NCBI GenBank assembly: GCA_017449495.1
Contig: JAFTFO010000015.1
Span: forward strand, 1 to 64,000
Reading direction: 5' to 3'
DNA: 64,000 bases
DNA from: Prevotella sp.
GTDB lineage: Bacteria; Bacteroidota; Bacteroidia; Bacteroidales; Bacteroidaceae
A model generated the notes under the pieces. The model was not told where the DNA came from. It worked only from the letters and a program-made list of their open reading frames with translations, and made no database searches. The stretch's first letter is position 1; every line of letters begins with the position of its first letter. The translations under genes were made by a program, and so were the position numbers. Of the stretch, positions 1 through 64,000 are shown piece by piece.

Positions 1-203
1 CGGTTATTATCTGTCTCAGAACGACTATCCAAATCCAAGAATCAAACGGTTCGTTTCTTCTACCCAAGTACCCTAAAGGGCACTCGCTTCTTGTACTACT
101 TCTGTCTATGTAAATCTTTCAAAGAACTCTTTCTTCATGCCAATCGCTCAATTTTTGGGCGAAAGCGGATGCAAAGGTACAAAATATATCAATACCAACC
201 AAA
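1..203 (-). promoter_or_regulatory. rRNA operon promoter and 5' leader (16S gene outside window)
   Basis: Read on the minus strand, a Bacteroidota promoter is present: TTTG at 200-203, a 20-nt spacer, then TACCTTTG at 172-179. The transcript would run left off the window. The leader carries AGTTCTTTGAAAGATTTAC-type sequence, typical of the spacer ahead of 16S rRNA in Prevotella and Bacteroides, and no open reading frame. The rRNA assignment rests on my recognition of this leader; the 16S gene itself is not visible. Confidence 0.6.
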
Positions 204-213
204 CTTTTAAACG

Positions 214-248
214 AAAAAAATTCCCGAAATACAAAAGATTTTCGGGAA
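214..248 (-). terminator. Rho-independent terminator of the BI-1 gene
   Basis: A 9-bp hairpin (TTCCCGAAA at 221-229 with TTTCGGGAA at 240-248) is followed on the minus strand by a run of T, 40 nt past the BI-1 stop codon. It separates the BI-1 gene from the rRNA promoter immediately downstream. Confidence 0.75.
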
Positions 249-288
249 TGTTGACAAAATAGGCTTACACCTTATATATTATATATAG

Positions 289-1008
289 CTACTCTCTGCG
301 TCCGAAGATACGGAGTAGGTAAATGAACAGATTTACGAAGTCAAGATATAGTGACAATGCGCCCAGCAAAGCGAGCTTCTGAGCCCCCTCGCCTGCATCA
401 GGAGCCATCAGCAGCATCTGCTTAATCTTCTGCGAGTCGTAAGCTGTCAGACCAACGAAGATCAATACACCCAGATAGCTGACTATCATCTCCAATCCAG
501 TACTCTTCAGGAAGATGTTCACAACTGTTGCAATGATGATACCAATCAGTGCCATGAGAAGGATCTTGCCCATCGATGTCAGGTCTTTCTTCGTTGTATA
601 GCCTATCACAGCCATGACTGCGAATGTCCCTGCCGTGATAAAGAACACACTGGCGATACTTGACATGGTGTATATAGCAAAGATAAATGACAGTGTGGCA
701 CCATTAATCACCGAATACAACACAAACAGCAACGTGGCTGTCGTCAGAGAGAGTCTATTGATGGCTGCGCTGATAGCCACAACAAGCCCGAACTCAGCGA
801 TGATCAGTCCCCAGAACAAGAGTCTGTTCGTCACGATGGCCATCATCAGTCCCGGGCTGTTAGCGACGCCATAGGCCGTCACACCGGTGATCACCAAGGC
901 CAGAGTCATCCATACATACACCTTCCGCATCAGTATAGGGAAGGCCTCAGACATCGAGAGTTCCTGCTCCCGAGTCGTTGTTCCAAAATTCAATTCGTTA
1001 TAATTCAT
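289..1008 (-). CDS. Bax inhibitor-1 / YccA family membrane protein
   Basis: A 239-residue, almost wholly hydrophobic protein with about seven membrane segments, the size and layout of the BI-1/YccA family (TMBIM-like, proposed pH-sensitive cation leak channels or partners of membrane proteases). The N-terminus is short and polar, a VYVWMTLALVITG-type first helix follows, and the last helix is followed by a basic tail. I place the start at the ATG ending at 1008; the TTG two codons upstream is a weaker choice. A TACCTTTG -7 element (minus) lies at 1059-1066. The gene is monocistronic, between its own terminator and the divergent lut operon. The exact cellular role cannot be read from the sequence. 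Confidence 0.9.
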   Translation of the reverse strand: MNYNELNFGTTTREQELSMSEAFPILMRKVYVWMTLALVITGVTAYGVANSPGLMMAIVTNRLLFWGLIIAEFGLVVAISAAINRLSLTTATLLFVLYSVINGATLSFIFAIYTMSSIASVFFITAGTFAVMAVIGYTTKKDLTSMGKILLMALIGIIIATVVNIFLKSTGLEMIVSYLGVLIFVGLTAYDSQKIKQMLLMAPDAGEGAQKLALLGALSLYLDFVNLFIYLLRIFGRRE

Positions 1009-1140
1009 AAGCAATTTAAAATGATCAATTCATGATAATAAAAGCAAATAATATGCCACAAAGGTAAGCAAATACTTTTAATAAAGCATAAAATAAAGAG
1101 ATAAAATACCTATTTATTAGTATTTTTGGAAAAAATTCAC

Positions 1141-1148
1141 TATATTTG
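1141..1148 (+). promoter_or_regulatory. Bacteroidota -7 promoter element before lutABC
   Basis: TATATTTG matches the TAnnTTTG -7 consensus and lies 45 nt before the lutA ATG, in an AT-rich divergent region. No convincing TTTG -33 box lies at the usual spacing. Confidence 0.5.
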
Positions 1149-1193
1149 TAGCCAAAGTAACTGAAAACGTAATGATAATAATACACTAACAAA

Positions 1194-1931
1194 ATGAAAA
1201 TCGGCCTATTTATCCCCTGCTATGTTGACGTGGTATACCCTCAGGTAGGTGTAGCCACATACAAGCTTTTGAATCACTTGGGACTTGACGTGGACTATCC
1301 CTTGGACCAGACATGTTGCGGACAGCCTATGGCTAATGCCGGCTTTGAGAAGCAAGCCATCCCTCTGGCAGAGAAGTTCGAAGAGAAGTTTAAGGACTTT
1401 GACTATGTCGTAGCCCCTTCTGTCAGTTGCACGGCTTTTGTAAAGCTAAACTATCCCCGTCTGCTGAAAGGCAAGCACGAGTGCATGACCTCCGGCAAGA
1501 TCATGGATGTGGTGGAGTTCCTGCACGATGTCATTAAGGTAGACCATCCGTTAGGCACCTTCCCTCACAAGGTCAGTCTGCACAACTCCTGCCATGGTGT
1601 TCGTGAGTTAGGGCTCAGTTCTCCCAGTGAAGAGAACATCCCCAAGTTCAACAAGATCAAGGACCTGCTCAATCTTGTAGAGGGCATCCAAGTGCTTGAG
1701 CCAGAGCGTCCTGATGAGTGCTGCGGCTTTGGCGGCATGTTCGCAGTGGAAGAGACGGCCGTCAGCACGCAAATGGGTATCGATAAGATACAACGTCACA
1801 TGAAGACAGGTGCCCGGTTCGTAACCGGTCCAGACTGTTCTTGCCTCATGCACATGGCCGGAGTAGCCAAGAAGCAGGGCCTGGATGTAGAGTTTAAGCA
1901 TGTGGTAGAGATATTAGCCGCAGGACTTTAA
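1194..1931 (+). CDS. lutA: Lactate utilization protein A (cysteine-rich Fe-S protein)
   Basis: A 245-residue member of the LutA/YkgE family, a subunit of the cytoplasmic LutABC complex that oxidises L-lactate to pyruvate. Two CCG domains are visible: an N-terminal PCYVDVVYP followed by TCCGQPMAN near residue 42, and NSCHGVRE followed by DECCGFGGMF near residue 178. These cysteines are the expected ligands of the family's Fe-S cofactor. The gene is first in lutABC. No lactate permease or GntR-type regulator lies next to it, so uptake and control must be encoded elsewhere. Confidence 0.92.
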   Translation: MKIGLFIPCYVDVVYPQVGVATYKLLNHLGLDVDYPLDQTCCGQPMANAGFEKQAIPLAEKFEEKFKDFDYVVAPSVSCTAFVKLNYPRLLKGKHECMTSGKIMDVVEFLHDVIKVDHPLGTFPHKVSLHNSCHGVRELGLSSPSEENIPKFNKIKDLLNLVEGIQVLEPERPDECCGFGGMFAVEETAVSTQMGIDKIQRHMKTGARFVTGPDCSCLMHMAGVAKKQGLDVEFKHVVEILAAGL

Positions 1932-1971
1932 CTATTGAAGATTGAAGACTGAACATTGAAAATTGAAGATT

Positions 1972-3342
1972 ATGAGTACAGGACATAGCATAGCAGCAAA
2001 AGAGTTCTTGAAGAACCAGACCTACGCCAAGTGGCACGATGCCACCTTCTGGGCTGTCAGGTCGAAGCGTGACAATATGGCATACGGTCTCGAGGAATGG
2101 GAGCAGCTGCGCGAGAAGGCCAGCGCCATCAAGCGCCACACCATCACCCACCTCGACGAGTATCTGGAGCAGTTCGCCACGAAGGCCGAGGAAAACGGCT
2201 GTATCGTGCACTGGGCCAAGGACGCCCATGAGTTCAATGAGATTGTCTACGGCATCCTGAAGAACCACAACGTGAAGAAGATGGTGAAGTCGAAGTCGAT
2301 GCTGACGGAGGAGTGCGAGATGAACCCCTACTTAGAGGCCCACGGCATTGAGGTCGTAGAGACCGACCTCGGCGAGCGCATCATCCAGCTGAAGGGTCAG
2401 AAACCGAGTCACATCGTGATGCCAGCCATCCACCTGAACCACGACGACGTGGGCGAGCTCTTCGAAGAGAAGCTTGGCAGCGAGAAGGGCAACCATGATC
2501 CCACCTATCTGACCTACGTGGCCCGACTGAGCCTGAGGAATGAGTTCCTAACGGCCGACGCCGGTATGACGGGCGGCAACTTCGGTATCGCCGAGACGGG
2601 CGACATCGTGGTCTGCACCAACGAGGGCAACGCCGACATGTCCACCTCCTGTCCGAAGCTGCACATCGCCGCCATCGGCTTGGAGAAGATCATTCCCAAC
2701 TACGACTGTCTGGCCGTCTTCCAGCGCATGCTCTGCCGTGCCGGCACGGGCCAGCCCACGACGACGTTCACCAGCCACTTCCGCAAGGCCCGTCCGACAG
2801 CCCATCCGATGCACATCGTGCTGGTGGACAACGGCCGTTCTGAGTGGATCGGCAACCCGGAGCACTGGGAAGCCCTGAAGTGTATCCGCTGCGGCTCCTG
2901 CATGAACACCTGCCCCGTCTATCGTCGCAGTGGCGGCTACAGCTACAGCTACTTCATCCCCGGCCCCATCGGCATCAACCTCGGCATGCTGCGCGATCCT
3001 CAGCAGCACTCAGGCAATGTCAGTGCCTGCACGCTCTGCAACTCGTGTCAGACACTCTGTCCCGCCAAGGTAAACCTGGGCGATCAGATCTACATGTGGC
3101 GCCAGCAGCTCGACGATTTCGGCACCGCCAACCCACAGAAGAAGCTGATGTGTAAGGGCATGAGCACCCTCTTCGGCAGCAGCGGCATCTACAATGCAGC
3201 CACGGCAATGGCTCCGTTGGCCAACTGGGTGCCCTCGCCGTTGATGAACATGAGCCTGAATCCCTGGGCCGACGGCCATAAGATGATGGAATTCCCCAAG
3301 GACACGTTCCATTCACTTTGGAAAAAGGGGAAGGTGAAATAG
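1972..3342 (+). CDS. lutB: Lactate utilization protein B (LUD plus 2x[4Fe-4S])
   Basis: A 456-residue LutB/YkgF protein. The N-terminal two thirds is the LUD domain (MTGGNFGIAETGDIV region). The C-terminal third holds two ferredoxin-like clusters, CIRCGSCMNTCP and CTLCNSCQTLCP, followed by the family tail. It would pass electrons from lactate within LutABC. The start is set at the ATG at 1972; an in-frame TTG at 1963 lies in a GAAGATTGAAG-type low-complexity repeat filling the 40-nt gap after lutA, and is unlikely to be used. Transcribed with lutA and lutC. Confidence 0.92.
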   Translation: MSTGHSIAAKEFLKNQTYAKWHDATFWAVRSKRDNMAYGLEEWEQLREKASAIKRHTITHLDEYLEQFATKAEENGCIVHWAKDAHEFNEIVYGILKNHNVKKMVKSKSMLTEECEMNPYLEAHGIEVVETDLGERIIQLKGQKPSHIVMPAIHLNHDDVGELFEEKLGSEKGNHDPTYLTYVARLSLRNEFLTADAGMTGGNFGIAETGDIVVCTNEGNADMSTSCPKLHIAAIGLEKIIPNYDCLAVFQRMLCRAGTGQPTTTFTSHFRKARPTAHPMHIVLVDNGRSEWIGNPEHWEALKCIRCGSCMNTCPVYRRSGGYSYSYFIPGPIGINLGMLRDPQQHSGNVSACTLCNSCQTLCPAKVNLGDQIYMWRQQLDDFGTANPQKKLMCKGMSTLFGSSGIYNAATAMAPLANWVPSPLMNMSLNPWADGHKMMEFPKDTFHSLWKKGKVK

Positions 3343-3383
3343 AGAATTGGAAAGTGAAGAGTGACAAGCGAAAAGATTAGATT

Positions 3384-3977
3384 ATGAGTAACAAGGAAGA
3401 TATTCTGAAGAGATACAGGGCTAACGTCAGGGAGAAATTTGACATGCCTGACCTGAGTGACATCAAAGCCATCACCTACCCCGACCCTCTGGTACAGTTC
3501 ATCAAGATGACAGAGAGCGTGGGAGGTCACGTGATAGAGATGAAAGAAGGCCAGGACATCAATGAACTGGTGAAAGAGATGTACCCCGATGCCAAGGAGA
3601 TTGCCACTAATCTGCCAGAGATAACCATCGCCACGAGGAATCCAGACACCGTAGGACGTGCCAGAGACCTGAACGGCACCGATGTGGGTATCATCCGCGG
3701 CAATTTCGGCGTGGCCGAGAATGCCTGTGTGTGGATTCCGCAGACCATGAAGGAGAAGGCCGTCTGCTTCATCTCCGAGAACCTGATTATCCTGCTGCCG
3801 AAGAGTCAGATCGTGAACAACATGCACGAGGCTTACAAGCGCATCGAGTTTGACAAGGAGTACGATGGCTATGGCACGTTCATCAGCGGCCCGTCGAAGA
3901 CGGCTGACATCGCCCAAGTACTGGTGATGGGAGCGCAGGCTGCAAGAAGCGCCACTATCCTGCTATTGCCAGAGTAG
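3384..3977 (+). CDS. lutC: Lactate utilization protein C (LUD domain)
   Basis: A 197-residue single LUD-domain protein of the LutC/YkgG family, the third subunit of the lactate oxidation complex. It shows the NFGVAENACVWIPQT segment also seen, in divergent form, in the LUD domain of lutB. It starts 41 nt after lutB, in a gap containing another gaa/gtgaagagtga-type repeat, and is followed by a large palindrome acting as terminator. No cofactor ligands are expected in this subunit. Confidence 0.9.
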   Translation: MSNKEDILKRYRANVREKFDMPDLSDIKAITYPDPLVQFIKMTESVGGHVIEMKEGQDINELVKEMYPDAKEIATNLPEITIATRNPDTVGRARDLNGTDVGIIRGNFGVAENACVWIPQTMKEKAVCFISENLIILLPKSQIVNNMHEAYKRIEFDKEYDGYGTFISGPSKTADIAQVLVMGAQAARSATILLLPE

Positions 3978-3993
3978 GCAGCATCGCAAAAAC

Positions 3994-4074
3994 AAAACAA
4001 CTTGTTTTGGTGTCTTAGAAGGCATCTCCATGACTCATGGAAGGCATCCCTTTAAGACCAAAACAAGTTGTTTT
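3994..4074. terminator. Large palindrome between convergent genes (bidirectional terminator)
   Basis: Two arms, 3994-4017 and 4053-4074, are near-perfect inverted copies (AAAACAACTTGTTTTGG with TAAGACC extension), and each arm contains the smaller palindrome AACAAGTTGTT. The loop carries CCATGACTCATGG. It lies between lutC (+) and the GNAT gene (-), so it can terminate both. Its size and compound symmetry also resemble a REP-like interspersed palindrome. Confidence 0.6.
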
Positions 4075-4088
4075 GGTGTTGGAGAATA

Positions 4089-5054
4089 CTATATCAACAC
4101 TGATGTCCTATGAGAACACAGCTCATACTCATATCTATCATAGCACACAGCACGCCCTCCAAACCCTAATTTCTGGAATATCAGAGACGAAATGATTTCG
4201 TTACTATCCGCCTCTGCCGACGTCCCGAAATCAAAATATGGGCAATTGAAGTCGGCCTTATTCAGTAGATAGTCAAACAACAAGTCCAGCGCACCCGTTT
4301 TCTTTCCTTCCTGGGATGCCGAGATGTACTGGGTATGAACCACTTGAGGTGTCAGATAAAGCACCGTACCCCCTAATGGCTCTTGTCCCTTGTAGCACAT
4401 ATACAGCTTAATGTGCTCAGGGAACCGGTCCTTCAGCAATCTCATTTCAGCAGCTGTGTGAACAGGCTTAGCCTCATACTTCAGCTGTAGATTCTCCTGC
4501 AGAATCTCCCAGAAAGCCTCTACATCGTTACTCTCCCTGACCTCATAGCCACAGCGCAGGGCTTTTCGAACCCCCGACATACGAGACTCTGCGAATTTGA
4601 TCCGATGACTGAGGATTACCGTAGAAGACACATCACGGTCCACCAACAGGGCATGGCAGCGAACAAAAAGGGCATAGATATCCTCGTCGGCTGGCATCTG
4701 ATGGTATATCCAGGGCATGGGCTTATAGAACACTTTTCGAAAGCCTTCTGCCCGCAGCGCCTCATTTACTGCTTCAAAAGTACTGCACAACGTCTCGGCA
4801 GTAGCCTTTTCGTCCGTGATAAAGCCACCATAGGTCAGTCCCTCATGAGAGTAAATGACCCCATCCCGCTGATTACAGGGAAGCAGGGCGAACAAGCGAT
4901 TCTTACGATACACCATCAGCGAATGGTCCTCAAAGCGGTCGCTATGGTAGTCCATATAGCGTCGGTCAAAGAGGAATGTGCCGTTCTTCGACCGTGCCAC
5001 GAAGTCATTCCATTCGTCTGCCTTGTCTGGTGTGTATCGTACAATCTCAAACAT
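4089..5054 (-). CDS. GNAT / FemAB-like acyltransferase
   Basis: A 321-residue protein with the fold signature of FemAB/BioF2-like GNAT enzymes: N-terminal EWNDFVARSKNGTFLF (typical start of this group), and a C-terminal acyl-donor region with PLGGTVLYL and FDFGTSAE. These enzymes move an acyl or aminoacyl group to an amino sugar, peptidoglycan precursor or similar amine. It is the last gene of an eight-gene operon, 64 nt after the O-acyltransferase gene. With rfbB upstream, decoration of a deoxysugar glycan is plausible, but the substrate is inferred only from context. Confidence 0.7.
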   Translation of the reverse strand: MFEIVRYTPDKADEWNDFVARSKNGTFLFDRRYMDYHSDRFEDHSLMVYRKNRLFALLPCNQRDGVIYSHEGLTYGGFITDEKATAETLCSTFEAVNEALRAEGFRKVFYKPMPWIYHQMPADEDIYALFVRCHALLVDRDVSSTVILSHRIKFAESRMSGVRKALRCGYEVRESNDVEAFWEILQENLQLKYEAKPVHTAAEMRLLKDRFPEHIKLYMCYKGQEPLGGTVLYLTPQVVHTQYISASQEGKKTGALDLLFDYLLNKADFNCPYFDFGTSAEADSNEIISSLIFQKLGFGGRAVCYDRYEYELCSHRTSVLI

Positions 5055-5118
5055 ACATTCTTCAATTACGGAAACTAATTCCTATCTATATAGTAATAAC
5101 GATGAGTCACCTGAAATA

Positions 5119-6078
5119 TTATATCACCTTTTCAATTTTAGGTAAGAGGAAACGCTCTATTAACCAGCTGACCGACAGCGTTGTCAGGATACAGACAAAC
5201 AGCATCAGCACACCAGGAATCTCAGGTAGTCTATGAATAAGGATACCTATCATCATCTGATGAATCATGTAGAAAGCCATGCTAAGCGATGCCAGCAGCT
5301 GCATCGGGCTGGTACAAAGCCATGAAGACAGCCTGCCCTCCCCCTTTGCGAATACCAATAACAGCGGGATCAGCACCATCCAATAGAGGGGAGCATTACG
5401 GAATTTCACATCCACCCAAGGATAGACCGCCAGAGTTATCACCAGGCACACTGCCAGGAGCCATTCAAGCCACCCGGCATGAGGCACTCGATATCCCTGT
5501 TCATAAAGGCGACCAAGCAACATGCCTATATAGAAATCGACAAACCTGACAAGCGGATGAACGTAGAGAATCGCATTTACATGGTCTGTTGGAACCATAA
5601 GATAGGTGAGCAGATAGGCAGAAAAGACCACCAGTGTGAGCCAAGCAGACAAGCGCCTGTATGCAAAGGGGAACAAGACATAACAGAAAAGCAAGCTGGA
5701 AAGAAACCAAGAAACACTATTACACGAGAAGTAATAGTAGGGATCAGGGACCCACGACTGTAGCAGAGCCACATTCAGCAGTGTGGCCAAGTCAAAGCCA
5801 GACCTACTCACTACTAAGAAGAACAACAGGCACAGAAGATGTAGAGGATATATCTTCCGCAATCGCCGCCCCATGAAACGCCCATAACAGAATGTGCCCT
5901 CACGAATCTGGCTACCGTAGCGAAGCGAGAGGACAAACCCGCTCAACATGAAGAAAAAGGCAACACCGCAATCACCTCCCGCATCAAACGCACTAAAGCC
6001 AGAACCTTGATAAGCGAAGTGCGACATGAATACCATCAAGACAAAGATGAAGCGAAGTGACTGCAGTGTCCTAATCAT
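5119..6078 (-). CDS. Acyltransferase 3 family membrane protein (OafA/WecH-like)
   Basis: A 319-residue polytopic protein with about nine to ten membrane segments. The N-terminus has the family hallmarks RTLQSLRFIFVLMVFMSHF (the His is the likely catalytic/acyl-binding residue) and FFFMLSGFVLSLRYG. Such enzymes O-acylate surface or secreted sugars using cytoplasmic acyl-CoA. It starts 4 nt after purT and precedes the GNAT gene in the same operon. The sugar target is unknown. Confidence 0.85.
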   Translation of the reverse strand: MIRTLQSLRFIFVLMVFMSHFAYQGSGFSAFDAGGDCGVAFFFMLSGFVLSLRYGSQIREGTFCYGRFMGRRLRKIYPLHLLCLLFFLVVSRSGFDLATLLNVALLQSWVPDPYYYFSCNSVSWFLSSLLFCYVLFPFAYRRLSAWLTLVVFSAYLLTYLMVPTDHVNAILYVHPLVRFVDFYIGMLLGRLYEQGYRVPHAGWLEWLLAVCLVITLAVYPWVDVKFRNAPLYWMVLIPLLLVFAKGEGRLSSWLCTSPMQLLASLSMAFYMIHQMMIGILIHRLPEIPGVLMLFVCILTTLSVSWLIERFLLPKIEKVI

Positions 6079-6082
6079 CCTT

Positions 6083-7285
6083 CTATCTCAGTTTGGCATA
6101 GGGATCGGTGCCGAGGACGGTCTTGGCAAGACGCTTGGCCTTGTCACGCAGGGCATTGACATCATCACCCACTTCACCGTAACAGAGCACGACTCCCATG
6201 CGGCGGCCCTTGTGAGCCTCGGGCTTTCCGAAGATGCGGATACGGGTACGGTCTTCCTTCAGAGCCTCCTCGAGGTTGTAAGGCAGCAGGGAGCGATCCA
6301 CCGGTGTCTTGGCCTCTGTGGGAGAGAGGATCACGGCGCTGGCTCCTGCATGCTCCAGATGGATGCCTGCGATAGGCAGGCCGAGGACAGCACGCAGATG
6401 GAGTTCGAACTCGCTCAGGTTGGTGGTATGGCCAAGGGTGACCATGCCTGTATCGTGAGGACGGGGCGAGAGTTCCGAGAAGATCACCTCACCCTGCTTG
6501 GTCAAGAAGAACTCCACGCCCCAGATGCCTGCACCCGTCAGGGCTTTCGTCACCTTATCGGCCATGAATTGAGCCTGCTTCAGAGCCTCGTCGGATATCT
6601 TGTAGGGTTGCCAGGACTCACGGTAGTCACCAGACTTCTGCACATGTCCGATAGGCGGACAGAAGAGCGTCGGCCAGCCATGCTGCTGGGTGACGGTCAA
6701 GAGTGTGAACTCTGAGTCGAAGTCGATGAACTCCTCAATGATCACTTCCTTCACATCACCGCGGGAGCCTTCCATCGCTTCCTTGAAAGCCTGCTCCAGT
6801 TCATCGGCATTGTGAACATAGCTCTGGCCGTGACCAGACGAAGACATCAGAGGTTTCACCACACAAGGGAAGCCAATCTCATCGGCAGCAGCCTTGAACT
6901 CCTCGAAGGTCTTGGCATAGAAATACTTAGCCGTACGAAGGCCGAGCTCCTTTGCTGCGAGGTCACGGATGGCACGACGGTTCATCGTGAAGTTGACGGC
7001 ACGGGCCGATGGAACGACCTGAATACCCTGCTCCTCGAACTTAAAGAGGCGCTCGGTGCGGATGGCCTCGATCTCGGGAACGATAATGTCGGGCTTGTGC
7101 TTGTTGACGACTGCCTCAAGGGCATCGCCGTCGAGCATAGAGAACACTTCGCGCTCGTCGGCCACCTGCATGGCAGGGGCATTATCGTAGCGGTCACATG
7201 CAATGACATACTGGCCAGCCCTCATGGCGGCAATCACGAACTCCTTGCCCAGTTCTCCTGAGCCTAATAATAGAATCTTTTTCAT
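6083..7285 (-). CDS. purT: Formate-dependent phosphoribosylglycinamide formyltransferase
   Basis: A 400-residue ATP-grasp enzyme of the PurT family, making formyl-GAR from GAR, formate and ATP in purine synthesis. Visible are the N-terminal [13 protein letters not shown] dinucleotide-like segment, a central ATP-grasp core ([29 protein letters not shown]) and the metal-binding [15 protein letters not shown] block. Length is normal for PurT. Its ATG overlaps the rfbB stop by 4 nt (ATGA), so translation is coupled to rfbB. The pairing of purine synthesis with sugar genes is unexplained. Confidence 0.93.
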
Positions 7286-8418
7286 CTGTTGGCGTACATA
7301 TTATCGTAATACTTCTGGTAGTCGCCGGAGGTGACGTTGTCGAGCCACTCCTGGTTGTCGAGATACCAACGGACGGTCTTCTCGATGCCCTCCTCAAACT
7401 GGAGAGAGGGCTCCCAGCCGAGTTCCTTCTGGAGCTTCGAGCTGTCGATGGCATAGCGGAGATCGTGGCCTGCACGGTCGGTGACGAAGGTGATGAGGTC
7501 CATGTCCTCACCCTCCTTGCGGCCCAGCAGACGGTCGACGGTATTGATAAGCACCTTGATGATATCGATGTTCTTCCATTCGTTGAAGCCGCCGATGTTG
7601 TAGGTATCGGCAATCTTACCCTCATGGAAGATGACGTCAATGGCACGGGCATGGTCCTCCACATAGAGCCAGTCGCGTACGTTCTCACCCTTACCATAGA
7701 CGGGCAATGGCTTGCGATGGCGGATATTATTAATAAAAAGAGGTATCAGCTTCTCTGGGAACTGATAGGGGCCGTAGTTGTTCGAGCAGTTCGTCACCAC
7801 CACGGGCATGCCATAAGTGTCGTGGTAAGCACGAACAAAGTGGTCTGAGCTGGCCTTGGCAGCTGAATAAGGAGAGTGAGGATTGTACTTCGTGGTCTCT
7901 AAAAAGAACTTATCGCCGTATGCCAGATGATGCTCAGCGCTCGAAGCAGTGGTCGTGAACGGCGGCTCAATGCCTTCAGGATGCGTCAGTTCGAGTGCGC
8001 CATACACCTCGTCGGTAGAGATATGATAGAACCGCTTGCCCTCATACTTCTCCGGCAGACTCTCCCAGTAGAGCTTTGCAGCCTGCAACAACGAGAGTGT
8101 TCCCATCACGTTAGTCTTGGCGAAGGTGAAGGGATCCTTAATCGAGCGATCCACATGCGACTCGGCTGCAAGGTGGATGATACCGTCGACCTTCTTGTCC
8201 TGCATCAACTGATAGAAAGCGTCAAAGTCGCAGATGTCCATCTTGACGAACTCGTAGTTGGGTTTGTCCTCGATGTCCTTGAGATTCGCTAAGTTGCCAG
8301 CGTAGGTCAGCTTGTCGAGGTTAATGATGTGATACTCGGGATACTTGTTCACGAAAAGGCGTACCACATGGCTTCCGATAAAGCCTGCGCCACCTGTGAT
8401 TACAATTGTTCTTTTCAT
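7282..8418 (-). CDS. rfbB: dTDP-glucose 4,6-dehydratase
   Basis: A 378-residue SDR-fold enzyme converting dTDP-glucose to dTDP-4-keto-6-deoxyglucose, the entry to dTDP-rhamnose and other deoxysugars. Seen: NAD-binding [11 protein letters not shown] at the N-terminus, STDEVYG near residue 135, catalytic [10 protein letters not shown] (YxxxK), and [18 protein letters not shown]. The rfbA, rfbC and rfbD partners are not in this window. It overlaps purT by 4 nt and follows the small membrane-peptide gene by 4 nt. Confidence 0.95.
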
Positions 8419-8422
8419 TGTT

Positions 8423-8593
8423 CTATTTATTTTTTATCTTTCTAATTATTCTCGTTAACAGCATGGCTACGATGAGTACAGCAGCGATAACTATCAGAGG
8501 CAGTTGATCCTGTAGGTCGTTGTCGATATACTGACGGATGCCTTGAACGACGCCCTTGCCCAGTGTCCGTATGAATGTCCATGCCTGTTCCAT
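8423..8593 (-). CDS. Small single-span membrane peptide (56 residues)
   Basis: A short reading frame fitted exactly between its neighbours: ATG 3 nt after the phosphoesterase stop, TAG 4 nt before the rfbB ATG. The product begins MEQAWTFIRTLGKG, has a polar amphipathic first half (QGIRQYIDNDLQDQ), then one hydrophobic helix (LIVIAAVLIVAMLL) and a basic tail RIIRKIKNK, so N-out/C-in or a membrane-anchored amphipathic peptide. I do not recognise a family. The tight spacing within the operon is the main evidence that it is real. Confidence 0.65.
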   Translation of the reverse strand: MEQAWTFIRTLGKGVVQGIRQYIDNDLQDQLPLIVIAAVLIVAMLLTRIIRKIKNK

Positions 8594-8596
8594 AAA

Positions 8597-9094
8597 TTAT
8601 GGTTTGTTCCCTAATGTGATGACTTCGAGGTCCTTAAATTCCTTGCCGTCAATGGTCAGACGGATGAGCGTCCTGTCCTTATGCCAGCCCTGAATACCGG
8701 CGGCACCTGGATTGATATGCAGCAGGCCAAGAGTCTTGTCATACTTCACCTTGAGGATATGCGAGTGACCAGCGATAAAGAGTTGTGGCGGATTGGCAAA
8801 GAGCGTCGAGCGTACAGAGAAGTCGTAGTTGCCAGGATAACCACCGATATGCTTGATGAGCACATCCACATCCTCAATCTTAAACCGGTTCAGCTCACGA
8901 TACATCAGTCTGAGATCGCCCCCGTCGCAGTTACCACATACAGCTCGGAAGGGACGGAACTCCGCGAGTCTCTCAGCCACCTCCACACTGCCGATATCCC
9001 CTGCATGCCAAATCTCGTCGCACGGCTCGAAGTAGTGCAGGTATTTATCGTCCCAGTAACTATGGGTATCGCTCAGGATGCCAATTCTCTTCAT
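8597..9094 (-). CDS. YfcE/MJ0936-type metallophosphoesterase
   Basis: A 165-residue calcineurin-like phosphodiesterase. All metal-ligand motifs of the family are present in order: DTHSYWD, GDIGS, GNCD, KHIGG and GHSHILK. Such enzymes hydrolyse phosphodiesters, and often cyclic nucleotides or generic phosphodiesters in vitro; the physiological substrate is unknown. Its start overlaps the stop of the cytidylate-kinase-like gene by 4 nt, within the operon. Confidence 0.88.
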   Translation of the reverse strand: MKRIGILSDTHSYWDDKYLHYFEPCDEIWHAGDIGSVEVAERLAEFRPFRAVCGNCDGGDLRLMYRELNRFKIEDVDVLIKHIGGYPGNYDFSVRSTLFANPPQLFIAGHSHILKVKYDKTLGLLHINPGAAGIQGWHKDRTLIRLTIDGKEFKDLEVITLGNKP

Positions 9095-9714
9095 AGGCCA
9101 AACCTCTTCTTGACGAACTCCGCAATCAGTTTCTCCGTTTCCATCAGGCCAAGCACACTGGAGTCGACACAGAGATCATAACTCTCCGCGGCTCCCCATT
9201 TCTTACCTGTATAGTAATTATAGTAGGCCGAACGCTTTGACTCGCGCTGCTCTATGAACTTTCGCGCTGCATCAGCCTCAAGGTGCTGCTTATTCATAAT
9301 TTGCTCGATGCGATAGTCCATGGAGGCCGTGATGAAGATATTCACAGTATTCTTGAAGTCACGCAGCACATAGTCAGCACAACGTCCCACGAACACACAA
9401 GAGCCTTCATGAGCAGCCTTGCGGATGGCATCGCTCTGGAACTGGAACAGGCTCTCCTGCGAGAAGCCCGACTTATAGTCGCCGCTGCTGCTGATATGAG
9501 GCGAGCCCAGGTTCAGCAGTCCACGGAAGAAACCCTTCTTCTCATCATTCTGCTCAAAGATTTTCTCGGACAGTCCGCTTTCCTTGGCAGCCAGATTAAG
9601 CAACTCGCGGTCGTAATACTTAGCCTGGAAGTCGAGGGCCAGCATGCGTCCGATATCATGCCCGCCAGAGCCTAATTGCCGTCCTACATTGATGATAATC
9701 TTCTTGTCAGCCAT
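9091..9714 (-). CDS. Cytidylate kinase-like family protein
   Basis: A 207-residue P-loop protein of the Cytidylate_kin2 group. The glycine-rich loop GRQLGSGGHDIG is a variant of Walker A, YYDRELLNLAAKESGL follows, and FVGRCADYVL and KRSAYYNYYTGKKWG match the group's lid and C-terminal region. It is a likely nucleoside monophosphate-type kinase, but members are often separate from true Cmk, and the substrate is not shown. It starts 5 nt after the MATE gene and overlaps the phosphoesterase gene. Confidence 0.8.
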   Translation of the reverse strand: MADKKIIINVGRQLGSGGHDIGRMLALDFQAKYYDRELLNLAAKESGLSEKIFEQNDEKKGFFRGLLNLGSPHISSSGDYKSGFSQESLFQFQSDAIRKAAHEGSCVFVGRCADYVLRDFKNTVNIFITASMDYRIEQIMNKQHLEADAARKFIEQRESKRSAYYNYYTGKKWGAAESYDLCVDSSVLGLMETEKLIAEFVKKRFGL

Positions 9715-9719
9715 ATTTC

Positions 9720-11069
9720 TTAACTCTTAACTCTTAACTTCTTCATGTACCACATCAGCATCGGAATAGTCATCGCAAACGAACCGAAGTCAGAGGCAGG
9801 CATGGAGTACCACACACCATCCAAGTCCCAGAACAGCGGGAACACATACGCCATCGGCAGCAACAGGAACAGCTGACGCGACAGCGAGAGGAAGATGCTG
9901 ATCTTCACTTTGCCGATGCACTGGAAAAAGTTCGTGATGACTGCCTGCGAGCCAACGACAAAGAACACCAGCATATCGAGCTTGATACCTCTTGCTGAGA
10001 GGTCGAGCAAAGTCGGATCGGTCGTAAAGATGCGTGCTATCTGCCTTGGGAACGACATCGAAAGTGTCCAACCTACAAGCAAGATGGCCGTGGCACAGGC
10101 GATGGCTAAGTAGAGACAGCGCAGCATACGGTCGAACTTCTCTGCACCGTAGTTATAGCCCACGATGGGCTGCATGCCCTGCGTGATGCCTATGACGAAC
10201 ATAAAGAACACCATTACCACCGAGTTGGCAATCGAATAGGCACCCACTGCCATATCGCCGCCATAACGCACAAACTGGTTATTCATGAAGATCACGATAA
10301 CACAAGAGGTGACATTCATCAAGAAGGGTGAGATACCGATGCTGATAATATTCTTCACGAGATTGGATTTCAGCCGATAGATGCCCCGCTTCAGGTGAAG
10401 CAACTCGTTCTTGTTCGAGAAGAGCCACATCTGCCAACAGAGAGCCATCGACTGTGAGGTGACCGTCGCTAAGGCAGCCCCTCGGATGCCCCACCGGAAC
10501 CACCATACGAAGGCAATCACCAACAGAATATTCATCCCCACCGTGAATAGTACGGAGTACATGGCATGGCGTGGCTTGCCTGCGGCACGGAGTACGGCAT
10601 TCATACCGAAATACATGTGGGTAATCATGTTGCCCAACAGAATCACTGTCATAAACTCACGAGCATAAGGCAATGTCACATCCGAGGCGCCGAAGAAGCG
10701 CAGGATCGGGTCCAGGAACACGAGACTGATGACCATGAAGAGAAAGCCGATCACGAGATTCAACGTCACCGTATTACCTAATAAGTTCTCTGCGGTTTGA
10801 TAGTCCTTCTGTCCAAGTTTGACGGATATACAGGTCGACGCACCCACACCTACAGCCGCTCCGAAAGCACCACTGAGGTTCATGAACGGAAACGTGATGC
10901 CGAGACCCGCAATGGCCTCAGGGCCCACCACCTGACCAATCATGGCACGGTCGATGATGTTGTAGAGGCTCGATGCGGTCATAGCCACGATGGCGGGCAG
11001 GGCATACTGCCAAAGCAGTTGACCTACGGGCTTCTGTCCCAGTTCGAGTGCGGCTTGTTTATTGTCCAT
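9720..11069 (-). CDS. MATE family multidrug/metabolite efflux transporter
   Basis: A 449-residue protein with about twelve membrane helices in two MATE half-repeats (LPAIVAMTASSLYNIIDRAMIG at the start; QGMQPIVGYNYGA in the second half). It is expected to export drugs or metabolites with Na+ or H+ exchange. The start is the ATG ending at 11069: a longer frame would begin inside the -7 promoter element TATCTTTG at 11097-11104. It is first in the eight-gene operon. The last codons and stop lie in a ttaactcttaactcttaac repeat. Confidence 0.92.
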   Translation of the reverse strand: MDNKQAALELGQKPVGQLLWQYALPAIVAMTASSLYNIIDRAMIGQVVGPEAIAGLGITFPFMNLSGAFGAAVGVGASTCISVKLGQKDYQTAENLLGNTVTLNLVIGFLFMVISLVFLDPILRFFGASDVTLPYAREFMTVILLGNMITHMYFGMNAVLRAAGKPRHAMYSVLFTVGMNILLVIAFVWWFRWGIRGAALATVTSQSMALCWQMWLFSNKNELLHLKRGIYRLKSNLVKNIISIGISPFLMNVTSCVIVIFMNNQFVRYGGDMAVGAYSIANSVVMVFFMFVIGITQGMQPIVGYNYGAEKFDRMLRCLYLAIACATAILLVGWTLSMSFPRQIARIFTTDPTLLDLSARGIKLDMLVFFVVGSQAVITNFFQCIGKVKISIFLSLSRQLFLLLPMAYVFPLFWDLDGVWYSMPASDFGSFAMTIPMLMWYMKKLRVKS

Positions 11070-11096
11070 ATTCACCTTGACTCTATAAAAACGGTG

Positions 11097-11154
11097 CAAA
11101 GATACGAATATTTTTCGAGATAAGCTACAAATTCAAAAAAACTTTGTACCTTTG
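11097..11154. promoter_or_regulatory. Divergent promoters, MATE operon and subtilase operon
   Basis: Two Bacteroidota -7 elements face away from each other: TATCTTTG read on the minus strand (11097-11104) and TACCTTTG on the plus strand (11147-11154). Each is followed within about 15-30 nt by its gene start. The -33 boxes are weak. Confidence 0.6.
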
Positions 11155-11162
11155 CAGTCGCA

Positions 11163-12617
11163 ATGCGCATGGACAACCTTTTCAGACTCATGACCTGCCT
11201 GCTTTTTGCCCTCTGTTTCCAACTGTCGGCAGATGCAGGTACCCATTCCAGGAAAAAATATCCGGGAGGCAAGCACTATATCTGGCGATACACTCTGAAG
11301 GACAAGTTGGGCAGTTCCTATTCGCTTGAACACCCAGGACGTTGGTTGTCCCACAAGTCTATTGAGCGACGTAGGCGCCAGGGACTGAGCCTCGACTCCA
11401 CCGATTTGCCTGTCAGCACCAAGTATCTTCGTCAGATCGAGAAAACGCTCAACGGGGTGTCCTACGAAAACCGTAAGAAGTCATCTGATGGCATCATCAT
11501 TGGCACCAGCCGATGGAACAATACGGTTCTTGTACGTTCCAACGACACTACCCTTCTGAACAGACTCTCCATGCTCGACTGCATGGCTAAAGCCCAGTGC
11601 GTGTGGACATCGCCCGATTCCGTCGACCGTTACGTCAAGCACACCTATCACGACTCTTTCAACCCCTGGGACAGCATTAAGGGGGTGAACTATGGCAATG
11701 GCAAGGATCAGTTGGAGATGCTCCAAGGTCACCGTCTGCACAACATCGGGAAACGGGGCAAGGGGATGACTATCGCCGTCCTTGATGGCGGATTCCAGAA
11801 CGCAGACGTCATCCCTGCCATTCTCCACGCCAACATCATCGGCACGAAAGACTTCGTCTATCCCAACAGTCCCTTTTTCTATCAAGAAACCGACCACGGC
11901 ACGAAAGTGCTCTCGGCCATGGCCGCCAATGAGCCTGAAGTATTCATAGGAACGGCTCCGGAAGCTCGCTACTGGCTATTGCGCTGCGAAGATCAGCAGA
12001 CTGAACAGCCCGTGGAGGAAGACTATTGGGCTATGGCTGCAGAATTTGCCGATTCTGCGGGTGTTGACATCATCAACTCCAGTCTGGGTTATAACGAGTA
12101 TGACAAGGGCAACGTTAACTATCACCAACGCGACCTCAACGGCCACACCTCACTTATCAGCCGTACAGCCTCCTTGCTCGCCAAGAAAGGCATCATCCTC
12201 GTCAACTCGGCAGGTAACTCGGGCATGGGGCCCTGGAAGAAGATTGCATTCCCTGCTGACGCAAATGACATCATCACTGTCGGAGCAGTGAACTCTGAGA
12301 AGAAGAATGCACCTTTCAGTGGCGTAGGTCCGACCCAGGACGGTCGTGTGAAGCCCGACGTGATGGCCCTTGGCAGTCCAGCCTCACTGATCTCAGGGCG
12401 TGGCAGCATCGTCAGAGACATGGGCACCTCGTTCTCTACGCCCATCGTAGCAGGACTGACAGCCTGTCTATGGCAGGCTCTGCCTGAAAAGACGGCCTTG
12501 GAGATCATTCAACTGGTCCGTCAGGCAGGAAGCTACTACCAGCAGCCCGACAACATCTACGGCTATGGCATCCCCAACTTCTGGCGGGCATATATGATTG
12601 GGAATATGAAAGAATGA
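11163..12617 (+). CDS. Secreted S8 family serine peptidase (subtilase)
   Basis: A 484-residue subtilisin-like protease. Signal peptide MRMDNLFRLMTCLLFALCF then SADA. The catalytic triad is complete: Asp208 in IAVLDGGF, His245 in TDHGTKV, Ser423 in GTSFSTPIVAG, with the oxyanion Asn352 in NSAGNSG. Residues about 25-190 are a long N-terminal region that may serve as a propeptide. No C-terminal sorting module is visible. The transcript leader is very short, with the -7 element 9 nt before the first ATG; the ATG at 11169 is an alternative. It is translationally coupled to xseA by a 4-nt overlap, an unusual pairing. Confidence 0.9.
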   Translation: MRMDNLFRLMTCLLFALCFQLSADAGTHSRKKYPGGKHYIWRYTLKDKLGSSYSLEHPGRWLSHKSIERRRRQGLSLDSTDLPVSTKYLRQIEKTLNGVSYENRKKSSDGIIIGTSRWNNTVLVRSNDTTLLNRLSMLDCMAKAQCVWTSPDSVDRYVKHTYHDSFNPWDSIKGVNYGNGKDQLEMLQGHRLHNIGKRGKGMTIAVLDGGFQNADVIPAILHANIIGTKDFVYPNSPFFYQETDHGTKVLSAMAANEPEVFIGTAPEARYWLLRCEDQQTEQPVEEDYWAMAAEFADSAGVDIINSSLGYNEYDKGNVNYHQRDLNGHTSLISRTASLLAKKGIILVNSAGNSGMGPWKKIAFPADANDIITVGAVNSEKKNAPFSGVGPTQDGRVKPDVMALGSPASLISGRGSIVRDMGTSFSTPIVAGLTACLWQALPEKTALEIIQLVRQAGSYYQQPDNIYGYGIPNFWRAYMIGNMKE

Positions 12618-13963
12618 AATCTCCCACCATGAAGCATGAAAGACGTCTGACGCTATTTGAACTCAACAGCCTCGTCCGTGAGGTGATCGAGTGCGAGATG
12701 CCCCATGAATATTGGGTAGAGGCCGAGTTGTCGGAATGTCGTGAGAGTCGAGGTCATTGTTTCTTAGAACTTATTCAAAAAGACGAACATAACGCCACCC
12801 CCATTGCCAAGGCTTCTGCCAAGTGCTGGGCCTCGAAGTGGATGATTATCCGTCCCTACTTCGAGCGTACCACCGGCCAACGACTCCACGCTGGTATGAA
12901 GGTCCTGCTGAAGGTATACCCTCAGTTCCATGAGGCTTTTGGTTTCTCATGGATCGTCACCGATATCGACCCCACCTACACCCTGGGCGACATGGCCCGC
13001 AAGCGTCAGGAGATCATTCGCCAACTGAAAGAAGAGGGAGTCTTTGACCTTCAAAAGGAATTACAACTGCCACGATTCTGCCAACATATCGCTGTGATAT
13101 CGAGTGAAACAGCTGCAGGCTATGGCGACTTCTGCAACCAACTGGCCGACAATCCATACGGTTTTCAGTTCCACACCCAACTCTTTCCTGCCATCATGCA
13201 GGGCGAGGGTGTGGAGCAAAGCATCATTGCCGCCCTCAACCGTATCTATCAGGGGCAGAGTAATCATAATTCTCAATTCCCAATTATCAATTCTCAATTC
13301 GACTGCGTCGTCATCATCCGTGGCGGAGGTGCCACCAGCGACATGTCAGGTTTCGACACACTGGCTCTGGCAGAGAACGTAGCGAACTTCCCCATACCTA
13401 TTATTACAGGCATCGGCCACGATCGCGACGAGAGTATCCTCGACATGGTGAGCCATACGAGGGTGAAGACTCCCACAGCTGCTGCCGCCCTGCTCATCGA
13501 ACACCTGAAGGCCGTACTCGACGTGCTCAATGATGCCCAAGACCGCATCACGAACATCGTGCAGCAAAAACTCTCAACACTCAACACTCAACTCTCAACT
13601 CTGCAAGCTGCCATCCCCAGAATCCTCACAGTCGTCCTGACCCGCCAACATGCCAGCCTCGATGCCCTGAACCAGCGGTTATCCAGTTCCATCCAAAGGC
13701 GGATCGTCAGCGAACGGGGCCGAATGGAGGCCTTCGAGCAACGACTTCCGATGTTGGCTGAGCGACGACTCACACAGGAGAAGCACCAGATTGAAATCAT
13801 CAGCGAGAAACTCAGGATGCTCGACCCCACCCTACTGCTGAAACGTGGATATAGCATCACGATGAAAGACGGAAGGGTGGTCAAGGACGTCGCCGCCCTA
13901 AAAACAGGCGACGAAATAGAAACGAAACTATCTGTAGGAACCATCAAATCGATTATAACATGA
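12614..13963 (+). CDS. xseA: Exodeoxyribonuclease VII large subunit
   Basis: A 449-residue XseA, which with XseB degrades single-stranded DNA. The OB-fold N-terminus (RRLTLFELNSLVREVIE; WVEAELSECRESRGHCFLEL) and the catalytic core (VISSETAAGYGDF, IIRGGGATSDMSGFD, TGIGHDRDESILDMV) are present, followed by a coiled-coil and the short RGYSIT tail motif. Two low-complexity repeats lie in frame: around residues 217-229 (NHNSQFPIINSQF) and 318-330 (LSTLNTQLSTLQ). ATGA overlaps with both neighbours suggest coupled translation. Confidence 0.93.
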   Translation: MKSPTMKHERRLTLFELNSLVREVIECEMPHEYWVEAELSECRESRGHCFLELIQKDEHNATPIAKASAKCWASKWMIIRPYFERTTGQRLHAGMKVLLKVYPQFHEAFGFSWIVTDIDPTYTLGDMARKRQEIIRQLKEEGVFDLQKELQLPRFCQHIAVISSETAAGYGDFCNQLADNPYGFQFHTQLFPAIMQGEGVEQSIIAALNRIYQGQSNHNSQFPIINSQFDCVVIIRGGGATSDMSGFDTLALAENVANFPIPIITGIGHDRDESILDMVSHTRVKTPTAAAALLIEHLKAVLDVLNDAQDRITNIVQQKLSTLNTQLSTLQAAIPRILTVVLTRQHASLDALNQRLSSSIQRRIVSERGRMEAFEQRLPMLAERRLTQEKHQIEIISEKLRMLDPTLLLKRGYSITMKDGRVVKDVAALKTGDEIETKLSVGTIKSIIT

Positions 13964-14151
13964 AACAAGAACAGAAATACGAGGCAGCCTTTGCCGAATT
14001 GCAGGCTATCGTCCGTAAGATGGAAGCCGACGAACTGGATATCGACCAAATGTCCGACCAGTTAAAACGCGCCCAGGAACTAATAAAGCTTTGTAAGGAC
14101 AAACTGACCAAGACCGATGAGGACATCAAAAAAATCCTCTCAGCAGAGTAG
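13960..14151 (+). CDS. xseB: Exodeoxyribonuclease VII small subunit
   Basis: A 63-residue, highly charged helical protein (KYEAAFAELQAIVRKMEADELDIDQM, typical XseB) that assembles around the long helix of XseA. It overlaps xseA by 4 nt and closes the operon. Confidence 0.92.
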   Translation: MKQEQKYEAAFAELQAIVRKMEADELDIDQMSDQLKRAQELIKLCKDKLTKTDEDIKKILSAE

Positions 14152-14157
14152 TCACTT

Positions 14158-14176
14158 CCCCTCCTTTTAGGAGGGG
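14158..14176 (+). terminator. Hairpin after xseB (REP-like CCCCTCC/GGAGGGG)
   Basis: A 7-bp GC-rich stem, CCCCTCC at 14158-14164 with GGAGGGG at 14170-14176, around a TTTTA loop, just after the xseB stop. The continuation GCAAGGGGTGGTC resembles a short repeat that I recall as common between Bacteroidota genes, so it may be both terminator and interspersed repeat. Confidence 0.45.
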
Positions 14177-14229
14177 CAAGGGGTGGTCTGAACAAGGATT
14201 TGCACCCTTTTCTCCATTTTTTCTACCTT

Positions 14230-14264
14230 TTTGTTGCTGATTACGACAAAAAGTTGTACTTTTG
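14230..14264 (+). promoter_or_regulatory. Promoter of the ilvE-trmB-LRR-mrp operon
   Basis: TACTTTTG at 14257-14264 is a -7 element. TTTG at 14230-14233 and TTG at 14234-14236 are candidate -33 boxes, with spacers of 23 and 20 nt. The ilvE ATG is 35 nt downstream. Confidence 0.5.
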
Positions 14265-14299
14265 CCAGAAATTTGAAACTTAATAAAGAATTATAGACA

Positions 14300-15316
14300 A
14301 TGAAAAATTTAGATTGGGGTAGTCTGTCATTCGGTTATATGAAGACCGACTACAATGTGCGTTGCTACTATCGCGACGGCAAGTGGGGCGAGATCGAAGT
14401 TTGCTCCGACGAGTATCTGAACCTGCACATGGCAGCCACCTGTCTGCACTACGGACAGGAGGCCTTCGAGGGGCTGAAAGCCTATCGTTGCCCTGATGGC
14501 AAGGTGCGTATCTTCCGTGTCGATGAGAATGCAGCCCGTCTGCAGTCCACCTGCCGAGGCATCATGATGCCCGAGGTGAGCACAGAACTCTTCACGGAGA
14601 TGGTGAAGAAGGTGGTGCGTCTGAATCAGGAGTGGATTCCTACTTACGAGAGCGGGGCCACACTATATATCCGTCCGCTGCTGATCGGAACAAGCGCTCA
14701 GGTAGGCGTTCACCCTGCCAAGGAGTACTGTTTCCTGATCTTCGTCACCCCCGTAGGCCCGTACTTCAAGGGCGGTTTCGCGGCTAATCCTTATGTGATC
14801 ATCCGCGACTACGACCGCAGTGCACCTCTTGGTACTGGTAAGTATAAGGTGGGTGGTAACTACGCCGCCTCTCTCTTCGCCAACAACCTGGCTCATGAGA
14901 AGGGCTACGCCTGCGAGTTCTATCTCGACGCCAAGGAGAAGAAGTATATGGACGAGTGTGGTGCTGCTAACTTCTTTGGTATTAAGGACAACACCTATAT
15001 CACCCCGAAGTCAACCTCTATCCTGCCCTCCATCACTAACAAGTCGCTGATGCAGGTGGCCGAGGACTTAGGCATGAAGGTGGAGCGTCGTCCAATTCCC
15101 GAAGAGGAACTTGAGACCTTCGAGGAGGCAGGTGCCTGCGGAACAGCAGCCGTCATCAGCCCCATCTCCTATATCGACGACCTCGATACCGGCAAGCGCT
15201 ACTCCTTCGGTGAGAAGCCAGGCCCCGTGTCGAAAAAGCTCTTCGACACCCTGCGAGGCATCCAGTATGGTGAGATCGAGGACAAGCACGGCTGGACCAC
15301 TGTTGTCATCGAGTAA
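14300..15316 (+). CDS. ilvE: Branched-chain amino acid aminotransferase
   Basis: A 338-residue fold-type IV PLP enzyme performing the last step of Val/Leu/Ile synthesis and the first step of their breakdown. Seen: LHYGQEAFEGLKAY at the N-terminus, the PLP lysine region GTGKYKVGGNYAAS, MDECGAANFFGI, and the C-terminal GTAAVISPISYI phosphate-binding block. Length is normal. It is first in a four-gene operon, 3 nt before trmB. Confidence 0.93.
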   Translation: MKNLDWGSLSFGYMKTDYNVRCYYRDGKWGEIEVCSDEYLNLHMAATCLHYGQEAFEGLKAYRCPDGKVRIFRVDENAARLQSTCRGIMMPEVSTELFTEMVKKVVRLNQEWIPTYESGATLYIRPLLIGTSAQVGVHPAKEYCFLIFVTPVGPYFKGGFAANPYVIIRDYDRSAPLGTGKYKVGGNYAASLFANNLAHEKGYACEFYLDAKEKKYMDECGAANFFGIKDNTYITPKSTSILPSITNKSLMQVAEDLGMKVERRPIPEEELETFEEAGACGTAAVISPISYIDDLDTGKRYSFGEKPGPVSKKLFDTLRGIQYGEIEDKHGWTTVVIE

Positions 15317-15319
15317 TAC

Positions 15320-16090
15320 ATGGGCAAAGGCAAGCTGGCGAAATTCGCCGACATGGAAACTTATGAGAACGTGTTTCAATACCCCTATTCGGTGGTGGAA
15401 CACGTTCCATTCGCCATGCAGGGACACTGGCATGAAGCGTATTTCCACAACCAGAACCCCATCGTACTCGAATTGGGTTGTGGCAAAGGCGAGTACACGG
15501 TCGAGCTGGCCAAGCTCTACCCCGACATAAACTTCATCGGCGTAGACATCAAAGGTGCCCGCATGTGGACTGGCGCCACCCAAGCCCTCCGTGAGGGACT
15601 GAAAAACGTAGCCTTTCTCCGCACAAACATCGAGATTATTGAGCGTTTCTTTACTGAAGACGAGGTACAAGAGATATGGCTCACTTTCAGCGACCCCCAG
15701 ATGAAGAACCCACGCAAGCGCCTGACCTCCACCTATTTCATGGAGCGCTATCGTAAGTTCCTCATTGACGGCGGCATCATCCACCTGAAGACCGACTCCA
15801 ATTTCCTCTTCACCTATACGAACTATATGGTTGAGAAGAATCAGTTGCCCATCATCTTTAGGACCGAAGACCTGTATAACGACGATCGGATCGATGAGGA
15901 TACGAAGAATATTCTCTCCATCCAGACATACTACGAGTCGATGTGGATTGCCCGTGGCCTGAACATCCGCTACATGAAGTGGCGGTTGCCTCGCACAGGC
16001 ACCCTCGAGGAGCCCGATGTGGAGATAGAACTCGATGACTATCGCTCCTACCACCGCACCAAGCGCAGTTCACTCGACAAAGCTAAATAA
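15320..16090 (+). CDS. trmB: tRNA (guanine-N7-)-methyltransferase
   Basis: A 256-residue TrmB, which makes m7G46 in tRNA from SAM. The SAM-binding motif is [15 protein letters not shown], followed by [11 protein letters not shown]. The catalytic/RNA-binding loop is [13 protein letters not shown], the Bacteroidota variant of the usual [16 protein letters not shown] is the conserved C-terminal motif. It starts 3 nt after ilvE, with no separate promoter. Confidence 0.93.
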
Positions 16091-16123
16091 GGACTAAACA
16101 TATCAGATAAAAACAGAAGGATT

Positions 16124-17815
16124 ATGAAGAAAGCATTATTCACCAGTCTGCTGACCATCCTGTCGCTGTGCGCCTCTGCACAGGGATCTGTCAGCGTGAA
16201 CGTCGACTCCGTCGGCATGTTAGGAACCAAGCTCAACGATTCCATACGGTTTAAGATATCGGAACTGACTATTAGCGGCCCGCTCAATGTGCAGGACATC
16301 AAGGTGCTGCAGCAGATCGTGAACCGTACGAAGACCAACAAGAAGAACGTTGACGAATGTCTTGTGACTGCCATCGACCTCTCCAATGCCATCATCGTAG
16401 ACAGTAAGGACGGTAAAGGCATCAAAAGCATTGTGAGCAGCAAGACCAGATCGGGAGAGTTGCCCAACGGTCTCTTCTCTGGTGCCAAGGCACTGACGAA
16501 AGCCGTGCTGCCACAGGGTATCACCGCCATCGGTAAGGACTGCTTCGCCAACTGTGAGAGCCTTGTCGACGTGACCATTCCTGAGACAGTGACAGAAATT
16601 GGCAGCGGAGCCTTCGAGGACTGTAAGGCCCTGCCCGCCATCAACCTACCTGCCAGCCTGAAGACCATCGGAGCCAATGCTTTCGAGGGTTGCGAGTCGT
16701 TCACGTCGATCGTCATCCCTGAGGGTGTGTCCAAGTTAGAGTCCGATGCCTTCAAGGAGTGTAAGAATCTCTCCACCGTCACCCTGCCCAATGGTCTGAA
16801 GGAGATTGGCAATGAAGCCTTCGCCCAGTGCGAGATACTCAACAATGTCGTCATTCCTAACAGCGTCAACGAGATCGGCAGTTCCGCCTTCAGCAAGTGT
16901 ACTGCCCTCAACAGCATCCAGATGGATGGTGTCAGCACGATTGGTAGCAATGCTTTCGAGAACTGTAAGAGCCTTGCCACCATCACCCTGAACAAACTCA
17001 GCAAGTTAGGCAGCAACGCCTTCGAGGGCTGTACCGGCCTTACCAGCGCCACGCTCGACGGCAGTCTGTCGGAGGTCAGCAGTGACGCCTTCAAAAACTG
17101 CACCAGCCTCTCGACCGTCACCATCCCAAACAGTGTAAAGACACTGGGCAACGAGGCCTTCGCCGATTGCAAGAGCCTCGCCGCCATCGAGCTGCCTGCC
17201 TCACTGCAGAAGATTGGCAGCCATGCTTTTGAAAACTGTTCCAGCCTGCGCGAGATGATCATCCCCAACATGGTAAAGAGCATCGGCTCCAGCGCCTTTG
17301 AGGGCTGCACCTCGCTCGACAGCGTGGCCGTCAACGGCTTCATCGAAGAGGTCAGCAGCGACCTATTTCGTCGTTGCCACAACCTACGCACTGTCAGTCT
17401 GCCCAACACCATCCGCAAGATTGGCAGCAAGGCTTTCCAGGAGTGTACGGCACTCGCCAGCATCAGCCTCCCTGTAGCCCTGACCGTTATCGGTGACGAT
17501 GCCTTCGCCAAATGCGCAGCCCTCACCAGCGTCCAGGTGCCCGTAGCCGTCAAGGAGATAGGCAGCTCTGCTTTCGAGGAGTGTGTCATGCTCAGCAGCG
17601 TCGAGCTGTCAGCAGCCCTAAAGAAGATTGGCGGCTCTGCCTTTGCTAAGTGCGCCTCCCTCAAGGAGGTCGTCCTCAACACGCCTGCCCCCCCTGCCAT
17701 CTCCAAGAGCACGTTCAAGGGCACGGCACCTACCTACGTCATCCCACGCGGCAGCCTGAGCGTCTACCTGATGCATAAGGACTGGAAGGCCATCACAGGC
17801 TACAAGGAGAAATAA
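16124..17815 (+). CDS. Secreted BspA-like leucine-rich repeat protein
   Basis: A 563-residue protein with signal peptide MKKALFTSLLTILSLCASAQG and a run of LRR_5-type repeats (consensus IGSxAFExCxxLxxVxLPxxLKx, about 23 residues each), roughly 16-17 in tandem from residue 115 to 545. It ends with a short capped region, VIPRGSLSVYL. BspA-like LRR proteins are surface or secreted adhesins that bind host matrix proteins or other bacteria. No T9SS-type C-terminal module is seen, unlike the two LRR proteins further right. It sits inside a housekeeping operon, 33 nt after trmB and 15 nt before mrp. Confidence 0.88.
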   Translation: MKKALFTSLLTILSLCASAQGSVSVNVDSVGMLGTKLNDSIRFKISELTISGPLNVQDIKVLQQIVNRTKTNKKNVDECLVTAIDLSNAIIVDSKDGKGIKSIVSSKTRSGELPNGLFSGAKALTKAVLPQGITAIGKDCFANCESLVDVTIPETVTEIGSGAFEDCKALPAINLPASLKTIGANAFEGCESFTSIVIPEGVSKLESDAFKECKNLSTVTLPNGLKEIGNEAFAQCEILNNVVIPNSVNEIGSSAFSKCTALNSIQMDGVSTIGSNAFENCKSLATITLNKLSKLGSNAFEGCTGLTSATLDGSLSEVSSDAFKNCTSLSTVTIPNSVKTLGNEAFADCKSLAAIELPASLQKIGSHAFENCSSLREMIIPNMVKSIGSSAFEGCTSLDSVAVNGFIEEVSSDLFRRCHNLRTVSLPNTIRKIGSKAFQECTALASISLPVALTVIGDDAFAKCAALTSVQVPVAVKEIGSSAFEECVMLSSVELSAALKKIGGSAFAKCASLKEVVLNTPAPPAISKSTFKGTAPTYVIPRGSLSVYLMHKDWKAITGYKEK

Positions 17816-17830
17816 AAAAGCGAAGTTAAA

Positions 17831-18955
17831 GTGACACTATATCCACAACTCATTATCGACGCGCTGGCGACGGTCACGTATGCCGGCACGAAGAAGAATC
17901 TCATCGAGAGTGAGATGCTGGCCGACACGCCAGCCCTCACTGCCCCAGCCTCGGAGGGTGACCCCTGGAAGGTGAAGGTTGTACTGCTTTTTCCACGCGA
18001 CACAGACCCATTCCTGAAGTCCACCGTCAAAGCAGCCGAGGCTGCCATCAAGTACCACTGCGGAAAAGACATCGAGGTCACCATCGAGACCGAGTTCAAG
18101 AGCAAGCCCCGTCCAGAGGTCGGCCAGATGTTGCCGGGCGTGAAGAACATCATCGCCGTCAGCAGCGGCAAGGGCGGTGTGGGCAAAAGCACCGTCTCGG
18201 CCAACCTCGCCATCGCCCTGGCACGCCTCGGTTATCGTGTCGGACTGCTTGACACCGACATCTTCGGCCCTTCCATGCCCAAGATGTTCCACGTCGAGGA
18301 CGAGAAGCCCTACGCCGTCCATGTCGACGGCCGCGACCTCATCTGCCCTATCGAGCAATACGGTGTAAAGCTCCTGTCCATCGGTTTCTTTGTCTCTCCA
18401 GACACAGCCACCCTCTGGCGAGGCGGCATGGCCACCAGTGCTCTGAAACAACTCATCGCCGATGCTGACTGGGGCGAGCTCGACTACTTCATCCTCGACA
18501 CCCCGCCTGGCACCAGCGACATCCATCTCACGCTCTTGCAGACACTCCCCATCACAGGTGCCGTCATTGTCAGCACCCCACAGGCCGTCGCCCTCGCCGA
18601 CGCAAGGAAAGGTATCGACATGTATCGCAACGAGAAGGTCAACGTGCCCATCCTCGGACTGGTGGAGAACATGGCGTGGTTCACCCCTGCCGAATTGCCC
18701 GAGAACCGTTACTACATCTTTGGCAAGGAGGGTTGCAAACGTCTGGCTGAAGAGATGAACGTGCCCCTGCTGGCACAGATACCCCTGGTGCAAAGTATCT
18801 GCGAGAACGGCGACCAAGGCACACCAGCCGCCCTCAACAGCGACTCAGCCACTGGCCTTGCCTTCATCAACCTCGCCCAAGCCGTCGTCACCGTAGTCAA
18901 CCGTCGCAACCGCGAACGGCCAGCTACCCAAATCGTAGGCACTAAGAACACTTAA
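17831..18955 (+). CDS. mrp: Mrp/NBP35-type iron-sulfur carrier P-loop ATPase
   Basis: A 374-residue protein: an N-terminal MIP18-like (DUF59) domain of about 90 residues (ends KSTVKAAEAAIKY), then a ParA/Mrp NTPase with deviant Walker A SSGKGGVGKSTVSANLA, DTDIFGPSMPKMF and DTPPGTSDIHLTL. The role is Fe-S cluster loading or transfer. The start is a GTG at 17831 giving MTLYPQLIIDAL, the usual N-terminus. The CxxC cluster motif common in ApbC/Nbp35 (after VENM) is absent; the segment reads NMAWFTPAELPEN. Confidence 0.88.
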   Translation: MTLYPQLIIDALATVTYAGTKKNLIESEMLADTPALTAPASEGDPWKVKVVLLFPRDTDPFLKSTVKAAEAAIKYHCGKDIEVTIETEFKSKPRPEVGQMLPGVKNIIAVSSGKGGVGKSTVSANLAIALARLGYRVGLLDTDIFGPSMPKMFHVEDEKPYAVHVDGRDLICPIEQYGVKLLSIGFFVSPDTATLWRGGMATSALKQLIADADWGELDYFILDTPPGTSDIHLTLLQTLPITGAVIVSTPQAVALADARKGIDMYRNEKVNVPILGLVENMAWFTPAELPENRYYIFGKEGCKRLAEEMNVPLLAQIPLVQSICENGDQGTPAALNSDSATGLAFINLAQAVVTVVNRRNRERPATQIVGTKNT

Positions 18956-18971
18956 AGAAATACTAACTCCG

Positions 18972-19022
18972 CCCATACGAGAGAAGGGTGAGCAATTTGT
19001 GCTCACCCTTCTCTCGTATGGG
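18972..19022. terminator. Strong bidirectional terminator
   Basis: Perfect 23-bp inverted repeat (arms 18972-18994 and 19000-19022, 5-nt loop ATTTG) between the convergent mrp and ABC permease genes. The arm contains AGAGAAGGGTGAGCA. Confidence 0.85.
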
Positions 19023-19028
19023 GCCTTC

Positions 19029-20288
19029 TTATGATTTCTTAGCCTTCAGTTGAAGACGAATTTCATGCTTCTTACGGAGATGGGCGAGGCGCTCATCGGC
19101 ATGGCGACGGGTTACACGCAACTGGTGACCATAGACAAGGCAAGCCAGACCAAAGTAGGCCGCCGCCTGAATCCAGAGGCAACGGAGTTCGAGTGTCACA
19201 TCACCCAAAACGGCACCTAACGTGTTCATCCGAACAAAGGCCCGTACGCCGAAGGTGCTGGGGAAGAGCCACGACACGCCCTGCCAAACGCCAGGGATGT
19301 TAGACTGGGGCCAACTGACACCACTGAGGAACAGCAAGGGCAGCGACACGAACACCATGAGCAACATGACATTCTCACGATAGCGTACAAGGCACGACAC
19401 CGTCAGGCCGAAGAACACACAGGCCAACAGATAAGGTATCATCAGTGCGAGGAGGTCTTGCCAGTGAATCAGCGTGAGAAAGGAGAACAGTCGGGGTACG
19501 ACCATCGTGAGGTAAGCACCTGCCACGGCATAAATCATGATATAACAGAGAGCCTTGCCACAGACGATGCGGTAGACACCGCTGTAACAGCGATGGATGG
19601 GCACCAGATCACCATAACGGCTGCGCTCACGGGAGGTGCCAGCAGAGAGGCCGATGCCCAGCACCAGCGTCTGCTGGAAGATCAGCATCAGCACAGCAGG
19701 GATGACAAAGTTACCATAACCACCCGCAGGGTTGAAGATGGGTACGTCGGCAAAGTCGAGGGGGCGTGTGGTGATGGCGTCCTCACGGTCGGTATAGTTT
19801 CCAGATACTTTTTTCTGAATCTCGCTGCCCATCGACTGGGTGACGGCAACAGCCGTCTGATAGATGGCCTTATAGGTGAGCATCAGCGACATATCGCAAT
19901 AGACGCTGACCACAGCAGGCTGCATACGGTTGACATTGGCTGCGAAGTCGGAGGGTATGAGATAGACGCCCTTAGCCAACTGACGACTGACGAGCGACTG
20001 GGCCTCGTCGAGGTCGGCAGCATAGTAAGCCACCTTCACGTCAGGCGAGGCATCGCACTGGCGGATGAACTGTCGGGAGAGGTGGGAGTGTGACTGGTCG
20101 ACAACCACCACAGGAACCTCATGCACCACCTCGTTATTGTATATCCACGAATAGAGCAGCGGATAGACCAGCGGCACAATGACACAGAAGATGAGCACGC
20201 CCTCGTCACGGAAGGCCTGTCGGATCTCCTGACGCCAGATGTAGCAGGCATCTTCTATCGCTTGGTATATATTATGGAATATAGACAT
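19029..20288 (-). CDS. ABC-2 type permease (efflux, distal copy)
   Basis: A 419-residue ABC-2 membrane protein: one N-terminal helix (VLIFCVIVPLVYPLLYSW), a large extracytoplasmic domain of about 150 residues (VVVVDQSHSHLSRQF), then five helices containing GIGLSAGTSRERSRYGDL and VSWLFPSTFGVRAFVRMNTLGA. This YhiI/YbhS-R-type layout is used to export drugs or lipids together with an HlyD adaptor and TolC. A coiled-coil basic tail follows. It overlaps the upstream permease gene by 17 nt and is last in the operon. No ATP-binding subunit is encoded nearby. Confidence 0.85.
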   Translation of the reverse strand: MSIFHNIYQAIEDACYIWRQEIRQAFRDEGVLIFCVIVPLVYPLLYSWIYNNEVVHEVPVVVVDQSHSHLSRQFIRQCDASPDVKVAYYAADLDEAQSLVSRQLAKGVYLIPSDFAANVNRMQPAVVSVYCDMSLMLTYKAIYQTAVAVTQSMGSEIQKKVSGNYTDREDAITTRPLDFADVPIFNPAGGYGNFVIPAVLMLIFQQTLVLGIGLSAGTSRERSRYGDLVPIHRCYSGVYRIVCGKALCYIMIYAVAGAYLTMVVPRLFSFLTLIHWQDLLALMIPYLLACVFFGLTVSCLVRYRENVMLLMVFVSLPLLFLSGVSWPQSNIPGVWQGVSWLFPSTFGVRAFVRMNTLGAVLGDVTLELRCLWIQAAAYFGLACLVYGHQLRVTRRHADERLAHLRKKHEIRLQLKAKKS

Positions 20289-21441
20289 AAGTGAGCATTG
20301 CGTTTTTGATCTTCGGGAGCACGAACCAGGGCAGTAGCGTAAAAGCTACGAGTGCCACCAAATGGAACCAGGCGTCGATGAGGGGGAAGCCGTTGAACAC
20401 CGTAATCTGATAGAGCATATAGTAATGGCGCAGCGGGAAAAGCCATGTGAGCGCCTGAATGGGTGCATCCATGCCCATGACTGGGAAGGCGGAGCCTGCA
20501 AGGGAGAAACTCAGGACAGCCCAGAGCGAACAGATACTCATCGACATGCGCAGTGAGGGCATCAGGCCAAAGGCGAAGATGCCAAAGCCGATGGAAGCGA
20601 ATACCTCAAGTACGGACAGAAGGATGATGTTGAGTGCACTACCAAGACGGGGGAAGTGCATGACATGATAGATGTAGAACTCGTAGAAGAAGATGAGCGT
20701 CAGGAACACGACGGCCTGAAGCAAGTACTTGCCGAGGATGGCCACGACGATATTGTTGTCTGCCAACGCAAGCCACTCCTTCCCTCGTCCGAACTTCAAC
20801 TCCATACCTAAGCTATAGGCTGAGATAAGGAACATAAAGAGCATCATGATACCCGGCACGAACACGGTGGAGAGATAAGTATTGTAGTTGGTCCAAGGAT
20901 TGGCGACTTGGTGCAGGTCGACGCGTATCGGCTGCAAGAAGGTCTGTATCTGTTCTGCCGTATAGCCTTTTGCCCGCATGGTAGCCTGTCCGACAGCGGC
21001 GGAACCGAGGTTGGAGATGGTCTTGAGATCCTTCATCAACAACGAGCCCGACATCACAGAGCCCATGTTGTAGTAGTAGGATATCTGGGGACGACGAGAG
21101 GACAGCAGTTTGTCGGCCGTACCCTTAGGGATGTAAAGGAAGGCGTATATCTCGTTCTTCTGGATGGCATGACGGGCCTCGGCCACCGAGGGATAATGGG
21201 CCACGACACGCGAACTCTGGAAGGCATCGAGACGACGGATGAGGGCTCGGGAGGTGCTGCTGTTGTCGAGGTCGACCACACCTACGGGCATGTCCTCAGG
21301 CAGCCCCTCGTCCATCAGCGACGTGAAGAAGATCATCGCCAACAGAGGGAATACGATCATCGAGAAGCCGTAGATGCGATTGACATAGAGAATCTTGCTC
21401 TCACGCTTCGCAATAGCCCAGATAAGACTTAAATACTTCAA
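20272..21441 (-). CDS. ABC-2 type permease (efflux, proximal copy)
   Basis: A 389-residue paralogue of the neighbouring permease, with the same plan: first helix FSMIVFPLLAMIFFTSL, an extracytoplasmic domain opening VGVVDLDNSSTSRALIRR, then five helices with SAYSLGMELKFGRGKEWL and TWLFPLRHYYMLYQITV. The two would form a heterodimer. It starts 26 nt after the HlyD gene. Substrate unknown. Confidence 0.87.
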   Translation of the reverse strand: MKYLSLIWAIAKRESKILYVNRIYGFSMIVFPLLAMIFFTSLMDEGLPEDMPVGVVDLDNSSTSRALIRRLDAFQSSRVVAHYPSVAEARHAIQKNEIYAFLYIPKGTADKLLSSRRPQISYYYNMGSVMSGSLLMKDLKTISNLGSAAVGQATMRAKGYTAEQIQTFLQPIRVDLHQVANPWTNYNTYLSTVFVPGIMMLFMFLISAYSLGMELKFGRGKEWLALADNNIVVAILGKYLLQAVVFLTLIFFYEFYIYHVMHFPRLGSALNIILLSVLEVFASIGFGIFAFGLMPSLRMSMSICSLWAVLSFSLAGSAFPVMGMDAPIQALTWLFPLRHYYMLYQITVFNGFPLIDAWFHLVALVAFTLLPWFVLPKIKNAMLTYVYIP

Positions 21442-21467
21442 ATCCGTTTAATCCGTCTAATCCGTTG

Positions 21468-22451
21468 TTACTTGATAATCAGTGACATGCCTGGGCGGAG
21501 GCCGTCAAGTTTCTCCACAGGACGAGCCTTGACCTCGAAGGTCTTCAGGTCGTACTGGCCGTTGGCCTTCGTAGCCTTCCACACAGCGTAGGAGCCCTGA
21601 TCCTTCAGATAGTAGACCTTCATCTTGATGTTCTTGTTGAAGGCAGGCACAAAGGCCTCGAACTCCGTACCGACCTGCATGCCGTTAAGTTCATCTTCTC
21701 GGACATTGAAGGTGCCCCAGAGATCGTCCATCACGGCGATAGACATGATGGGAGAACCTGTTCCCACGAGTTCGCCGACCTTTGGATAAACATCAGAGAC
21801 CTCGCCCTCCATCTGGGCAATCTGCACCGTCTCATGAATGTAGGAGTTTACCTCCTGCACAGCACCCTTGGCACGGTTCACCTGGGCAGCGGCAGCGAGT
21901 TTATCCTCCTGACGGGCACCGTTGACAGCCATCTCGTACTGGCTCTGAGCAGCCTTGCACTGAGCCTCCATGGCCTTGTAGTTGGCGTAGGCCTCGTCAC
22001 GTTTCTGGGCGCTCATCACACCCTCGTCGAAGAGACGCTGTACACGGTTATAGGACTTCTCGGCAATCTCCAGTCCAGCCTTCGCCTGCTGAAGCACACT
22101 GTAGGCGCCCTGAATCTGCTCTTTGCGGGCACCGTTCTGGGCTTTCAGCTCAAGGGCAGCAGCAGCAGCCTCTGCGCCCTGTGCCTGTTCCATCTTGGCA
22201 CGCACCTCAGGCGCATCGAGGATGGCAAGGGTATCGCCTACCTTCACATAGTCACCTTCTTTAACGCGGAGCTCCAAGATACGGCCTGGCACCTTGCTCG
22301 ACACACGATATTCAGTCACCTCCACCTGACCCTGCACAATCTCTGGGTCACGGTCTATCACCAGAAAGCCGATGGCGGCTACAATAATCACTACTGCCAC
22401 AAATCCGATGATGGCCAGGATAATATTCCTATGTTGGTCTTTCTCTGTCAT
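21468..22451 (-). CDS. HlyD-family membrane fusion protein
   Basis: A 327-residue adaptor: one N-terminal membrane helix (IILAIIGFVAVVIIVAAIGFLV), a split lipoyl domain (YRVSSKVPGRILELRVKEGDYV), a coiled-coil hairpin rich in Ala/Gln/Lys (residues about 90-200), and a beta-barrel half with VGTGSPIMSIAVMDDLW. It bridges the ABC permeases and the TolC channel across the periplasm. Located 36 nt after the TolC gene. Confidence 0.92.
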   Translation of the reverse strand: MTEKDQHRNIILAIIGFVAVVIIVAAIGFLVIDRDPEIVQGQVEVTEYRVSSKVPGRILELRVKEGDYVKVGDTLAILDAPEVRAKMEQAQGAEAAAAALELKAQNGARKEQIQGAYSVLQQAKAGLEIAEKSYNRVQRLFDEGVMSAQKRDEAYANYKAMEAQCKAAQSQYEMAVNGARQEDKLAAAAQVNRAKGAVQEVNSYIHETVQIAQMEGEVSDVYPKVGELVGTGSPIMSIAVMDDLWGTFNVREDELNGMQVGTEFEAFVPAFNKNIKMKVYYLKDQGSYAVWKATKANGQYDLKTFEVKARPVEKLDGLRPGMSLIIK

Positions 22452-22487
22452 GATATATACGATTTACAGATTTACAATTTAAATTGA

Positions 22488-24023
22488 TTACTCTAACACA
22501 CCGAGTGACTTCTGGAGATCTACCTGCGAGAGGCGGACATCAATCTCAGCATCAATCTTCTGCGACTGGGCCTGTAGCCAGGCTGTCTGTGCCTCCATCA
22601 CCGTCGTGGGTGAGATGACACCCTCGCGGAAGCCGAGGTTGGCTGTGCGCAAATTCTCATCGGCATGGGCGATATTAGCCTGAGCCATCGAGAGTTTCTT
22701 GTTGGCCTCATCCACACGGAAAGTGTTCTGGTTCACTTGGAGCTCAATGCTCTCACGGGCCTCGGCCAACTCCAGATTGGCAATGGCGGTAGCCCCTTTC
22801 GAGGCACGGACCTTATACATCACGTCACCCCAGTTCCAGATGGGCACCCTGACGAGCACACCCACATTCCAGAACCCCCTGAACTTACGCTCGAAGCCAT
22901 TGAAGAGGCTGGGGTTCGTCACGGCATAGCCACCTGTGAGTGCCACCTGTGGCAGATTGCCAGCCTTCAGCACATTGGTAGCCTGACGAGTCAGGTCGAC
23001 AGAGTTCTGCAATAGTTTCAACTCCGGACGGTTCTCTACAGCCTGCTCCACATTGAGTTCTGGCGTCAACTCCACCACAGCGATGTTCTCCTGATTCTCG
23101 TCAGCCAGTGTCACGGACTCATTCAGTGGCAGTCCACAGAGCTGACAGAGCAACATCTTCGAGAGCACCAGTCCATCGTTGACCTTGGTGAGCGTCATCT
23201 CTGCCTCGTTCACCTTGACATCGACACTCAGACCGTCGCTCTTCGTAGCCACACCCTCATCGATCATCTTATGCACATCAGCATCGAACTTCTTCACCAG
23301 TTCGAGATAACTCTCAGCCAACCGCTGTTTATGACGGAGTGAGACCACCTGCCAATAGGCTTTGTCGATGTTGTAGAGTGTGGACTGCCGGCGCACCTCT
23401 GTTGTATTGCTGGCCATCTCTTCTCCGAGGTCAGCCATCTTGTTCATGGCGATGATACTACCACCCATGAATATCGGCTGGGAGAGCATGACAGAACCCG
23501 CAAACATGTTTCGTGTATCTGTATCAAAGGCTTCTACGATCTCCTGACCGATGGCATTGAGGGTCTTCCCCAAGTCGGTAAAGCCTTGTCCTGCCAGCTG
23601 CTGGATGCCCTCAGGCGAGAGGCCCATAGCCCCAAGCGACTGCAGGAACTGAGGCGGCAACTGCGACATGGTCGTCGTGAAGCCCTGTTGCAAATTTCCA
23701 GCAGCAACTGTGCCCAAGTTGTTCAGTGCGGTCTTCTGATCGTTGCTGAGCAAAGATATCGGTTCGCTGGTGAACTGATAGGTACCGATGGCGCTGACAT
23801 GGGGCAGGTACTTTGTACGAGCCGACTTGCGCACATTGGCAGCCATCTCCTGCTTCAGCTTCGAGACGCCAAGCTGTTTGTTGTTGCGCAGCGCCATCAC
23901 TCTACAGCTGTCGAGTGTCAACAGTCGCTGAGCGTCCATTGTGGAAGGTAAAAAGGTGAAAAGGTAAAAAGGTAAAAACCATTTTACCCAACCCTTTACC
24001 ATCCTTATTCCTTTCCTCTTCAT
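22488..24023 (-). CDS. TolC-family outer membrane efflux channel
   Basis: A 511-residue outer membrane channel with two OEP repeats (LDSCRVMALRNNKQLGVSKLKQ; ELNVEQAVENRPELKLLQNS) and C-terminal FREGVISPTTVMEAQTAWLQ. It is the first recognisable efflux gene of the operon. Oddity: the signal peptide (WFLPFYLFTFLPS before MDAQ) is encoded by a tttttacctttttacc-type low-complexity repeat at 23943-23988, so this export signal appears to derive from repeat DNA. The upstream ATG at 24023 is retained because it supplies the positively charged n-region. Confidence 0.9.
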   Translation of the reverse strand: MKRKGIRMVKGWVKWFLPFYLFTFLPSTMDAQRLLTLDSCRVMALRNNKQLGVSKLKQEMAANVRKSARTKYLPHVSAIGTYQFTSEPISLLSNDQKTALNNLGTVAAGNLQQGFTTTMSQLPPQFLQSLGAMGLSPEGIQQLAGQGFTDLGKTLNAIGQEIVEAFDTDTRNMFAGSVMLSQPIFMGGSIIAMNKMADLGEEMASNTTEVRRQSTLYNIDKAYWQVVSLRHKQRLAESYLELVKKFDADVHKMIDEGVATKSDGLSVDVKVNEAEMTLTKVNDGLVLSKMLLCQLCGLPLNESVTLADENQENIAVVELTPELNVEQAVENRPELKLLQNSVDLTRQATNVLKAGNLPQVALTGGYAVTNPSLFNGFERKFRGFWNVGVLVRVPIWNWGDVMYKVRASKGATAIANLELAEARESIELQVNQNTFRVDEANKKLSMAQANIAHADENLRTANLGFREGVISPTTVMEAQTAWLQAQSQKIDAEIDVRLSQVDLQKSLGVLE

Positions 24024-24071
24024 TACTATCTCTTTTATGACTTTACTCTCTTACTTTTTTACCTTAATTAC

Positions 24072-24950
24072 TTACTCAAAGCTAAATGTTCGTGAGCCAA
24101 TCATGTGACCGTCGGCAAAGATACTGACACGATACTGTCCACTCTCCAACATCTGCGTGACGGGCCAGAAGACAGACACACTCGTCTCCTCACCAGTGTA
24201 CTCTACCACCCTACGGGCTGAACACTCTAACTGACGATTCTCGTAAGGGAACGTACCACCGCCTCCCAGCACGTTGCCGCCAGGGTTCTGGATTCGCACA
24301 TAGACGGTACGATTGCCGTTGGAAGCCGTCACGTTACGGGTGATGGTGAAGCCTACCTGCATCTTCCGACAGTCCTTCAGTTTCGGTTTCTTCATGGCCT
24401 TGTCCTTCTTGTCGAGCAACGTCAGACTGATGTTTGTCGCATCGAGCTGGGCGGCAATGGCCACCTTTTCCGAGAGCGACGCCTTTTCACTGCTCAGGCC
24501 AACCACCTGCTGGGTGCGCTGTTCCAGTTCAGCCGTCACACGGGTATTCTCCCGCTTCAGGTTCTCATTGAGACGGTTCAGTGAGTCGATCTGCATCACG
24601 TAGTCACGCAGCACGGCCCGCACTGTGGCGAGTTCCCGTTTCAGACGGGCTATCTCACGGGCATCGTCAGCCTTCACCCGCTTCAGTTCCTCCAACAGTT
24701 TCTGGGTCTTCAGCTGTTCCTCTGTGAGCTGGGCAATGATGGAGTCATTGTTGATCTGTGTCTTCATCTCACTGTACTGCAAGGCGAAGCGCTCATATTC
24801 ATTTTCCATCTCCTGCTTATCGAGGGCTGCCAGCTCCTGCATATCCTGATTCACCTGCTTCTGTTCCTGCAGGTTAATGAAAAGCCAAGCCGCTCCTGCC
24901 AACAAAACAAGAATCGCCACTACCATGAGTGGCATCATATATTTTTTCAT
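24072..24950 (-). CDS. Coiled-coil membrane-anchored protein of unknown function
   Basis: A 292-residue protein. N-terminal membrane helix (MMPLMVVAILVLLAGAAWLFI), then about 150 residues of charged coiled coil (KLKRELATVR-, LNENLKREN-type heptads), then a C-terminal beta-rich domain of about 90 residues (VGFTITRNVTASNGNRTVYV; FADGHMIGSRTFSFE). I recognise the architecture as recurrent in Bacteroidota but know no function. The start is the ATG ending at 24950, because the longer frame runs through the promoter. It may share a transcript with the TolC operon (48-nt gap). Confidence 0.7.
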   Translation of the reverse strand: MKKYMMPLMVVAILVLLAGAAWLFINLQEQKQVNQDMQELAALDKQEMENEYERFALQYSEMKTQINNDSIIAQLTEEQLKTQKLLEELKRVKADDAREIARLKRELATVRAVLRDYVMQIDSLNRLNENLKRENTRVTAELEQRTQQVVGLSSEKASLSEKVAIAAQLDATNISLTLLDKKDKAMKKPKLKDCRKMQVGFTITRNVTASNGNRTVYVRIQNPGGNVLGGGGTFPYENRQLECSARRVVEYTGEETSVSVFWPVTQMLESGQYRVSIFADGHMIGSRTFSFE

Positions 24951-24974
24951 TCCTTTATCGATAAAAATCGGCTG

Positions 24975-25052
24975 CAAAGGTACACAATTCCACTGAAACG
25001 ACAAAGAATTTTAATAAATGTTTGGTCATTTCAAAAAAAATAACTATATTTG
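24975..25052. promoter_or_regulatory. Divergent promoter pair (coiled-coil/efflux operon and cyd operon)
   Basis: Minus strand: TTTG at 25002-25005, a 19-nt spacer, TACCTTTG at 24975-24982, an exact match to the Bacteroidota consensus. Plus strand: TTTG at 25021-25024, a 20-nt spacer, TATATTTG at 25045-25052, followed 17 nt later by the DUF4492 ATG. The two promoters are back to back with no overlap. Confidence 0.8.
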
Positions 25053-25069
25053 CCGAGTCAAAGTTGACT

Positions 25070-25297
25070 ATGCCTATGCGGAAGGACAGTTTTCTCTATC
25101 GGGCCTTCGACCTCTACTACGACGGTTTCCGGAATATGCGCCTCGGCAAGACGCTGTGGGCCATCATATTGATCAAACTATTCATCATGTTTGCCATCTT
25201 GAAGGTGTTCTTCTTCCCCAACTTCCTGAAAGAGCATGCTCAGGGCGACGAGGCAGGCTACGTGGCGAGCGAGATTATCGAGCGAAGCCATCCCTAA
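25070..25297 (+). CDS. DUF4492 small membrane protein of the cyd operon
   Basis: A 75-residue protein, MPMRKDSFLYRAFDLYYDGFRNM, then one hydrophobic helix (TLWAIILIKLFIMFAILKVFFFP) and a polar tail. It matches DUF4492, the small protein regularly placed before cydAB in Bacteroidota, and may be an accessory subunit of the oxidase by analogy with CydX; that role is inference. A start at 25070 or 25076 fits; a longer frame from 25022 would include the promoter and is rejected. Confidence 0.8.
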   Translation: MPMRKDSFLYRAFDLYYDGFRNMRLGKTLWAIILIKLFIMFAILKVFFFPNFLKEHAQGDEAGYVASEIIERSHP

Positions 25298-25340
25298 TCA
25301 CCCTACCAACCCCTAACAACCCTAAAAATTTAAATAACTT

Positions 25341-26984
25341 ATGCTTCAAAACCTATTCTTAGACATTGATGCCGGGACCATCGACTGGTCGAGGGCGCAG
25401 TTTGCTCTCACGGCAATCTATCACTGGCTCTTTGTACCGTTGACCCTCGGACTGGCGGTCATCATGGGCATCATCGAGACCAAGTTCTACCGCACTCGCG
25501 CCCCTTTCTGGCGCGACGCAGCGAAATTTTGGCAGAAGCTCTTCGGCATCAACTTCGCCATGGGTGTAGCCACAGGCATCATCCTCGAGTTCGAGTTTGG
25601 CACCAACTGGTCGAACTACTCCTGGTTCGTGGGCGACATCTTCGGAGCACCGTTGGCTGTCGAGGGCATCGTGGCCTTCTTTATGGAGTCGACCTTCGTG
25701 GCCGTCATGTACTTCGGATGGAAGAAGGTATCGCCTGGCTTCCACCTTGCTTCTACGTGGCTGACGGGCTTAGGTGCCACCATCTCCGCCTGGTGGATCC
25801 TTGTGGCCAACGCCTGGATGCAGTATCCCGTGGGCTGTGAGTTCAACCCTGACACAATGCGCAACGAGATGGTCTCCTTCTTCGACGTGGCCCTATCGCC
25901 ATTTGCCGTCTCCAAGTTCTGCCACACCGTCACCTCGGCCTGGATCATCGGTGCCATCTTCTGCGTCGGCGTGTGCAGTTGGTATCTCATGAAGAAGCGC
26001 GAGACGAAGCTCGCCACCGAGAGCATGAAGATCGGTGCCGTTGTAGGTCTCGTGGCCACATTGCTGGCTGCTATCACCGGCCACAAGTCGGGTATGGACG
26101 TGGCTGAGGTGCAGCCCATAAAACTCGCTGCAATGGAGGCCCTCTACAACGGTGGCACGGAACAGGGATTGACGGCCGTCGCCTGGGTGAATCCCTTCTG
26201 CCAGCCTGACTACGCCAACGAGGAGTCTGCCCCGCTGAAGATTGAGATGCCCTATGCCCTGTCGATCATGGCCACCAACGATCCTCACGGCTATGTGCCT
26301 GGCATCAACGACATCCTGAACGGTTACACCCGTCCCGACGGCACCGTGGAGCCTTCTGCCGACGAGAAGATTGAGCGCGGCAAACAGGCCATCGCAGCCC
26401 TCGCCGCCTACCGTAAGGCAAGGGCTGAAGGTGCTCCTGACTCAATTGTCAATGCTCAATTGTCAATTCTCAACTCAAACATGAAGTATTTTGGTTATGG
26501 CTACATCCGCGACAAGTCGGAGTTGGTGCCGTTTATACCAGTCAACTTCTGGGCCTTCCGCATCATGGTGGGTCTCGGATGCCTATTCATCCTCTTCTTT
26601 GCCATCATTGTGATTCTGTCGTATAAGATACCCTACGTGTCCATCATCACCCGCCGCCTGCTGGCCACCATCGGCATCCTGCCAGAGACCCATGCCGACA
26701 TGAACGGCATCACAGGACTGCCTGCCTGGCACTACTGGCTGGCCATCGCCCTCATCCCGTTGGCTTATATCGCTTCGGAGAGCGGCTGGCTCGTGGCAGA
26801 GTTCGGCCGTCAGCCATGGACTATTCAGGACATGCTGCCCACTTGGGCTGCCGTCAGCGACCTCCACTCGTCAAGCGTGATGATTACTTTCTTCCTGTTC
26901 CTCATCCTCTTCACCACCATGCTGGCTGTAGAAATCAGCATCCTGCTCAAGCAGATCAAGAAAGGACCGGAATACGAGGGATAA
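25341..26984 (+). CDS. cydA: Cytochrome bd ubiquinol oxidase subunit I
   Basis: A 547-residue CydA, the quinol-oxidising and haem-bearing subunit of the high-affinity terminal oxidase. Seen: haem ligand His28 in AIYHWLFVP, the GIILEFEFGTNWSNYS block, the second ligand region SKFCHTVTSAW, the quinol-loop region, and GRQPWTIQDMLPT near the C-terminus. An in-frame caattgtcaatgctcaattg-type repeat at 26442-26476 encodes SIVNAQLSILNSN, in the Q-loop region, just before the segment preceding the haem-ligand Met helix. Confidence 0.95.
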   Translation: MLQNLFLDIDAGTIDWSRAQFALTAIYHWLFVPLTLGLAVIMGIIETKFYRTRAPFWRDAAKFWQKLFGINFAMGVATGIILEFEFGTNWSNYSWFVGDIFGAPLAVEGIVAFFMESTFVAVMYFGWKKVSPGFHLASTWLTGLGATISAWWILVANAWMQYPVGCEFNPDTMRNEMVSFFDVALSPFAVSKFCHTVTSAWIIGAIFCVGVCSWYLMKKRETKLATESMKIGAVVGLVATLLAAITGHKSGMDVAEVQPIKLAAMEALYNGGTEQGLTAVAWVNPFCQPDYANEESAPLKIEMPYALSIMATNDPHGYVPGINDILNGYTRPDGTVEPSADEKIERGKQAIAALAAYRKARAEGAPDSIVNAQLSILNSNMKYFGYGYIRDKSELVPFIPVNFWAFRIMVGLGCLFILFFAIIVILSYKIPYVSIITRRLLATIGILPETHADMNGITGLPAWHYWLAIALIPLAYIASESGWLVAEFGRQPWTIQDMLPTWAAVSDLHSSSVMITFFLFLILFTTMLAVEISILLKQIKKGPEYEG

Positions 26985-27013
26985 TAGAAATGAAAGAATG
27001 AAAAAATGAAAAA

Positions 27014-28168
27014 ATGAAAGTTATGACATACGAATTTTTGCAGCATTACTGGTGCTTCATCGTAGCACTGTTAGGGGCCCTGTTGGTGTTTTTGCTCTTC
27101 GTGCAGGGAGCCAACTCCGTGGCCAGCAGCCTCGGCTATACGGAAGAGGGCAAGCGTCTTGTATACAACTCCACTGGCCGTAAGTGGGAGTTTACCTTTA
27201 CCACGCTCGTCACCTTCGGCGGCGCCTTCTTCGCCTCCTATCCCCTCTTCTACTCAACGAGTTTCGGCGGAGCCTACTGGCTCTGGATGATCATCCTGTT
27301 CACCTTTGTGCTCCAGGCCGTCAGCTATGAGTTCCAGAACAAGATAGGAAATTTCCTCGGGCCGAAGACCTTCCAGTTCTTCCTCACCCTCAACGGCATC
27401 ATCGGCCCGCTGCTCTTAGGCGGTGCCGTCGCCACCTTCTTCGAGGGCTCGAACTTCATCGTCGAGAAGAACAACCTGATCGACCCGACGGCCCTCACAC
27501 CCGTCATCTCGCGCTGGGCCAATGCCAGCCACGGCCTCGACGCCCTGCTCAATCCCTGGGTGCTCGTCTTTGGACTGGCTGTCGTGTTCTTAGCCCGCAT
27601 CTTGGGTATCCTCTACGTGATGAACAACGTCGACGACGAGGATATCCGTTCGCGAGGCTCCGTCCGTCTGATAGGTGCAGCCGTGCCCTTCCTCATCCTC
27701 TTCGTGGCTTACCTTGTCCACCTGCTGGTGAAAGACGGCTTTGCCTACAACGACGAAGGTTTCATCTATATGGAGCCATATAAGTACTTCAACAACTTCA
27801 TCGACATGTGGTATCTCCTTATTATATTATTAATAGGTGTAGTGCTCGTGCTCTTCGGCATCGGCAAGACCATCGTGTCGAAGGACTATATCGGCGGCAT
27901 CTGGCCTGCCGGCATCGGCACCGTGCTCACCGTCCTGGCCCTGCTGCTCTGCTCCGCCTGGAACCACACGGCCTACTATCCCTCGACCGCCGACCTCCAG
28001 TCGTCGCTGACGATGGTCAACTCCTGCTCGAGTGAGTTCACCCTGCGCACCATGTTCTACGTTTCGCTACTCGTACCTTTCGTACTGGCTTACATCGTCT
28101 ATGCCTGGCGCGCCATCGACTCGAAGAAAATCACGAAAGAGGAAATCCAAAACGACCACGCTTATTGA
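27014..28168 (+). CDS. cydB: Cytochrome bd ubiquinol oxidase subunit II
   Basis: A 384-residue CydB with about eight to nine membrane helices (LQHYWCFIVALLGALLVFLLF at the N-terminus; AWNHTAYYPSTADLQSSLT near the end). It pairs with CydA in oxygen reduction to water. The 5' end lies in a tgaaaaaatgaaaaaatg repeat, so the start could be 27014 or, more in line with homologues (MTYEFLQHYW), 27023. It is followed 1 nt later by deoD. Confidence 0.94.
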   Translation: MKVMTYEFLQHYWCFIVALLGALLVFLLFVQGANSVASSLGYTEEGKRLVYNSTGRKWEFTFTTLVTFGGAFFASYPLFYSTSFGGAYWLWMIILFTFVLQAVSYEFQNKIGNFLGPKTFQFFLTLNGIIGPLLLGGAVATFFEGSNFIVEKNNLIDPTALTPVISRWANASHGLDALLNPWVLVFGLAVVFLARILGILYVMNNVDDEDIRSRGSVRLIGAAVPFLILFVAYLVHLLVKDGFAYNDEGFIYMEPYKYFNNFIDMWYLLIILLIGVVLVLFGIGKTIVSKDYIGGIWPAGIGTVLTVLALLLCSAWNHTAYYPSTADLQSSLTMVNSCSSEFTLRTMFYVSLLVPFVLAYIVYAWRAIDSKKITKEEIQNDHAY

Positions 28169-28169
28169 T

Positions 28170-28883
28170 ATGGAAAAGCCAAAGACCCCTACGCCCCATA
28201 TCGGGGCCCAGTATGGCTACATCGCCGAGACCGTCATCATGGCAGGCGATCCGCTGCGTGCCAAGTTCATGGCAGAGACATTCTTGGAGAATCCCGTGCA
28301 GTTTAACAATGTCCGTGGCATGCTCGGCTTCACGGGTACCCGTCAGGGCTGTCGCGTCAGTGTGATGGGCCACGGCATAGGAATGCCCTCCATTGGCATC
28401 TATTCCTATGAGCTCTTCAACTTCTACGGCGTTGAGACCATCATCCGCGTGGGCTCAGCAGGCTCCATCCAGACCGATCTGCATCTGGGCGACCTTGTGA
28501 TTGCACAGGGTGCCTGCACCAACTCCAACTATGCCGCCCAGTTCGAGTTGCCAGGGACGTTCGCACCCATCGCCGACTTCTCGTTAGTCAGAAAGGCTGC
28601 CGACACCTGCGACCGTCTGGGCTACCACTATCGAGTGGGCAATGTGCTGTCGTCGGATGTCTTCTACAATGAGAACGCCCACAACGACAAGTGGATCTCA
28701 ATGGGTGTCCTCGCTGTCGAGATGGAGGTGGCTGGTCTCTACATGAATGCGGCCCGTGCCGGTAAGCGTGCACTGGCCATCTGCACCATCTCCGACCATA
28801 TCATCACAGGCGAGGTGACCACCGCCGAGGAGCGCCAGACCACACTCACCCACATGATGGACGTCGCCTTCTCGCTGCTGTAG
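28170..28883 (+). CDS. deoD: Purine nucleoside phosphorylase, DeoD type
   Basis: A 237-residue phosphorylase splitting purine (deoxy)nucleosides with phosphate. Seen: TPHIGAQYGYIAETVIMAGDPLRA, VMGHGIGMPSIGIYSYEL, IIRVGSAGSIQ, VEMEVAGLYMNA and TISDHIITGE. The start at 28170 gives the canonical MEKPKTPTPHIGA; an upstream in-frame ATG inside cydB is rejected. Its last 30 nt (MMDVAFSLL-stop) recur at 30217-30246 in a duplicated segment. Confidence 0.94.
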   Translation: MEKPKTPTPHIGAQYGYIAETVIMAGDPLRAKFMAETFLENPVQFNNVRGMLGFTGTRQGCRVSVMGHGIGMPSIGIYSYELFNFYGVETIIRVGSAGSIQTDLHLGDLVIAQGACTNSNYAAQFELPGTFAPIADFSLVRKAADTCDRLGYHYRVGNVLSSDVFYNENAHNDKWISMGVLAVEMEVAGLYMNAARAGKRALAICTISDHIITGEVTTAEERQTTLTHMMDVAFSLL

Positions 28884-28988
28884 CACCTGAAACGCACAAA
28901 AGCGCCTCTCGGAGTCCTCACAATAGACTCCTTAAGAAAATAATTCCCGAAATGCTTGCACGTTTCGGGATTTATGTGTATCTTTGCA
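28852..28988 (+). repeat. 137-bp direct repeat, copy 1 (deoD 3' end + terminator + promoter)
   Basis: Begins in the deoD C-terminus (ACATGATGGACGTCGCC), crosses the stop, a 9-bp hairpin TTCCCGAAA...TTTCGGGA (28944-28969) and ends with a TATCTTTG -7 element at 28979-28986. By eye about 92% identical to 30214-30350. Confidence 0.9.
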
Positions 28989-29070
28989 ACCAAAAAAGTG
29001 CAAAATTCGTGACCATACTCCCGAATTTTATGGAAAAATCAGGAGTTAAGTCATTAATTTCAGTGGTATT
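28989..29070 (+). promoter_or_regulatory. Leader of the AAA ATPase gene with hairpin
   Basis: The untranslated stretch after the -7 element contains AAAATTCG at 29002-29009 paired with CGAATTTT at 29022-29029. The ATPase ATG is at 29071, about 85 nt after the -7 element. Confidence 0.45.
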
Positions 29071-30210
29071 ATGTACAAGAGAATATTTGATATTGAGGGC
29101 AAGTTAGATGAAGGAATGTTCTTGTTTGGTGCACGCCAGACGGGAAAATCAACTCTTTTGAAAGAGCGATTCAAAGGGGCGATTTATTATGATTTGCTCA
29201 ATCCAAATGTAAGAAGAGCCTTTAAGTTGAACCCCAACTCCCTTTGGGAAGCCCTTCAGGACAAACCTGTCGGAACGCTTGTTATAGTGGATGAAATCCA
29301 GAAAGTTCCTGAACTATTGGATGTGGTACATTCCCTGATGGTAGACAGAGGTCTGTTCTTCATCCTCAGTGGTTCCAGTTCAAGAAAACTTAAGAAATCT
29401 GGGGCCAACACGCTTGGGGGACGTGCCATACCAGAAACGCTTTATCCTCTCGTCTGGCCGGAGGTGACAGACTTTCAGATAGACAAGGCTGTACAGAATG
29501 GCATGATACCCCGTCATTATTTGGTGGAAGATGCCACCAAGCGACTTTCTGGCTATGTAAAGGTGTATTTAGACGAAGAAATCAGAGAAGAAGGCGAAGT
29601 GAGGGAACTCGATGCGTTTGAACGTTTTATGGAGGTAGCTGCTATTTCCGACGGTGAAATGCTGAACTATGCCAACATTGCCTCAGACTGCGGCGTATCT
29701 GCAAAAACGGTCAAGTCGTACTTCCAGATCCTTTACGACACGCTCATCGGTTATGAGATCCCTGCGTTCAGGAAAGAAATCAAGCGAAAGATAGTCCAAG
29801 CTCCCAGATTCTACTATTTTGATGTCGGACTTGCGAACTATCTTATGGGCCGTCATTCCCTAAAACGGGGTACTGATGATTACGGGCATGCCTTTGAGCA
29901 CTTTGTGATGCAGGAAATCATTGCTTACAAAGGCTACAACGACAAGCGAGATGTTGTTTCTTATTGGCACACGTATGACAAGAAAGAAGTTGATGCCATT
30001 ATTGGAGACGCGAAAGTGGCTATCGAGATTAAATCGACAGAGCATGTAGAGACTAAGCATAAGAAAGGTCTCAAGGCTTTCAAGGAGGAGCATCCTGACT
30101 GTCGCCTGATTCTCGTTTCTCTTGACCCGATAACTCGCAAATCCGATGACAAAGAACTCATCTATGTCTTGGACTTTTTAAAGATGCTATGGAGCGGTGA
30201 AATATTCTAA
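29071..30210 (+). CDS. AAA ATPase with DUF4143 (AAA_14) and nuclease-like C-terminus
   Basis: A 379-residue protein of a widespread archaeal/bacterial accessory family. Walker A GARQTGKST near residue 22, Walker B TLVIVDEIQK near residue 75, sensor segment FILSGSSSRKL, then a winged-helix part (ISDGEMLNYANIASDCGVSAKTVKSY) and the DUF4143 region, where EVDAIIGDAKVAIEIKST has the D...ExK pattern of a PD-(D/E)XK fold. No function is established for most members. The gene is AT-richer than its neighbours and bracketed by duplicated deoD-end DNA. Confidence 0.88.
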   Translation: MYKRIFDIEGKLDEGMFLFGARQTGKSTLLKERFKGAIYYDLLNPNVRRAFKLNPNSLWEALQDKPVGTLVIVDEIQKVPELLDVVHSLMVDRGLFFILSGSSSRKLKKSGANTLGGRAIPETLYPLVWPEVTDFQIDKAVQNGMIPRHYLVEDATKRLSGYVKVYLDEEIREEGEVRELDAFERFMEVAAISDGEMLNYANIASDCGVSAKTVKSYFQILYDTLIGYEIPAFRKEIKRKIVQAPRFYYFDVGLANYLMGRHSLKRGTDDYGHAFEHFVMQEIIAYKGYNDKRDVVSYWHTYDKKEVDAIIGDAKVAIEIKSTEHVETKHKKGLKAFKEEHPDCRLILVSLDPITRKSDDKELIYVLDFLKMLWSGEIF

Positions 30211-30213
30211 TTG

Positions 30214-30350
30214 ACATGATGGATGTCGCCTTCTCGCTGCTGTAGCACCTGAAATGCACAAAAGCGCCTCTCAAAGTCCTCACAATAGACTCTTGAGAAA
30301 ATAATTCCCGAAATGCTTGCACGTTTCGGGAATTTGTCGTATCTTTGCAC
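30214..30350 (+). repeat. 137-bp direct repeat, copy 2 (deoD-end remnant)
   Basis: Duplicate of 28852-28988. It still encodes MMDVAFSLL and the deoD stop codon although no deoD precedes it. The hairpin and TATCTTTG element (30339-30346) are kept and now sit before the Rpn-like frame at 30355. Confidence 0.9.
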
Positions 30351-30354
30351 CATT

Positions 30355-30681
30355 ATGAAATCAGACCGTAACATCAACCACAACTCTGACTTCGGTTTCA
30401 AGGAACCGTTTGAGCAGGCGGAGATAGCTCGCTACTCTGATTCAGAGCGTCGTCAGTATTATGAGAGCCAGAAGGAGTATTGTGACTATTACAGTACGAT
30501 GACGACCTCCTATAACAAAGGTCATGCAGAGGGACATGCAGAAGGTCTGGCAGAAGGTCGTTTAGAAGGTATCAATGAGGCTAATCGTGAGAATGCCCGA
30601 AGAATGAAAGCCGACGGGATGACTGTGGAGCAAGTGGCAAAATATACCAACTTATCAATCAAAGAAATTGAGAAGCTGTAG
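30355..30681 (+). pseudogene. Internally deleted Rpn/PDDEXK_2-type recombination-promoting nuclease
   Basis: A 108-residue frame. It opens with HNSDFGFKEPFEQAEIARYSDSERRQYY: the SDFGFK start typical of Rpn/PDDEXK_2 nucleases is joined directly to the family's C-terminal region (FEQAEIA...YYES), then a GHAEGHAEGLAEGRLEG coiled tail and a helix-turn-helix-like end. The catalytic core of about 200 residues is missing, so I read it as a deletion remnant kept in frame; a short functional regulator cannot be excluded. The ATG at 30355 is 8 nt after the duplicated -7 element. Confidence 0.6.
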
Positions 30682-30711
30682 CCGACATTAACATTCCAAT
30701 TTTACTTACTT

Positions 30712-30764
30712 TATAAAATAATTCCCGAAATGCTTGCACGTTTCGGGAATTTGTCGTATCTTTG
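30712..30764 (+). promoter_or_regulatory. Third copy of the hairpin-promoter module
   Basis: AAAATAATTCCCGAAATGC-type hairpin (30722-30749) followed by TATCTTTG at 30757-30764. It matches the second half of the 137-bp repeats almost exactly. It terminates the Rpn frame and starts transcription into the structured region downstream. Confidence 0.75.
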
Positions 30765-30770
30765 CAGCAT

Positions 30771-31068
30771 CGCTTGTTAGCCCTCAGGGGTGAAAGCGGG
30801 CGGTCTTATATATGAGAAAGACGTTTTCGGACGTCTGTCGTTGTGCATAACGAACTTCGCAAACTCGACACCACAGCAGACAGATGACAACGAGGCGTCT
30901 ACGTGGGGCGTTTCTATATACCTTATTAATATATAGTTCGTTCTGGCGTGGGCTAACTGCGTTGTCTATCCTGTGTGGTGGGGCAATGCGAAGGCCTGTT
31001 ATGCCAGGATGGGCAGAGAAACAGACACCTACGCCTTTTTTGTATCATAAGCTAACAATAACTTTTTG
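30771..31068 (+). ncRNA. Candidate structured RNA or long 5' leader of the BspA-like gene
   Basis: No convincing gene lies in this stretch, but it is rich in pairing. A long-range closing helix joins TTGTTAGC (30774-30781) to GCTAACAA (31051-31058). Inside are AGACGT/ACGTCT (30819-30824 with 30831-30836, UUUCGG loop), TCGTT/AACGA (30838-30842 with 30849-30853), CTATATA/TATATAG (30914-30920 with 30930-30936), and a nested set GGCGTGGG/CCTACGCC (30945-30952 with 31028-31035), TGTCT/AGACA (30963-30967 with 31023-31027) and ATCCTG/CAGGAT (30968-30973 with 31005-31010). T-runs follow at 31036-31041 and 31063-31067. A promoter lies directly upstream. I see no match to tmRNA, RNase P, 6S, SRP or common riboswitch cores. 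The gene at 31139 begins 70 nt further on. Confidence 0.5.
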
Positions 31069-31138
31069 ATAAACGGCTGTCTTGGGGGTGTTGGTCAGCA
31101 AAAAGGAAAGTGACAATTAACTTCTAAAAAACAAGCTT

Positions 31139-32734
31139 ATGAAAAGTAGCAAACTATTATTGCTGATTTTAACGATGCTGACTATGGCTGTCAGCGCGAG
31201 TGCCGACGATTTCTTCACAGAAGAAGGAATCCAATATTATTACTTAGATGGTAATAACGTGGAAATAGGTCTCGTGACCAGTGACTCAAAGTATGGACTT
31301 TACACCCCAGCAGATTTTGTGATACCTGAAAAGGTGACCCATGGCGGTGTTGAATACACTGTAACGAGGGTTGGCGAAAGGTTGTTGACAAGTTGGAGAT
31401 ATCTCACATCGATTACTATCCCCAAGACGATCACGTATATAGGCCATAATGCCTTCTTGGGGTGCGAAAATGCTGTTTTCATATCCGAGATAGAGGATCC
31501 ATTTGAAATAGAAGAGAGTGTTTTTTTATACTGCTATAATAATCCTCTCTATGTTCCATACGGCACCAAGGCGAAATATCAGTCAACGCTTTGTTGGAGT
31601 TATTTTACGAATATCATTGACCCCGCTGAGTCAGAAGAGCCCGTGACGGTCACAGCCAATAATTATGCCATTGAGTATGGTGACCCACTACCAGCATTTG
31701 AATATACTACAGAAGGGGCTGAGTTAAAAGGTTCACCCAGCATTTATTGTGACGCTACAGAAGCCTCTCCTGTAGGCACCTATACGATTAAGGTGGAAAA
31801 AGGCAGTGTGACTAATAATAAGGTAACCTTTGTGGATGGTACACTGACTATCACTAAAGCCCCGCTGACAATTACAGCAGGCAATTATACAAAAAAACAG
31901 GGAGAAGACAATCCCGAGTTTGCTCTAACCTACGCTGGCTTTAAGAACAATGAGACAGAAACTGTGTTGACGAAGCAACCGATAGTGGCTTGTTCTGCCA
32001 CGAAAGACTCACCCGCAGGCGATTATGAGGTAATGGTTTCCGATGCAGAAGCAGAAAACTATGAGATTACCTACGTGTCCGGTAATCTGACTATTGAGGA
32101 AGTTGAAGTTGTTGATAATCCTGACAATCCGGGTGATGCAGATGAGGAGGGCTTCTTCTTTGAAGAGGGCATCCGATATGACAAGCTGGGGAATCACAAT
32201 GTGGAGATCACACTTATTACTGATGAATCGAAATATGGATCGACAGTTTATACCGAAGGGGATTTCGTGATACCTGAGAAAGTGACTCACGACGGTGTAG
32301 AATACACCATAACCAGAGTGGGAGAAAGGCTTTTAACAAGTTGGGCTTATCTTACCTCACTGACCATCCCCCAAACCATCACCCATATCGGACATAATGC
32401 CTTCTTGGGCTGTTCAGGCTTAACGGCAGTTTATGTTTATACCACAGACCCCTGCATACTAGGTTCATCTGCTGATGATGTCTCGTCGGTATTCATGCAC
32501 GTAGATAAAGAAAACTGCGCACTTTATGTTCCAAAAGACTGTATTGAAAAGTATCGTGCAGCGGAGGGCTGGAAGGATTTCTTAAACATCGTGGAGTTGG
32601 AAGACACGGGGATTGAGTCCGTCCAAAAGACATCAGCCCAGCCCTCTGCCGTCTATAATCTGAATGGCCAGCGTGTGGTAAAAAAAGCCAAGGGCGTATA
32701 TATCATTAATGGGAAGAAGGTTTTTGTGAAGTGA
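31139..32734 (+). CDS. Secreted BspA-like protein with LRR and MBG-type domains
   Basis: A 531-residue protein with signal peptide (LLLLILTMLTMAVSASA). Domain order: a short LRR_5 block (VTHGGVEYTVTRVGERLL, TSITIPKTITYIGHNAF), two MBG-like Ig-type repeats (VTVTANNYAIEYGD; LTITAGNYTKKQGED), then a second copy of the first LRR block (VTHDGVEYTITRVGERLL) and a C-terminal GQRVVKKAKGVYIINGKK module of the kind found on exported Prevotella proteins, possibly a T9SS signal. Likely surface adhesin. It follows the candidate structured RNA. Confidence 0.83.
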   Translation: MKSSKLLLLILTMLTMAVSASADDFFTEEGIQYYYLDGNNVEIGLVTSDSKYGLYTPADFVIPEKVTHGGVEYTVTRVGERLLTSWRYLTSITIPKTITYIGHNAFLGCENAVFISEIEDPFEIEESVFLYCYNNPLYVPYGTKAKYQSTLCWSYFTNIIDPAESEEPVTVTANNYAIEYGDPLPAFEYTTEGAELKGSPSIYCDATEASPVGTYTIKVEKGSVTNNKVTFVDGTLTITKAPLTITAGNYTKKQGEDNPEFALTYAGFKNNETETVLTKQPIVACSATKDSPAGDYEVMVSDAEAENYEITYVSGNLTIEEVEVVDNPDNPGDADEEGFFFEEGIRYDKLGNHNVEITLITDESKYGSTVYTEGDFVIPEKVTHDGVEYTITRVGERLLTSWAYLTSLTIPQTITHIGHNAFLGCSGLTAVYVYTTDPCILGSSADDVSSVFMHVDKENCALYVPKDCIEKYRAAEGWKDFLNIVELEDTGIESVQKTSAQPSAVYNLNGQRVVKKAKGVYIINGKKVFVK

Positions 32735-32777
32735 TATTCCGATAAATAGAGAAACAATAATTTAGAATAAGAAGATT

Positions 32778-33302
32778 ATGAAACAGAAAAGAATGATCTT
32801 TACCTTATTGACTGTGGCTGCCTTTTGGTGCGTTTCTCCACAGTATGTTTCAGCACGTACTAAGGCTGAAAAGGCAGTAACTCAGGCTAAGTCTGCCAGT
32901 AAGCAATTGGAGTTCATGGGCATCCCTGTGCATCAGTCTAAAAATCAACTTATAGCCCAGTTGAAGACAAAGGGTTTTACGGAGAAAAAGGATGCAAAAG
33001 GAAAGCCGATGCTTTGTGGCACCTATGATGGAAAGGAAGTAAAGGCAAGAGTTTTCACCTATACCATCATGATAGAGGATCTGAAGCACTACACGCTGGC
33101 TCAGGCTAAGACTCGCTTTGAAGCACTACTTACAAAGACGAAGGCAACCTATGGAAATGGAAAGTTCACATCAAACTCCTCCAATTTTAAAGTCTACGAA
33201 ATAAAGTGCCAAGGCGGAACAGTGTCCGTGATGCTCACTAACGAAGATGAAATGCACGGCAAAAGCAACCTTTACGTCGTGGGCATTGGCTTCTATAAGT
33301 AG
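32778..33302 (+). CDS. Secreted protein of unknown function
   Basis: A 174-residue protein with a signal peptide (MIFTLLTVAAFWCVSPQYVSA). The mature part has KQLEFMGIPVHQSKNQLIAQL, suggesting two copies of a small alpha/beta unit, and ends GKSNLYVVGIGFYK. I do not recognise a characterised family; small proteins of this type recur in Bacteroidota exported sets. It lies 43 nt after the LRR/MBG gene and 56 nt before the giant LRR gene and may be co-transcribed. Confidence 0.6.
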   Translation: MKQKRMIFTLLTVAAFWCVSPQYVSARTKAEKAVTQAKSASKQLEFMGIPVHQSKNQLIAQLKTKGFTEKKDAKGKPMLCGTYDGKEVKARVFTYTIMIEDLKHYTLAQAKTRFEALLTKTKATYGNGKFTSNSSNFKVYEIKCQGGTVSVMLTNEDEMHGKSNLYVVGIGFYK

Positions 33303-33358
33303 ATGGTCTCGTTACAATAACATTGATAACATGAGACAATAGTTAAAATGACATGTTT

Positions 33359-36300
33359 ATGAAACAGAAAATAAATATTTTACTGACTCTGATGCTACTC
33401 TTTTCTGAAAGCGTCAATTGCACCATCATTACTTTTGCTGATGCCAAGGTTAAAGCTATTTGTGTTAGGAAATGGGACATAACTGGTGATGGTGAACTTG
33501 ATACAGGTGAGGCTGCACATGTTACAGCGATTGGTAGTGAATTCACAGGTAACAATGAAATCACAAGTTTTGATGAATTGAAGTATTTCACTGGACTAGA
33601 GATGATTGGCAGAGGGACTTTTAGTGGCTGTAATAATCTTACTTCTGTTGTCATTCCAGAAAATGTGGAATGGATTGGAGATCAGTCGTTTTATTGTAAG
33701 AATCTGAAAAAAATAACCATTCCCAAAAGCGTAAAAAAAATCGAGGAAGGAGCTTTTATATGTGATGATCTTTCTTCTATTCACATCACAGATTTGGCAT
33801 CTTGGTGTGGAATCGATTTTGGGTCATATGGCTTTGGGAATCCTCTTCCTCATGTTAAGCATTTCTACCTGAATGATTCTGAGATTATTGATTTGGTAAT
33901 TCCAGAAGGGGTCCAGAAATTTGGTACAGCTTTTAGGGGGTGTAATACCTTCACTTCTGTGAAAATCCCTAATAGTGTGAATACTATTGAAAACGGTGCC
34001 TTTTCTGGCTGCCAAAACCTGATAAGAGTTGAAATTGGCGATGGTGTTCAGGCTATAGGAGATGAGGCATTTTATAATTGTATTAAACTTCCTTCTGTTA
34101 CAATACCCGGAAATGTGACTAGCATTGGAAGAGAGGCTTTCGCAAAATGTCAAAGTCTGTCACAAGTAAATATTTGCAATGGTGTTCAGATTCTTGGTTA
34201 TGGAGCGTTCAAAGGCTGTATAAACCTTCCCTCTATCGAGTTTCCAAATAGTTTGGAAGTGATAGAACATGAAGCCTTTGAAGGGTGTGAAAAGTTATCA
34301 AAGATTGTATTGGGAAACGGACTAAAGAAGGTAGCGAGAGCATTTCCTCAAAGTTTGACAGAAGTGCATATATCCGATTTAGCCTCCTGGTGTCGAATTA
34401 ATTTTCCAGATGGTGGGGATCCGCTTGCTATAGCTAAACATCTGTATATGGACGGGAAAGAACTAAGGAACGCAGTCATTCCAGATGGAGTGACTTCATT
34501 AGGGACAGGCTTCTCAGAGTGCCTAAGTCTTGTTAGTGTGACCATTCCTAATTCTGTAAAAGAAATCAATGAACATGATTTTGTGCATTGCACTAATCTA
34601 GAATCGGTAAAAATAGGTGATGGAGTTATTTCAATTGGAAAAGGTGCTTTTGGGTATTGTAGTAGTTTGAAAGAAGTGGAATTAGGTTCCGCACTTAAAA
34701 CTATAGGAGAAGAGGCATTTTATCAATGTAGTAATTTGCCGTCAATCGTGATTCCAGATATGGTTGTTACTATTGGAAGATGTGCTTTTGAAAATTGTTA
34801 TTCATTGACTGAGGTTTCATTGGGTAAAAGGGTGAAGAATATTAAAGAAGACGCATTTCGTGCGATTAGTAAAACTGCAGAGATTATTATATCCGATTTA
34901 GCTGCGTGGTGTAATACTAATATAGAAAAATACGAGACAAATCTTCAGTATTATGCAAGGCGAATGTTTTTTAATGGTGAGGAGATAAAGAATCTGATAA
35001 TCCCCAATACCGTGAAAGATTTTGGAACAGCCTTTGTATTTTGTAAAAGTATTGAGTCAGTAAAAATCCCAATAAGTGTGGAGACCATTAGCGATTATGC
35101 TTTCCGAGACTGTGTTAATCTATATAAAATAGAGATTGGAGATGGAGTAAAGAGTATTGGCGATGGCTCTTTTTTAAATTGTGTGAAGTTATCAGAGGTT
35201 CACATTGTTGATGTAGCTGCATATTGTAATATAGAATACGCAAATCCAAATTCTCTAATTAATTCACACCCCCTTTACATAGCGAGGCACCTTTTTATGG
35301 ATGGCGAGGAAGTCGAAGACTTGGTTATTCCTAATAGTGTAGCAGGGTTTGGAATGGCTTTTCGCAACTGCTTAAGTTTAAAGGCGGTTGTTATTGGCAA
35401 TAAGGTAAAAGCCATTGAAAAGGATGCATTCAATGGATGTGGTAGTCTGAAAGAGGTGGATTTTGCAGACTATTCTGTTTTAAAAGAAATAAAAGACGAA
35501 GCATTCTCGGGTTGCCCATTAGTAAAGGTCACTCTTCCTTCCACATTACAATCTTTGGGATCTGGTGTTTTTGCTTATTGCGACAAATTATCGGATATTT
35601 ATGCTAATATGGAGTATCCATTTGAGATTCTTGAGAATGTTTTTACTTCCACAACTTATAATAATGCTGTATTGCATGTTATAAGTAATAAAAGTGCCGA
35701 AAAATACAGGGAGACCTTTGCTTGGTCGAAGTTTTTCCATATCGTTAAGATAGGCGATGAGCCAGGTGACGGTGATGGGGGAAAAGAAAGTGATAATTAT
35801 AAAAAAGGCGGTGGTGGTGGAGGCTCCATCACTACCCGCACCTATAATTATGACATTACAGCACAAGGTAAAGGAAATGTAGTGGTTGACAAGAAAGAAG
35901 AGAGTACTGGGGCAGATAAGGGATGGACATCGTCGTTTGGTGGTCTAAACCTGCGTAACGAGCAGAAGATGGTAGAGATTGTTCATTATCCAGACAGTGG
36001 TGTCCCCTTCAAGTTCATACCTGATGCGGGTTATGCGGTAAAGCAAGTTCAATTCTGTCCAGAAAAGGATGGAACGTTGAAGGATGTAACGAACGATATT
36101 GTTTTTGACAGCAGTATCTCTGGTTATACATATAAGGCATTCGATAAGGATACAGGTCCAAAGCTGGTAGTTACTTTTGAGGCAACCACTCCAGATCAGC
36201 CAGCAACATCACATATAGGGGATACCTTTACGGAAGAAGGTACTGAATATGAAATAAAGGCAGACGGTTCTGTGGCAATAAAGAAAGTGAATAACGATGT

Positions 36301-38629
36301 TTCGGGCAGTTACACAATTCCAGAGACAATAACGTATAATGGCTCAGTATATCAAGTAACAAGCATTGGCAATAATGCCTTTGAAGGATGCACAGGCTTG
36401 ACAGCTGTATCTATCCCAGGGAGTGTAAACACCATCGGTGACGATGCCTTTTCAATTTGTGACAACTTGGCATCCATAACAATAGGAGAGGGTGTTAGGA
36501 CCATAGGGAGTCAAGCGTTTTACCAATGTCTGGCCTTAACGACTGTCACTATACCAAGTAGTATAACAGGTATTGGGGAGTACGCTTTTGCAAGATGTAA
36601 TTTGACCTCAGTCATTTCTAATATAGAGACACCTTTTGAAATATCGGATAAAGTATTCTACTATTCTACAACTTATGTAGATGCTATTTTGACGGTGCTC
36701 GCAGGTAAGGTGAGTGCCTATAGGAATACGGCAGGGTGGAAGGAGTTCAAAAACATCAAGGACGTGAACGGTGATACTGGCGAAACAACAAATCCACAGC
36801 CGACAACGCTGAAAGACGGCGATGCGTTTGAGGCGACAGTGGGTGAAACAACATTCACAATAAAGGTGCTTAATGCTTCCGACAAGACCTGTCAGATTGG
36901 TGCAGACAACAGAGGCGATGCCATCGTCTCTGGGGGAAGTAACTGGGATGGCGTTATTCCAAGTAAGGTGAATGGTACCGACAATCAGGAATACACGGTT
37001 ATAGGTATCGGCAACAGGGCTTTCTTCGAAGATGGCGGCATTGTAACCTTGATACTTCCTGAATCCCTCCTGCAAATCTCGGAAGGTGCCTTCATGCGCT
37101 GCGAAAACCTGATGTACGTCACAATTCCGGCAGGCCTGAAGACAGTCGAAGGTTTAGTCTTCAACGGTCAGGAGGTTCTGACGGAGGTGATTTCTCTGAT
37201 AGAGGATCCGCAGACTCTTAACGGTACTCTTGACTTTGGAGGACGAAATGGCAACAATGCGACGCTGATTGTTCCGGCAGGGAAGGTAAGCGCTTATAGG
37301 AATACGCCAGGCTGGGACTCGTTCAAGATTATCAAGGACGTGAACGGCAATACCGATGAACCACAGCCAGAAGAGCCCCAGCCAGAACCACAACCAGAGC
37401 CACAACCAGAAGGATTGAAGGTCGGTGATGCCTTTATCGTATATATTGGCGAGGTAATGAACACATATGTATTGACAAGTGAAAACACCGTCAACTTGAA
37501 TAAGTGGGGCGTGAATGGAAGCAGTAAGGCAGAGATACCGTCGAAGGTCACTTATGAGGACGTTGAATATACAATCACGGGTATTCTGGGAACTGCGACA
37601 GGTAACCCTGAGCAACCCAACATGCCAGTCTTTGGATCTAACGTAACGGAGGTGATCATCCCAAATACTGTGACTTCTATCGGATCCTGTGCCTTCTGGT
37701 ATTGTGAGAACCTGGCCTCTGTATCTATACCCAACTCTGTGACTGTCATTGGTGACAATGCATTCTTAGGCAGCGCTCTGAACTCTGTTACCATACCAGC
37801 CAGCGTGAATACGATTGGCGAATATGCCTTTACCAGTTGTTTTGACCTCTCTAAGGTTGTGGCAGAGGGTGAGACACCAGTAAACATCTCTGGCGCTCCT
37901 CGTTTCAACCTAGACATCCTGCAAACGGCCATCCTTTATGTACCCAGTGGCACAGCGGCTGTCTATCAGAATGCAGGATGGAACTTCACAAATATTGTTG
38001 AGGATGGTGGGACCACTCCGGAGCCGCAGCCAGAACCTGAGAAAGAATTTACTGACAATGGTGCTACTTATACCATCGGAGATGATCATACTGCGACAAT
38101 AGACTTCGTAGATAATCTGTCTGGTAGCTATGAAGTACCAGAAAAGGTTGTATACAACGGTGTGGAATACCAGCTGGTAGGCATCTCAAAGGGTGCTTTT
38201 GAGAACCAGGTGAATCTGACCGAGATTACCATTCCTGGATCCATCGTGTCCATTGGCGAGAATGCTTTTGCAGGATGCGTTAACCTGAAAGCCATCTATA
38301 TCTATGCCGCGGAGCCAGCTAACTTGGCAACGGCAACAGTAAGGACAAGGGCAGAAGCGGCATCCTCAGTGTTCGAGGGCGTCGACAAGGAAACTTGTGT
38401 ACTCTATGTGCCGAAGGGCTGTGTGGAGAGATATCGTGCCGCTGAAGGCTGGGGCGAGTTCACCCATATCGAAGAGATGGATGGTACAGGCATCAGCAGT
38501 CTGACACCTGACAGGAATACGTTTGATGTCTACGATATGAGTGGCCGTAAGGTTCGCACTGCTGCCACATCGCTTGACGGACTGCCAAATAGCATCTACA
38601 TCGTGAACGGAAAGAAGGTGATGAAATAA
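33359..38629 (+). CDS. Giant BspA-like leucine-rich repeat surface protein
   Basis: About 1756 residues. Signal peptide MKQKINILLTLMLLFSESVNC; a calcium-loop-like WDITGDGELDTGEA at about residue 37; a long array of LRR_5 repeats (SIGDEAFYNC-type) with interspersed ISDLASWC units; a GGGGGGS linker near residue 820; an Ig-like part; further LRR blocks separated by EPQPEPQPE-type Pro/Glu linkers; and a C-terminal VYDMSGRKVRTAAT... VNGKKVMK module. Likely an adhesin exported through the Bacteroidota outer-membrane system. The first 3 kb is visibly AT-richer than the last 1.5 kb, suggesting a composite origin. A start at 33353 is the alternative. Confidence 0.85.
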   Translation: MKQKINILLTLMLLFSESVNCTIITFADAKVKAICVRKWDITGDGELDTGEAAHVTAIGSEFTGNNEITSFDELKYFTGLEMIGRGTFSGCNNLTSVVIPENVEWIGDQSFYCKNLKKITIPKSVKKIEEGAFICDDLSSIHITDLASWCGIDFGSYGFGNPLPHVKHFYLNDSEIIDLVIPEGVQKFGTAFRGCNTFTSVKIPNSVNTIENGAFSGCQNLIRVEIGDGVQAIGDEAFYNCIKLPSVTIPGNVTSIGREAFAKCQSLSQVNICNGVQILGYGAFKGCINLPSIEFPNSLEVIEHEAFEGCEKLSKIVLGNGLKKVARAFPQSLTEVHISDLASWCRINFPDGGDPLAIAKHLYMDGKELRNAVIPDGVTSLGTGFSECLSLVSVTIPNSVKEINEHDFVHCTNLESVKIGDGVISIGKGAFGYCSSLKEVELGSALKTIGEEAFYQCSNLPSIVIPDMVVTIGRCAFENCYSLTEVSLGKRVKNIKEDAFRAISKTAEIIISDLAAWCNTNIEKYETNLQYYARRMFFNGEEIKNLIIPNTVKDFGTAFVFCKSIESVKIPISVETISDYAFRDCVNLYKIEIGDGVKSIGDGSFLNCVKLSEVHIVDVAAYCNIEYANPNSLINSHPLYIARHLFMDGEEVEDLVIPNSVAGFGMAFRNCLSLKAVVIGNKVKAIEKDAFNGCGSLKEVDFADYSVLKEIKDEAFSGCPLVKVTLPSTLQSLGSGVFAYCDKLSDIYANMEYPFEILENVFTSTTYNNAVLHVISNKSAEKYRETFAWSKFFHIVKIGDEPGDGDGGKESDNYKKGGGGGGSITTRTYNYDITAQGKGNVVVDKKEESTGADKGWTSSFGGLNLRNEQKMVEIVHYPDSGVPFKFIPDAGYAVKQVQFCPEKDGTLKDVTNDIVFDSSISGYTYKAFDKDTGPKLVVTFEATTPDQPATSHIGDTFTEEGTEYEIKADGSVAIKKVNNDVSGSYTIPETITYNGSVYQVTSIGNNAFEGCTGLTAVSIPGSVNTIGDDAFSICDNLASITIGEGVRTIGSQAFYQCLALTTVTIPSSITGIGEYAFARCNLTSVISNIETPFEISDKVFYYSTTYVDAILTVLAGKVSAYRNTAGWKEFKNIKDVNGDTGETTNPQPTTLKDGDAFEATVGETTFTIKVLNASDKTCQIGADNRGDAIVSGGSNWDGVIPSKVNGTDNQEYTVIGIGNRAFFEDGGIVTLILPESLLQISEGAFMRCENLMYVTIPAGLKTVEGLVFNGQEVLTEVISLIEDPQTLNGTLDFGGRNGNNATLIVPAGKVSAYRNTPGWDSFKIIKDVNGNTDEPQPEEPQPEPQPEPQPEGLKVGDAFIVYIGEVMNTYVLTSENTVNLNKWGVNGSSKAEIPSKVTYEDVEYTITGILGTATGNPEQPNMPVFGSNVTEVIIPNTVTSIGSCAFWYCENLASVSIPNSVTVIGDNAFLGSALNSVTIPASVNTIGEYAFTSCFDLSKVVAEGETPVNISGAPRFNLDILQTAILYVPSGTAAVYQNAGWNFTNIVEDGGTTPEPQPEPEKEFTDNGATYTIGDDHTATIDFVDNLSGSYEVPEKVVYNGVEYQLVGISKGAFENQVNLTEITIPGSIVSIGENAFAGCVNLKAIYIYAAEPANLATATVRTRAEAASSVFEGVDKETCVLYVPKGCVERYRAAEGWGEFTHIEEMDGTGISSLTPDRNTFDVYDMSGRKVRTAATSLDGLPNSIYIVNGKKVMK

Positions 38630-38642
38630 AATAGTGATTCAA

Positions 38643-38671
38643 GCCTCACCGCCTTTCGCGGTGGGGCTTTT
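38643..38671 (+). terminator. Rho-independent terminator of the giant LRR gene
   Basis: 10-bp stem GCCTCACCGC (38643-38652) with GCGGTGGGGC (38658-38667), loop CTTTC, then TTTT. Confidence 0.85.
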
Positions 38672-38753
38672 ATGTTGGAATAGTTTAGAGCAACTATGAC
38701 GACGAATTGTTATTGCAAAAATATGTATTACAAAATCATTCAAAATGGCATAA

Positions 38754-39142
38754 GCCTACATAATCACAACTAAATAGTTGATTTTCTGATAGTTTACTTA
38801 TGTAGGCTATATGTCTATACCTACATCATGCCTACATTATAGGCCTAAAAAGCGAAATTTATTAACGTACAAAGTCGGATAAAGGATGGCTGTTCATGAT
38901 AGTTTAGACAGTCTGAACTGACAGTTTACTTAGACTAAACTGTCAGTTTTCCCTGTATGAACTGTCAGTTCAAGCCGTTTGTGCTATTGTTTGACTGCCT
39001 GTATAATAAGAGTTTAGTTACTATTTTAGCCAATAAAGGTTATTGTTTTTATAAAATAATGTAGGCTTAATGTAGGTATAAGCATATAGCCTACATTATA
39101 TAACTATCTGTATTTCTGCAATTTTAGTCAAAGTATGTAGGA
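38754..39142. repeat. Intergenic array: eight TGTAGG(C/T/A) motifs and three helically phased palindromes
   Basis: This AT-rich 620-bp stretch between two convergent genes holds no convincing gene. TGTAGGC or its close variants occur at 38754(-), 38801(+), 38819(-), 38830(-), 39060(+), 39071(+), 39089(-) and 39136(+), in two clusters. Between them AACTGwCAGTT palindromes lie at 38916-38926, 38938-38948 and 38960-38970, exactly 22 bp apart, preceded by a related imperfect palindrome at 38901-38919. The regular spacing suggests cooperative protein binding. The bound factor and purpose are unknown. Confidence 0.55.
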
Positions 39143-39220
39143 TTAATGCAAAAGTGAATAATTAAAATGAATAGAAATATTTCGCTATCACAAAAAGTTG
39201 AAAATATCATACATAATAAT

Positions 39221-39252
39221 GGGCAATTCTCCAGATTGACGGAGAATTGCCC
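39221..39252. terminator. Perfect hairpin downstream of the P-type ATPase
   Basis: 12-bp arms GGGCAATTCTCC (39221-39232) and GGAGAATTGCCC (39241-39252) with an 8-nt loop. It lies 43 nt beyond the ATPase stop on the minus strand. No strong T-run is seen, so its termination strength is uncertain. Confidence 0.55.
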
Positions 39253-39295
39253 ATGAAATGACGCAGTAGAGAGCGACGATAACAGGAAGTCAGCT

Positions 39296-41391
39296 TTAAG
39301 AAACCCGCAATGCCCGCATGGCGTTGAGAACGGCGAGGACGGTGACACCTACGTCGGCGAAAACGGCCATCCACATGGTAGCGAGGCCAAAGGTGGCGAG
39401 AATGAGGACGGCCACCTTGACGCCGATAGCAAACCAGACGTTCTGGCGGGCGATGGCCAAGGTGCGACGGGCGATGCGGATGGCGAGGGCAATCTTGGAA
39501 GGTTTGTCGTCCATCAGCACCACGTCGGCTGCCTCGATAGCAGCATCGGAGCCGAGACCACCCATCGCAATGCCGACATCGGCACGGGCAAGGACGGGGG
39601 CATCGTTGATACCGTCGCCGACGAAAGCGATGGTATCGTGGCGTGTGGAGTGAGGAGTGTGGAGTGAGATTTGTTCAATCATCTTAACTTTGTCGGCAGG
39701 CAAGAGTTCAGCGTGGTATTCGGAGAGGTTCAACTGCTTTGCGACTTGCTCGGCCACCTCGCGACGGTCGCCAGTCAGCATCACGGTCTTCGAGACGCCC
39801 AAAGACTGCAACTGGGCTATGGCCTCAGCGCTATCGGACTTCACCTGATCGTTGATGACGATATGGCCGGCATACTCGCCATCGATGGCGACATGGATAA
39901 CGGTACCCACACGATGCTCGTCGTGGCAATGCGGACAGTCATGCCATTTCGCACCAACGGCATCCATCATCTTCGTATTGCCAACACAGACGACACGACC
40001 CTCGACCCGAGCACGGATGCCGTGGCCAGCGATCTCCTCGACATCACTCACCGTGCAACCATCGGTAGCCTCATCAGGGAAGGCATCGCGCAGGGCAGCA
40101 CCAATGGGATGGGTGGTGAAGTGTTCGACGTGGGCAGCGAGGTGGAGGAGTTCTTTTTCGTGGAGTGAGGAGTGAGGAGTGAGGTATGTTCAGAGGTGGA
40201 TTCTTGATGGACGGCGGTGACGGCAAACTGGCCTTGGGTGAGCGTACCCGTCTTGTCAAACACCACGGTATCGACCTTGGCCAGCACGTCCATATAGTTG
40301 GCACCCTTGACGAGGATGCCCTTCCGCGAGGCTCCGCCGATGCCACCGAAGAAGGTAAGCGGCACACTGATGACCAGGGCACAAGGGCAAGAGACGACGA
40401 GGAACATCAGGGCTCTGTACAACCATGTGGCGAAGTCGCCACCCAGCAACGTCGGCACGATGGCGAGGGCCAGGGCGGCAAAGACGACGACAGGAGTATA
40501 GATGCGGGCAAAGCGGGTGATGAAGGTCTCGCTCTGTGACTTATGCTCGCCGGCATTCTCCACGAGGTTGATGATCTTAGACACGGTGCTCTCGCCGAAA
40601 GGCTTGGTGACGCGCACCCTGATAACGCCGGAGAGATTGACGCAGCCGGAGATGACCTCATCGCCCTCTCCGACCTCGCGAGGCAGCGACTCACCCGTCA
40701 GAGCTACAGTGTTCAGGGCCGATGTGCCCTCGATAACCACACCGTCGAGCGGCACTTTCTCGCCTGGGCGAATCACGATGACGGAACCCACAGCGACGTC
40801 CTCTGGTGAGAGGTCTTTGTCCCCCACATGCGCCACGTCAGGTCGGATATCCATCAGGTGGGCAATGCTCTCACGGCTCTTGCCCTCGGCATAGCCCTCG
40901 AAGAGCTCGCCGACTTGGAAGAAGAGCATCACGAATACGGCCTCGGGGAACTCCGTCTCAGCCCCAGGCAGGAAGCCGATGCAGAGGGCACCGATAGTAG
41001 CGACGGACATTAGGAAATGCTCGTTGAACGCATCGCCGTGGGTAATGCCCTCCCAAGCCTCGTGCAGCGTCTCGTGGCCTATTAATAAATAAGGTACGAG
41101 GTAGACCAGCAACAGTTGCCACTTGTTTAAGTGAAGAGTGAAGAGTGAAGAGTGAAGAATGGAGCTGTGCTCGATGAGGAAAGCGATGATCAGGAGAACG
41201 ACGGTGATGCCAATAAGCAGGAGTTGCTTACGAAGGCCACCCTCCTCGTGATGGTGATGCTCGTGCTCCTCGTGATGGTGATGATGTTCGTGCTCGTGAT
41301 GATGATGTTCATGCTTGTGAGTATTCTCACTCCTCACTCCACACTCCTCACTCCCCGAGCAACAATGTTGATGTTCATGTAAATGTGCCAT
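39296..41391 (-). pseudogene. Heavy-metal (Zn/Cd/Pb-type) P1B ATPase, frame interrupted
   Basis: One efflux ATPase split into two frames. The upstream frame (40048-41391) starts MAHLHEHQHCC, has a His-rich metal-binding tract instead of a CxxC domain, membrane helices, TGES, the CPC metal-site motif VVSCPCALVISVP and the phosphorylation motif DKTGTLT. It then goes out of frame at a 3x CCTCACT tract and ends in unrelated residues. The downstream frame (39296-40051 from a GTG, open further upstream as EKELLHLAAHVEHFTTHPIG) supplies the HP motif region, the N-domain, VGDGINDAPVLARADVGIAMG and the last helices. Three other in-frame repeats interrupt loops. It is inactive as read, unless phase-variable or mis-sequenced. 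Confidence 0.8.
40164..40184 (-). repeat. Heptamer tract (3x CCTCACT on the coding strand) at the frame break
   Basis: Three perfect tandem copies of AGTGAGG on the plus strand (CCTCACT in the coding sense), directly before the point where the ATPase frame is lost. Adding one 7-nt unit, or removing two, moves the upstream frame by +1 and joins it to the KELLHLAAHVEH frame. Confidence 0.85.
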
Positions 41392-41397
41392 ATCTTT

Positions 41398-41503
41398 GCA
41401 GTTTTATCATTTCTGGCTGCAAAGACAGTGCAAGCCGAATGCAATCGAGTTCACTCGAATTGCTGAGGCGCAGCCTGTCTTCGCAATTTCAATTGCAAAG
41501 GTA
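41398..41503 (-). promoter_or_regulatory. Promoter and structured leader of the P-type ATPase gene
   Basis: Minus-strand -7 element TACCTTTG at 41496-41503. The leader can fold into a long hairpin: GCAAAGACAG (41419-41428) pairs with CTGTCTTCGC (41475-41484), with an inner GCAATCGAGT/ACTCGAATTGC hairpin (41441-41463). I recall similar GGCTTGCACTGTCTTTG leaders in other Prevotella genomes, from memory only. It could be a regulatory leader or a mobile leader cassette. Confidence 0.45.
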
Positions 41504-41532
41504 CGGCACATTTTATGCAATCGGGTTGCAAA

Positions 41533-43056
41533 CTACTCGTAGCACTCGAAAATCTGGTCGACCGTCTTCTCCGGCATCTTCTTGGTGAAGAGGCTGACGA
41601 GCCAGACGACTGGGAAACCGCCCACCATCGCGATGGCACCGCAGTTGATGGGATTGATCGGATTGCCGATGAGCATGTTGACGACCGTGATGCCCACACC
41701 CCAGATGAAGCAGGCCCAGACGGAAGCCTTGGTGACACGCTTCGAATAGAGGCCCAGCATGAAGGGTGCTAAGAAAGCACCAGCCAGAGCACCCCAGGAG
41801 ATACCCATCAACTGGGCAATGAACGTCGGCGGATTGAGGGCGATGAGCAGGGAGATGGCAATGAAGAACATAATCAGCACACGCATCACCACCACCTTAC
41901 GACGCTCGATCTTCTCAGCCACGACATCGTCGATGCTACCCTCTTCGACCTCGCCGGGCAGTGATTTCTTGTCGCGATAGATGAGGTCGAGGGTCATCGT
42001 AGACGAAGAGGTAAGTACGAGCGAAGCCAGCGTTGACATCGAAGCCGACAGCACCAGCAGCACCACGAGGGCGATGAGGATATCAGGCAACGTGACAAGC
42101 ATCGAGGGCACGATCGAGTCGAAGGCCAACTTACCATTAGGCAGTACGGGCGGCATGCCGAACAGACGACCGAAGCCACCGAGGAAGTAGCAGCCGCCAG
42201 CCACGATGAGGGCGAAGACGGTAGAGATGATCGTGCCGCGCTTGATGGCACTCTCGTCAGTGATCGAGTAGAACTTACCCACCATCTGGGGCAAGCCCCA
42301 CGTGCCGAGCGAGGTCAGGATGACCACACCCAACAGGTTCCAGGGATCGGGGCCGAACCAAGAGGCAAAGCCACCATTCACAGCAGGATCGGCATCGCTG
42401 GGCTGTGCTGCCAACTTATCGACAGCAGCCACCAGTCCGCCCTGCACATTGAGCACTGCCACGATGACAGCCACGATGCCGAAGAGCATGATGATGCCCT
42501 GGATAAAGTCATTCATAGCCGTAGCCTTATAGCCGCCGAGGATGACATAGACCGCCGTCAGGATGGCCATAATCACCACACAATACTCGTAGGGGATGCC
42601 GAAGCCCATCTCAAAGAGCGTCGAGATGCCCTTATACACACCAGCGGTATAGGGAATGAGGAACACGAAGGCGATGATGGAGGCTGCCACGCGCAATCCC
42701 TGATCGCCGAAACGGGTGCCGAAGAAGTCGGGCATGGTACGGCTCTCGATATGCTGCGTCATCAACTTCGTACGACGACCAAGGACGAGCCACGCCAAGA
42801 GCGAGCCAATGACGGCATTGCCGATACCAATCCACGTGGACGAAAGACCGTACTTCCATCCGAACTGTCCGGCATAGCCCACGAAGACCACTGCCGAGAA
42901 ATAAGACGTTCCGTAGGCAAAGGCCGTCAGCCACGGGCCGACAGCACGACCACCCAACACGAAACCGTCAACACTACTGGCCTGCTTGCGGGAATAGATT
43001 CCCACGCCTACCATCACGACCAGGAAAATGATGGTCAGCAATACTTTTATAAACAT
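41533..43056 (-). CDS. putP: Sodium/proline symporter
   Basis: A 507-residue SSS-family transporter with 13 predicted helices, starting FIKVLLTIIFLVVMVGVGIYSRKQ. PutP features include GRAVGPWLTAFAYGTSYFSAV in the first Na+-binding repeat, FGPDPWNLLGVVILTSLGTWGLPQM, and a C-terminal MLGLYSKRVTKASVW region. It would import proline with Na+. It lies 12 nt after the porin gene on the same strand, which suggests that outer and inner membrane uptake are co-expressed. Confidence 0.87.
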   Translation of the reverse strand: MFIKVLLTIIFLVVMVGVGIYSRKQASSVDGFVLGGRAVGPWLTAFAYGTSYFSAVVFVGYAGQFGWKYGLSSTWIGIGNAVIGSLLAWLVLGRRTKLMTQHIESRTMPDFFGTRFGDQGLRVAASIIAFVFLIPYTAGVYKGISTLFEMGFGIPYEYCVVIMAILTAVYVILGGYKATAMNDFIQGIIMLFGIVAVIVAVLNVQGGLVAAVDKLAAQPSDADPAVNGGFASWFGPDPWNLLGVVILTSLGTWGLPQMVGKFYSITDESAIKRGTIISTVFALIVAGGCYFLGGFGRLFGMPPVLPNGKLAFDSIVPSMLVTLPDILIALVVLLVLSASMSTLASLVLTSSSTMTLDLIYRDKKSLPGEVEEGSIDDVVAEKIERRKVVVMRVLIMFFIAISLLIALNPPTFIAQLMGISWGALAGAFLAPFMLGLYSKRVTKASVWACFIWGVGITVVNMLIGNPINPINCGAIAMVGGFPVVWLVSLFTKKMPEKTVDQIFECYE

Positions 43057-43068
43057 ACTTTTTCTTTT

Positions 43069-44163
43069 TTAAAACGCGACTTGGACTTGTGCCTGCAGCC
43101 AGTTGTAGTCCTGACTGCTGATGTTCTCACCACAGAGGCAGCGGGTGTACTGCAGTTGCAGACGGCACTTCTTATAGAACCAGTACTGCAAGCCGATGGT
43201 CAGGTTAGTCTGATCCCAGCCGTCCACCTTCGTGTTACGATCGAAGGTCTCACCCGAAGCCACGATGTCGAGCGCATCGACCACAGGGATGCAGGTAGTG
43301 ACATAGCCACCCATGCTGCCCACCTCGCCGTCCTTACCTCCGAGCCATTCTGCCCGGACACTGGCGGGACGGGCCTCCTTGTATTGAGCAGGAGAATAGG
43401 CCGTTGTCTTATACTCCACACCCACCGAGTAGCGGTTGCGCTTATAGTTGTCGCCCACCTGGATATCGGGGTTCCATGCAGCCGTACCCACGGCACAGCC
43501 TGTACCCAGATAGCCAGAACCCACGATGCGGAAGCCATCGAAGGGGCGCAGTTCCAGTTTGGCGATAAAGTCTTTCTGATTGTTCTGGTCTTTACGGTTG
43601 ATACCTTGTCCACTCATCAGAGCCAGTTCGTAGTGAATCAGGCCTTTGGCCAGATCACCATAGATCTCAAGTCCCATGTCACGACCGTAGTTCACGCCAT
43701 TCAGCGGGTCTGGTCCTTCACCAGCCAGATAGAGCACGGCCTGCGAGTAGACATCGATGAGTTCCAATTGTGTCGGTGAGAGCGGGTTCTCCATCGAATA
43801 GGAGTGTTTGAACTGTCCGAGGCGGACGGTCAGTGCCTTGTTGTTAGAGATTCTGTAATCGGTGTAAAACTCCTGAACCACGCTGGAGAAATCGTGCATA
43901 AACATAAACGACCAGCGGTCAGTGATACGTGCTTTAGCCCATAGCAATGTGCGTTTAAGGTTGTAGGAGTTGGTCTTTTTGCCGTTGATGTCCTGGTAAC
44001 TCCAGCCACCCTGGGCATAACCGTTAAAAGTGATACGACTCGTGAAATCCTTCAGCCAGTCGGTTTCACCGTCACTGTTCTTCGATTGGCCCATTGCGGC
44101 CACACTACTGAACACTGCCAGCATCACTGCCAGTGTCCTTACTTTGCAAGTTTTCTTTCTCAT
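43069..44163 (-). CDS. Outer membrane porin (OprO/OprP-like)
   Basis: A 364-residue beta-barrel protein with signal peptide (RTLAVMLAVFSSVAAMGQ). Alternating strands such as FTSRITFNGYAQGGWSY, VRLGQFKHSYSMENPLSP and LELIDVYSQAV match the phosphate-selective porin O/P family common in Bacteroidota. It ends with a C-terminal aromatic, WLQAQVQVAF. A -7-like element TACTTTTG lies upstream (44202-44209, minus). The diffusing solute is not shown; putP is directly downstream. Confidence 0.82.
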   Translation of the reverse strand: MRKKTCKVRTLAVMLAVFSSVAAMGQSKNSDGETDWLKDFTSRITFNGYAQGGWSYQDINGKKTNSYNLKRTLLWAKARITDRWSFMFMHDFSSVVQEFYTDYRISNNKALTVRLGQFKHSYSMENPLSPTQLELIDVYSQAVLYLAGEGPDPLNGVNYGRDMGLEIYGDLAKGLIHYELALMSGQGINRKDQNNQKDFIAKLELRPFDGFRIVGSGYLGTGCAVGTAAWNPDIQVGDNYKRNRYSVGVEYKTTAYSPAQYKEARPASVRAEWLGGKDGEVGSMGGYVTTCIPVVDALDIVASGETFDRNTKVDGWDQTNLTIGLQYWFYKKCRLQLQYTRCLCGENISSQDYNWLQAQVQVAF

Positions 44164-44284
44164 TTCTTCATTTGTTAAGAATTAAATAGTTCTTGCGGGT
44201 GCAAAAGTACAACAATTAATACAAACAAACGAATAAAACGGAAGAAATTTTAGCAAACAAGTATCAAAAAGCAAACAAAAAGCG

Positions 44285-45772
44285 CTATTTCACGACAGAA
44301 AGCTTTCCGCCATGAATATAGAGGCCTTTCCGTGAAGGCTTTGGGATGCGAAGTCCTTGGAGGGTGTACCATGCTTCGTCAGGTGATTCACGGACAATGG
44401 AACGGACCGCCGTCCACCCGTCACCTCTGACGGGGATGGTAGTATTGAGGTCATCCTCGCAGCTCTCCCGGTCTGGGTCGCCATAGTTACTCTTGTCCTC
44501 CAACAAACTGTGCACCATCTGCGTCAACTCGTCGAAGGACACGCCATACGCATTGAGGTAGCTGTTGATCTGCATGTCGTTCTTCATCTGGGGCAAGTAC
44601 TCCTCGTACTTCTCCAGGAACTCCTGTTGATGAGGATTCTCAGGTTCATTGCCCATTACATGCATCTTAAACAACTCAGCAAAAAGATCTGATATCTCCT
44701 GATTGTATGTATTACCGTAGACGAGGTTTACCAATCCTTGTCTCATTCTGTTCTCAGCCAAAGAAGCGAAATCGTCGATACCTGGCAATTCTGAGATATA
44801 ACGTGTCTGGATACGCATGGTAGCTCCATCGTCGTTAAGCGTCAACAGCCGATAGGGATTAGGATAGGCCGCACAAGAAGCCGTACAGATGTCAAAGATG
44901 GTACGTGTCAGGTCATTATTGGAATCCTTTGCAATATCGGAGGCGTGGACATGACCAGAAAACGCCACGCTAACACCTGCATTGGATAGACGCCTACATA
45001 CGCTCCGATAGTCATAATATATATAGCTATCACCCTCTGCGGGTACCCCTAATTTCACAGTATAGGTAGAACTAAACTTTTCAACATTCGTTACATGAGG
45101 GAACATCGTGTGGTGCATCATCACGAAAACCAGTTTTCCCGCATTCTTTGCTGTCTGTGCCCGTTCAGTCACCCAGTCAAAGGTGGCCTTGGAAATGACC
45201 CCATTCAAGGGGTCATCTTCGTGTCCCGAGTCGATGCCGATGATCACTAACCCGTCTATGGGTTCACAGCACCAGGTCAGCGTCTCGGGGTCACGCTCCA
45301 CATCGTCACCATAGCCGAAGTCCTTATATAGCTCAGCAAACTGCTGGGCATTAATGGTATCAGCCTCATAGGCATTATCGCCGTCGTAGTAGAGCGCCTC
45401 GTCCGTACCCATATCATGGTTGCCGGGAATGACCAGCGCCTTGATACCGGCAGCCTTCAACTCCTGTAGCTTCTGCACGACATACTGATGACTAACCCAT
45501 TCCCCGTCTTTTGTCAGATCGCCGGATATCAAAAAAAGGTCTGGCTTCTCCCGCAAGGCGATGGCAATGGCCTCGTCATAGATGTTACGGCTATAGTCGT
45601 TGAGCTTTCGGTCATAGTAGATGGCCTCCTCCCAAGCCTCCCCTTCATTGATGAGCAGCCCCGGTCCCATCACATGAGGGTCGGAGATCAACATGATGCG
45701 AGTCTTGGCAGCAATGTTCAGGCCACACCAAGTCAAGCACAAACAGAAGGTTATCACAGCTAATCGTCTCAT
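44285..45772 (-). CDS. Secreted calcineurin-like metallophosphoesterase
   Basis: A 495-residue exported phosphoesterase. Signal peptide (AVITFCLCLTWCGLNIAA), then the metal-ligand motifs SDPHVMGPG, SGDLTKDG, GNHDMG, MMHHTMFP and SGHVHASD in order. The C-terminus (YTLQGLRIPKPSRKGLYIHGG) resembles the exported-protein sorting module seen in other Prevotella secreted proteins. The substrate is unknown. A -7 element TAACTTTG (minus) lies at 45804-45811, divergent from topB. Confidence 0.85.
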   Translation of the reverse strand: MRRLAVITFCLCLTWCGLNIAAKTRIMLISDPHVMGPGLLINEGEAWEEAIYYDRKLNDYSRNIYDEAIAIALREKPDLFLISGDLTKDGEWVSHQYVVQKLQELKAAGIKALVIPGNHDMGTDEALYYDGDNAYEADTINAQQFAELYKDFGYGDDVERDPETLTWCCEPIDGLVIIGIDSGHEDDPLNGVISKATFDWVTERAQTAKNAGKLVFVMMHHTMFPHVTNVEKFSSTYTVKLGVPAEGDSYIYYDYRSVCRRLSNAGVSVAFSGHVHASDIAKDSNNDLTRTIFDICTASCAAYPNPYRLLTLNDDGATMRIQTRYISELPGIDDFASLAENRMRQGLVNLVYGNTYNQEISDLFAELFKMHVMGNEPENPHQQEFLEKYEEYLPQMKNDMQINSYLNAYGVSFDELTQMVHSLLEDKSNYGDPDRESCEDDLNTTIPVRGDGWTAVRSIVRESPDEAWYTLQGLRIPKPSRKGLYIHGGKLSVVK

Positions 45773-45803
45773 CTTTTTACCTGAATATATCCTATTTTGG
45801 GTG

Positions 45804-45862
45804 CAAAGTTACAAAGAAAAACCGAAACACCACGTGTATTTCACAAAAATTGACTACCTTTG
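45804..45862. promoter_or_regulatory. Divergent promoters: phosphoesterase and topB
   Basis: Minus strand TAACTTTG at 45804-45811 and plus strand TACCTTTG at 45855-45862. The topB ATG is 31 nt past the plus-strand element. The -33 boxes are not clear. Confidence 0.55.
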
Positions 45863-45893
45863 CAGGCAGTTTAAAAACGAAATATAATCATAG

Positions 45894-47798
45894 ATGATTG
45901 TATGCATTGCAGAGAAGCCCAGTGTGGCAAGGGATATTGCACGGATTATCGGTGCGAACACCTCCCACGACGGCTATATGGAAGGTAACGGCTATCAGGT
46001 GACCTGGACATTCGGTCATCTGTGTACGCTGAAGGAGCCGGGCGACTACACCCAGGCTTGGAAGCCGTGGGCACTGACACAGCTGCCGATGATTCCCCAG
46101 CGCTTTGGCATCAAACTGATTCCTGACCGTGGTATCGAGAAGCAGTTTGCGATCATAGAGAAGTTGATGCAGGCGGCCGACGGTATCGTGAACTGCGGTG
46201 ATGCCGGACAGGAGGGAGAGCTCATCCAGCGCTGGGTGATGCAGAAGGCACAGGCCAAATGTCCTGTGAAGCGACTGTGGATATCGTCGATGACCGATGA
46301 GGCCATCCGCGAAGGATTCGCCCAACTGAAAGATCAGCAGGACTACCAGCCACTCTATCTGGCAGGTCTCTCACGAGCCATTGGCGACTGGCTCTTGGGC
46401 ATGAACGCCACCCGCCTCTATACTTTGAAGTATGGACAGAACCGTCAGGTACTATCCATAGGTCGTGTACAGACCCCTACCCTCGCCCTGATTGTGAACC
46501 GACAGAAGGAAATCGAGAACTTCAAGCCTGAACCTTTCTGGGTTTTGGCAACCGTCTATCGTGACACCACCTTCACGGCGACGTCAGGGAAGTTCACTTC
46601 AAAAGAGGAAGGTGAGAAGGCCTTCGAGACCATCGAGGGCAAGCCCTTCACGGTGACGAAGGTAGAGAAGAAAGAAGGAAAGGAACAGCCACCACAACTC
46701 TACGACCTCACCTCGTTGCAGGTCGACTGCAACCGTAAGTTCAGCTACTCAGCCGAGATGACGCTGAACCTCATCCAGAGTCTCTACGAGAAGAAGTTCA
46801 CCACCTACCCTCGTGTGGACACACAGTATCTGTCCGACGATATCTATCCGAAGTGTCCGCAAACCATGAACGGCCTCTACCAGACTAAGTTTGGTGGCAT
46901 AGCCCCCTATGCAGAATTGATCAAGCCCATCGGCGGAAAGCCACTGAAGAAGAGCAAACGTGTCTTCGACACCTCCAAGGTGACCGATCACCACGCCATC
47001 ATTCCGACGGGCGTCATTCCACAGAACCTCAGCGACGCAGAACGCAACGTGTTCGACCTCGTGGCCCGTCGTTTCATCGGCGTATTCCTGCCAGACTGTA
47101 AGTTCTCGACAACAACGGTCATCGGCGAGGTTAATGGAGAAGAGGACAAAGTGGAGTTCAAGGTCACCGGTAAAGAGATTCTTGATCCAGGCTGGCGTGT
47201 GGTCCAGGGAACCCACGGGGACAGGTCCGATGAGTCATCAGATGACTCAGGCGGACCTGTCCCCTCGGGTTCCGACCCCGAGCGCACGCTGCCCACCTTC
47301 GTAAAAGGAGAAACGGGCGACCACAAGCCGACGCTCACTGAGAAATGGACCACGCCACCACCTTATTATAATGAGGCCTCGTTGCTTCGGGCCATGGAGA
47401 CAGCCGGCAAGTTCGTGGAAGACGAGACATTACGCGCCGCCATGAAGGAGAACGGTATCGGCCGTCCGTCGAGTCGGGCCGGCATCATCGAGACCCTCTT
47501 TAAGCGTCACTATATCAAACGTGACCGCAAGCGTCTCATCGCCACACCGACAGGCATCGAGTTGATAGACCTGATTCGCGAGGAGCTGTTGAAGAGTTGT
47601 GAACTGACAGGCATCTGGGAGAAGAAACTGCGCGACATCGAGCATCAGAAATACGACGCCCAGCAGTTTATCGATGAGCTGAAGCAACAGGTGACCGACA
47701 TCGTGCATGAGGTGATGACAGATACCAGCAACCGGCGGGTGACCGTCCTCTCCGATGCAGAACTGAAAAAGCTAAAGTCACCACCTAAAAAGCAATAA
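45894..47798 (+). CDS. topB: DNA topoisomerase III
   Basis: A 634-residue type IA topoisomerase. Toprim domain VCIAEKPSVARDIARIIG (catalytic Glu7) and CGDAGQEGELIQRW; the active-site Tyr lies in FTTYPRVDTQYLSDD; IGRPSSRAGIIETLFKRHYI and PTGIELID mark the C-terminal part. An in-frame palindromic insert of about 66 nt at 47208-47273 adds a Gly/Ser/Asp-rich loop (THGDRSDESSDDSG) near residue 445. Normal length otherwise, with a Lys-rich tail. Confidence 0.93.
   Translation: MIVCIAEKPSVARDIARIIGANTSHDGYMEGNGYQVTWTFGHLCTLKEPGDYTQAWKPWALTQLPMIPQRFGIKLIPDRGIEKQFAIIEKLMQAADGIVNCGDAGQEGELIQRWVMQKAQAKCPVKRLWISSMTDEAIREGFAQLKDQQDYQPLYLAGLSRAIGDWLLGMNATRLYTLKYGQNRQVLSIGRVQTPTLALIVNRQKEIENFKPEPFWVLATVYRDTTFTATSGKFTSKEEGEKAFETIEGKPFTVTKVEKKEGKEQPPQLYDLTSLQVDCNRKFSYSAEMTLNLIQSLYEKKFTTYPRVDTQYLSDDIYPKCPQTMNGLYQTKFGGIAPYAELIKPIGGKPLKKSKRVFDTSKVTDHHAIIPTGVIPQNLSDAERNVFDLVARRFIGVFLPDCKFSTTTVIGEVNGEEDKVEFKVTGKEILDPGWRVVQGTHGDRSDESSDDSGGPVPSGSDPERTLPTFVKGETGDHKPTLTEKWTTPPPYYNEASLLRAMETAGKFVEDETLRAAMKENGIGRPSSRAGIIETLFKRHYIKRDRKRLIATPTGIELIDLIREELLKSCELTGIWEKKLRDIEHQKYDAQQFIDELKQQVTDIVHEVMTDTSNRRVTVLSDAELKKLKSPPKKQ
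47208..47273. repeat. REP-like palindrome inside topB
   Basis: Arms 47208-47239 and 47241-47273 form an imperfect 32-bp inverted repeat sharing GGGGACAGGTCCG and GAGTCATC. It lies wholly in the topB coding sequence and keeps the frame. Confidence 0.8.
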
Positions 47799-47913
47799 AT
47801 CGGCCAACTGTTCGTTATTTACATAACGACTTATGACAAGAAGATATAGGAAGATAGATGAAGATAGCCGCCTTCAGCGGCAGAAGATAGAATACAATAC
47901 TCAGTCGGCAGAT

Positions 47914-50004
47914 ATGATGCGCCCAAGACATTTGTCTTCTATCTTCCTCTATCTTCTTCTATTTTCTTCCATCTTCTCTCTCGTGCTAACCAGTTGTGGG
48001 GCAGATCAGGCCATGAAGAAAGGTGACAAGTTCTATGCCGTCGGCGAATATTTCGACGCCGCCACACAATACCGTAAGGCTTACACGCAGACATCTAATA
48101 AGGAGAAAGCCCTCAAAGGGCAGCGGGCCATGAAGGTAGCCGACTGCTACCGTCGCATCCACTTCACCTCAAAGGCTATCACCGCCTATCAGAACGCCAT
48201 CCGCTATAAGCAGGACGACTCCCTGACACACTTCTATTTAGGTCAGCTGCACATGAGGAACGGCAATTACAAAGAGGCTGCAAAACAGTTCCAGATGGCT
48301 ATCGACAGTCTACAGTCTACCGCCGACGATAGACACTTCCTCTTAGCCAAGAACGGACTGAAGGCCGCCCAACAGGCTCCCCTGTGGAGGAAAGACGGCT
48401 CTGCCTATACCATCAAGCGCATGGACCTCTTCAATTCCCGCCGGGCAGAGTTCTCCCCCATGCTCAGTGGCGACCAGAACGAACAACTTTACTTCACCTC
48501 CACCCGCAACCAGGCCCAAGGCGATGAATACAGTGGCATCACCGGTTCCAAGAATGCCGACATCTTCTTCTCGCAGAAAGACGACAAGGGAAGATGGAGC
48601 AAGCCCCAGACCATCGACTCAGAGCTGAACTCCGCTATGGACGAGGGAGCCTGCTGTTTCTCACCTGACGGCAGGAGTATGTATCTGACTGTCTGCAAGA
48701 CCGACCCCAGCTATCCGCGCTATGCCACCATCGCCGTCTCAAGTCGCAGCGATGCCTCATGGAGCAAGCCGACAGAGCTGACCATCTCGAAGGACACCCT
48801 CTCCAGCTTCGCCCACCCCGCCGTCTCTCCCGATGGTGAGTGGCTCTATTTCGTCAGCGACATGCCCGGAGGCGTGGGAGGCTACGACATCTGGCGTTGC
48901 AGGCTGACCAACAATAAAGAGCTCGGTTCACCAGAGAACTTAGGCGAACCCATCAACACGCCCGGTGACGAGATGTTCCCGACTTTCCGACCCAATGGTG
49001 ACCTCTACTTCTCTTCCGATGGTCATCCCGGCTTCGGCGGACTCGACATCTTTGTGGCCGACAGCCTTAAGATAGAACACCTCGGCTTCCCCATGAACTC
49101 ACAGGGCGATGACTTCGGCATGACCTTCGAGGGACGCCTCAACACAGGCTATTTCTGCTCGAACCGCGGTGACACCCGTGGCTACGACCACCTCTACAGT
49201 TTCTACAACCCTGAGATTGTACAGACTGTCAAGGGCTGGGTGTACGAACAGGATGGCTACGAGCTGACCGCCGCCCAGGTATATATGGTAGGCAACGACG
49301 GCACCAACCTGAAACTGAGTGTCAGGGGCGACGGTTCCTTCACCCAGCAGATCAAGCCCCATGTAGACTACGTGCTACTGGCCACCTGCAAAGGATTCCT
49401 GAACCATCAGGAACAGTTGCGGGTAGAACCCGTCACCGAATCAGAAGAATATGTACTACAGTTCCCCCTTGCCAACATCTCCGCCCCCGTGCTGATCGAT
49501 AATATCTTCTACGACTTCGACAAGGCGACCTTACGTCCGGAGTCAACTGCTGCCCTCGATGAACTGGTCAGGCTACTCAACGAGAACCCCAACATCACCA
49601 TCGAGCTCTCCGCCCACACTGACTATAAGGGCTCTGATGCTTACAATGAAAGACTCTCCCAGCGACGTGCAGAGAGTGTGGTGAACTACCTGATCGAACA
49701 CGGCATTGCCACAGACCGGCTGACGCCGAAAGGCTATGGCGAGGGAAAGCCCAAGACCATCAAGCGGAAGGTAGCAGAGAAATATTCGTTCCTCAAGGAG
49801 GGCGATGTGCTGACAGAATCATTCATCACCGCACTCCCTGAGGAACAGCAGGAACAGTGCAACCAGTTAAACCGGCGCACAGAGTTTATTGTATTGCGGA
49901 CAACTTACGGGCTGTTTGATAAGGCAGGTAGACTAATACAAACCCCACAACCAAAAGAATCATCCAAGGATTCAGATGAACCTCAGTCGTCGGAACTGTG
50001 GTAA
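47914..50004 (+). CDS. PorE-like outer membrane lipoprotein (TPR - PD40 propeller - OmpA)
   Basis: About 696 residues. Lipoprotein signal ending VLTSCG, so Cys is the acylated residue; a TPR part (GEYFDAATQYRKAY); a PD40/WD40-like propeller (residues about 150-420, FSPDGRSMYLTV, VSPDGEWLYFVSD); a carboxypeptidase-regulatory-like domain; and a C-terminal OmpA domain (IFYDFDKATLRPES, SAHTDYKGSDAYNERLSQRRA) that binds peptidoglycan. This order matches PorE, an anchor of the type IX secretion system, but Bacteroidota have several such paralogues. The hydrophobic signal is encoded by a cttctatcttcctctatc-type repeat (47936-47978). The start could also be 47833. It overlaps the next convergent gene by 119 nt. 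Confidence 0.8.
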   Translation: MMRPRHLSSIFLYLLLFSSIFSLVLTSCGADQAMKKGDKFYAVGEYFDAATQYRKAYTQTSNKEKALKGQRAMKVADCYRRIHFTSKAITAYQNAIRYKQDDSLTHFYLGQLHMRNGNYKEAAKQFQMAIDSLQSTADDRHFLLAKNGLKAAQQAPLWRKDGSAYTIKRMDLFNSRRAEFSPMLSGDQNEQLYFTSTRNQAQGDEYSGITGSKNADIFFSQKDDKGRWSKPQTIDSELNSAMDEGACCFSPDGRSMYLTVCKTDPSYPRYATIAVSSRSDASWSKPTELTISKDTLSSFAHPAVSPDGEWLYFVSDMPGGVGGYDIWRCRLTNNKELGSPENLGEPINTPGDEMFPTFRPNGDLYFSSDGHPGFGGLDIFVADSLKIEHLGFPMNSQGDDFGMTFEGRLNTGYFCSNRGDTRGYDHLYSFYNPEIVQTVKGWVYEQDGYELTAAQVYMVGNDGTNLKLSVRGDGSFTQQIKPHVDYVLLATCKGFLNHQEQLRVEPVTESEEYVLQFPLANISAPVLIDNIFYDFDKATLRPESTAALDELVRLLNENPNITIELSAHTDYKGSDAYNERLSQRRAESVVNYLIEHGIATDRLTPKGYGEGKPKTIKRKVAEKYSFLKEGDVLTESFITALPEEQQEQCNQLNRRTEFIVLRTTYGLFDKAGRLIQTPQPKESSKDSDEPQSSELW

Positions 50005-50269
50005 GGAACACCTCGAAGCTCGTCAGAGCCGTTGTCATCCAAACCATCATAGTCGCCTTCAGGCTCTCCCATCCTCCTAAGAGGATGAACAGTGCCAGAC
50101 CCACCACGACACAGAAGAGTGTCCACAGCCGTGTGAGTCTACGCTCGGTGTTCACACCGGTGGCAGGCAGTTGTCCCATCACCCGCTCGGTGAAACCGTT
50201 ATCTTCAATCTGCTGCTGGGCAGCCTCCTTGAAGAAATCCCTGATTAATAAATCGTCTTTATCTGTCAT
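49886..50269 (-). CDS. DUF5056-like membrane protein, putative sigma partner
   Basis: A 127-residue protein: N-terminal MTDKDDLLIRDFFKEAAQQQI (helical, cytoplasmic) and DNGFTERVMGQLP, then two to three hydrophobic helices (LWTLFCVVVGLALFILLGG; WMILLVVGFVLVYLPY). It resembles DUF5056 proteins that follow ECF sigma genes in Bacteroidota. Its start overlaps the sigma gene by 11 nt, so translation is coupled, which fits an anti-sigma or sigma-associated role (inference). Its 3' end is antisense to the last 119 nt of the PorE-like gene. Confidence 0.72.
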   Translation of the reverse strand: MTDKDDLLIRDFFKEAAQQQIEDNGFTERVMGQLPATGVNTERRLTRLWTLFCVVVGLALFILLGGWESLKATMMVWMTTALTSFEVFLTTVPTTEVHLNPWMILLVVGFVLVYLPYQTARKLSAIQ

Positions 50270-50819
50270 AACCGTTTTGTCTTAAGTAGTTCGTCATCTT
50301 TTCTTTTCCACGTTTCAAATATGATTTCACGGTATTCTCTTTTATCCCAGTGATCTGACTGATCTGTTCTACCGGATAGCCGTCGATCAACTGCAACGTG
50401 ATACACGTCCGTTCATCAGACTTCAGCAGGGCGAGGGCTGCATAGATATCCATCTTCAGTGTGGAGGAAGGCGTGTGGAGTGTGGAGGAAGGAATGTCTG
50501 CCAACTGAGTATCCTCACTACTCACTTCACACTCCACCCTCCTCGACTTCCTCTTTTCGTCGTAGAACACATTATAGGCAATGCGCATCAGCCAGGTGGA
50601 GAAACTCGACAGGCCGCGGAACTTCGTGATGTTCACATAGGCCTTGATGAAGGTCTCCTGAGCCAGGTCGTCGCTCAGCATCTCGTCACCCAGCGTCTGG
50701 TTCAAGAAGAACCGACGCACAGGTGACTGATACTTCCTGACAAGCTGGTCAAAGGCCTTCTTGTTATGGAATACCGCCACCTGCGTCACGAGAGCCATAT
50801 CACTGAGCGCCGCCATCAC
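50259..50819 (-). CDS. ECF-type RNA polymerase sigma factor
   Basis: A 186-residue sigma-70 family protein. Region 2: FDQLVRKYQSPVRRFFL and SDDLAQETFIKAYVNI, FRGLSSFSTWLMRIAYN. Region 4: LQLIDGYPVEQISQITGIKENTVKSYLKRG. The linker between them holds two in-frame low-complexity repeats (CEVSSEDTQ region and SSTLHTPSSTLK). It directs transcription of an unknown regulon, possibly its own operon. The first codons are MMAALSDMALVTQ. It follows the pspC-like gene by 33 nt. Confidence 0.92.
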   Translation of the reverse strand: MMAALSDMALVTQVAVFHNKKAFDQLVRKYQSPVRRFFLNQTLGDEMLSDDLAQETFIKAYVNITKFRGLSSFSTWLMRIAYNVFYDEKRKSRRVECEVSSEDTQLADIPSSTLHTPSSTLKMDIYAALALLKSDERTCITLQLIDGYPVEQISQITGIKENTVKSYLKRGKEKMTNYLRQNGYDR

Positions 50820-50852
50820 TCTTTACCTTTTTATTTTCTTACCTTTTTACCT

Positions 50853-51044
50853 TTACACCAGTTTCTTCTCCGGCATCACAATCCACAGCACGAAGTAGAA
50901 GATGACTCCACAGAAAGCCGTGAAAAGCGTCAGGAATGCGTAGGCAATTCGTACCATAACGGGATCAAAGTCGAAATACTCAGCTAAGCCACCACAGACT
51001 CCCGCAAAAACTCTGTCGTTAGAGCGCATTAATTTCTTTTCCAT
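50853..51044 (-). CDS. PspC-domain small membrane protein
   Basis: A 63-residue protein, nearly all PspC domain: LMRSNDRVFAGVCGGLAEYFDFDPVMVRI followed by one long hydrophobic segment (AFLTLFTAFCGVIFYFVLWIVM). PspC proteins respond to envelope stress in other bacteria. Here it lies between a DUF6249-like gene (4 nt upstream) and the ECF sigma gene, so the operon looks like an envelope-stress unit (inference). Confidence 0.9.
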   Translation of the reverse strand: MEKKLMRSNDRVFAGVCGGLAEYFDFDPVMVRIAYAFLTLFTAFCGVIFYFVLWIVMPEKKLV

Positions 51045-51048
51045 AATT

Positions 51049-51717
51049 CTAAATATCTTGAGGGTTATTATTCATGTCTTGATTCTCACGTGCCTTCTTG
51101 ACAGAGGTCTTGGCAATGACCACCTTACCGAGTCCGATGAAGAACACCAATGCACCGATGCCGAAGCCCACCGTGCCTGCTGTGTAGCCAAGGAAGAACA
51201 TCAGTCCTATGCCGAGGAACAACTGGCGGATACCCTTGTTGTATTCTTCATCCTCCGCCTCAGCCTGCTCCTCTCTCAGCAGATTCTCAGGTATGGGCTG
51301 TCCGTTCTGTACGGCCATCTGGGCCAGCTTATAGCGCTCGCGCCTGTTCTTATTTACATATCGTATCACCACGATGATGATGATGATCGGGATGAGCACG
51401 AACAGGACGAAAAGGATTCCCATGCCCAAGAGCAATGCAAAGATCAGTTCACCATCAATGTTACTCATCACCTCGTGTATCACACCCTTAACGTCTTCGT
51501 CTGAGAGTGAGACGTTCACGTTCCTATTTATGGCATCATCGTTGTTATACGTCGTGTCTACAGCGGTTGTGTCAGAAAAGGCTTCGATAGCGTCCTGATT
51601 GTTTTTAGTAGAATCCGTCTGCTCCGTACGGGGCGAATGACGGTGGTTCTGTGCTACTGCCTCAACATTCATGCTGAGCGAAAGCACCATAGCGATTGCA
51701 ATTAAATACTTCTTCAT
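51049..51717 (-). CDS. DUF6249-like membrane protein
   Basis: A 222-residue protein with a signal peptide (LIAIAMVLSLSMNVEAVAQ), an Asp/Thr-rich periplasmic part, a long hydrophobic helix (LIFALLLGMGILFVLFVLIPIIIIIVVIRYV), a charged cytoplasmic linker ERYKLAQMAVQNGQPIPENLL and two more helices. PIPE with this layout matches DUF6249 as I know it. Function unknown; first gene of the sigma operon. A TATCTTTG element (minus) lies at 51805-51812. Confidence 0.7.
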   Translation of the reverse strand: MKKYLIAIAMVLSLSMNVEAVAQNHRHSPRTEQTDSTKNNQDAIEAFSDTTAVDTTYNNDDAINRNVNVSLSDEDVKGVIHEVMSNIDGELIFALLLGMGILFVLFVLIPIIIIIVVIRYVNKNRRERYKLAQMAVQNGQPIPENLLREEQAEAEDEEYNKGIRQLFLGIGLMFFLGYTAGTVGFGIGALVFFIGLGKVVIAKTSVKKARENQDMNNNPQDI

Positions 51718-51872
51718 ATCGTTTCTCCTTTTATATTTTGCTTTTTTACTTTTTTACCTTTAATCTTTCTTTGTCTGTTTGACGAAACAAATCATTAATA
51801 AGTTGCAAAGATATCAAATAATCTTTGAAAATCTGTGTTATCTGTGGCTTTTTTCTTAATTTTGCATCGAAA

Positions 51873-53159
51873 ATGATAGAATTACCAGAGGATTTCAAGC
51901 ATGAGACACGGTTGGTCATGGGCGAACAGCGCTTCAACCGCTTCCTGGAGGCACTCAACGAGGAGCCCCCTACAAGCATACGCCTCAATCCGCTGCACAG
52001 GGGGACTGTCCCTTGTGTGAGTAGCGTAGCGGATTACACAGGGACTGTCCCCTCTGTGCAACAGGTTCCCTGGTGCGAGGAAGGCTATTACCTCGACGGT
52101 CGTCCCCAGTTCACCTTCGACCCGCTCTTCCATGCGGGCTGCTACTACGTGCAGGAAGCCTCATCGATGTTCATCACCCACATCCTCCGACGTGTAACAG
52201 AGGGACGGTTCTTTTGTGACATCACTGGCGATGTCACAAAAGAACCGTCCCTCTGTTACACCCTCGACCTCTGCGCTGCCCCCGGTGGCAAGTCCACCGC
52301 AGCCATCAGCGTACTTCCCGAGGGTAGTACGCTCGTCAGCAACGAGCCCGTCCCTACCCGTGCACAGATTCTGTTGGAGAACATCACGAAGTGGGGCTGG
52401 CCCAACTGCATTGTCACCAACAACTACCCCCGTGACTTCCGGAAAGCAAAGGCCAAGTTCGACATCATCCTCTGCGACGTGCCCTGCTCTGGTGAAGGCA
52501 TGTTCCGCAAGGACCCCAACGCCATCAGCGAGTGGAGTCTGCAGAACGTGGAGAAGTGCTGGCGATTGCAACGGGAGATTGTCGCCGACGCCTGGGAGTG
52601 TCTGAATCCCGGTGGACTATTAATATATAGTACCTGTACATATAATATAAAAGAGAACGAGGAGAACGTGCGTTGGATCATGGAGACCTACGACGCCGAA
52701 GCCCTCCCCGTCCCTACCCTGCCCGAGTGGAACATCACGGGTTCGTTACTCGAGGGCTTCGATGCCCCAGTCTACCGTTTTATCCCCGGCTACACCCGAG
52801 GCGAAGGACTCTTCATGTGCGCTTTGGTTAAACGAGGAGTGAGGAGTGAGGAGTGTGGAATGAGGAGTGTCAAGCGTTTAACACAGGGATTGAAGGTAAT
52901 CTCACCCCTCACTCCACACTCCACACTCCACGAGACAAAAGCCGACCTCTCCTACCCCGACGCCCTGCGCTACCTCCGCGGCGAAGCCCTCGTGCTGCCC
53001 GCCGACACCCCTCGGGGTCTGGTCACCGTCACCTATAAGGGTGTTCCCCTCGGTCCCGTCAAGAATATCGGCAACCGCGCCAACAACCTCTACCCGAAGC
53101 CCTGGCGCATCAAGACCACTCACCTACCTTCAGAAGAAATAACAATATTAGAAATATGA
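51873..53159 (+). CDS. RsmF/NOL1-type rRNA m5C methyltransferase with repeat insertions
   Basis: A 428-residue Nop2/Sun enzyme methylating cytosine C5 in rRNA. SAM site [15 protein letters not shown]; the two catalytic cysteines lie in [14 protein letters not shown] and [16 protein letters not shown]; the C-terminal RsmF/PUA-like part has RALYLRG-like [12 protein letters not shown] and [19 protein letters not shown]. Three in-frame insertions are visible: GTVPCVSS...GTVPS (about residues 45-62), [19 protein letters not shown] (about 110-128), and [13 protein letters not shown]...[10 protein letters not shown] (about 322-355). A -7 element TAATTTTG at 51857-51864 precedes the ATG. It overlaps thyA by 4 nt. 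Confidence 0.87.
51996..52058. repeat. REP-like palindrome 1 in the methyltransferase gene
   Basis: Imperfect inverted repeat, arms 51996-52018 and 52036-52058, each containing GGGACTGTCCC. In frame within the coding sequence. Confidence 0.75.
52192..52261. repeat. Perfect 32-bp palindrome 2 in the methyltransferase gene
   Basis: Arms 52192-52223 and 52230-52261 are exact inverted copies (core AGGGACGGTTCTTTTGTGAC) with a 6-nt loop. It is inserted directly before the SAM-binding LDLCAAPGG motif and translated in frame. Confidence 0.92.
52838..52935. repeat. GAGTGAGG/CTCACTCC low-complexity repeat in the methyltransferase gene
   Basis: A run of gaggagtgaggagtgtgg units, a short spacer, then the inverted ctcacccctcactccacact units. 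Translated in frame as the RSEECGMRS...PHSTLHE loop. Confidence 0.8.
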
Positions 53160-53950
53160 AACAGTATCTCGACATCCTCAACCGCATCCTGACCGAAGGC
53201 GTCCAAAAGGACGACCGCACAGGCACCGGCACCATCAGCATCTTCGGCACCCAGAGTCGCTATAATCTCGATGACGGGTTCCCCTGCCTGACCACCAAGA
53301 AACTCCATCTGAAGTCGATCATCTACGAACTGCTGTGGTTCCTCCGTGGCGACACCAACGTCCACTGGCTGCAGGAGCGCGGCGTCCGCATCTGGAACGA
53401 GTGGGCCGACGAGAATGGAGAACTCGGTCCCGTCTACGGTCACCAGTGGCGTTCTTGGCCCGACTACAAGGGGGGCACCATCGACCAGATCCAGTATGTG
53501 ATTGACCAGTTGAAGCACAACCCCAACTCCCGCCGTATGATCGTCTCGGCCTGGAACGTGGCCGAGGTCAACGAGATGGCCCTGCCGCCCTGTCACACCA
53601 TCTTCCAGTTCTACGTGGCCGGCGACCGTCTGTCGCTCCAGCTCTACCAGCGCTCTGCCGACACCTTCCTCGGCGTGCCGTTCAACATCGCCTCCTACGC
53701 CCTGCTGCTTCAGATGATGGCACAGGTGACGGGCTTCAAGCCGGGCGAGTTCATCCACACCACGGGTGACACCCACCTCTATCTGAACCATATCGAACAG
53801 GCCAAGCTCCAGCTCACCCGTGAGCCGCGTCCCCTGCCGACGATGAAGATCAACCCCGACGTGAAGAATCTCTTCGACTTCCAGTTCGAAGACTTCGAAC
53901 TCGTGGGCTACGACCCTCATCCACATATCAAGGCAGAAGTGAGTGTATAA
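53156..53950 (+). CDS. thyA: Thymidylate synthase
   Basis: A 264-residue ThyA of normal length, making dTMP from dUMP with methylene-THF. Seen: [13 protein letters not shown] with the dUMP-phosphate Arg, [13 protein letters not shown], the catalytic Cys in [22 protein letters not shown] and [18 protein letters not shown]. It overlaps the methyltransferase stop by 4 nt and is followed by folA, so dTMP synthesis and dihydrofolate recycling are neighbours. Confidence 0.97.
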
Positions 53951-53956
53951 TTTTTG

Positions 53957-54055
53957 TTGACGGCTTACAGTTTACGGTTTACAGATGAAATGCTGGCTAG
54001 CCATTCACTGACTCCGATGTAATCAACTGTAAACCGTAAACTGTAAACTGTAAAC
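53957..54055. repeat. Inverted AAACTGTAAACCG-type repeat between thyA and folA
   Basis: CTTACAGTTTACGGTTTACAG on the left and CTGTAAACCGTAAACTGTAA on the right form a long imperfect hairpin with a 39-nt spacer. It could partly terminate thyA transcription; it also belongs to the genome's family of short unit repeats. Confidence 0.65.
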
Positions 54056-54066
54056 AAAGAAAGAAT

Positions 54067-54549
54067 ATGATTACCATTATAGCAGCGGTGGCGAAGGACA
54101 GGGCCATCGGAAATAAGAACAAACTGATCTATTGGTTGCCGAACGATCTGAAGCGTTTCAAGGCACTCACCACGGGTCATACCATCATCATGGGGCGTAA
54201 CACCTACCTCTCCCTGCCTAAGGGCGCCCTCCCCAACCGTCGTAACATCGTCCTCACCCGCAGTCAGACCGCCTTCCCAGGCTGTGACGTCTACTCTTCC
54301 CTCGAAGAGGCCCTCTCCCACTGCGCCCCCGGCGAGGATATCTACATCATCGGCGGTGCCAGTGTCTACCGTCAGGCCTTGCCTCTCGCCGACCGGCTCT
54401 GCCTTACAGAGATCGACGACACCCCTGCCGAGGCCGACACCTTCTTTCCACCTTACGAAGAGGAGTGGCAGGAAGACTGGCGCGAAGACCATGACATCGA
54501 CGAGAAGCACGCCTACCGCTACGCCTTCGTCGACTACATCCGCAAATGA
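54067..54549 (+). CDS. folA: Dihydrofolate reductase
   Basis: A 160-residue DHFR reducing dihydrofolate with NADPH. Seen: IIAAVAKDRAIGNKNKLIYWLPNDLKRFKAL (substrate Asp in LPNDLKRF), TIIMGRNTYLSLP, PNRRNIVLTR and IIGGASVYRQALP. It supplies THF used by thyA immediately upstream. The stop codon lies inside the terminator stem. Confidence 0.96.
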   Translation: MITIIAAVAKDRAIGNKNKLIYWLPNDLKRFKALTTGHTIIMGRNTYLSLPKGALPNRRNIVLTRSQTAFPGCDVYSSLEEALSHCAPGEDIYIIGGASVYRQALPLADRLCLTEIDDTPAEADTFFPPYEEEWQEDWREDHDIDEKHAYRYAFVDYIRK

Positions 54550-54580
54550 ATCATCCCCGCCAATGAGCGGGGATGATTCA
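54547..54580. terminator. Bidirectional terminator between folA and ccsA
   Basis: Perfect 14-bp arms TGAATCATCCCCGC (54547-54560) and GCGGGGATGATTCA (54567-54580), loop CAATGA, between convergent genes. Confidence 0.85.
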
Positions 54581-54582
54581 TT

Positions 54583-55368
54583 TCAACTGCTATAGGTATG
54601 TACGCTACTTCCTTGGGCCGACGGCAGATAGTTGATGCCCCACCAACACATCTGCAACAACACAAACGACACAAGCAGTATCCATAACGCCAGCCGTGGC
54701 TGGTGGTTAGGGATACGACGGTAATGTATATAAATAAGGTACGCGAACCAAGTGATGGCCGCCCACGTCTCCTTCGGGTCCCACGACCAGTAGTGTCCCC
54801 ACGCCTCCTTGGCCCAGAGGGCTCCGAAGAGCATGCCGAAGGTCATGAAGGCGAAGCCCACATACACCATATTGTCGGTAATCTCAAACTCCTCATCAGT
54901 AGCCGGCTTCTTCTTGAAGAACAGCAGATACACTGCCATCACCGTTGCGGCACCTAACAGGGCATAGGCAAACATATAGACAATGACATGTGGTGCGAAC
55001 CACGGACTCTGCAAGGCCGGCATCAGCGCCTTCGAATGGATCTCAGGCTTGAAGAGGTTCACCATGATGAATATCAGCGACATCAGGGTAGAGAACGACA
55101 GGATCCACTTGTACTTCCAGCGCGAATAGACCATCAATCCCGCAAAGGGCAGGAAAAACGAATACCAGAGGCGTGTCTCACCCATCGTCCGAAGGGGCGG
55201 ACGCTCCAGTGAGATCCACATCGAGATGATGAAACTGAAGAACACCAGCAGACCTATGACGGTCGTCGTATAGGCCAGCCCCACTTTTTGACGCCACGCC
55301 GCATAGGCTCCCACGCCCCACAGCAGCAACGCCGTCACCGCAAAATAAACAAAATAACTCCAGTCCAT
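54583..55368 (-). CDS. ccsA: Cytochrome c biogenesis protein CcsA (system II haem handling)
   Basis: A 261-residue protein with about eight helices and the CcmC/CcsA tryptophan-rich signature WAKEAWGHYWSWDPKETWAAITW, which binds haem at the periplasmic face. With ResB it exports and attaches haem to c-type cytochromes. It starts 3 nt after resB. No c-type cytochrome gene is in this window, though in Bacteroidota this pair usually serves NrfHA-type proteins. Confidence 0.9.
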   Translation of the reverse strand: MDWSYFVYFAVTALLLWGVGAYAAWRQKVGLAYTTTVIGLLVFFSFIISMWISLERPPLRTMGETRLWYSFFLPFAGLMVYSRWKYKWILSFSTLMSLIFIMVNLFKPEIHSKALMPALQSPWFAPHVIVYMFAYALLGAATVMAVYLLFFKKKPATDEEFEITDNMVYVGFAFMTFGMLFGALWAKEAWGHYWSWDPKETWAAITWFAYLIYIHYRRIPNHQPRLALWILLVSFVLLQMCWWGINYLPSAQGSSVHTYSS

Positions 55369-55371
55369 ACG

Positions 55372-56247
55372 CTATCTCTTTCTTGCTCCTGTAATCATCA
55401 TCAGCAATCCGCCTGCCAGCATCATATAGATACCGCCGTAGACATAGGGCAGCCACGGGTCGCTCACCAGTTCGAGTATCGAGGTGTTGCTTCGGGCTCC
55501 CATCGACGTGTCATAGCCATACTGGTAGATCTTCCAGCCATCCACTTCAGCGGGTTTGTTCACATCGACGGTGGTCAGGAACTTCTCCCCTTTCTTCGTC
55601 AGGATCTCTATCTCTGAGGCAAAGCGCTTCGGAGAGCCGTCATCATAGGTCTCCATGATAAACTGCTTCAGTTCGATGGCCAGCGCCAGCTCCTTCACAT
55701 GTCCCTGCTGATCCAGTGCCCGCCACTCCGGCTCACCGATGGCGGTGATCATCTTCAGTCGCTGCATGTCTGCATTGCCGAGCGTAGCTGTCGTCATCGT
55801 GATAAACAGCCCGAGATGGAACAAGGCGGCTACGATCTTCGTCGGCGACTTCAGGCGGAAGCCACTCTTCAGGACCACCAGTCCGACGATCAGCGCCATA
55901 TAGACATAGGTAAGCACGAATGGCCAGAACGTCAGCATATTGTAAATCCACTGCCCGTTCACCGTCTGGCGCGTCAGTCCCATGACGACCGTGAGTACCA
56001 CGGCATAGCACATCACCGGCACTGCCGCCTGATACGTCGAGAGGAAGCGGAAGGCATAGACCTTACCACACAACAGATGGATGCCCACGATGATGGCCAC
56101 GAACAGGGCCAGCACAATCCCGTTGACAGGCCAGGCGAAGGCATCCCATACGACAGGGCCGACGCTCAACTCCAGCAGCAGTCCCGCCACAATCAGGCCT
56201 CCCCCGATGAGGAAGCCTTCCTTCATTGTCCAAGGTTTATTCCACAT
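55372..56247 (-). CDS. resB: Cytochrome c biogenesis protein ResB/Ccs1
   Basis: A 291-residue Ccs1/ResB-type protein, shorter than the Gram-positive form: four membrane helices (LIGGGLIVAGLLLELS; VYAFRFLSTYQAAVPVMCYAVV), a periplasmic domain (KFLTTVDVNKPAEVDGWKIYQYGYDTS), and a last helix. It works with CcsA in haem attachment. The gene begins 8 nt after the SGNH hydrolase gene on the same strand. Confidence 0.82.
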   Translation of the reverse strand: MWNKPWTMKEGFLIGGGLIVAGLLLELSVGPVVWDAFAWPVNGIVLALFVAIIVGIHLLCGKVYAFRFLSTYQAAVPVMCYAVVLTVVMGLTRQTVNGQWIYNMLTFWPFVLTYVYMALIVGLVVLKSGFRLKSPTKIVAALFHLGLFITMTTATLGNADMQRLKMITAIGEPEWRALDQQGHVKELALAIELKQFIMETYDDGSPKRFASEIEILTKKGEKFLTTVDVNKPAEVDGWKIYQYGYDTSMGARSNTSILELVSDPWLPYVYGGIYMMLAGGLLMMITGARKR

Positions 56248-56255
56248 TTTTCTTA

Positions 56256-57062
56256 TTATTCAAAAATCGGTAACGACATCAACTGCTGCATCAGCGTCTG
56301 AGCCATCCGCACATGACCCTCATCGTTCGGATGCAGCCGGTCGTTCTCCGCGTTATGGAAATAGCGTGCCATCTCGTCCATCAGGGGATAGAGGCCGCAA
56401 AGTGCGTTCAGGTCGATCACGGGCACCGCCCAGATGTTACCAGCCTCCTTCACCGACTGCACATAGGCATCGATATACTCACCACATTTGTTGGTATAGT
56501 CCTCTCTCGGTTGCCAGTTCTTCTCGTTAGCATAGAACTCAGCACGGTGGATGGGTGTCAGCAGCACGATCTGCTTCGTCGGATACATCCGCTTCACGCA
56601 GTCCAAGGCGATGTTGATCCGTCCCCGATAGGTAGAGTCACTCATCACCGGATAGCGGTGCCGACGGTCCACCAGATGCTTCGACTCATGGATGCCCGCC
56701 ATCACCTGTTCCTCCTGCTCCGTGAACCACTCGCCGATGGGCACCCCACTGTTGTAGTCGTTCGTGCCGATGAAGATCAGGATCGCGTCCACCGAGTCGC
56801 CATGCTCCTCCTGTAGCATCCTTGCCTGACGGGGGATGTCGTTCCACTGCCGTCCGCTCCTCCCGTAGACATACGGTGTGATGCCGAGCCAGTCCTCGAG
56901 GAATCCCCAGTACTTTTTCTTCGACCCGTTGTTCCTCGGGTCCGTGATCGAGTCACCGAAATAGGCCACCCGCTTCCCCTGCCAGGGATGCCAACTCAGA
57001 TCCTGTGCCATCGCAGGCACAGCCAGCACAGCTAACAGGAGTATTGTCAGTATTCGTTTCAT
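56256..57062 (-). CDS. Secreted SGNH/GDSL hydrolase
   Basis: A 268-residue esterase-type hydrolase with signal peptide (LTILLLAVLAVPAMAQ). SGNH blocks: AYFGDSITDPR (nucleophile Ser), GRSGRQWNDIP, IFIGTNDYN, and DRLHPNDEGH with the catalytic Asp and His. It probably removes acyl groups from a polysaccharide or other ester. The start is the ATG ending at 57062; a TTG two codons earlier lies in the repeat that ends the neighbouring giant gene. Confidence 0.88.
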   Translation of the reverse strand: MKRILTILLLAVLAVPAMAQDLSWHPWQGKRVAYFGDSITDPRNNGSKKKYWGFLEDWLGITPYVYGRSGRQWNDIPRQARMLQEEHGDSVDAILIFIGTNDYNSGVPIGEWFTEQEEQVMAGIHESKHLVDRRHRYPVMSDSTYRGRINIALDCVKRMYPTKQIVLLTPIHRAEFYANEKNWQPREDYTNKCGEYIDAYVQSVKEAGNIWAVPVIDLNALCGLYPLMDEMARYFHNAENDRLHPNDEGHVRMAQTLMQQLMSLPIFE

Positions 57063-57063
57063 A

Positions 57064-57095
57064 CACAATTATCAATTTTCAATTATCAATTTTCT
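57064..57095 (-). repeat. aattatcaattttcaatt repeat supplying the stop of the giant gene
   Basis: Low-complexity caattatcaattttcaatta units. In the minus-strand reading the repeat gives the last codons (EKIDN) and the TGA stop of the [YF]GGG protein, then runs into the SGNH gene start. Confidence 0.75.
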
Positions 57096-60000
57096 CTCCG
57101 ATGACTACATTTGTCTTACCCGTCACGTCGGCCGCATTACCACCGCCATAGACATTGCCACGGATGTCGGCACCAACAACGGGCCTCTTGGGAACGGTGC
57201 CGTTGGGGAGCCTCTCCGACTCGAAATCCTCTTCGGTGGTCGTACCGATGTTAACATAGGTGTTACCAACCACCTTGGCCGCATTACCACCGCCAAAGAC
57301 ATTGTTGATGACGCCCATCTTACCGGCTTTGTGAGGCAGGATGATGTCCTTCACCCAGCTAAGGTTCTCAGGCACAGTCTCCGTCGTGGCTTTCACATCG
57401 TAGTCGTCAGCCCTACCTTCATCCACAATCACCTCATTGATGTTCACCGTCGGGTTACCCGTCACAGTAGCCGTCCGTCCATAGCCACCGCCATAGATAT
57501 TACCAATACTGGTGAAGGAACGGACATTGACACGAGGCGACGGATAGTCGGCACCAAAACTATCAGGTATGGTATACGGAGCCTCGTTACCACCGCCATA
57601 GAGTTCACCGATGACGAGCGGGGTTTCGCACTCGGGATTCTCCTCGATGTTCACAGTGATGCTGCCGTCGATGGTGCCGGAACTCATGTTACCGCCGAAC
57701 ACACGTCCAAACTTACCACTGGTCAGTGTCAGGCTGACATCATTGCCTACATTAGCCTCACGGGAACCGGCATAGATCTCCTCGATCCAGTCGTTCGGCA
57801 TACAGCCCAGCACGATCTCGGCACCACCTTCCATCACAGCTTCCTTACCGCCGCCGTAGACGTTGCCGACGTCAAGCTTATCACAGCAGCCCGGATCGCT
57901 GGTATTGGCTACATTCCTGACAGAGGTACCGCCACGGACATTACCCAGAGTGTTACTGCCACCATAGACATTGTTGACATTACCGGCCATCAGACGGACG
58001 GATGTCTTACCAGTACCATATTCTTCCGTAGTGCCTGTCTTGTAGCCGATGTTCGCGCCAGGGTTATCTGCACCAGCACCGTAACCACCACCAAACACGT
58101 TGTCGATGATCTCCGTACCCTTAATCAGCACATTCGTAGCCGGCGTGGCAGCGCCATAGCCACCGCCATACACCTCCTCGATGCTCGTCAGGTCACAACC
58201 CTCGATGATCACCTCGGCATACTCCTCATCGCTGGTGGGGACATAGTCGGCCTGGTTACCACCGCCAAAGACCTTAGCCACATCGTACGAGTCATCCACC
58301 TTGGCATTGATAGCGGACGTATTCTCGTTCTGGGTGCCATGCACATATACCAGGACATGTCCCTTCGGTGTTCCGTTCACATTGTTGGCACCGAAGACAT
58401 TGCCCTTGACAACGCAACCCTTCTTCGTCGGATCGTTCGGCGACGGGGTGTACGTCTTGTTACCTGTAGCAGCCGTCGTGATGGTGGTCGTTCCATTCAG
58501 GTTCACGTTGACATCGCCATAGACTAAAGCCTCAATCGCAGTGATGTTGTTGGTTGCATCAGCCATTCGGCCCAGTCCGCCACCATAGGCATTGCGGATG
58601 GTTCCACCAAGCAGGTTGACCGTCGTTGTGGGATGAACGGTTTCTGTTTCTACAGTTCCATCAGCGTTAGTATGACCAACGGTGCTTGTCGTGTTCGTGT
58701 TGGCCAGCGAACCGCCGCCATACACATCCTCTTCGACCGTTCCACCCTTGATGTTGACAACGACACTGCCTTTAGTAAGACCTAACTCACCACCACCAAA
58801 GACGGAGCCTTTAACGGTAGCACTTCCGTCGATGGTCACATCGGGATGGGTGGCCAAGGCCAGTGTTTCAAGATAGGTTGAGTAAGTGGGCTCATCCACG
58901 AAATAATCCCATACAAATGAGGAACCTGGTTTATAATATTCCCAAGTTTCATTCTCTTTACCTGCAGGGAAGTCAGTAGTATTAGTATAGACCGTCATAC
59001 GTCTTGACCTTAGTGAATGATCTGTGTTCTCCTTATCGAAATGAGGTGTGACACCCTTACCGGCACCAAAGACGTTCTCACCGATTTTAGCATTACCCTG
59101 CACATTGACATCACATATACCACCACCTAACAAGATAGATGGTTCGTTGTTTGTGTCAAGGCCATATTTGCCCACTGAGGCAATCTCACCGCCGCCATAG
59201 ACACTATGTCCGACCTGGGCAGTGCCTTCGACCGTGACTTTAGTGTCACCACGAACCAGAGCCGAGTAGCCGTGCGTCTCTAAGCCAGCACCGGCACCGA
59301 AGACGTTGCCTTTGACTTCTGCATTACCGTCAACCTTCACTTCAGTATCAGTCTCCACACGGCCTACCTCACCGCCACCATAGACGTTGCCGTTCACGGT
59401 GCCACCGCTGATATTGACATTCGTGCCATACACGATAGCAGCCTCACACCAGAATGTATTGGAAAGACCCTTGCCTGCGCCAAACACATGGCCCTTGTCG
59501 GAACTGCCCTCCGTACCTATCTTACCACCAGTGACAGTCACATCACAAACACCAGTGTTATTGTACGGATCGCCCCATGTAAAAGTCCTCATGTCAGTAG
59601 TAACTGTATATGTTCCTACAGACGCCATCTCACCGCCGCCGTAGACATTCTCCTTCACCGAGCCGTCCTTCACCTCGACAGTGGTTGTACCGTCCACACG
59701 GCCTGCCAACTGCATGGGAATGTAATCAACACCATCATAGGTCGTCTTTGTCGTGTAGTCATCACTACCATAGCCACCCCCGAAGAGGTCGCCATTGACA
59801 GTGCCGCCCTCAACAGACACCTTGGAAGTGGTATGCACGGTACCCAGCTCACCACCACCATAGACATTGTTCTTGATGACGGCATCGCCGCTGATCTTCA
59901 CCTCGGTACTCTTCACCTTGGCCAACTTCGGCCAGATGGGGTTAATATCGCCATTGAGCAGCGTCAGTCGTCCCATAGAGCCACCGAACACGTTACCGCC

Positions 60001-63000
60001 CTTGGTATGGGTGTCTGTCGACTCCACATCGTTACCAATGATACCGCCACTAACATTCACCTTGACATGACCACGTGTGAAACCACCTACGCTATTGCCG
60101 TTGTCATCCTTGCCGTCTTCACGCATCACACCGTAAGGTTTCTCGTTATCGACTACTTCATCAACTAAGTAGAGACCATAGCCCACGGAGGCCAATCGAC
60201 CGCCACCATAGACAGAGCCCAGCATGGTGCCGCCAGTGATATTCACTTCGACGTCACCGCCGACATTACCAGCCGTGAGGGCATCACCACCGAAGCCACG
60301 ACCACCGCCGAACACATTGCCGTCGAAGCCTGAATAGCCCAAGGTGCCGATGTTGGCTCCATCGCCAATGGTCACCGTTGAGTTCTTCATCACGTGTCCA
60401 TCCTCACCGCCGCCGAAGACGGAGCCATAGATCTTGGCCGTACCGGATACACTGACCTCTGCATTCTCTACGTTGGTGTCCTTATTGAAGAAGATACGTT
60501 GGTCACCCTTACCGGCACCAAAGAGGTTACAGATAACGGGGTGAGCCTGAATCTCATCCTCCGTACGTGGCACACCAATCGTACCACCCGTCATCGTGAC
60601 TTTGGCAGTACCCAGCACGTTCGTCGCCTCACAGCCGCCATAGACACTCGTCAAGATATGACCACCGCTGATAGTGACTTTCGTATTACCCTTGACGGTT
60701 CCCGCACTGTTGAGGTAAACGCTTCTGCCCAATGTATTATCGAAGTAAGGCACGCTACCCGAGCCTCCGCCGAACACGTTGCCATAGTAGGTATGACCAT
60801 CCTTGGCGATATAAGAACCGCCCTCGGCATATTCTGTACAGCCCTCATCATAATAATACTTGCCGTCTTTCAGATACTTCGCATACGGGTCGTATGGAGC
60901 ACCACTCGATGGATCATACTCCCAGTGGGCACAGCCTGCGAGCGACGTCGAAGCCCAGTCGCCATCTGAATAACGACCGTTAGCGCCTTCGCCTTCACCA
61001 ATCTGACAGTTACCCTTTATCTTAACATCGGTATCGTACTGTACCAGACCGTTCTCACTGCCGCCATAGACGGAGCCTTTGACGAAGGCATTGCCTTCGA
61101 TAGTCACATCTGTATGGGTGGCTAATGCCAGTGTTTGAATAAACTCAATATACTTGTCCCTGTTGGGGAAGTACTCCCAAACATTCTCATGCTCCGTATC
61201 AGAATACTCCCAATATGCACTATTAGACGTATTATACTTCTCTGAATCATAGGCCATCATACGCTTAGGTCTATTCTCATTATCAGCATAAGTATAATTC
61301 TCAGGCAGAATACCCTTACCGGCGCCAAAGACATGGCCCCAGTCATCGGGTTTGTCCGTTCCGTCTGTTATCTCCGGATGATACATCTTCATACCGTCAG
61401 GTCCGATTTCGGCATTATCCTTCACAATAACCGTGCAATAGCCACTATGTTGACCTTCTTTTACTTGTGCCAATGCCACCGGCACTCCGTTAACGACTTG
61501 ATACCTGGCCACCGAGGCAATTTCGCCACCGCCATAGACATTACCCTTCACCTTGGCCTTACCCTGAATGGTGACAGCAGGATTACCACGTACCAGTGCG
61601 GCGTAGCCATGAGTCTCCTTACCCTTGCCACCACCGAACACACTTCCTGCGATGACAGGTAAACTTGTCAATCCTTCAGGCACATCATCAGCAGCAAGAC
61701 CGATGGTCACCACGGTGTTCTTCTCCACACGGCCAATCTCACCGCCACCATAGACATTACCCCCTATCGTGCCGTTGCCGATGATGACATTCGTTCCGCC
61801 ATTAGGATGGTCTACACCATCGCCATCAACTCCCACCATGGCTTTCGCACACGTGAATTCGTCTGCTTCACCCTTGCCGCCGCCGAACACATTACCGGTA
61901 ATCTTTGCAGCGTTACGGGTCAAAGTTTCTTCCACCTCATTTCCTTCAGCATCCAGCTTCACCCATTTGCCAGTTCCAATCTCCACATATGTGTTACCGA
62001 CAATGTCTGCCAGGTTACCACCGCCATAGATGTTACCGATGGTTCCGACAGGAAGGATTCCGTCGCCAGTGCCTTCCTCGATGCTCTCAACCTTATAAGC
62101 CTGATGGCTGTAATCTTCATGATCACCTACAGTAGGATTGAACTTTGCGAGGATCCTGCCCGGTTCCATGTTGACATTGATATGCGGGTTACCTACGAGT
62201 TTGGCCTGATAGCCACCGCCGAAGATATTGCCGATATAGGTGGCAGAGATCACATTGATGCGCGGATCTGCATACAATCGTGTACCAGACTCTTTAACCG
62301 TTTTATCAGCATTGTAGCCATATACTGAATAATCTGCCAGATAGCCACCGGCATACAATGATCCAATACGGATCGGCTCACAACCACCCTCCTTGATCGT
62401 GACAGTGATAGAGCCATTGACAGCACCACTGGTGTTGTTACCACCGAACACACGTTCCAATGACGAGCCGTTAGTGATGGTAAGGCTGATATTACCATTG
62501 AAATCAGCATCTTTGGCACCACCGAACATCTCCGTGACACCCTTTGCACAATCCGCTGACACCTCAGCATCTGCATCGCTATAGGCATTCTTACCGCCAC
62601 CGTAGGACGTAGTCACCTCCATCGGACAATCATCATACATGGCCGAGTAGGTAGAAGAAAGCTTCGCCCTGACGTTACCTTTCGAGTTACTGCCACCATA
62701 GGAAGTATGGACCGTTCCGCCTTTCACCACCAGTGTAGCGATACCAGAGCCAAATTGTATGTCTGTGGCAGCCAATCTCTTATCTTTATTTGCTCCTCCT
62801 TCATCATTATAATCTTCCCATTGAACGGCCTCATAGGGGTCTGCCTGCGTACCAGAACCCTGACCAGAGGTCTTAGGATAGTCTGCATAGGTATAATAAC
62901 CCACGTTGGCACCGGGATTCTGATACCATACTGTTGATCCGCCTTCCTGGAGCGAGTAATCATCATAGCCGTTACCGCCACCGAAGGCCTCATCGATCTC

Positions 63001-64000
63001 GTAGACACGGTTTATTTCCACGTAAGTGGCTGGCACAGGGGCTGCGTTACCACCACCATACACCTGTTTGATACTGGTCAAACCACAGCCGTCGATATAT
63101 ACTTCAGGACGGGCAGCGTCGACCGTCGCCTTATTAGCATCATTATATGTAAAGAGGGCGTCTACCGGCTCATACTTCGCCAGGTTACCACCGCCATAGA
63201 CGGCAGCTACATCGTAAGCGTTTGTATTCTTATCTGCTTTGTCAGCGATGTTTTCTCCTCCAATCTTTTGCGTGGCATAGACATAAACCTGTACCTTACC
63301 CTTCGGTGTACCGTTCAGGTTGTTACAGCCGAAAACGCGACTCACAGCACAACCCTTAGCGTCTTCATCCATATCACCATTCACCTTCTTGATATTGTTC
63401 AGTTCCACCTTCACATCACCATACACCATAGCCTCAACGGGTGAGACATAACCAGTCTGATCTGCTGTGCCATATTCCTTTTGGCCCAAGCCACCACCGT
63501 AGGCATCACCACCAATGGTTCCGCCTGTCAGATTGACGATTGTCGTCTTGCTGGCAGAGGTCTTACCTGTGGCCCAGGTTTTATTTGTTTCATCCCAGTT
63601 ACCGGTCTGCGTGCTGGCCAGAGCACCGCCGCCATAGACGTCATGGGTAATCTGTCCATCTGTCACGCTGACCTTTACGGCACCTCTGACGTAACCGACT
63701 TCACCACCGCCAAAGACGGAGTTGTCGACTGTTCCGCCAGCAATGGTCACCTTGGTATCACCCCACACATGACCACTCTCACTACCGCCATAGACGGAGC
63801 CTTTGATTGTAGCCGTACCGCTAATGGTTAACTCTGTATTATTAGTGAAGATCACCCGGTCATAGTTAGGATATTCTGCGGGGTCTACCACCTGACCACG
63901 ACCGGCTGCAAACACCATGCCGTTCCCATTACCGTCGACGCCGACCTGGCCACCACTGATGGTCACCGTACATATACCTGTAGCATTATCAGCCAAGACA
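57079..64000 (-). CDS. Giant [YF]GGG-repeat protein, 5' end outside window
   Basis: At least 2305 residues, open to the right edge, so the N-terminus is not visible. I count 33 [YF]GGG motifs plus many variants (YGGSE, FGAGKG, FGGNN), each after a beta-strand unit such as VTIxGGTVxGNVYGGGE. This suggests a long right-handed beta-solenoid with a Gly-rich turn on each rung. Large sections are duplicated: blocks near 61.1-63.8 kb and 57.1-59.4 kb share order and content, for example EALVYGDV, NNVNGTPKGHVLVYVHGTQ, ETHGYSALVRG, TLALATHPDVTI. No sorting module is present at the C-terminus, where the frame stops in a repeat. Likely cell-surface or secreted; function unknown. Confidence 0.8.
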   Translation of the reverse strand, partial: VLADNATGICTVTISGGQVGVDGNGNGMVFAAGRGQVVDPAEYPNYDRVIFTNNTELTISGTATIKGSVYGGSESGHVWGDTKVTIAGGTVDNSVFGGGEVGYVRGAVKVSVTDGQITHDVYGGGALASTQTGNWDETNKTWATGKTSASKTTIVNLTGGTIGGDAYGGGLGQKEYGTADQTGYVSPVEAMVYGDVKVELNNIKKVNGDMDEDAKGCAVSRVFGCNNLNGTPKGKVQVYVYATQKIGGENIADKADKNTNAYDVAAVYGGGNLAKYEPVDALFTYNDANKATVDAARPEVYIDGCGLTSIKQVYGGGNAAPVPATYVEINRVYEIDEAFGGGNGYDDYSLQEGGSTVWYQNPGANVGYYTYADYPKTSGQGSGTQADPYEAVQWEDYNDEGGANKDKRLAATDIQFGSGIATLVVKGGTVHTSYGGSNSKGNVRAKLSSTYSAMYDDCPMEVTTSYGGGKNAYSDADAEVSADCAKGVTEMFGGAKDADFNGNISLTITNGSSLERVFGGNNTSGAVNGSITVTIKEGGCEPIRIGSLYAGGYLADYSVYGYNADKTVKESGTRLYADPRINVISATYIGNIFGGGYQAKLVGNPHINVNMEPGRILAKFNPTVGDHEDYSHQAYKVESIEEGTGDGILPVGTIGNIYGGGNLADIVGNTYVEIGTGKWVKLDAEGNEVEETLTRNAAKITGNVFGGGKGEADEFTCAKAMVGVDGDGVDHPNGGTNVIIGNGTIGGNVYGGGEIGRVEKNTVVTIGLAADDVPEGLTSLPVIAGSVFGGGKGKETHGYAALVRGNPAVTIQGKAKVKGNVYGGGEIASVARYQVVNGVPVALAQVKEGQHSGYCTVIVKDNAEIGPDGMKMYHPEITDGTDKPDDWGHVFGAGKGILPENYTYADNENRPKRMMAYDSEKYNTSNSAYWEYSDTEHENVWEYFPNRDKYIEFIQTLALATHTDVTIEGNAFVKGSVYGGSENGLVQYDTDVKIKGNCQIGEGEGANGRYSDGDWASTSLAGCAHWEYDPSSGAPYDPYAKYLKDGKYYYDEGCTEYAEGGSYIAKDGHTYYGNVFGGGSGSVPYFDNTLGRSVYLNSAGTVKGNTKVTISGGHILTSVYGGCEATNVLGTAKVTMTGGTIGVPRTEDEIQAHPVICNLFGAGKGDQRIFFNKDTNVENAEVSVSGTAKIYGSVFGGGEDGHVMKNSTVTIGDGANIGTLGYSGFDGNVFGGGRGFGGDALTAGNVGGDVEVNITGGTMLGSVYGGGRLASVGYGLYLVDEVVDNEKPYGVMREDGKDDNGNSVGGFTRGHVKVNVSGGIIGNDVESTDTHTKGGNVFGGSMGRLTLLNGDINPIWPKLAKVKSTEVKISGDAVIKNNVYGGGELGTVHTTSKVSVEGGTVNGDLFGGGYGSDDYTTKTTYDGVDYIPMQLAGRVDGTTTVEVKDGSVKENVYGGGEMASVGTYTVTTDMRTFTWGDPYNNTGVCDVTVTGGKIGTEGSSDKGHVFGAGKGLSNTFWCEAAIVYGTNVNISGGTVNGNVYGGGEVGRVETDTEVKVDGNAEVKGNVFGAGAGLETHGYSALVRGDTKVTVEGTAQVGHSVYGGGEIASVGKYGLDTNNEPSILLGGGICDVNVQGNAKIGENVFGAGKGVTPHFDKENTDHSLRSRRMTVYTNTTDFPAGKENETWEYYKPGSSFVWDYFVDEPTYSTYLETLALATHPDVTIDGSATVKGSVFGGGELGLTKGSVVVNIKGGTVEEDVYGGGSLANTNTTSTVGHTNADGTVETETVHPTTTVNLLGGTIRNAYGGGLGRMADATNNITAIEALVYGDVNVNLNGTTTITTAATGNKTYTPSPNDPTKKGCVVKGNVFGANNVNGTPKGHVLVYVHGTQNENTSAINAKVDDSYDVAKVFGGGNQADYVPTSDEEYAEVIIEGCDLTSIEEVYGGGYGAATPATNVLIKGTEIIDNVFGGGYGAGADNPGANIGYKTGTTEEYGTGKTSVRLMAGNVNNVYGGSNTLGNVRGGTSVRNVANTSDPGCCDKLDVGNVYGGGKEAVMEGGAEIVLGCMPNDWIEEIYAGSREANVGNDVSLTLTSGKFGRVFGGNMSSGTIDGSITVNIEENPECETPLVIGELYGGGNEAPYTIPDSFGADYPSPRVNVRSFTSIGNIYGGGYGRTATVTGNPTVNINEVIVDEGRADDYDVKATTETVPENLSWVKDIILPHKAGKMGVINNVFGGGNAAKVVGNTYVNIGTTTEEDFESERLPNGTVPKRPVVGADIRGNVYGGGNAADVTGKTNVVIGEKIDN

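Follow-up and report, generated by a model that had tools for sequence, protein, structure and literature searches.

A large, multi-copy RNA of the Bacteroidales, probably a leader, whose alternative folds may stop or permit transcription

The T-box riboswitch is a long leader that contains both a terminator and an antiterminator, and its covariance model is part of Rfam. The c-di-GMP riboswitches serve a mixed regulon and occur in multiple copies, mixed regulons being a known trait of second-messenger riboswitches, while the put and EAR elements represent processive antitermination RNAs. To our knowledge few regulatory RNAs have been described for the Bacteroidales.

The closest described systems are the transcription-terminating riboswitches and the protein-controlled attenuators (ANTAR antitermination, PMC3369936, being an example), which have the same mutually exclusive antiterminator and terminator within a 5' leader. 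They likewise have a 5' domain that hides the antiterminator strand. Compared with these attenuators, the Bacteroidales leader described below is large, stands before mixed genes and has an extra covarying pairing past its terminator. Structured RNAs of the Bacteroidota are also represented by Bacteroidales-1, Bacteroides-1, Bacteroid-trp and 6S-flavo (Weinberg 2010, excerpts of PMC2864571). Finally, the excerpts of Fremin and Bhatt 2021 (PMC8040213) drawn upon here list 3161 candidates of 27-219 bp, among them HMP2_1881, a 108-bp element found mostly in Bacteroidetes near radical SAM genes and expressed in 13 of the 13 places where it was found.

How does the RNA considered here compare with these systems? 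It lies within a 64,000-nucleotide stretch of a Prevotella sp. contig (JAFTFO010000015.1), the whole of which is termed the window, and its surroundings are arranged as follows.

29071-30210: AAA_14/DUF4143 gene, upstream of the RNA (Pfam).
30722-30749, plus strand: inverted repeat TTCCCGAAA...TTTCGGGAA spanning the -33 region, with TTG at 30734-30736 (sequence).
30757-30764, plus strand: -7 promoter element TATCTTTG (TAnnTTTG), placed alike across the RNAs.
About 30768-31075, plus strand: structured RNA region (folding, and covariation in homologues).
30769-30804, plus strand: predicted 5' hairpin near the presumed transcription start, variable in sequence and length (minimum free energy pairs).
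31036-31041, plus strand: U-run (TTTTTT) of an intrinsic-terminator-like hairpin.
31139-32734, plus strand: first gene of the operon, a BspA-type LRR_5 and MBG_2 protein (Pfam).
32778-33302, plus strand: second gene, 174 aa, with a signal-like N-terminus by eye and no Pfam match.
33353-38629, plus strand: third gene, a 1758-aa BspA-type LRR_5 protein (Pfam).

The 308 nt from 30768 to 31075 fold at -109.9 kcal/mol against a shuffle mean of -85.2 kcal/mol (z -5.39), and none of 100 dinucleotide shuffles folded as well, which bears out the proposal of the initial annotation that the pairing goes beyond chance. What had been taken for a nuclease remnant upstream is actually the AAA_14/DUF4143 gene, followed by a 108-aa ORF without a Pfam match. 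A promoter-like module, CCCGAAA...TTTCGGG around -33 together with TAnnTTTG, recurs at 28931-28988, 30292-30353 and 30709-30770 of the window. These three copies fall inside 1.9 kb, five more lie elsewhere in the genome, the genes that follow three of the copies look unrelated, and the module is possibly the site of a shared regulator. Genes that by eye resemble CydAB are neighbours of the RNA operon in the window (25341-28168, upstream) and again in locus L082 (downstream, opposite strand), which may be coincidence.

As judged from sequence comparison, the stretch is a real structured RNA of roughly 270-300 nt and one of a large family. Within the genus, 120 of 299 genomes searched at the DNA level carry all or part of the RNA, with many matches near full length at roughly 68-91% identity and many others to a more distant type, mainly over query positions 185-287. 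One copy of this distant type is the second in the window's own genome, where it precedes an unrelated gene (G000:C14:45949). R1, a covariance model for the 3' domain, was built from 42 sequences and has 97 model positions. It matches 195 of the 301 genomes sampled from the window's family (23 of 30 genera) and 42 of the 295 sampled from the order (28 of 184 genera), and in a phylum-wide sample it matches one of 247 genomes, namely the window's own. Five genomes searched with looser filters carry 15, 12, 12, 11 and 11 copies. In named GTDB genomes a 15-base core pattern yielded at least 116 stretches, which were then tested with R1. Among the stretches listed, matches occur in Bacteroides clarus (L138), Bacteroides sp. 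51 (L152) and Xylanibacter rarus (L145), and in metagenome-assembled genomes of Alistipes timonensis (L171), Parabacteroides, Paraprevotella, Muribaculaceae, Porphyromonadaceae and Paludibacteraceae. Loci labelled as other phyla, among the 80 named loci listed, gave no R1 match except for contig L162, labelled Firmicutes, which may be mis-binned.

Against Rfam 15 there was no match at the gathering score either in the whole window or in 17 further loci (8 plus 9). At a relaxed E the region 30600-31200 gave 11 hits, all far below gathering, and up to an E of 1 the relative at L145:5350-5980 gave none. A known Rfam RNA is therefore rejected, and the T-box model, as part of Rfam, likewise finds nothing in the window or the 17 relatives. 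The RNAs of Weinberg 2010 that have Rfam models do not match the leader; Bacteroides-2 carries no Rfam number in the excerpts of PMC2864571. The earlier view of a novel structured RNA of no recognised class is thus supported by the lack of an Rfam match.

Could the RNA be an ordinary remnant of a mobile element or of a coding region? Both flanks differ between the loci examined, and two contigs of IMG/VR carry the RNA, as such a remnant might be expected to show. However, the pairing is compensatory, there is no conserved frame, and plasmid and phage records hold no match to the RNA, which together make this reading very hard to credit. The short core pattern picks out 85 stretches of IMG/VR, of which two carry clear copies and two more match weakly (E 0.004 and 0.01). 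The clear ones lie at L293:11427-11522 and L325:1654-1749 (73.4 and 76.8 bits) and may be either prophage cargo or host flank. With no plasmid or phage matches and so few IMG/VR copies, such elements were rejected as the main home of the RNA. A coding region was rejected on a reading-frame test of 40 type-A loci of the genus, where RNA lengths modulo 3 divide into 16, 12 and 12 and a stop-free frame exists in three of the 40; in two of these 40 loci (27 and 28 stops) the promoter call is probably misplaced. The absence of a convincing gene, remarked upon at the outset, accordingly holds across these loci. Two copies may also share a strand at a distance of about 1 kb, as in L130 (2751-2850 and 3955-4054, separated by a gene that by eye is LytTR-like) and in L039 (3152-3377, partial, and 4115-4476).

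The copies examined share one layout, in which a promoter is followed by an RNA of about 240-450 nt, a U-run and, at a median of 70 nt further on, a gene on the same strand. TAnnTTTG occupies the matching place in 184 of 192 family RNAs against 123 of 960 random windows, and the Bacteroidota promoter proposed for the locus, TATCTTTG at 30757-30764, is therefore well founded. From promoter to the end of the U-run the 192 collected RNAs measure 242-450 nt with a median of 306, so that the 270-300 nt first suggested was about right, although a covarying element also lies past the U-run (about 31084-31091). In 209 RNAs chosen without that condition, a hairpin is followed by at least four U in 201 and by at least five in 182, compared with 1013 and 439 of 4000 random windows.

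A same-strand ORF of at least 50 aa with an ATG start begins within 360 nt in 188 of 189 RNAs (median distance 70 nt, interquartile range 56-78). With a limit of 100 aa, the figure is 168 of 183 RNAs against 574 of 960 random positions, and an ORF of at least 100 aa starts 40-100 nt past the U-run in 119 of 183 RNAs but only 134 of 960 random positions. Because the same-strand ORF occurs at a tight spacing and far above random, the RNA is to be seen as a leader and not as a free-standing gene. An attenuator leader should have its own promoter, a same-strand gene behind it and a terminator-like hairpin with a U-run before the start codon, and each of these is found. The initial annotation had offered both a stand-alone RNA and a leader; the ORF in 188 of 189 copies and its 40-100 nt spacing favour the leader or attenuator and disfavour the former. 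A small RNA that acts in trans and terminates at the U-run, its neighbouring gene being there by coincidence, would have just such a promoter element and terminator-like hairpin of its own, yet it should keep no fixed relation to the gene downstream. An ORF begins at 40-100 nt in 119 of 183 copies (134 of 960 at random), and the element past the U-run covaries with a terminator strand, which leaves the small RNA improbable. The RNA is probably a cis-acting 5' leader, riboswitch-like in kind, that acts by transcription attenuation of the downstream operon.

The strands that take part in the pairing of the RNA are these.

30819-30900, plus strand: 5' domain, closed by helix H0 (30819-30825 with 30894-30900; covariation).
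30820-30835, plus strand: alternative local hairpin Ha, GACGU...ACGUC (by eye).
30836-30882, plus strand: hairpin Hb (30836-30845 with 30872-30882; permutation test).
30845-31004, plus strand: antiterminator rod (covariation).
30845-30851, plus strand: seg1, pairing with L3 at 30998-31004.
30855-30861, plus strand: K1, CUUCGCA, pairing with K2, UGCGAAG, at 30987-30993.
30869-30875, plus strand: seg3, pairing with L5 at 30974-30980.
30883-30904, plus strand: antiterminator strand, consisting of X' (30883-30892, complement of X) and Y' (30897-30904, complement of Y).
30945-30970, plus strand: switch strand, made of Y (30945-30953, the 5' arm of the terminator) and X (30960-30970).
30945-31035, plus strand: competing terminator arm (covariation).
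31005-31035, plus strand: terminator 3' strands X'' (31005-31014) and Y'' (31028-31035).
31084-31091, plus strand: post-terminator element Z, GGGGGUGU, complementary to ACACC at 31025-31029 (covariation).

Fundamental to this arrangement is the switch strand, which pairs either upstream with Y'X' or downstream with X''Y''. The pairings were assessed in two ways. In alignment A3, of 92 divergent sequences, the cells that are paired were counted and compared with slid versions and column shuffles, and in an alignment-free test each strand was set against its own and a permuted partner over 145 representatives. For the terminator (Y:Y'' and X:X'') 95.7% of 1577 cells are paired against 41-51% when slid, and 15 of 18 pairs have two-sided changes, in 171 cells. 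Without alignment, X with X'' gives a z of 16.9 and Y with Y'' one of 10.7; in the alignment the two stems have 95.0% and 96.9% of cells paired, each with two-sided changes. The nested arm at 30945-31035 and the TTTTTT that follows it at 31036-31041, both of which had been picked out beforehand, are hence real and conserved.

In the 5' domain H0 has 89.5% of 602 cells paired (31-55% slid) with two-sided changes in five of seven pairs and 50 cells over the 92 sequences. Its permutation z is 9.9, whereas controls pairing its 5' strand with the Hb region and with Y give -2.8 and 1.7. Hb reaches a z of 18.8, none of 3000 permutations in matching windows being as good, and its loop carries the near-invariant AACUUCGCAA. 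Hairpin Ha is unsupported (z -1.0 to 1.2), its 5' strand finding support in H0 instead. The 3' strand of H0 overlaps the antiterminator strand Y', so that, as is looked for in a riboswitch, a structured 5' domain is able to hide or free that strand.

With the rod as a whole (seg1:L3, K1:K2, seg3:L5, X':X and Y':Y) 84.1% of 3234 cells are paired, compared with 36-46% when slid, and 29 of 39 pairs have two-sided changes, amounting to 512 cells in the 92 sequences. For rod, terminator and H0 alike, none of 500 shuffles equals the real alignment in percentage paired, in two-sided cells or in covariation score. Most of the rod's signal, 458 of its 512 two-sided cells, resides in seg1:L3, K1:K2 and seg3:L5, which have no nucleotide in common with the terminator stems. 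Both seg1:L3 and seg3:L5 have two-sided changes in seven of seven pairs, the former with a z of 48 in the alignment-free test and 91.9% of cells paired and the latter with a z of 35 and 65% (MAFFT), while K1:K2 is paired in 99.7% of cells and its first pair has a two-sided change in 24 of the 92 sequences. Wrong-partner controls over 119 representatives gave 0.68, 0.09, -0.87, 0.59 and 0.33, with the exceptions of seg1 with X'' (2.2) and X' with X'' (-4.0). In seg1:L3 and seg3:L5 the own partner was best in 47 of 50 comparisons (25 copies from five genomes, two helices each, the 25 being drawn from 30 chosen loci). A copy-specific code in these two hypervariable helices was considered and dropped, as compensated drift in any stem of diverged paralogues predicts the same. 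The two segments may also permit a homo-dimer, and K1 and K2 might make a kissing contact in the OFF state.

The part of the rod that competes directly with the terminator, X':X and Y':Y, is supported more weakly in these sequences. Of the 512 two-sided cells it accounts for only 54, where slid versions have as many as 46 and 43. On its own it is 80.9% paired, against 35-48% when slid and 79.5 for column shuffles, none of 500 of which reach its value. In narrow windows X' with X gives a z of 4.4 and Y' with Y one of 5.6, the maxima of a scan being 6.5 and 8.5. The z of 16.7 for Y' with Y in a wide window comes from a window that takes in the neighbouring rod helix, and X' with X gave 2.1 in a first window and -2 to -3 in windows set further downstream; in the alignment, two of the eight pairs in the X' helix fail to form in most sequences. 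Columns 358-365 (Y) and 383-389 (X) pair in both rod and terminator, and columns 128, 129, 130 and 132 are common to H0 and Y':Y. Because of these shared columns, the rod cannot coexist with H0 plus terminator. An antiterminator that shares its strand with the terminator and excludes it, the hallmark of an attenuator, is therefore present, albeit with the directly competing part the weaker; exclusion by the remaining rod helices would be steric.

The single fold implied by the initial annotation gives way to these competing structures, since H0, rod and terminator all covary. The perfect 8-bp helix by which it closed that fold (30774-30781 with 31051-31058) can be found in the window sequence, yet across the family its two sides show no covariation (z 0.42), 1040 of 3000 permutations being as good. 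In all, the structured RNA, the promoter and the nested arm stood up to the comparison with homologues, which exist and covary, and with Rfam, plasmid and phage records, which gave no match; the closing helix, the single fold and the nuclease remnant did not.

A further pairing lies beyond the terminator, where Z sits about 45 nt past the U-run and is complementary to the terminator 3' strand Y''. Y'' with Z gives a z of 12.0 with none of 3000 permutations as good, compared with controls of 0.9 for Y with Z and 0.7 for the first 0-25 nt after the U-run. By eye the partners read ACACC/GGUGU in type A and AACUCCC/GGGAGUU in type B. Since Z is made after the termination decision, it can act in read-through RNA only.

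Which of the two states is the default? In full-length minimum free energy folds without pseudoknots Y is paired upstream in 140 of 145 representatives and the terminator stem appears in one of 145, whereas in the 3' domain folded alone the stem forms in 115 of 145. Folding the whole RNA at once is, on average, 11.9 kcal/mol more favourable than folding its 5' and 3' parts separately. As the folding energies favour the rod, the thermodynamic default is read-through, and the OFF state needs kinetics, tertiary contacts, a factor or a signal that holds the 5' domain. Modelled in this way, the switch would read through by default and terminate conditionally.

The family and its layout, and the covariation of H0, Hb, rod, terminator and Y'':Z, can be read from the aligned sequences, and the RNA seems capable of two alternative folds, one halting and the other permitting transcription of the operons behind it. 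Actual termination, the order of events, the direction of the switch and sensing by the core are what we infer, along the following lines. RNA polymerase would start at about 30770, and the nascent RNA would first form the 5' domain, with Hb inside the closing helix H0, which would mask part of Y'. Were H0 to hold, the switch strand Y-X would pair forward with X''Y'' to give the terminator hairpin and its U6 (OFF). Were H0 to open, X'Y' would capture Y-X in a long antiterminator rod, extended through seg3:L5, K1:K2 and seg1:L3, and read-through would follow (ON). A signal read by the 5' domain or by the conserved core (AACUUCGCAA / GGGCAAUGCGAAGGCC) would bias the choice. In the read-through RNA the freed Y'' could bind Z immediately ahead of the start codon; this pairing may stabilise the ON state and keep the terminator open, or it may tune translation.

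The genes that follow the RNA have no one function in common. Of 165 first genes, 150 were analysed (80-900 aa), and 82 Pfam and 93 NCBIfam families are represented among them. BspA-type LRR_5 proteins and Cys-Xaa-Xaa-Xaa repeat radical SAM target proteins are the most frequent, with 11 of 150 each, followed by Ig-like, PEGA, BACON, LytTR, outer-membrane barrel and FHA domains with two or three of the 150 each. First genes of at least 150 aa look exported, by a crude N-terminal test, in 102 of 141 cases against 196 of 510 background ORFs. Precursor-like proteins with ...ELQSRR(E/D)FFK(K/R)AAK... recur behind the RNA (L090, L093, L140, L228, L231, L234 and L237), and in L093 the precursor-like protein is followed by what is by eye a radical SAM-like gene.

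Within the attenuator leader, a tentative but plausible sub-case is an orphan riboswitch in which the 5' domain or core would recognise a small molecule, a global signal or second messenger being the likeliest candidate. Near-invariant residues flank a 7-bp helix, H0 closes the 5' domain and hides the antiterminator strand in the usual riboswitch logic, and up to 15 copies per genome stand before unrelated genes. Set against this, the downstream functions are mixed, so that the association with one pathway that is usual, though not universal, among riboswitches is missing, and the genes offer no family hint beyond the LRR_5 proteins and the radical-SAM target peptides (11 of 150 each). It is about equally likely that a trans-acting RNA-binding regulator reads the core or the Hb loop and so sets termination or antitermination, a possibility that we hold with some reserve. 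Conserved residues occur in the loops of Hb and of the terminator arm, and some copies precede LytTR regulator genes (three of 150 first genes). An RNA that modifies RNA polymerase to pass its own and later terminators in long operons would be indifferent to which genes follow and would suit the very long genes of several operons (for instance 33353-38629 of the window), but here the terminator lies inside the element and shares strands with the antiterminator, simple attenuation explains the arrangement, and such processive antitermination is unlikely.

How much of the leader has been seen before? The 108 bp of HMP2_1881 are close to the 97 positions of the R1 3' domain, and 11 of 150 first genes encode radical-SAM target peptides, a comparison made from the description alone, as excerpted from PMC8040213; the same excerpts mention neither a switch nor a promoter or leader role for the element. 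Our guess, from that description only, is that HMP2_1881 is the 3' domain of the leader RNA. If it matches, the 3' domain has already been listed and seen expressed, in the parts of that paper drawn upon without the leader, the switch or the full RNA. A description of the leader was not found in the literature searched, preprints lying outside the search, which included passages of PMC8632094, PMC2864571, PMC7366714, PMC2965389, PMC11109978 and PMC6429828.

We would tentatively suggest, at something short of even confidence, that the leader belongs to a riboswitch class not described before, large and spread over the order, which brings mixed accessory operons of the Bacteroidales under common control, with the post-terminator pairing as an additional control step. 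These operons would, with the same reserve, encompass BspA-like proteins, outer-membrane proteins, lipoproteins, radical-SAM-modified peptides, LytTR regulators and kinases, and the signal would probably be a global one or a second messenger. The competing, covarying folds give precise mutants for testing. A multi-copy, order-wide switch without an Rfam match, standing ahead of operons for surface proteins and peptides, would establish a new regulon, and the leader would offer a way to ask which signal turns on accessory operons in the Bacteroidales.
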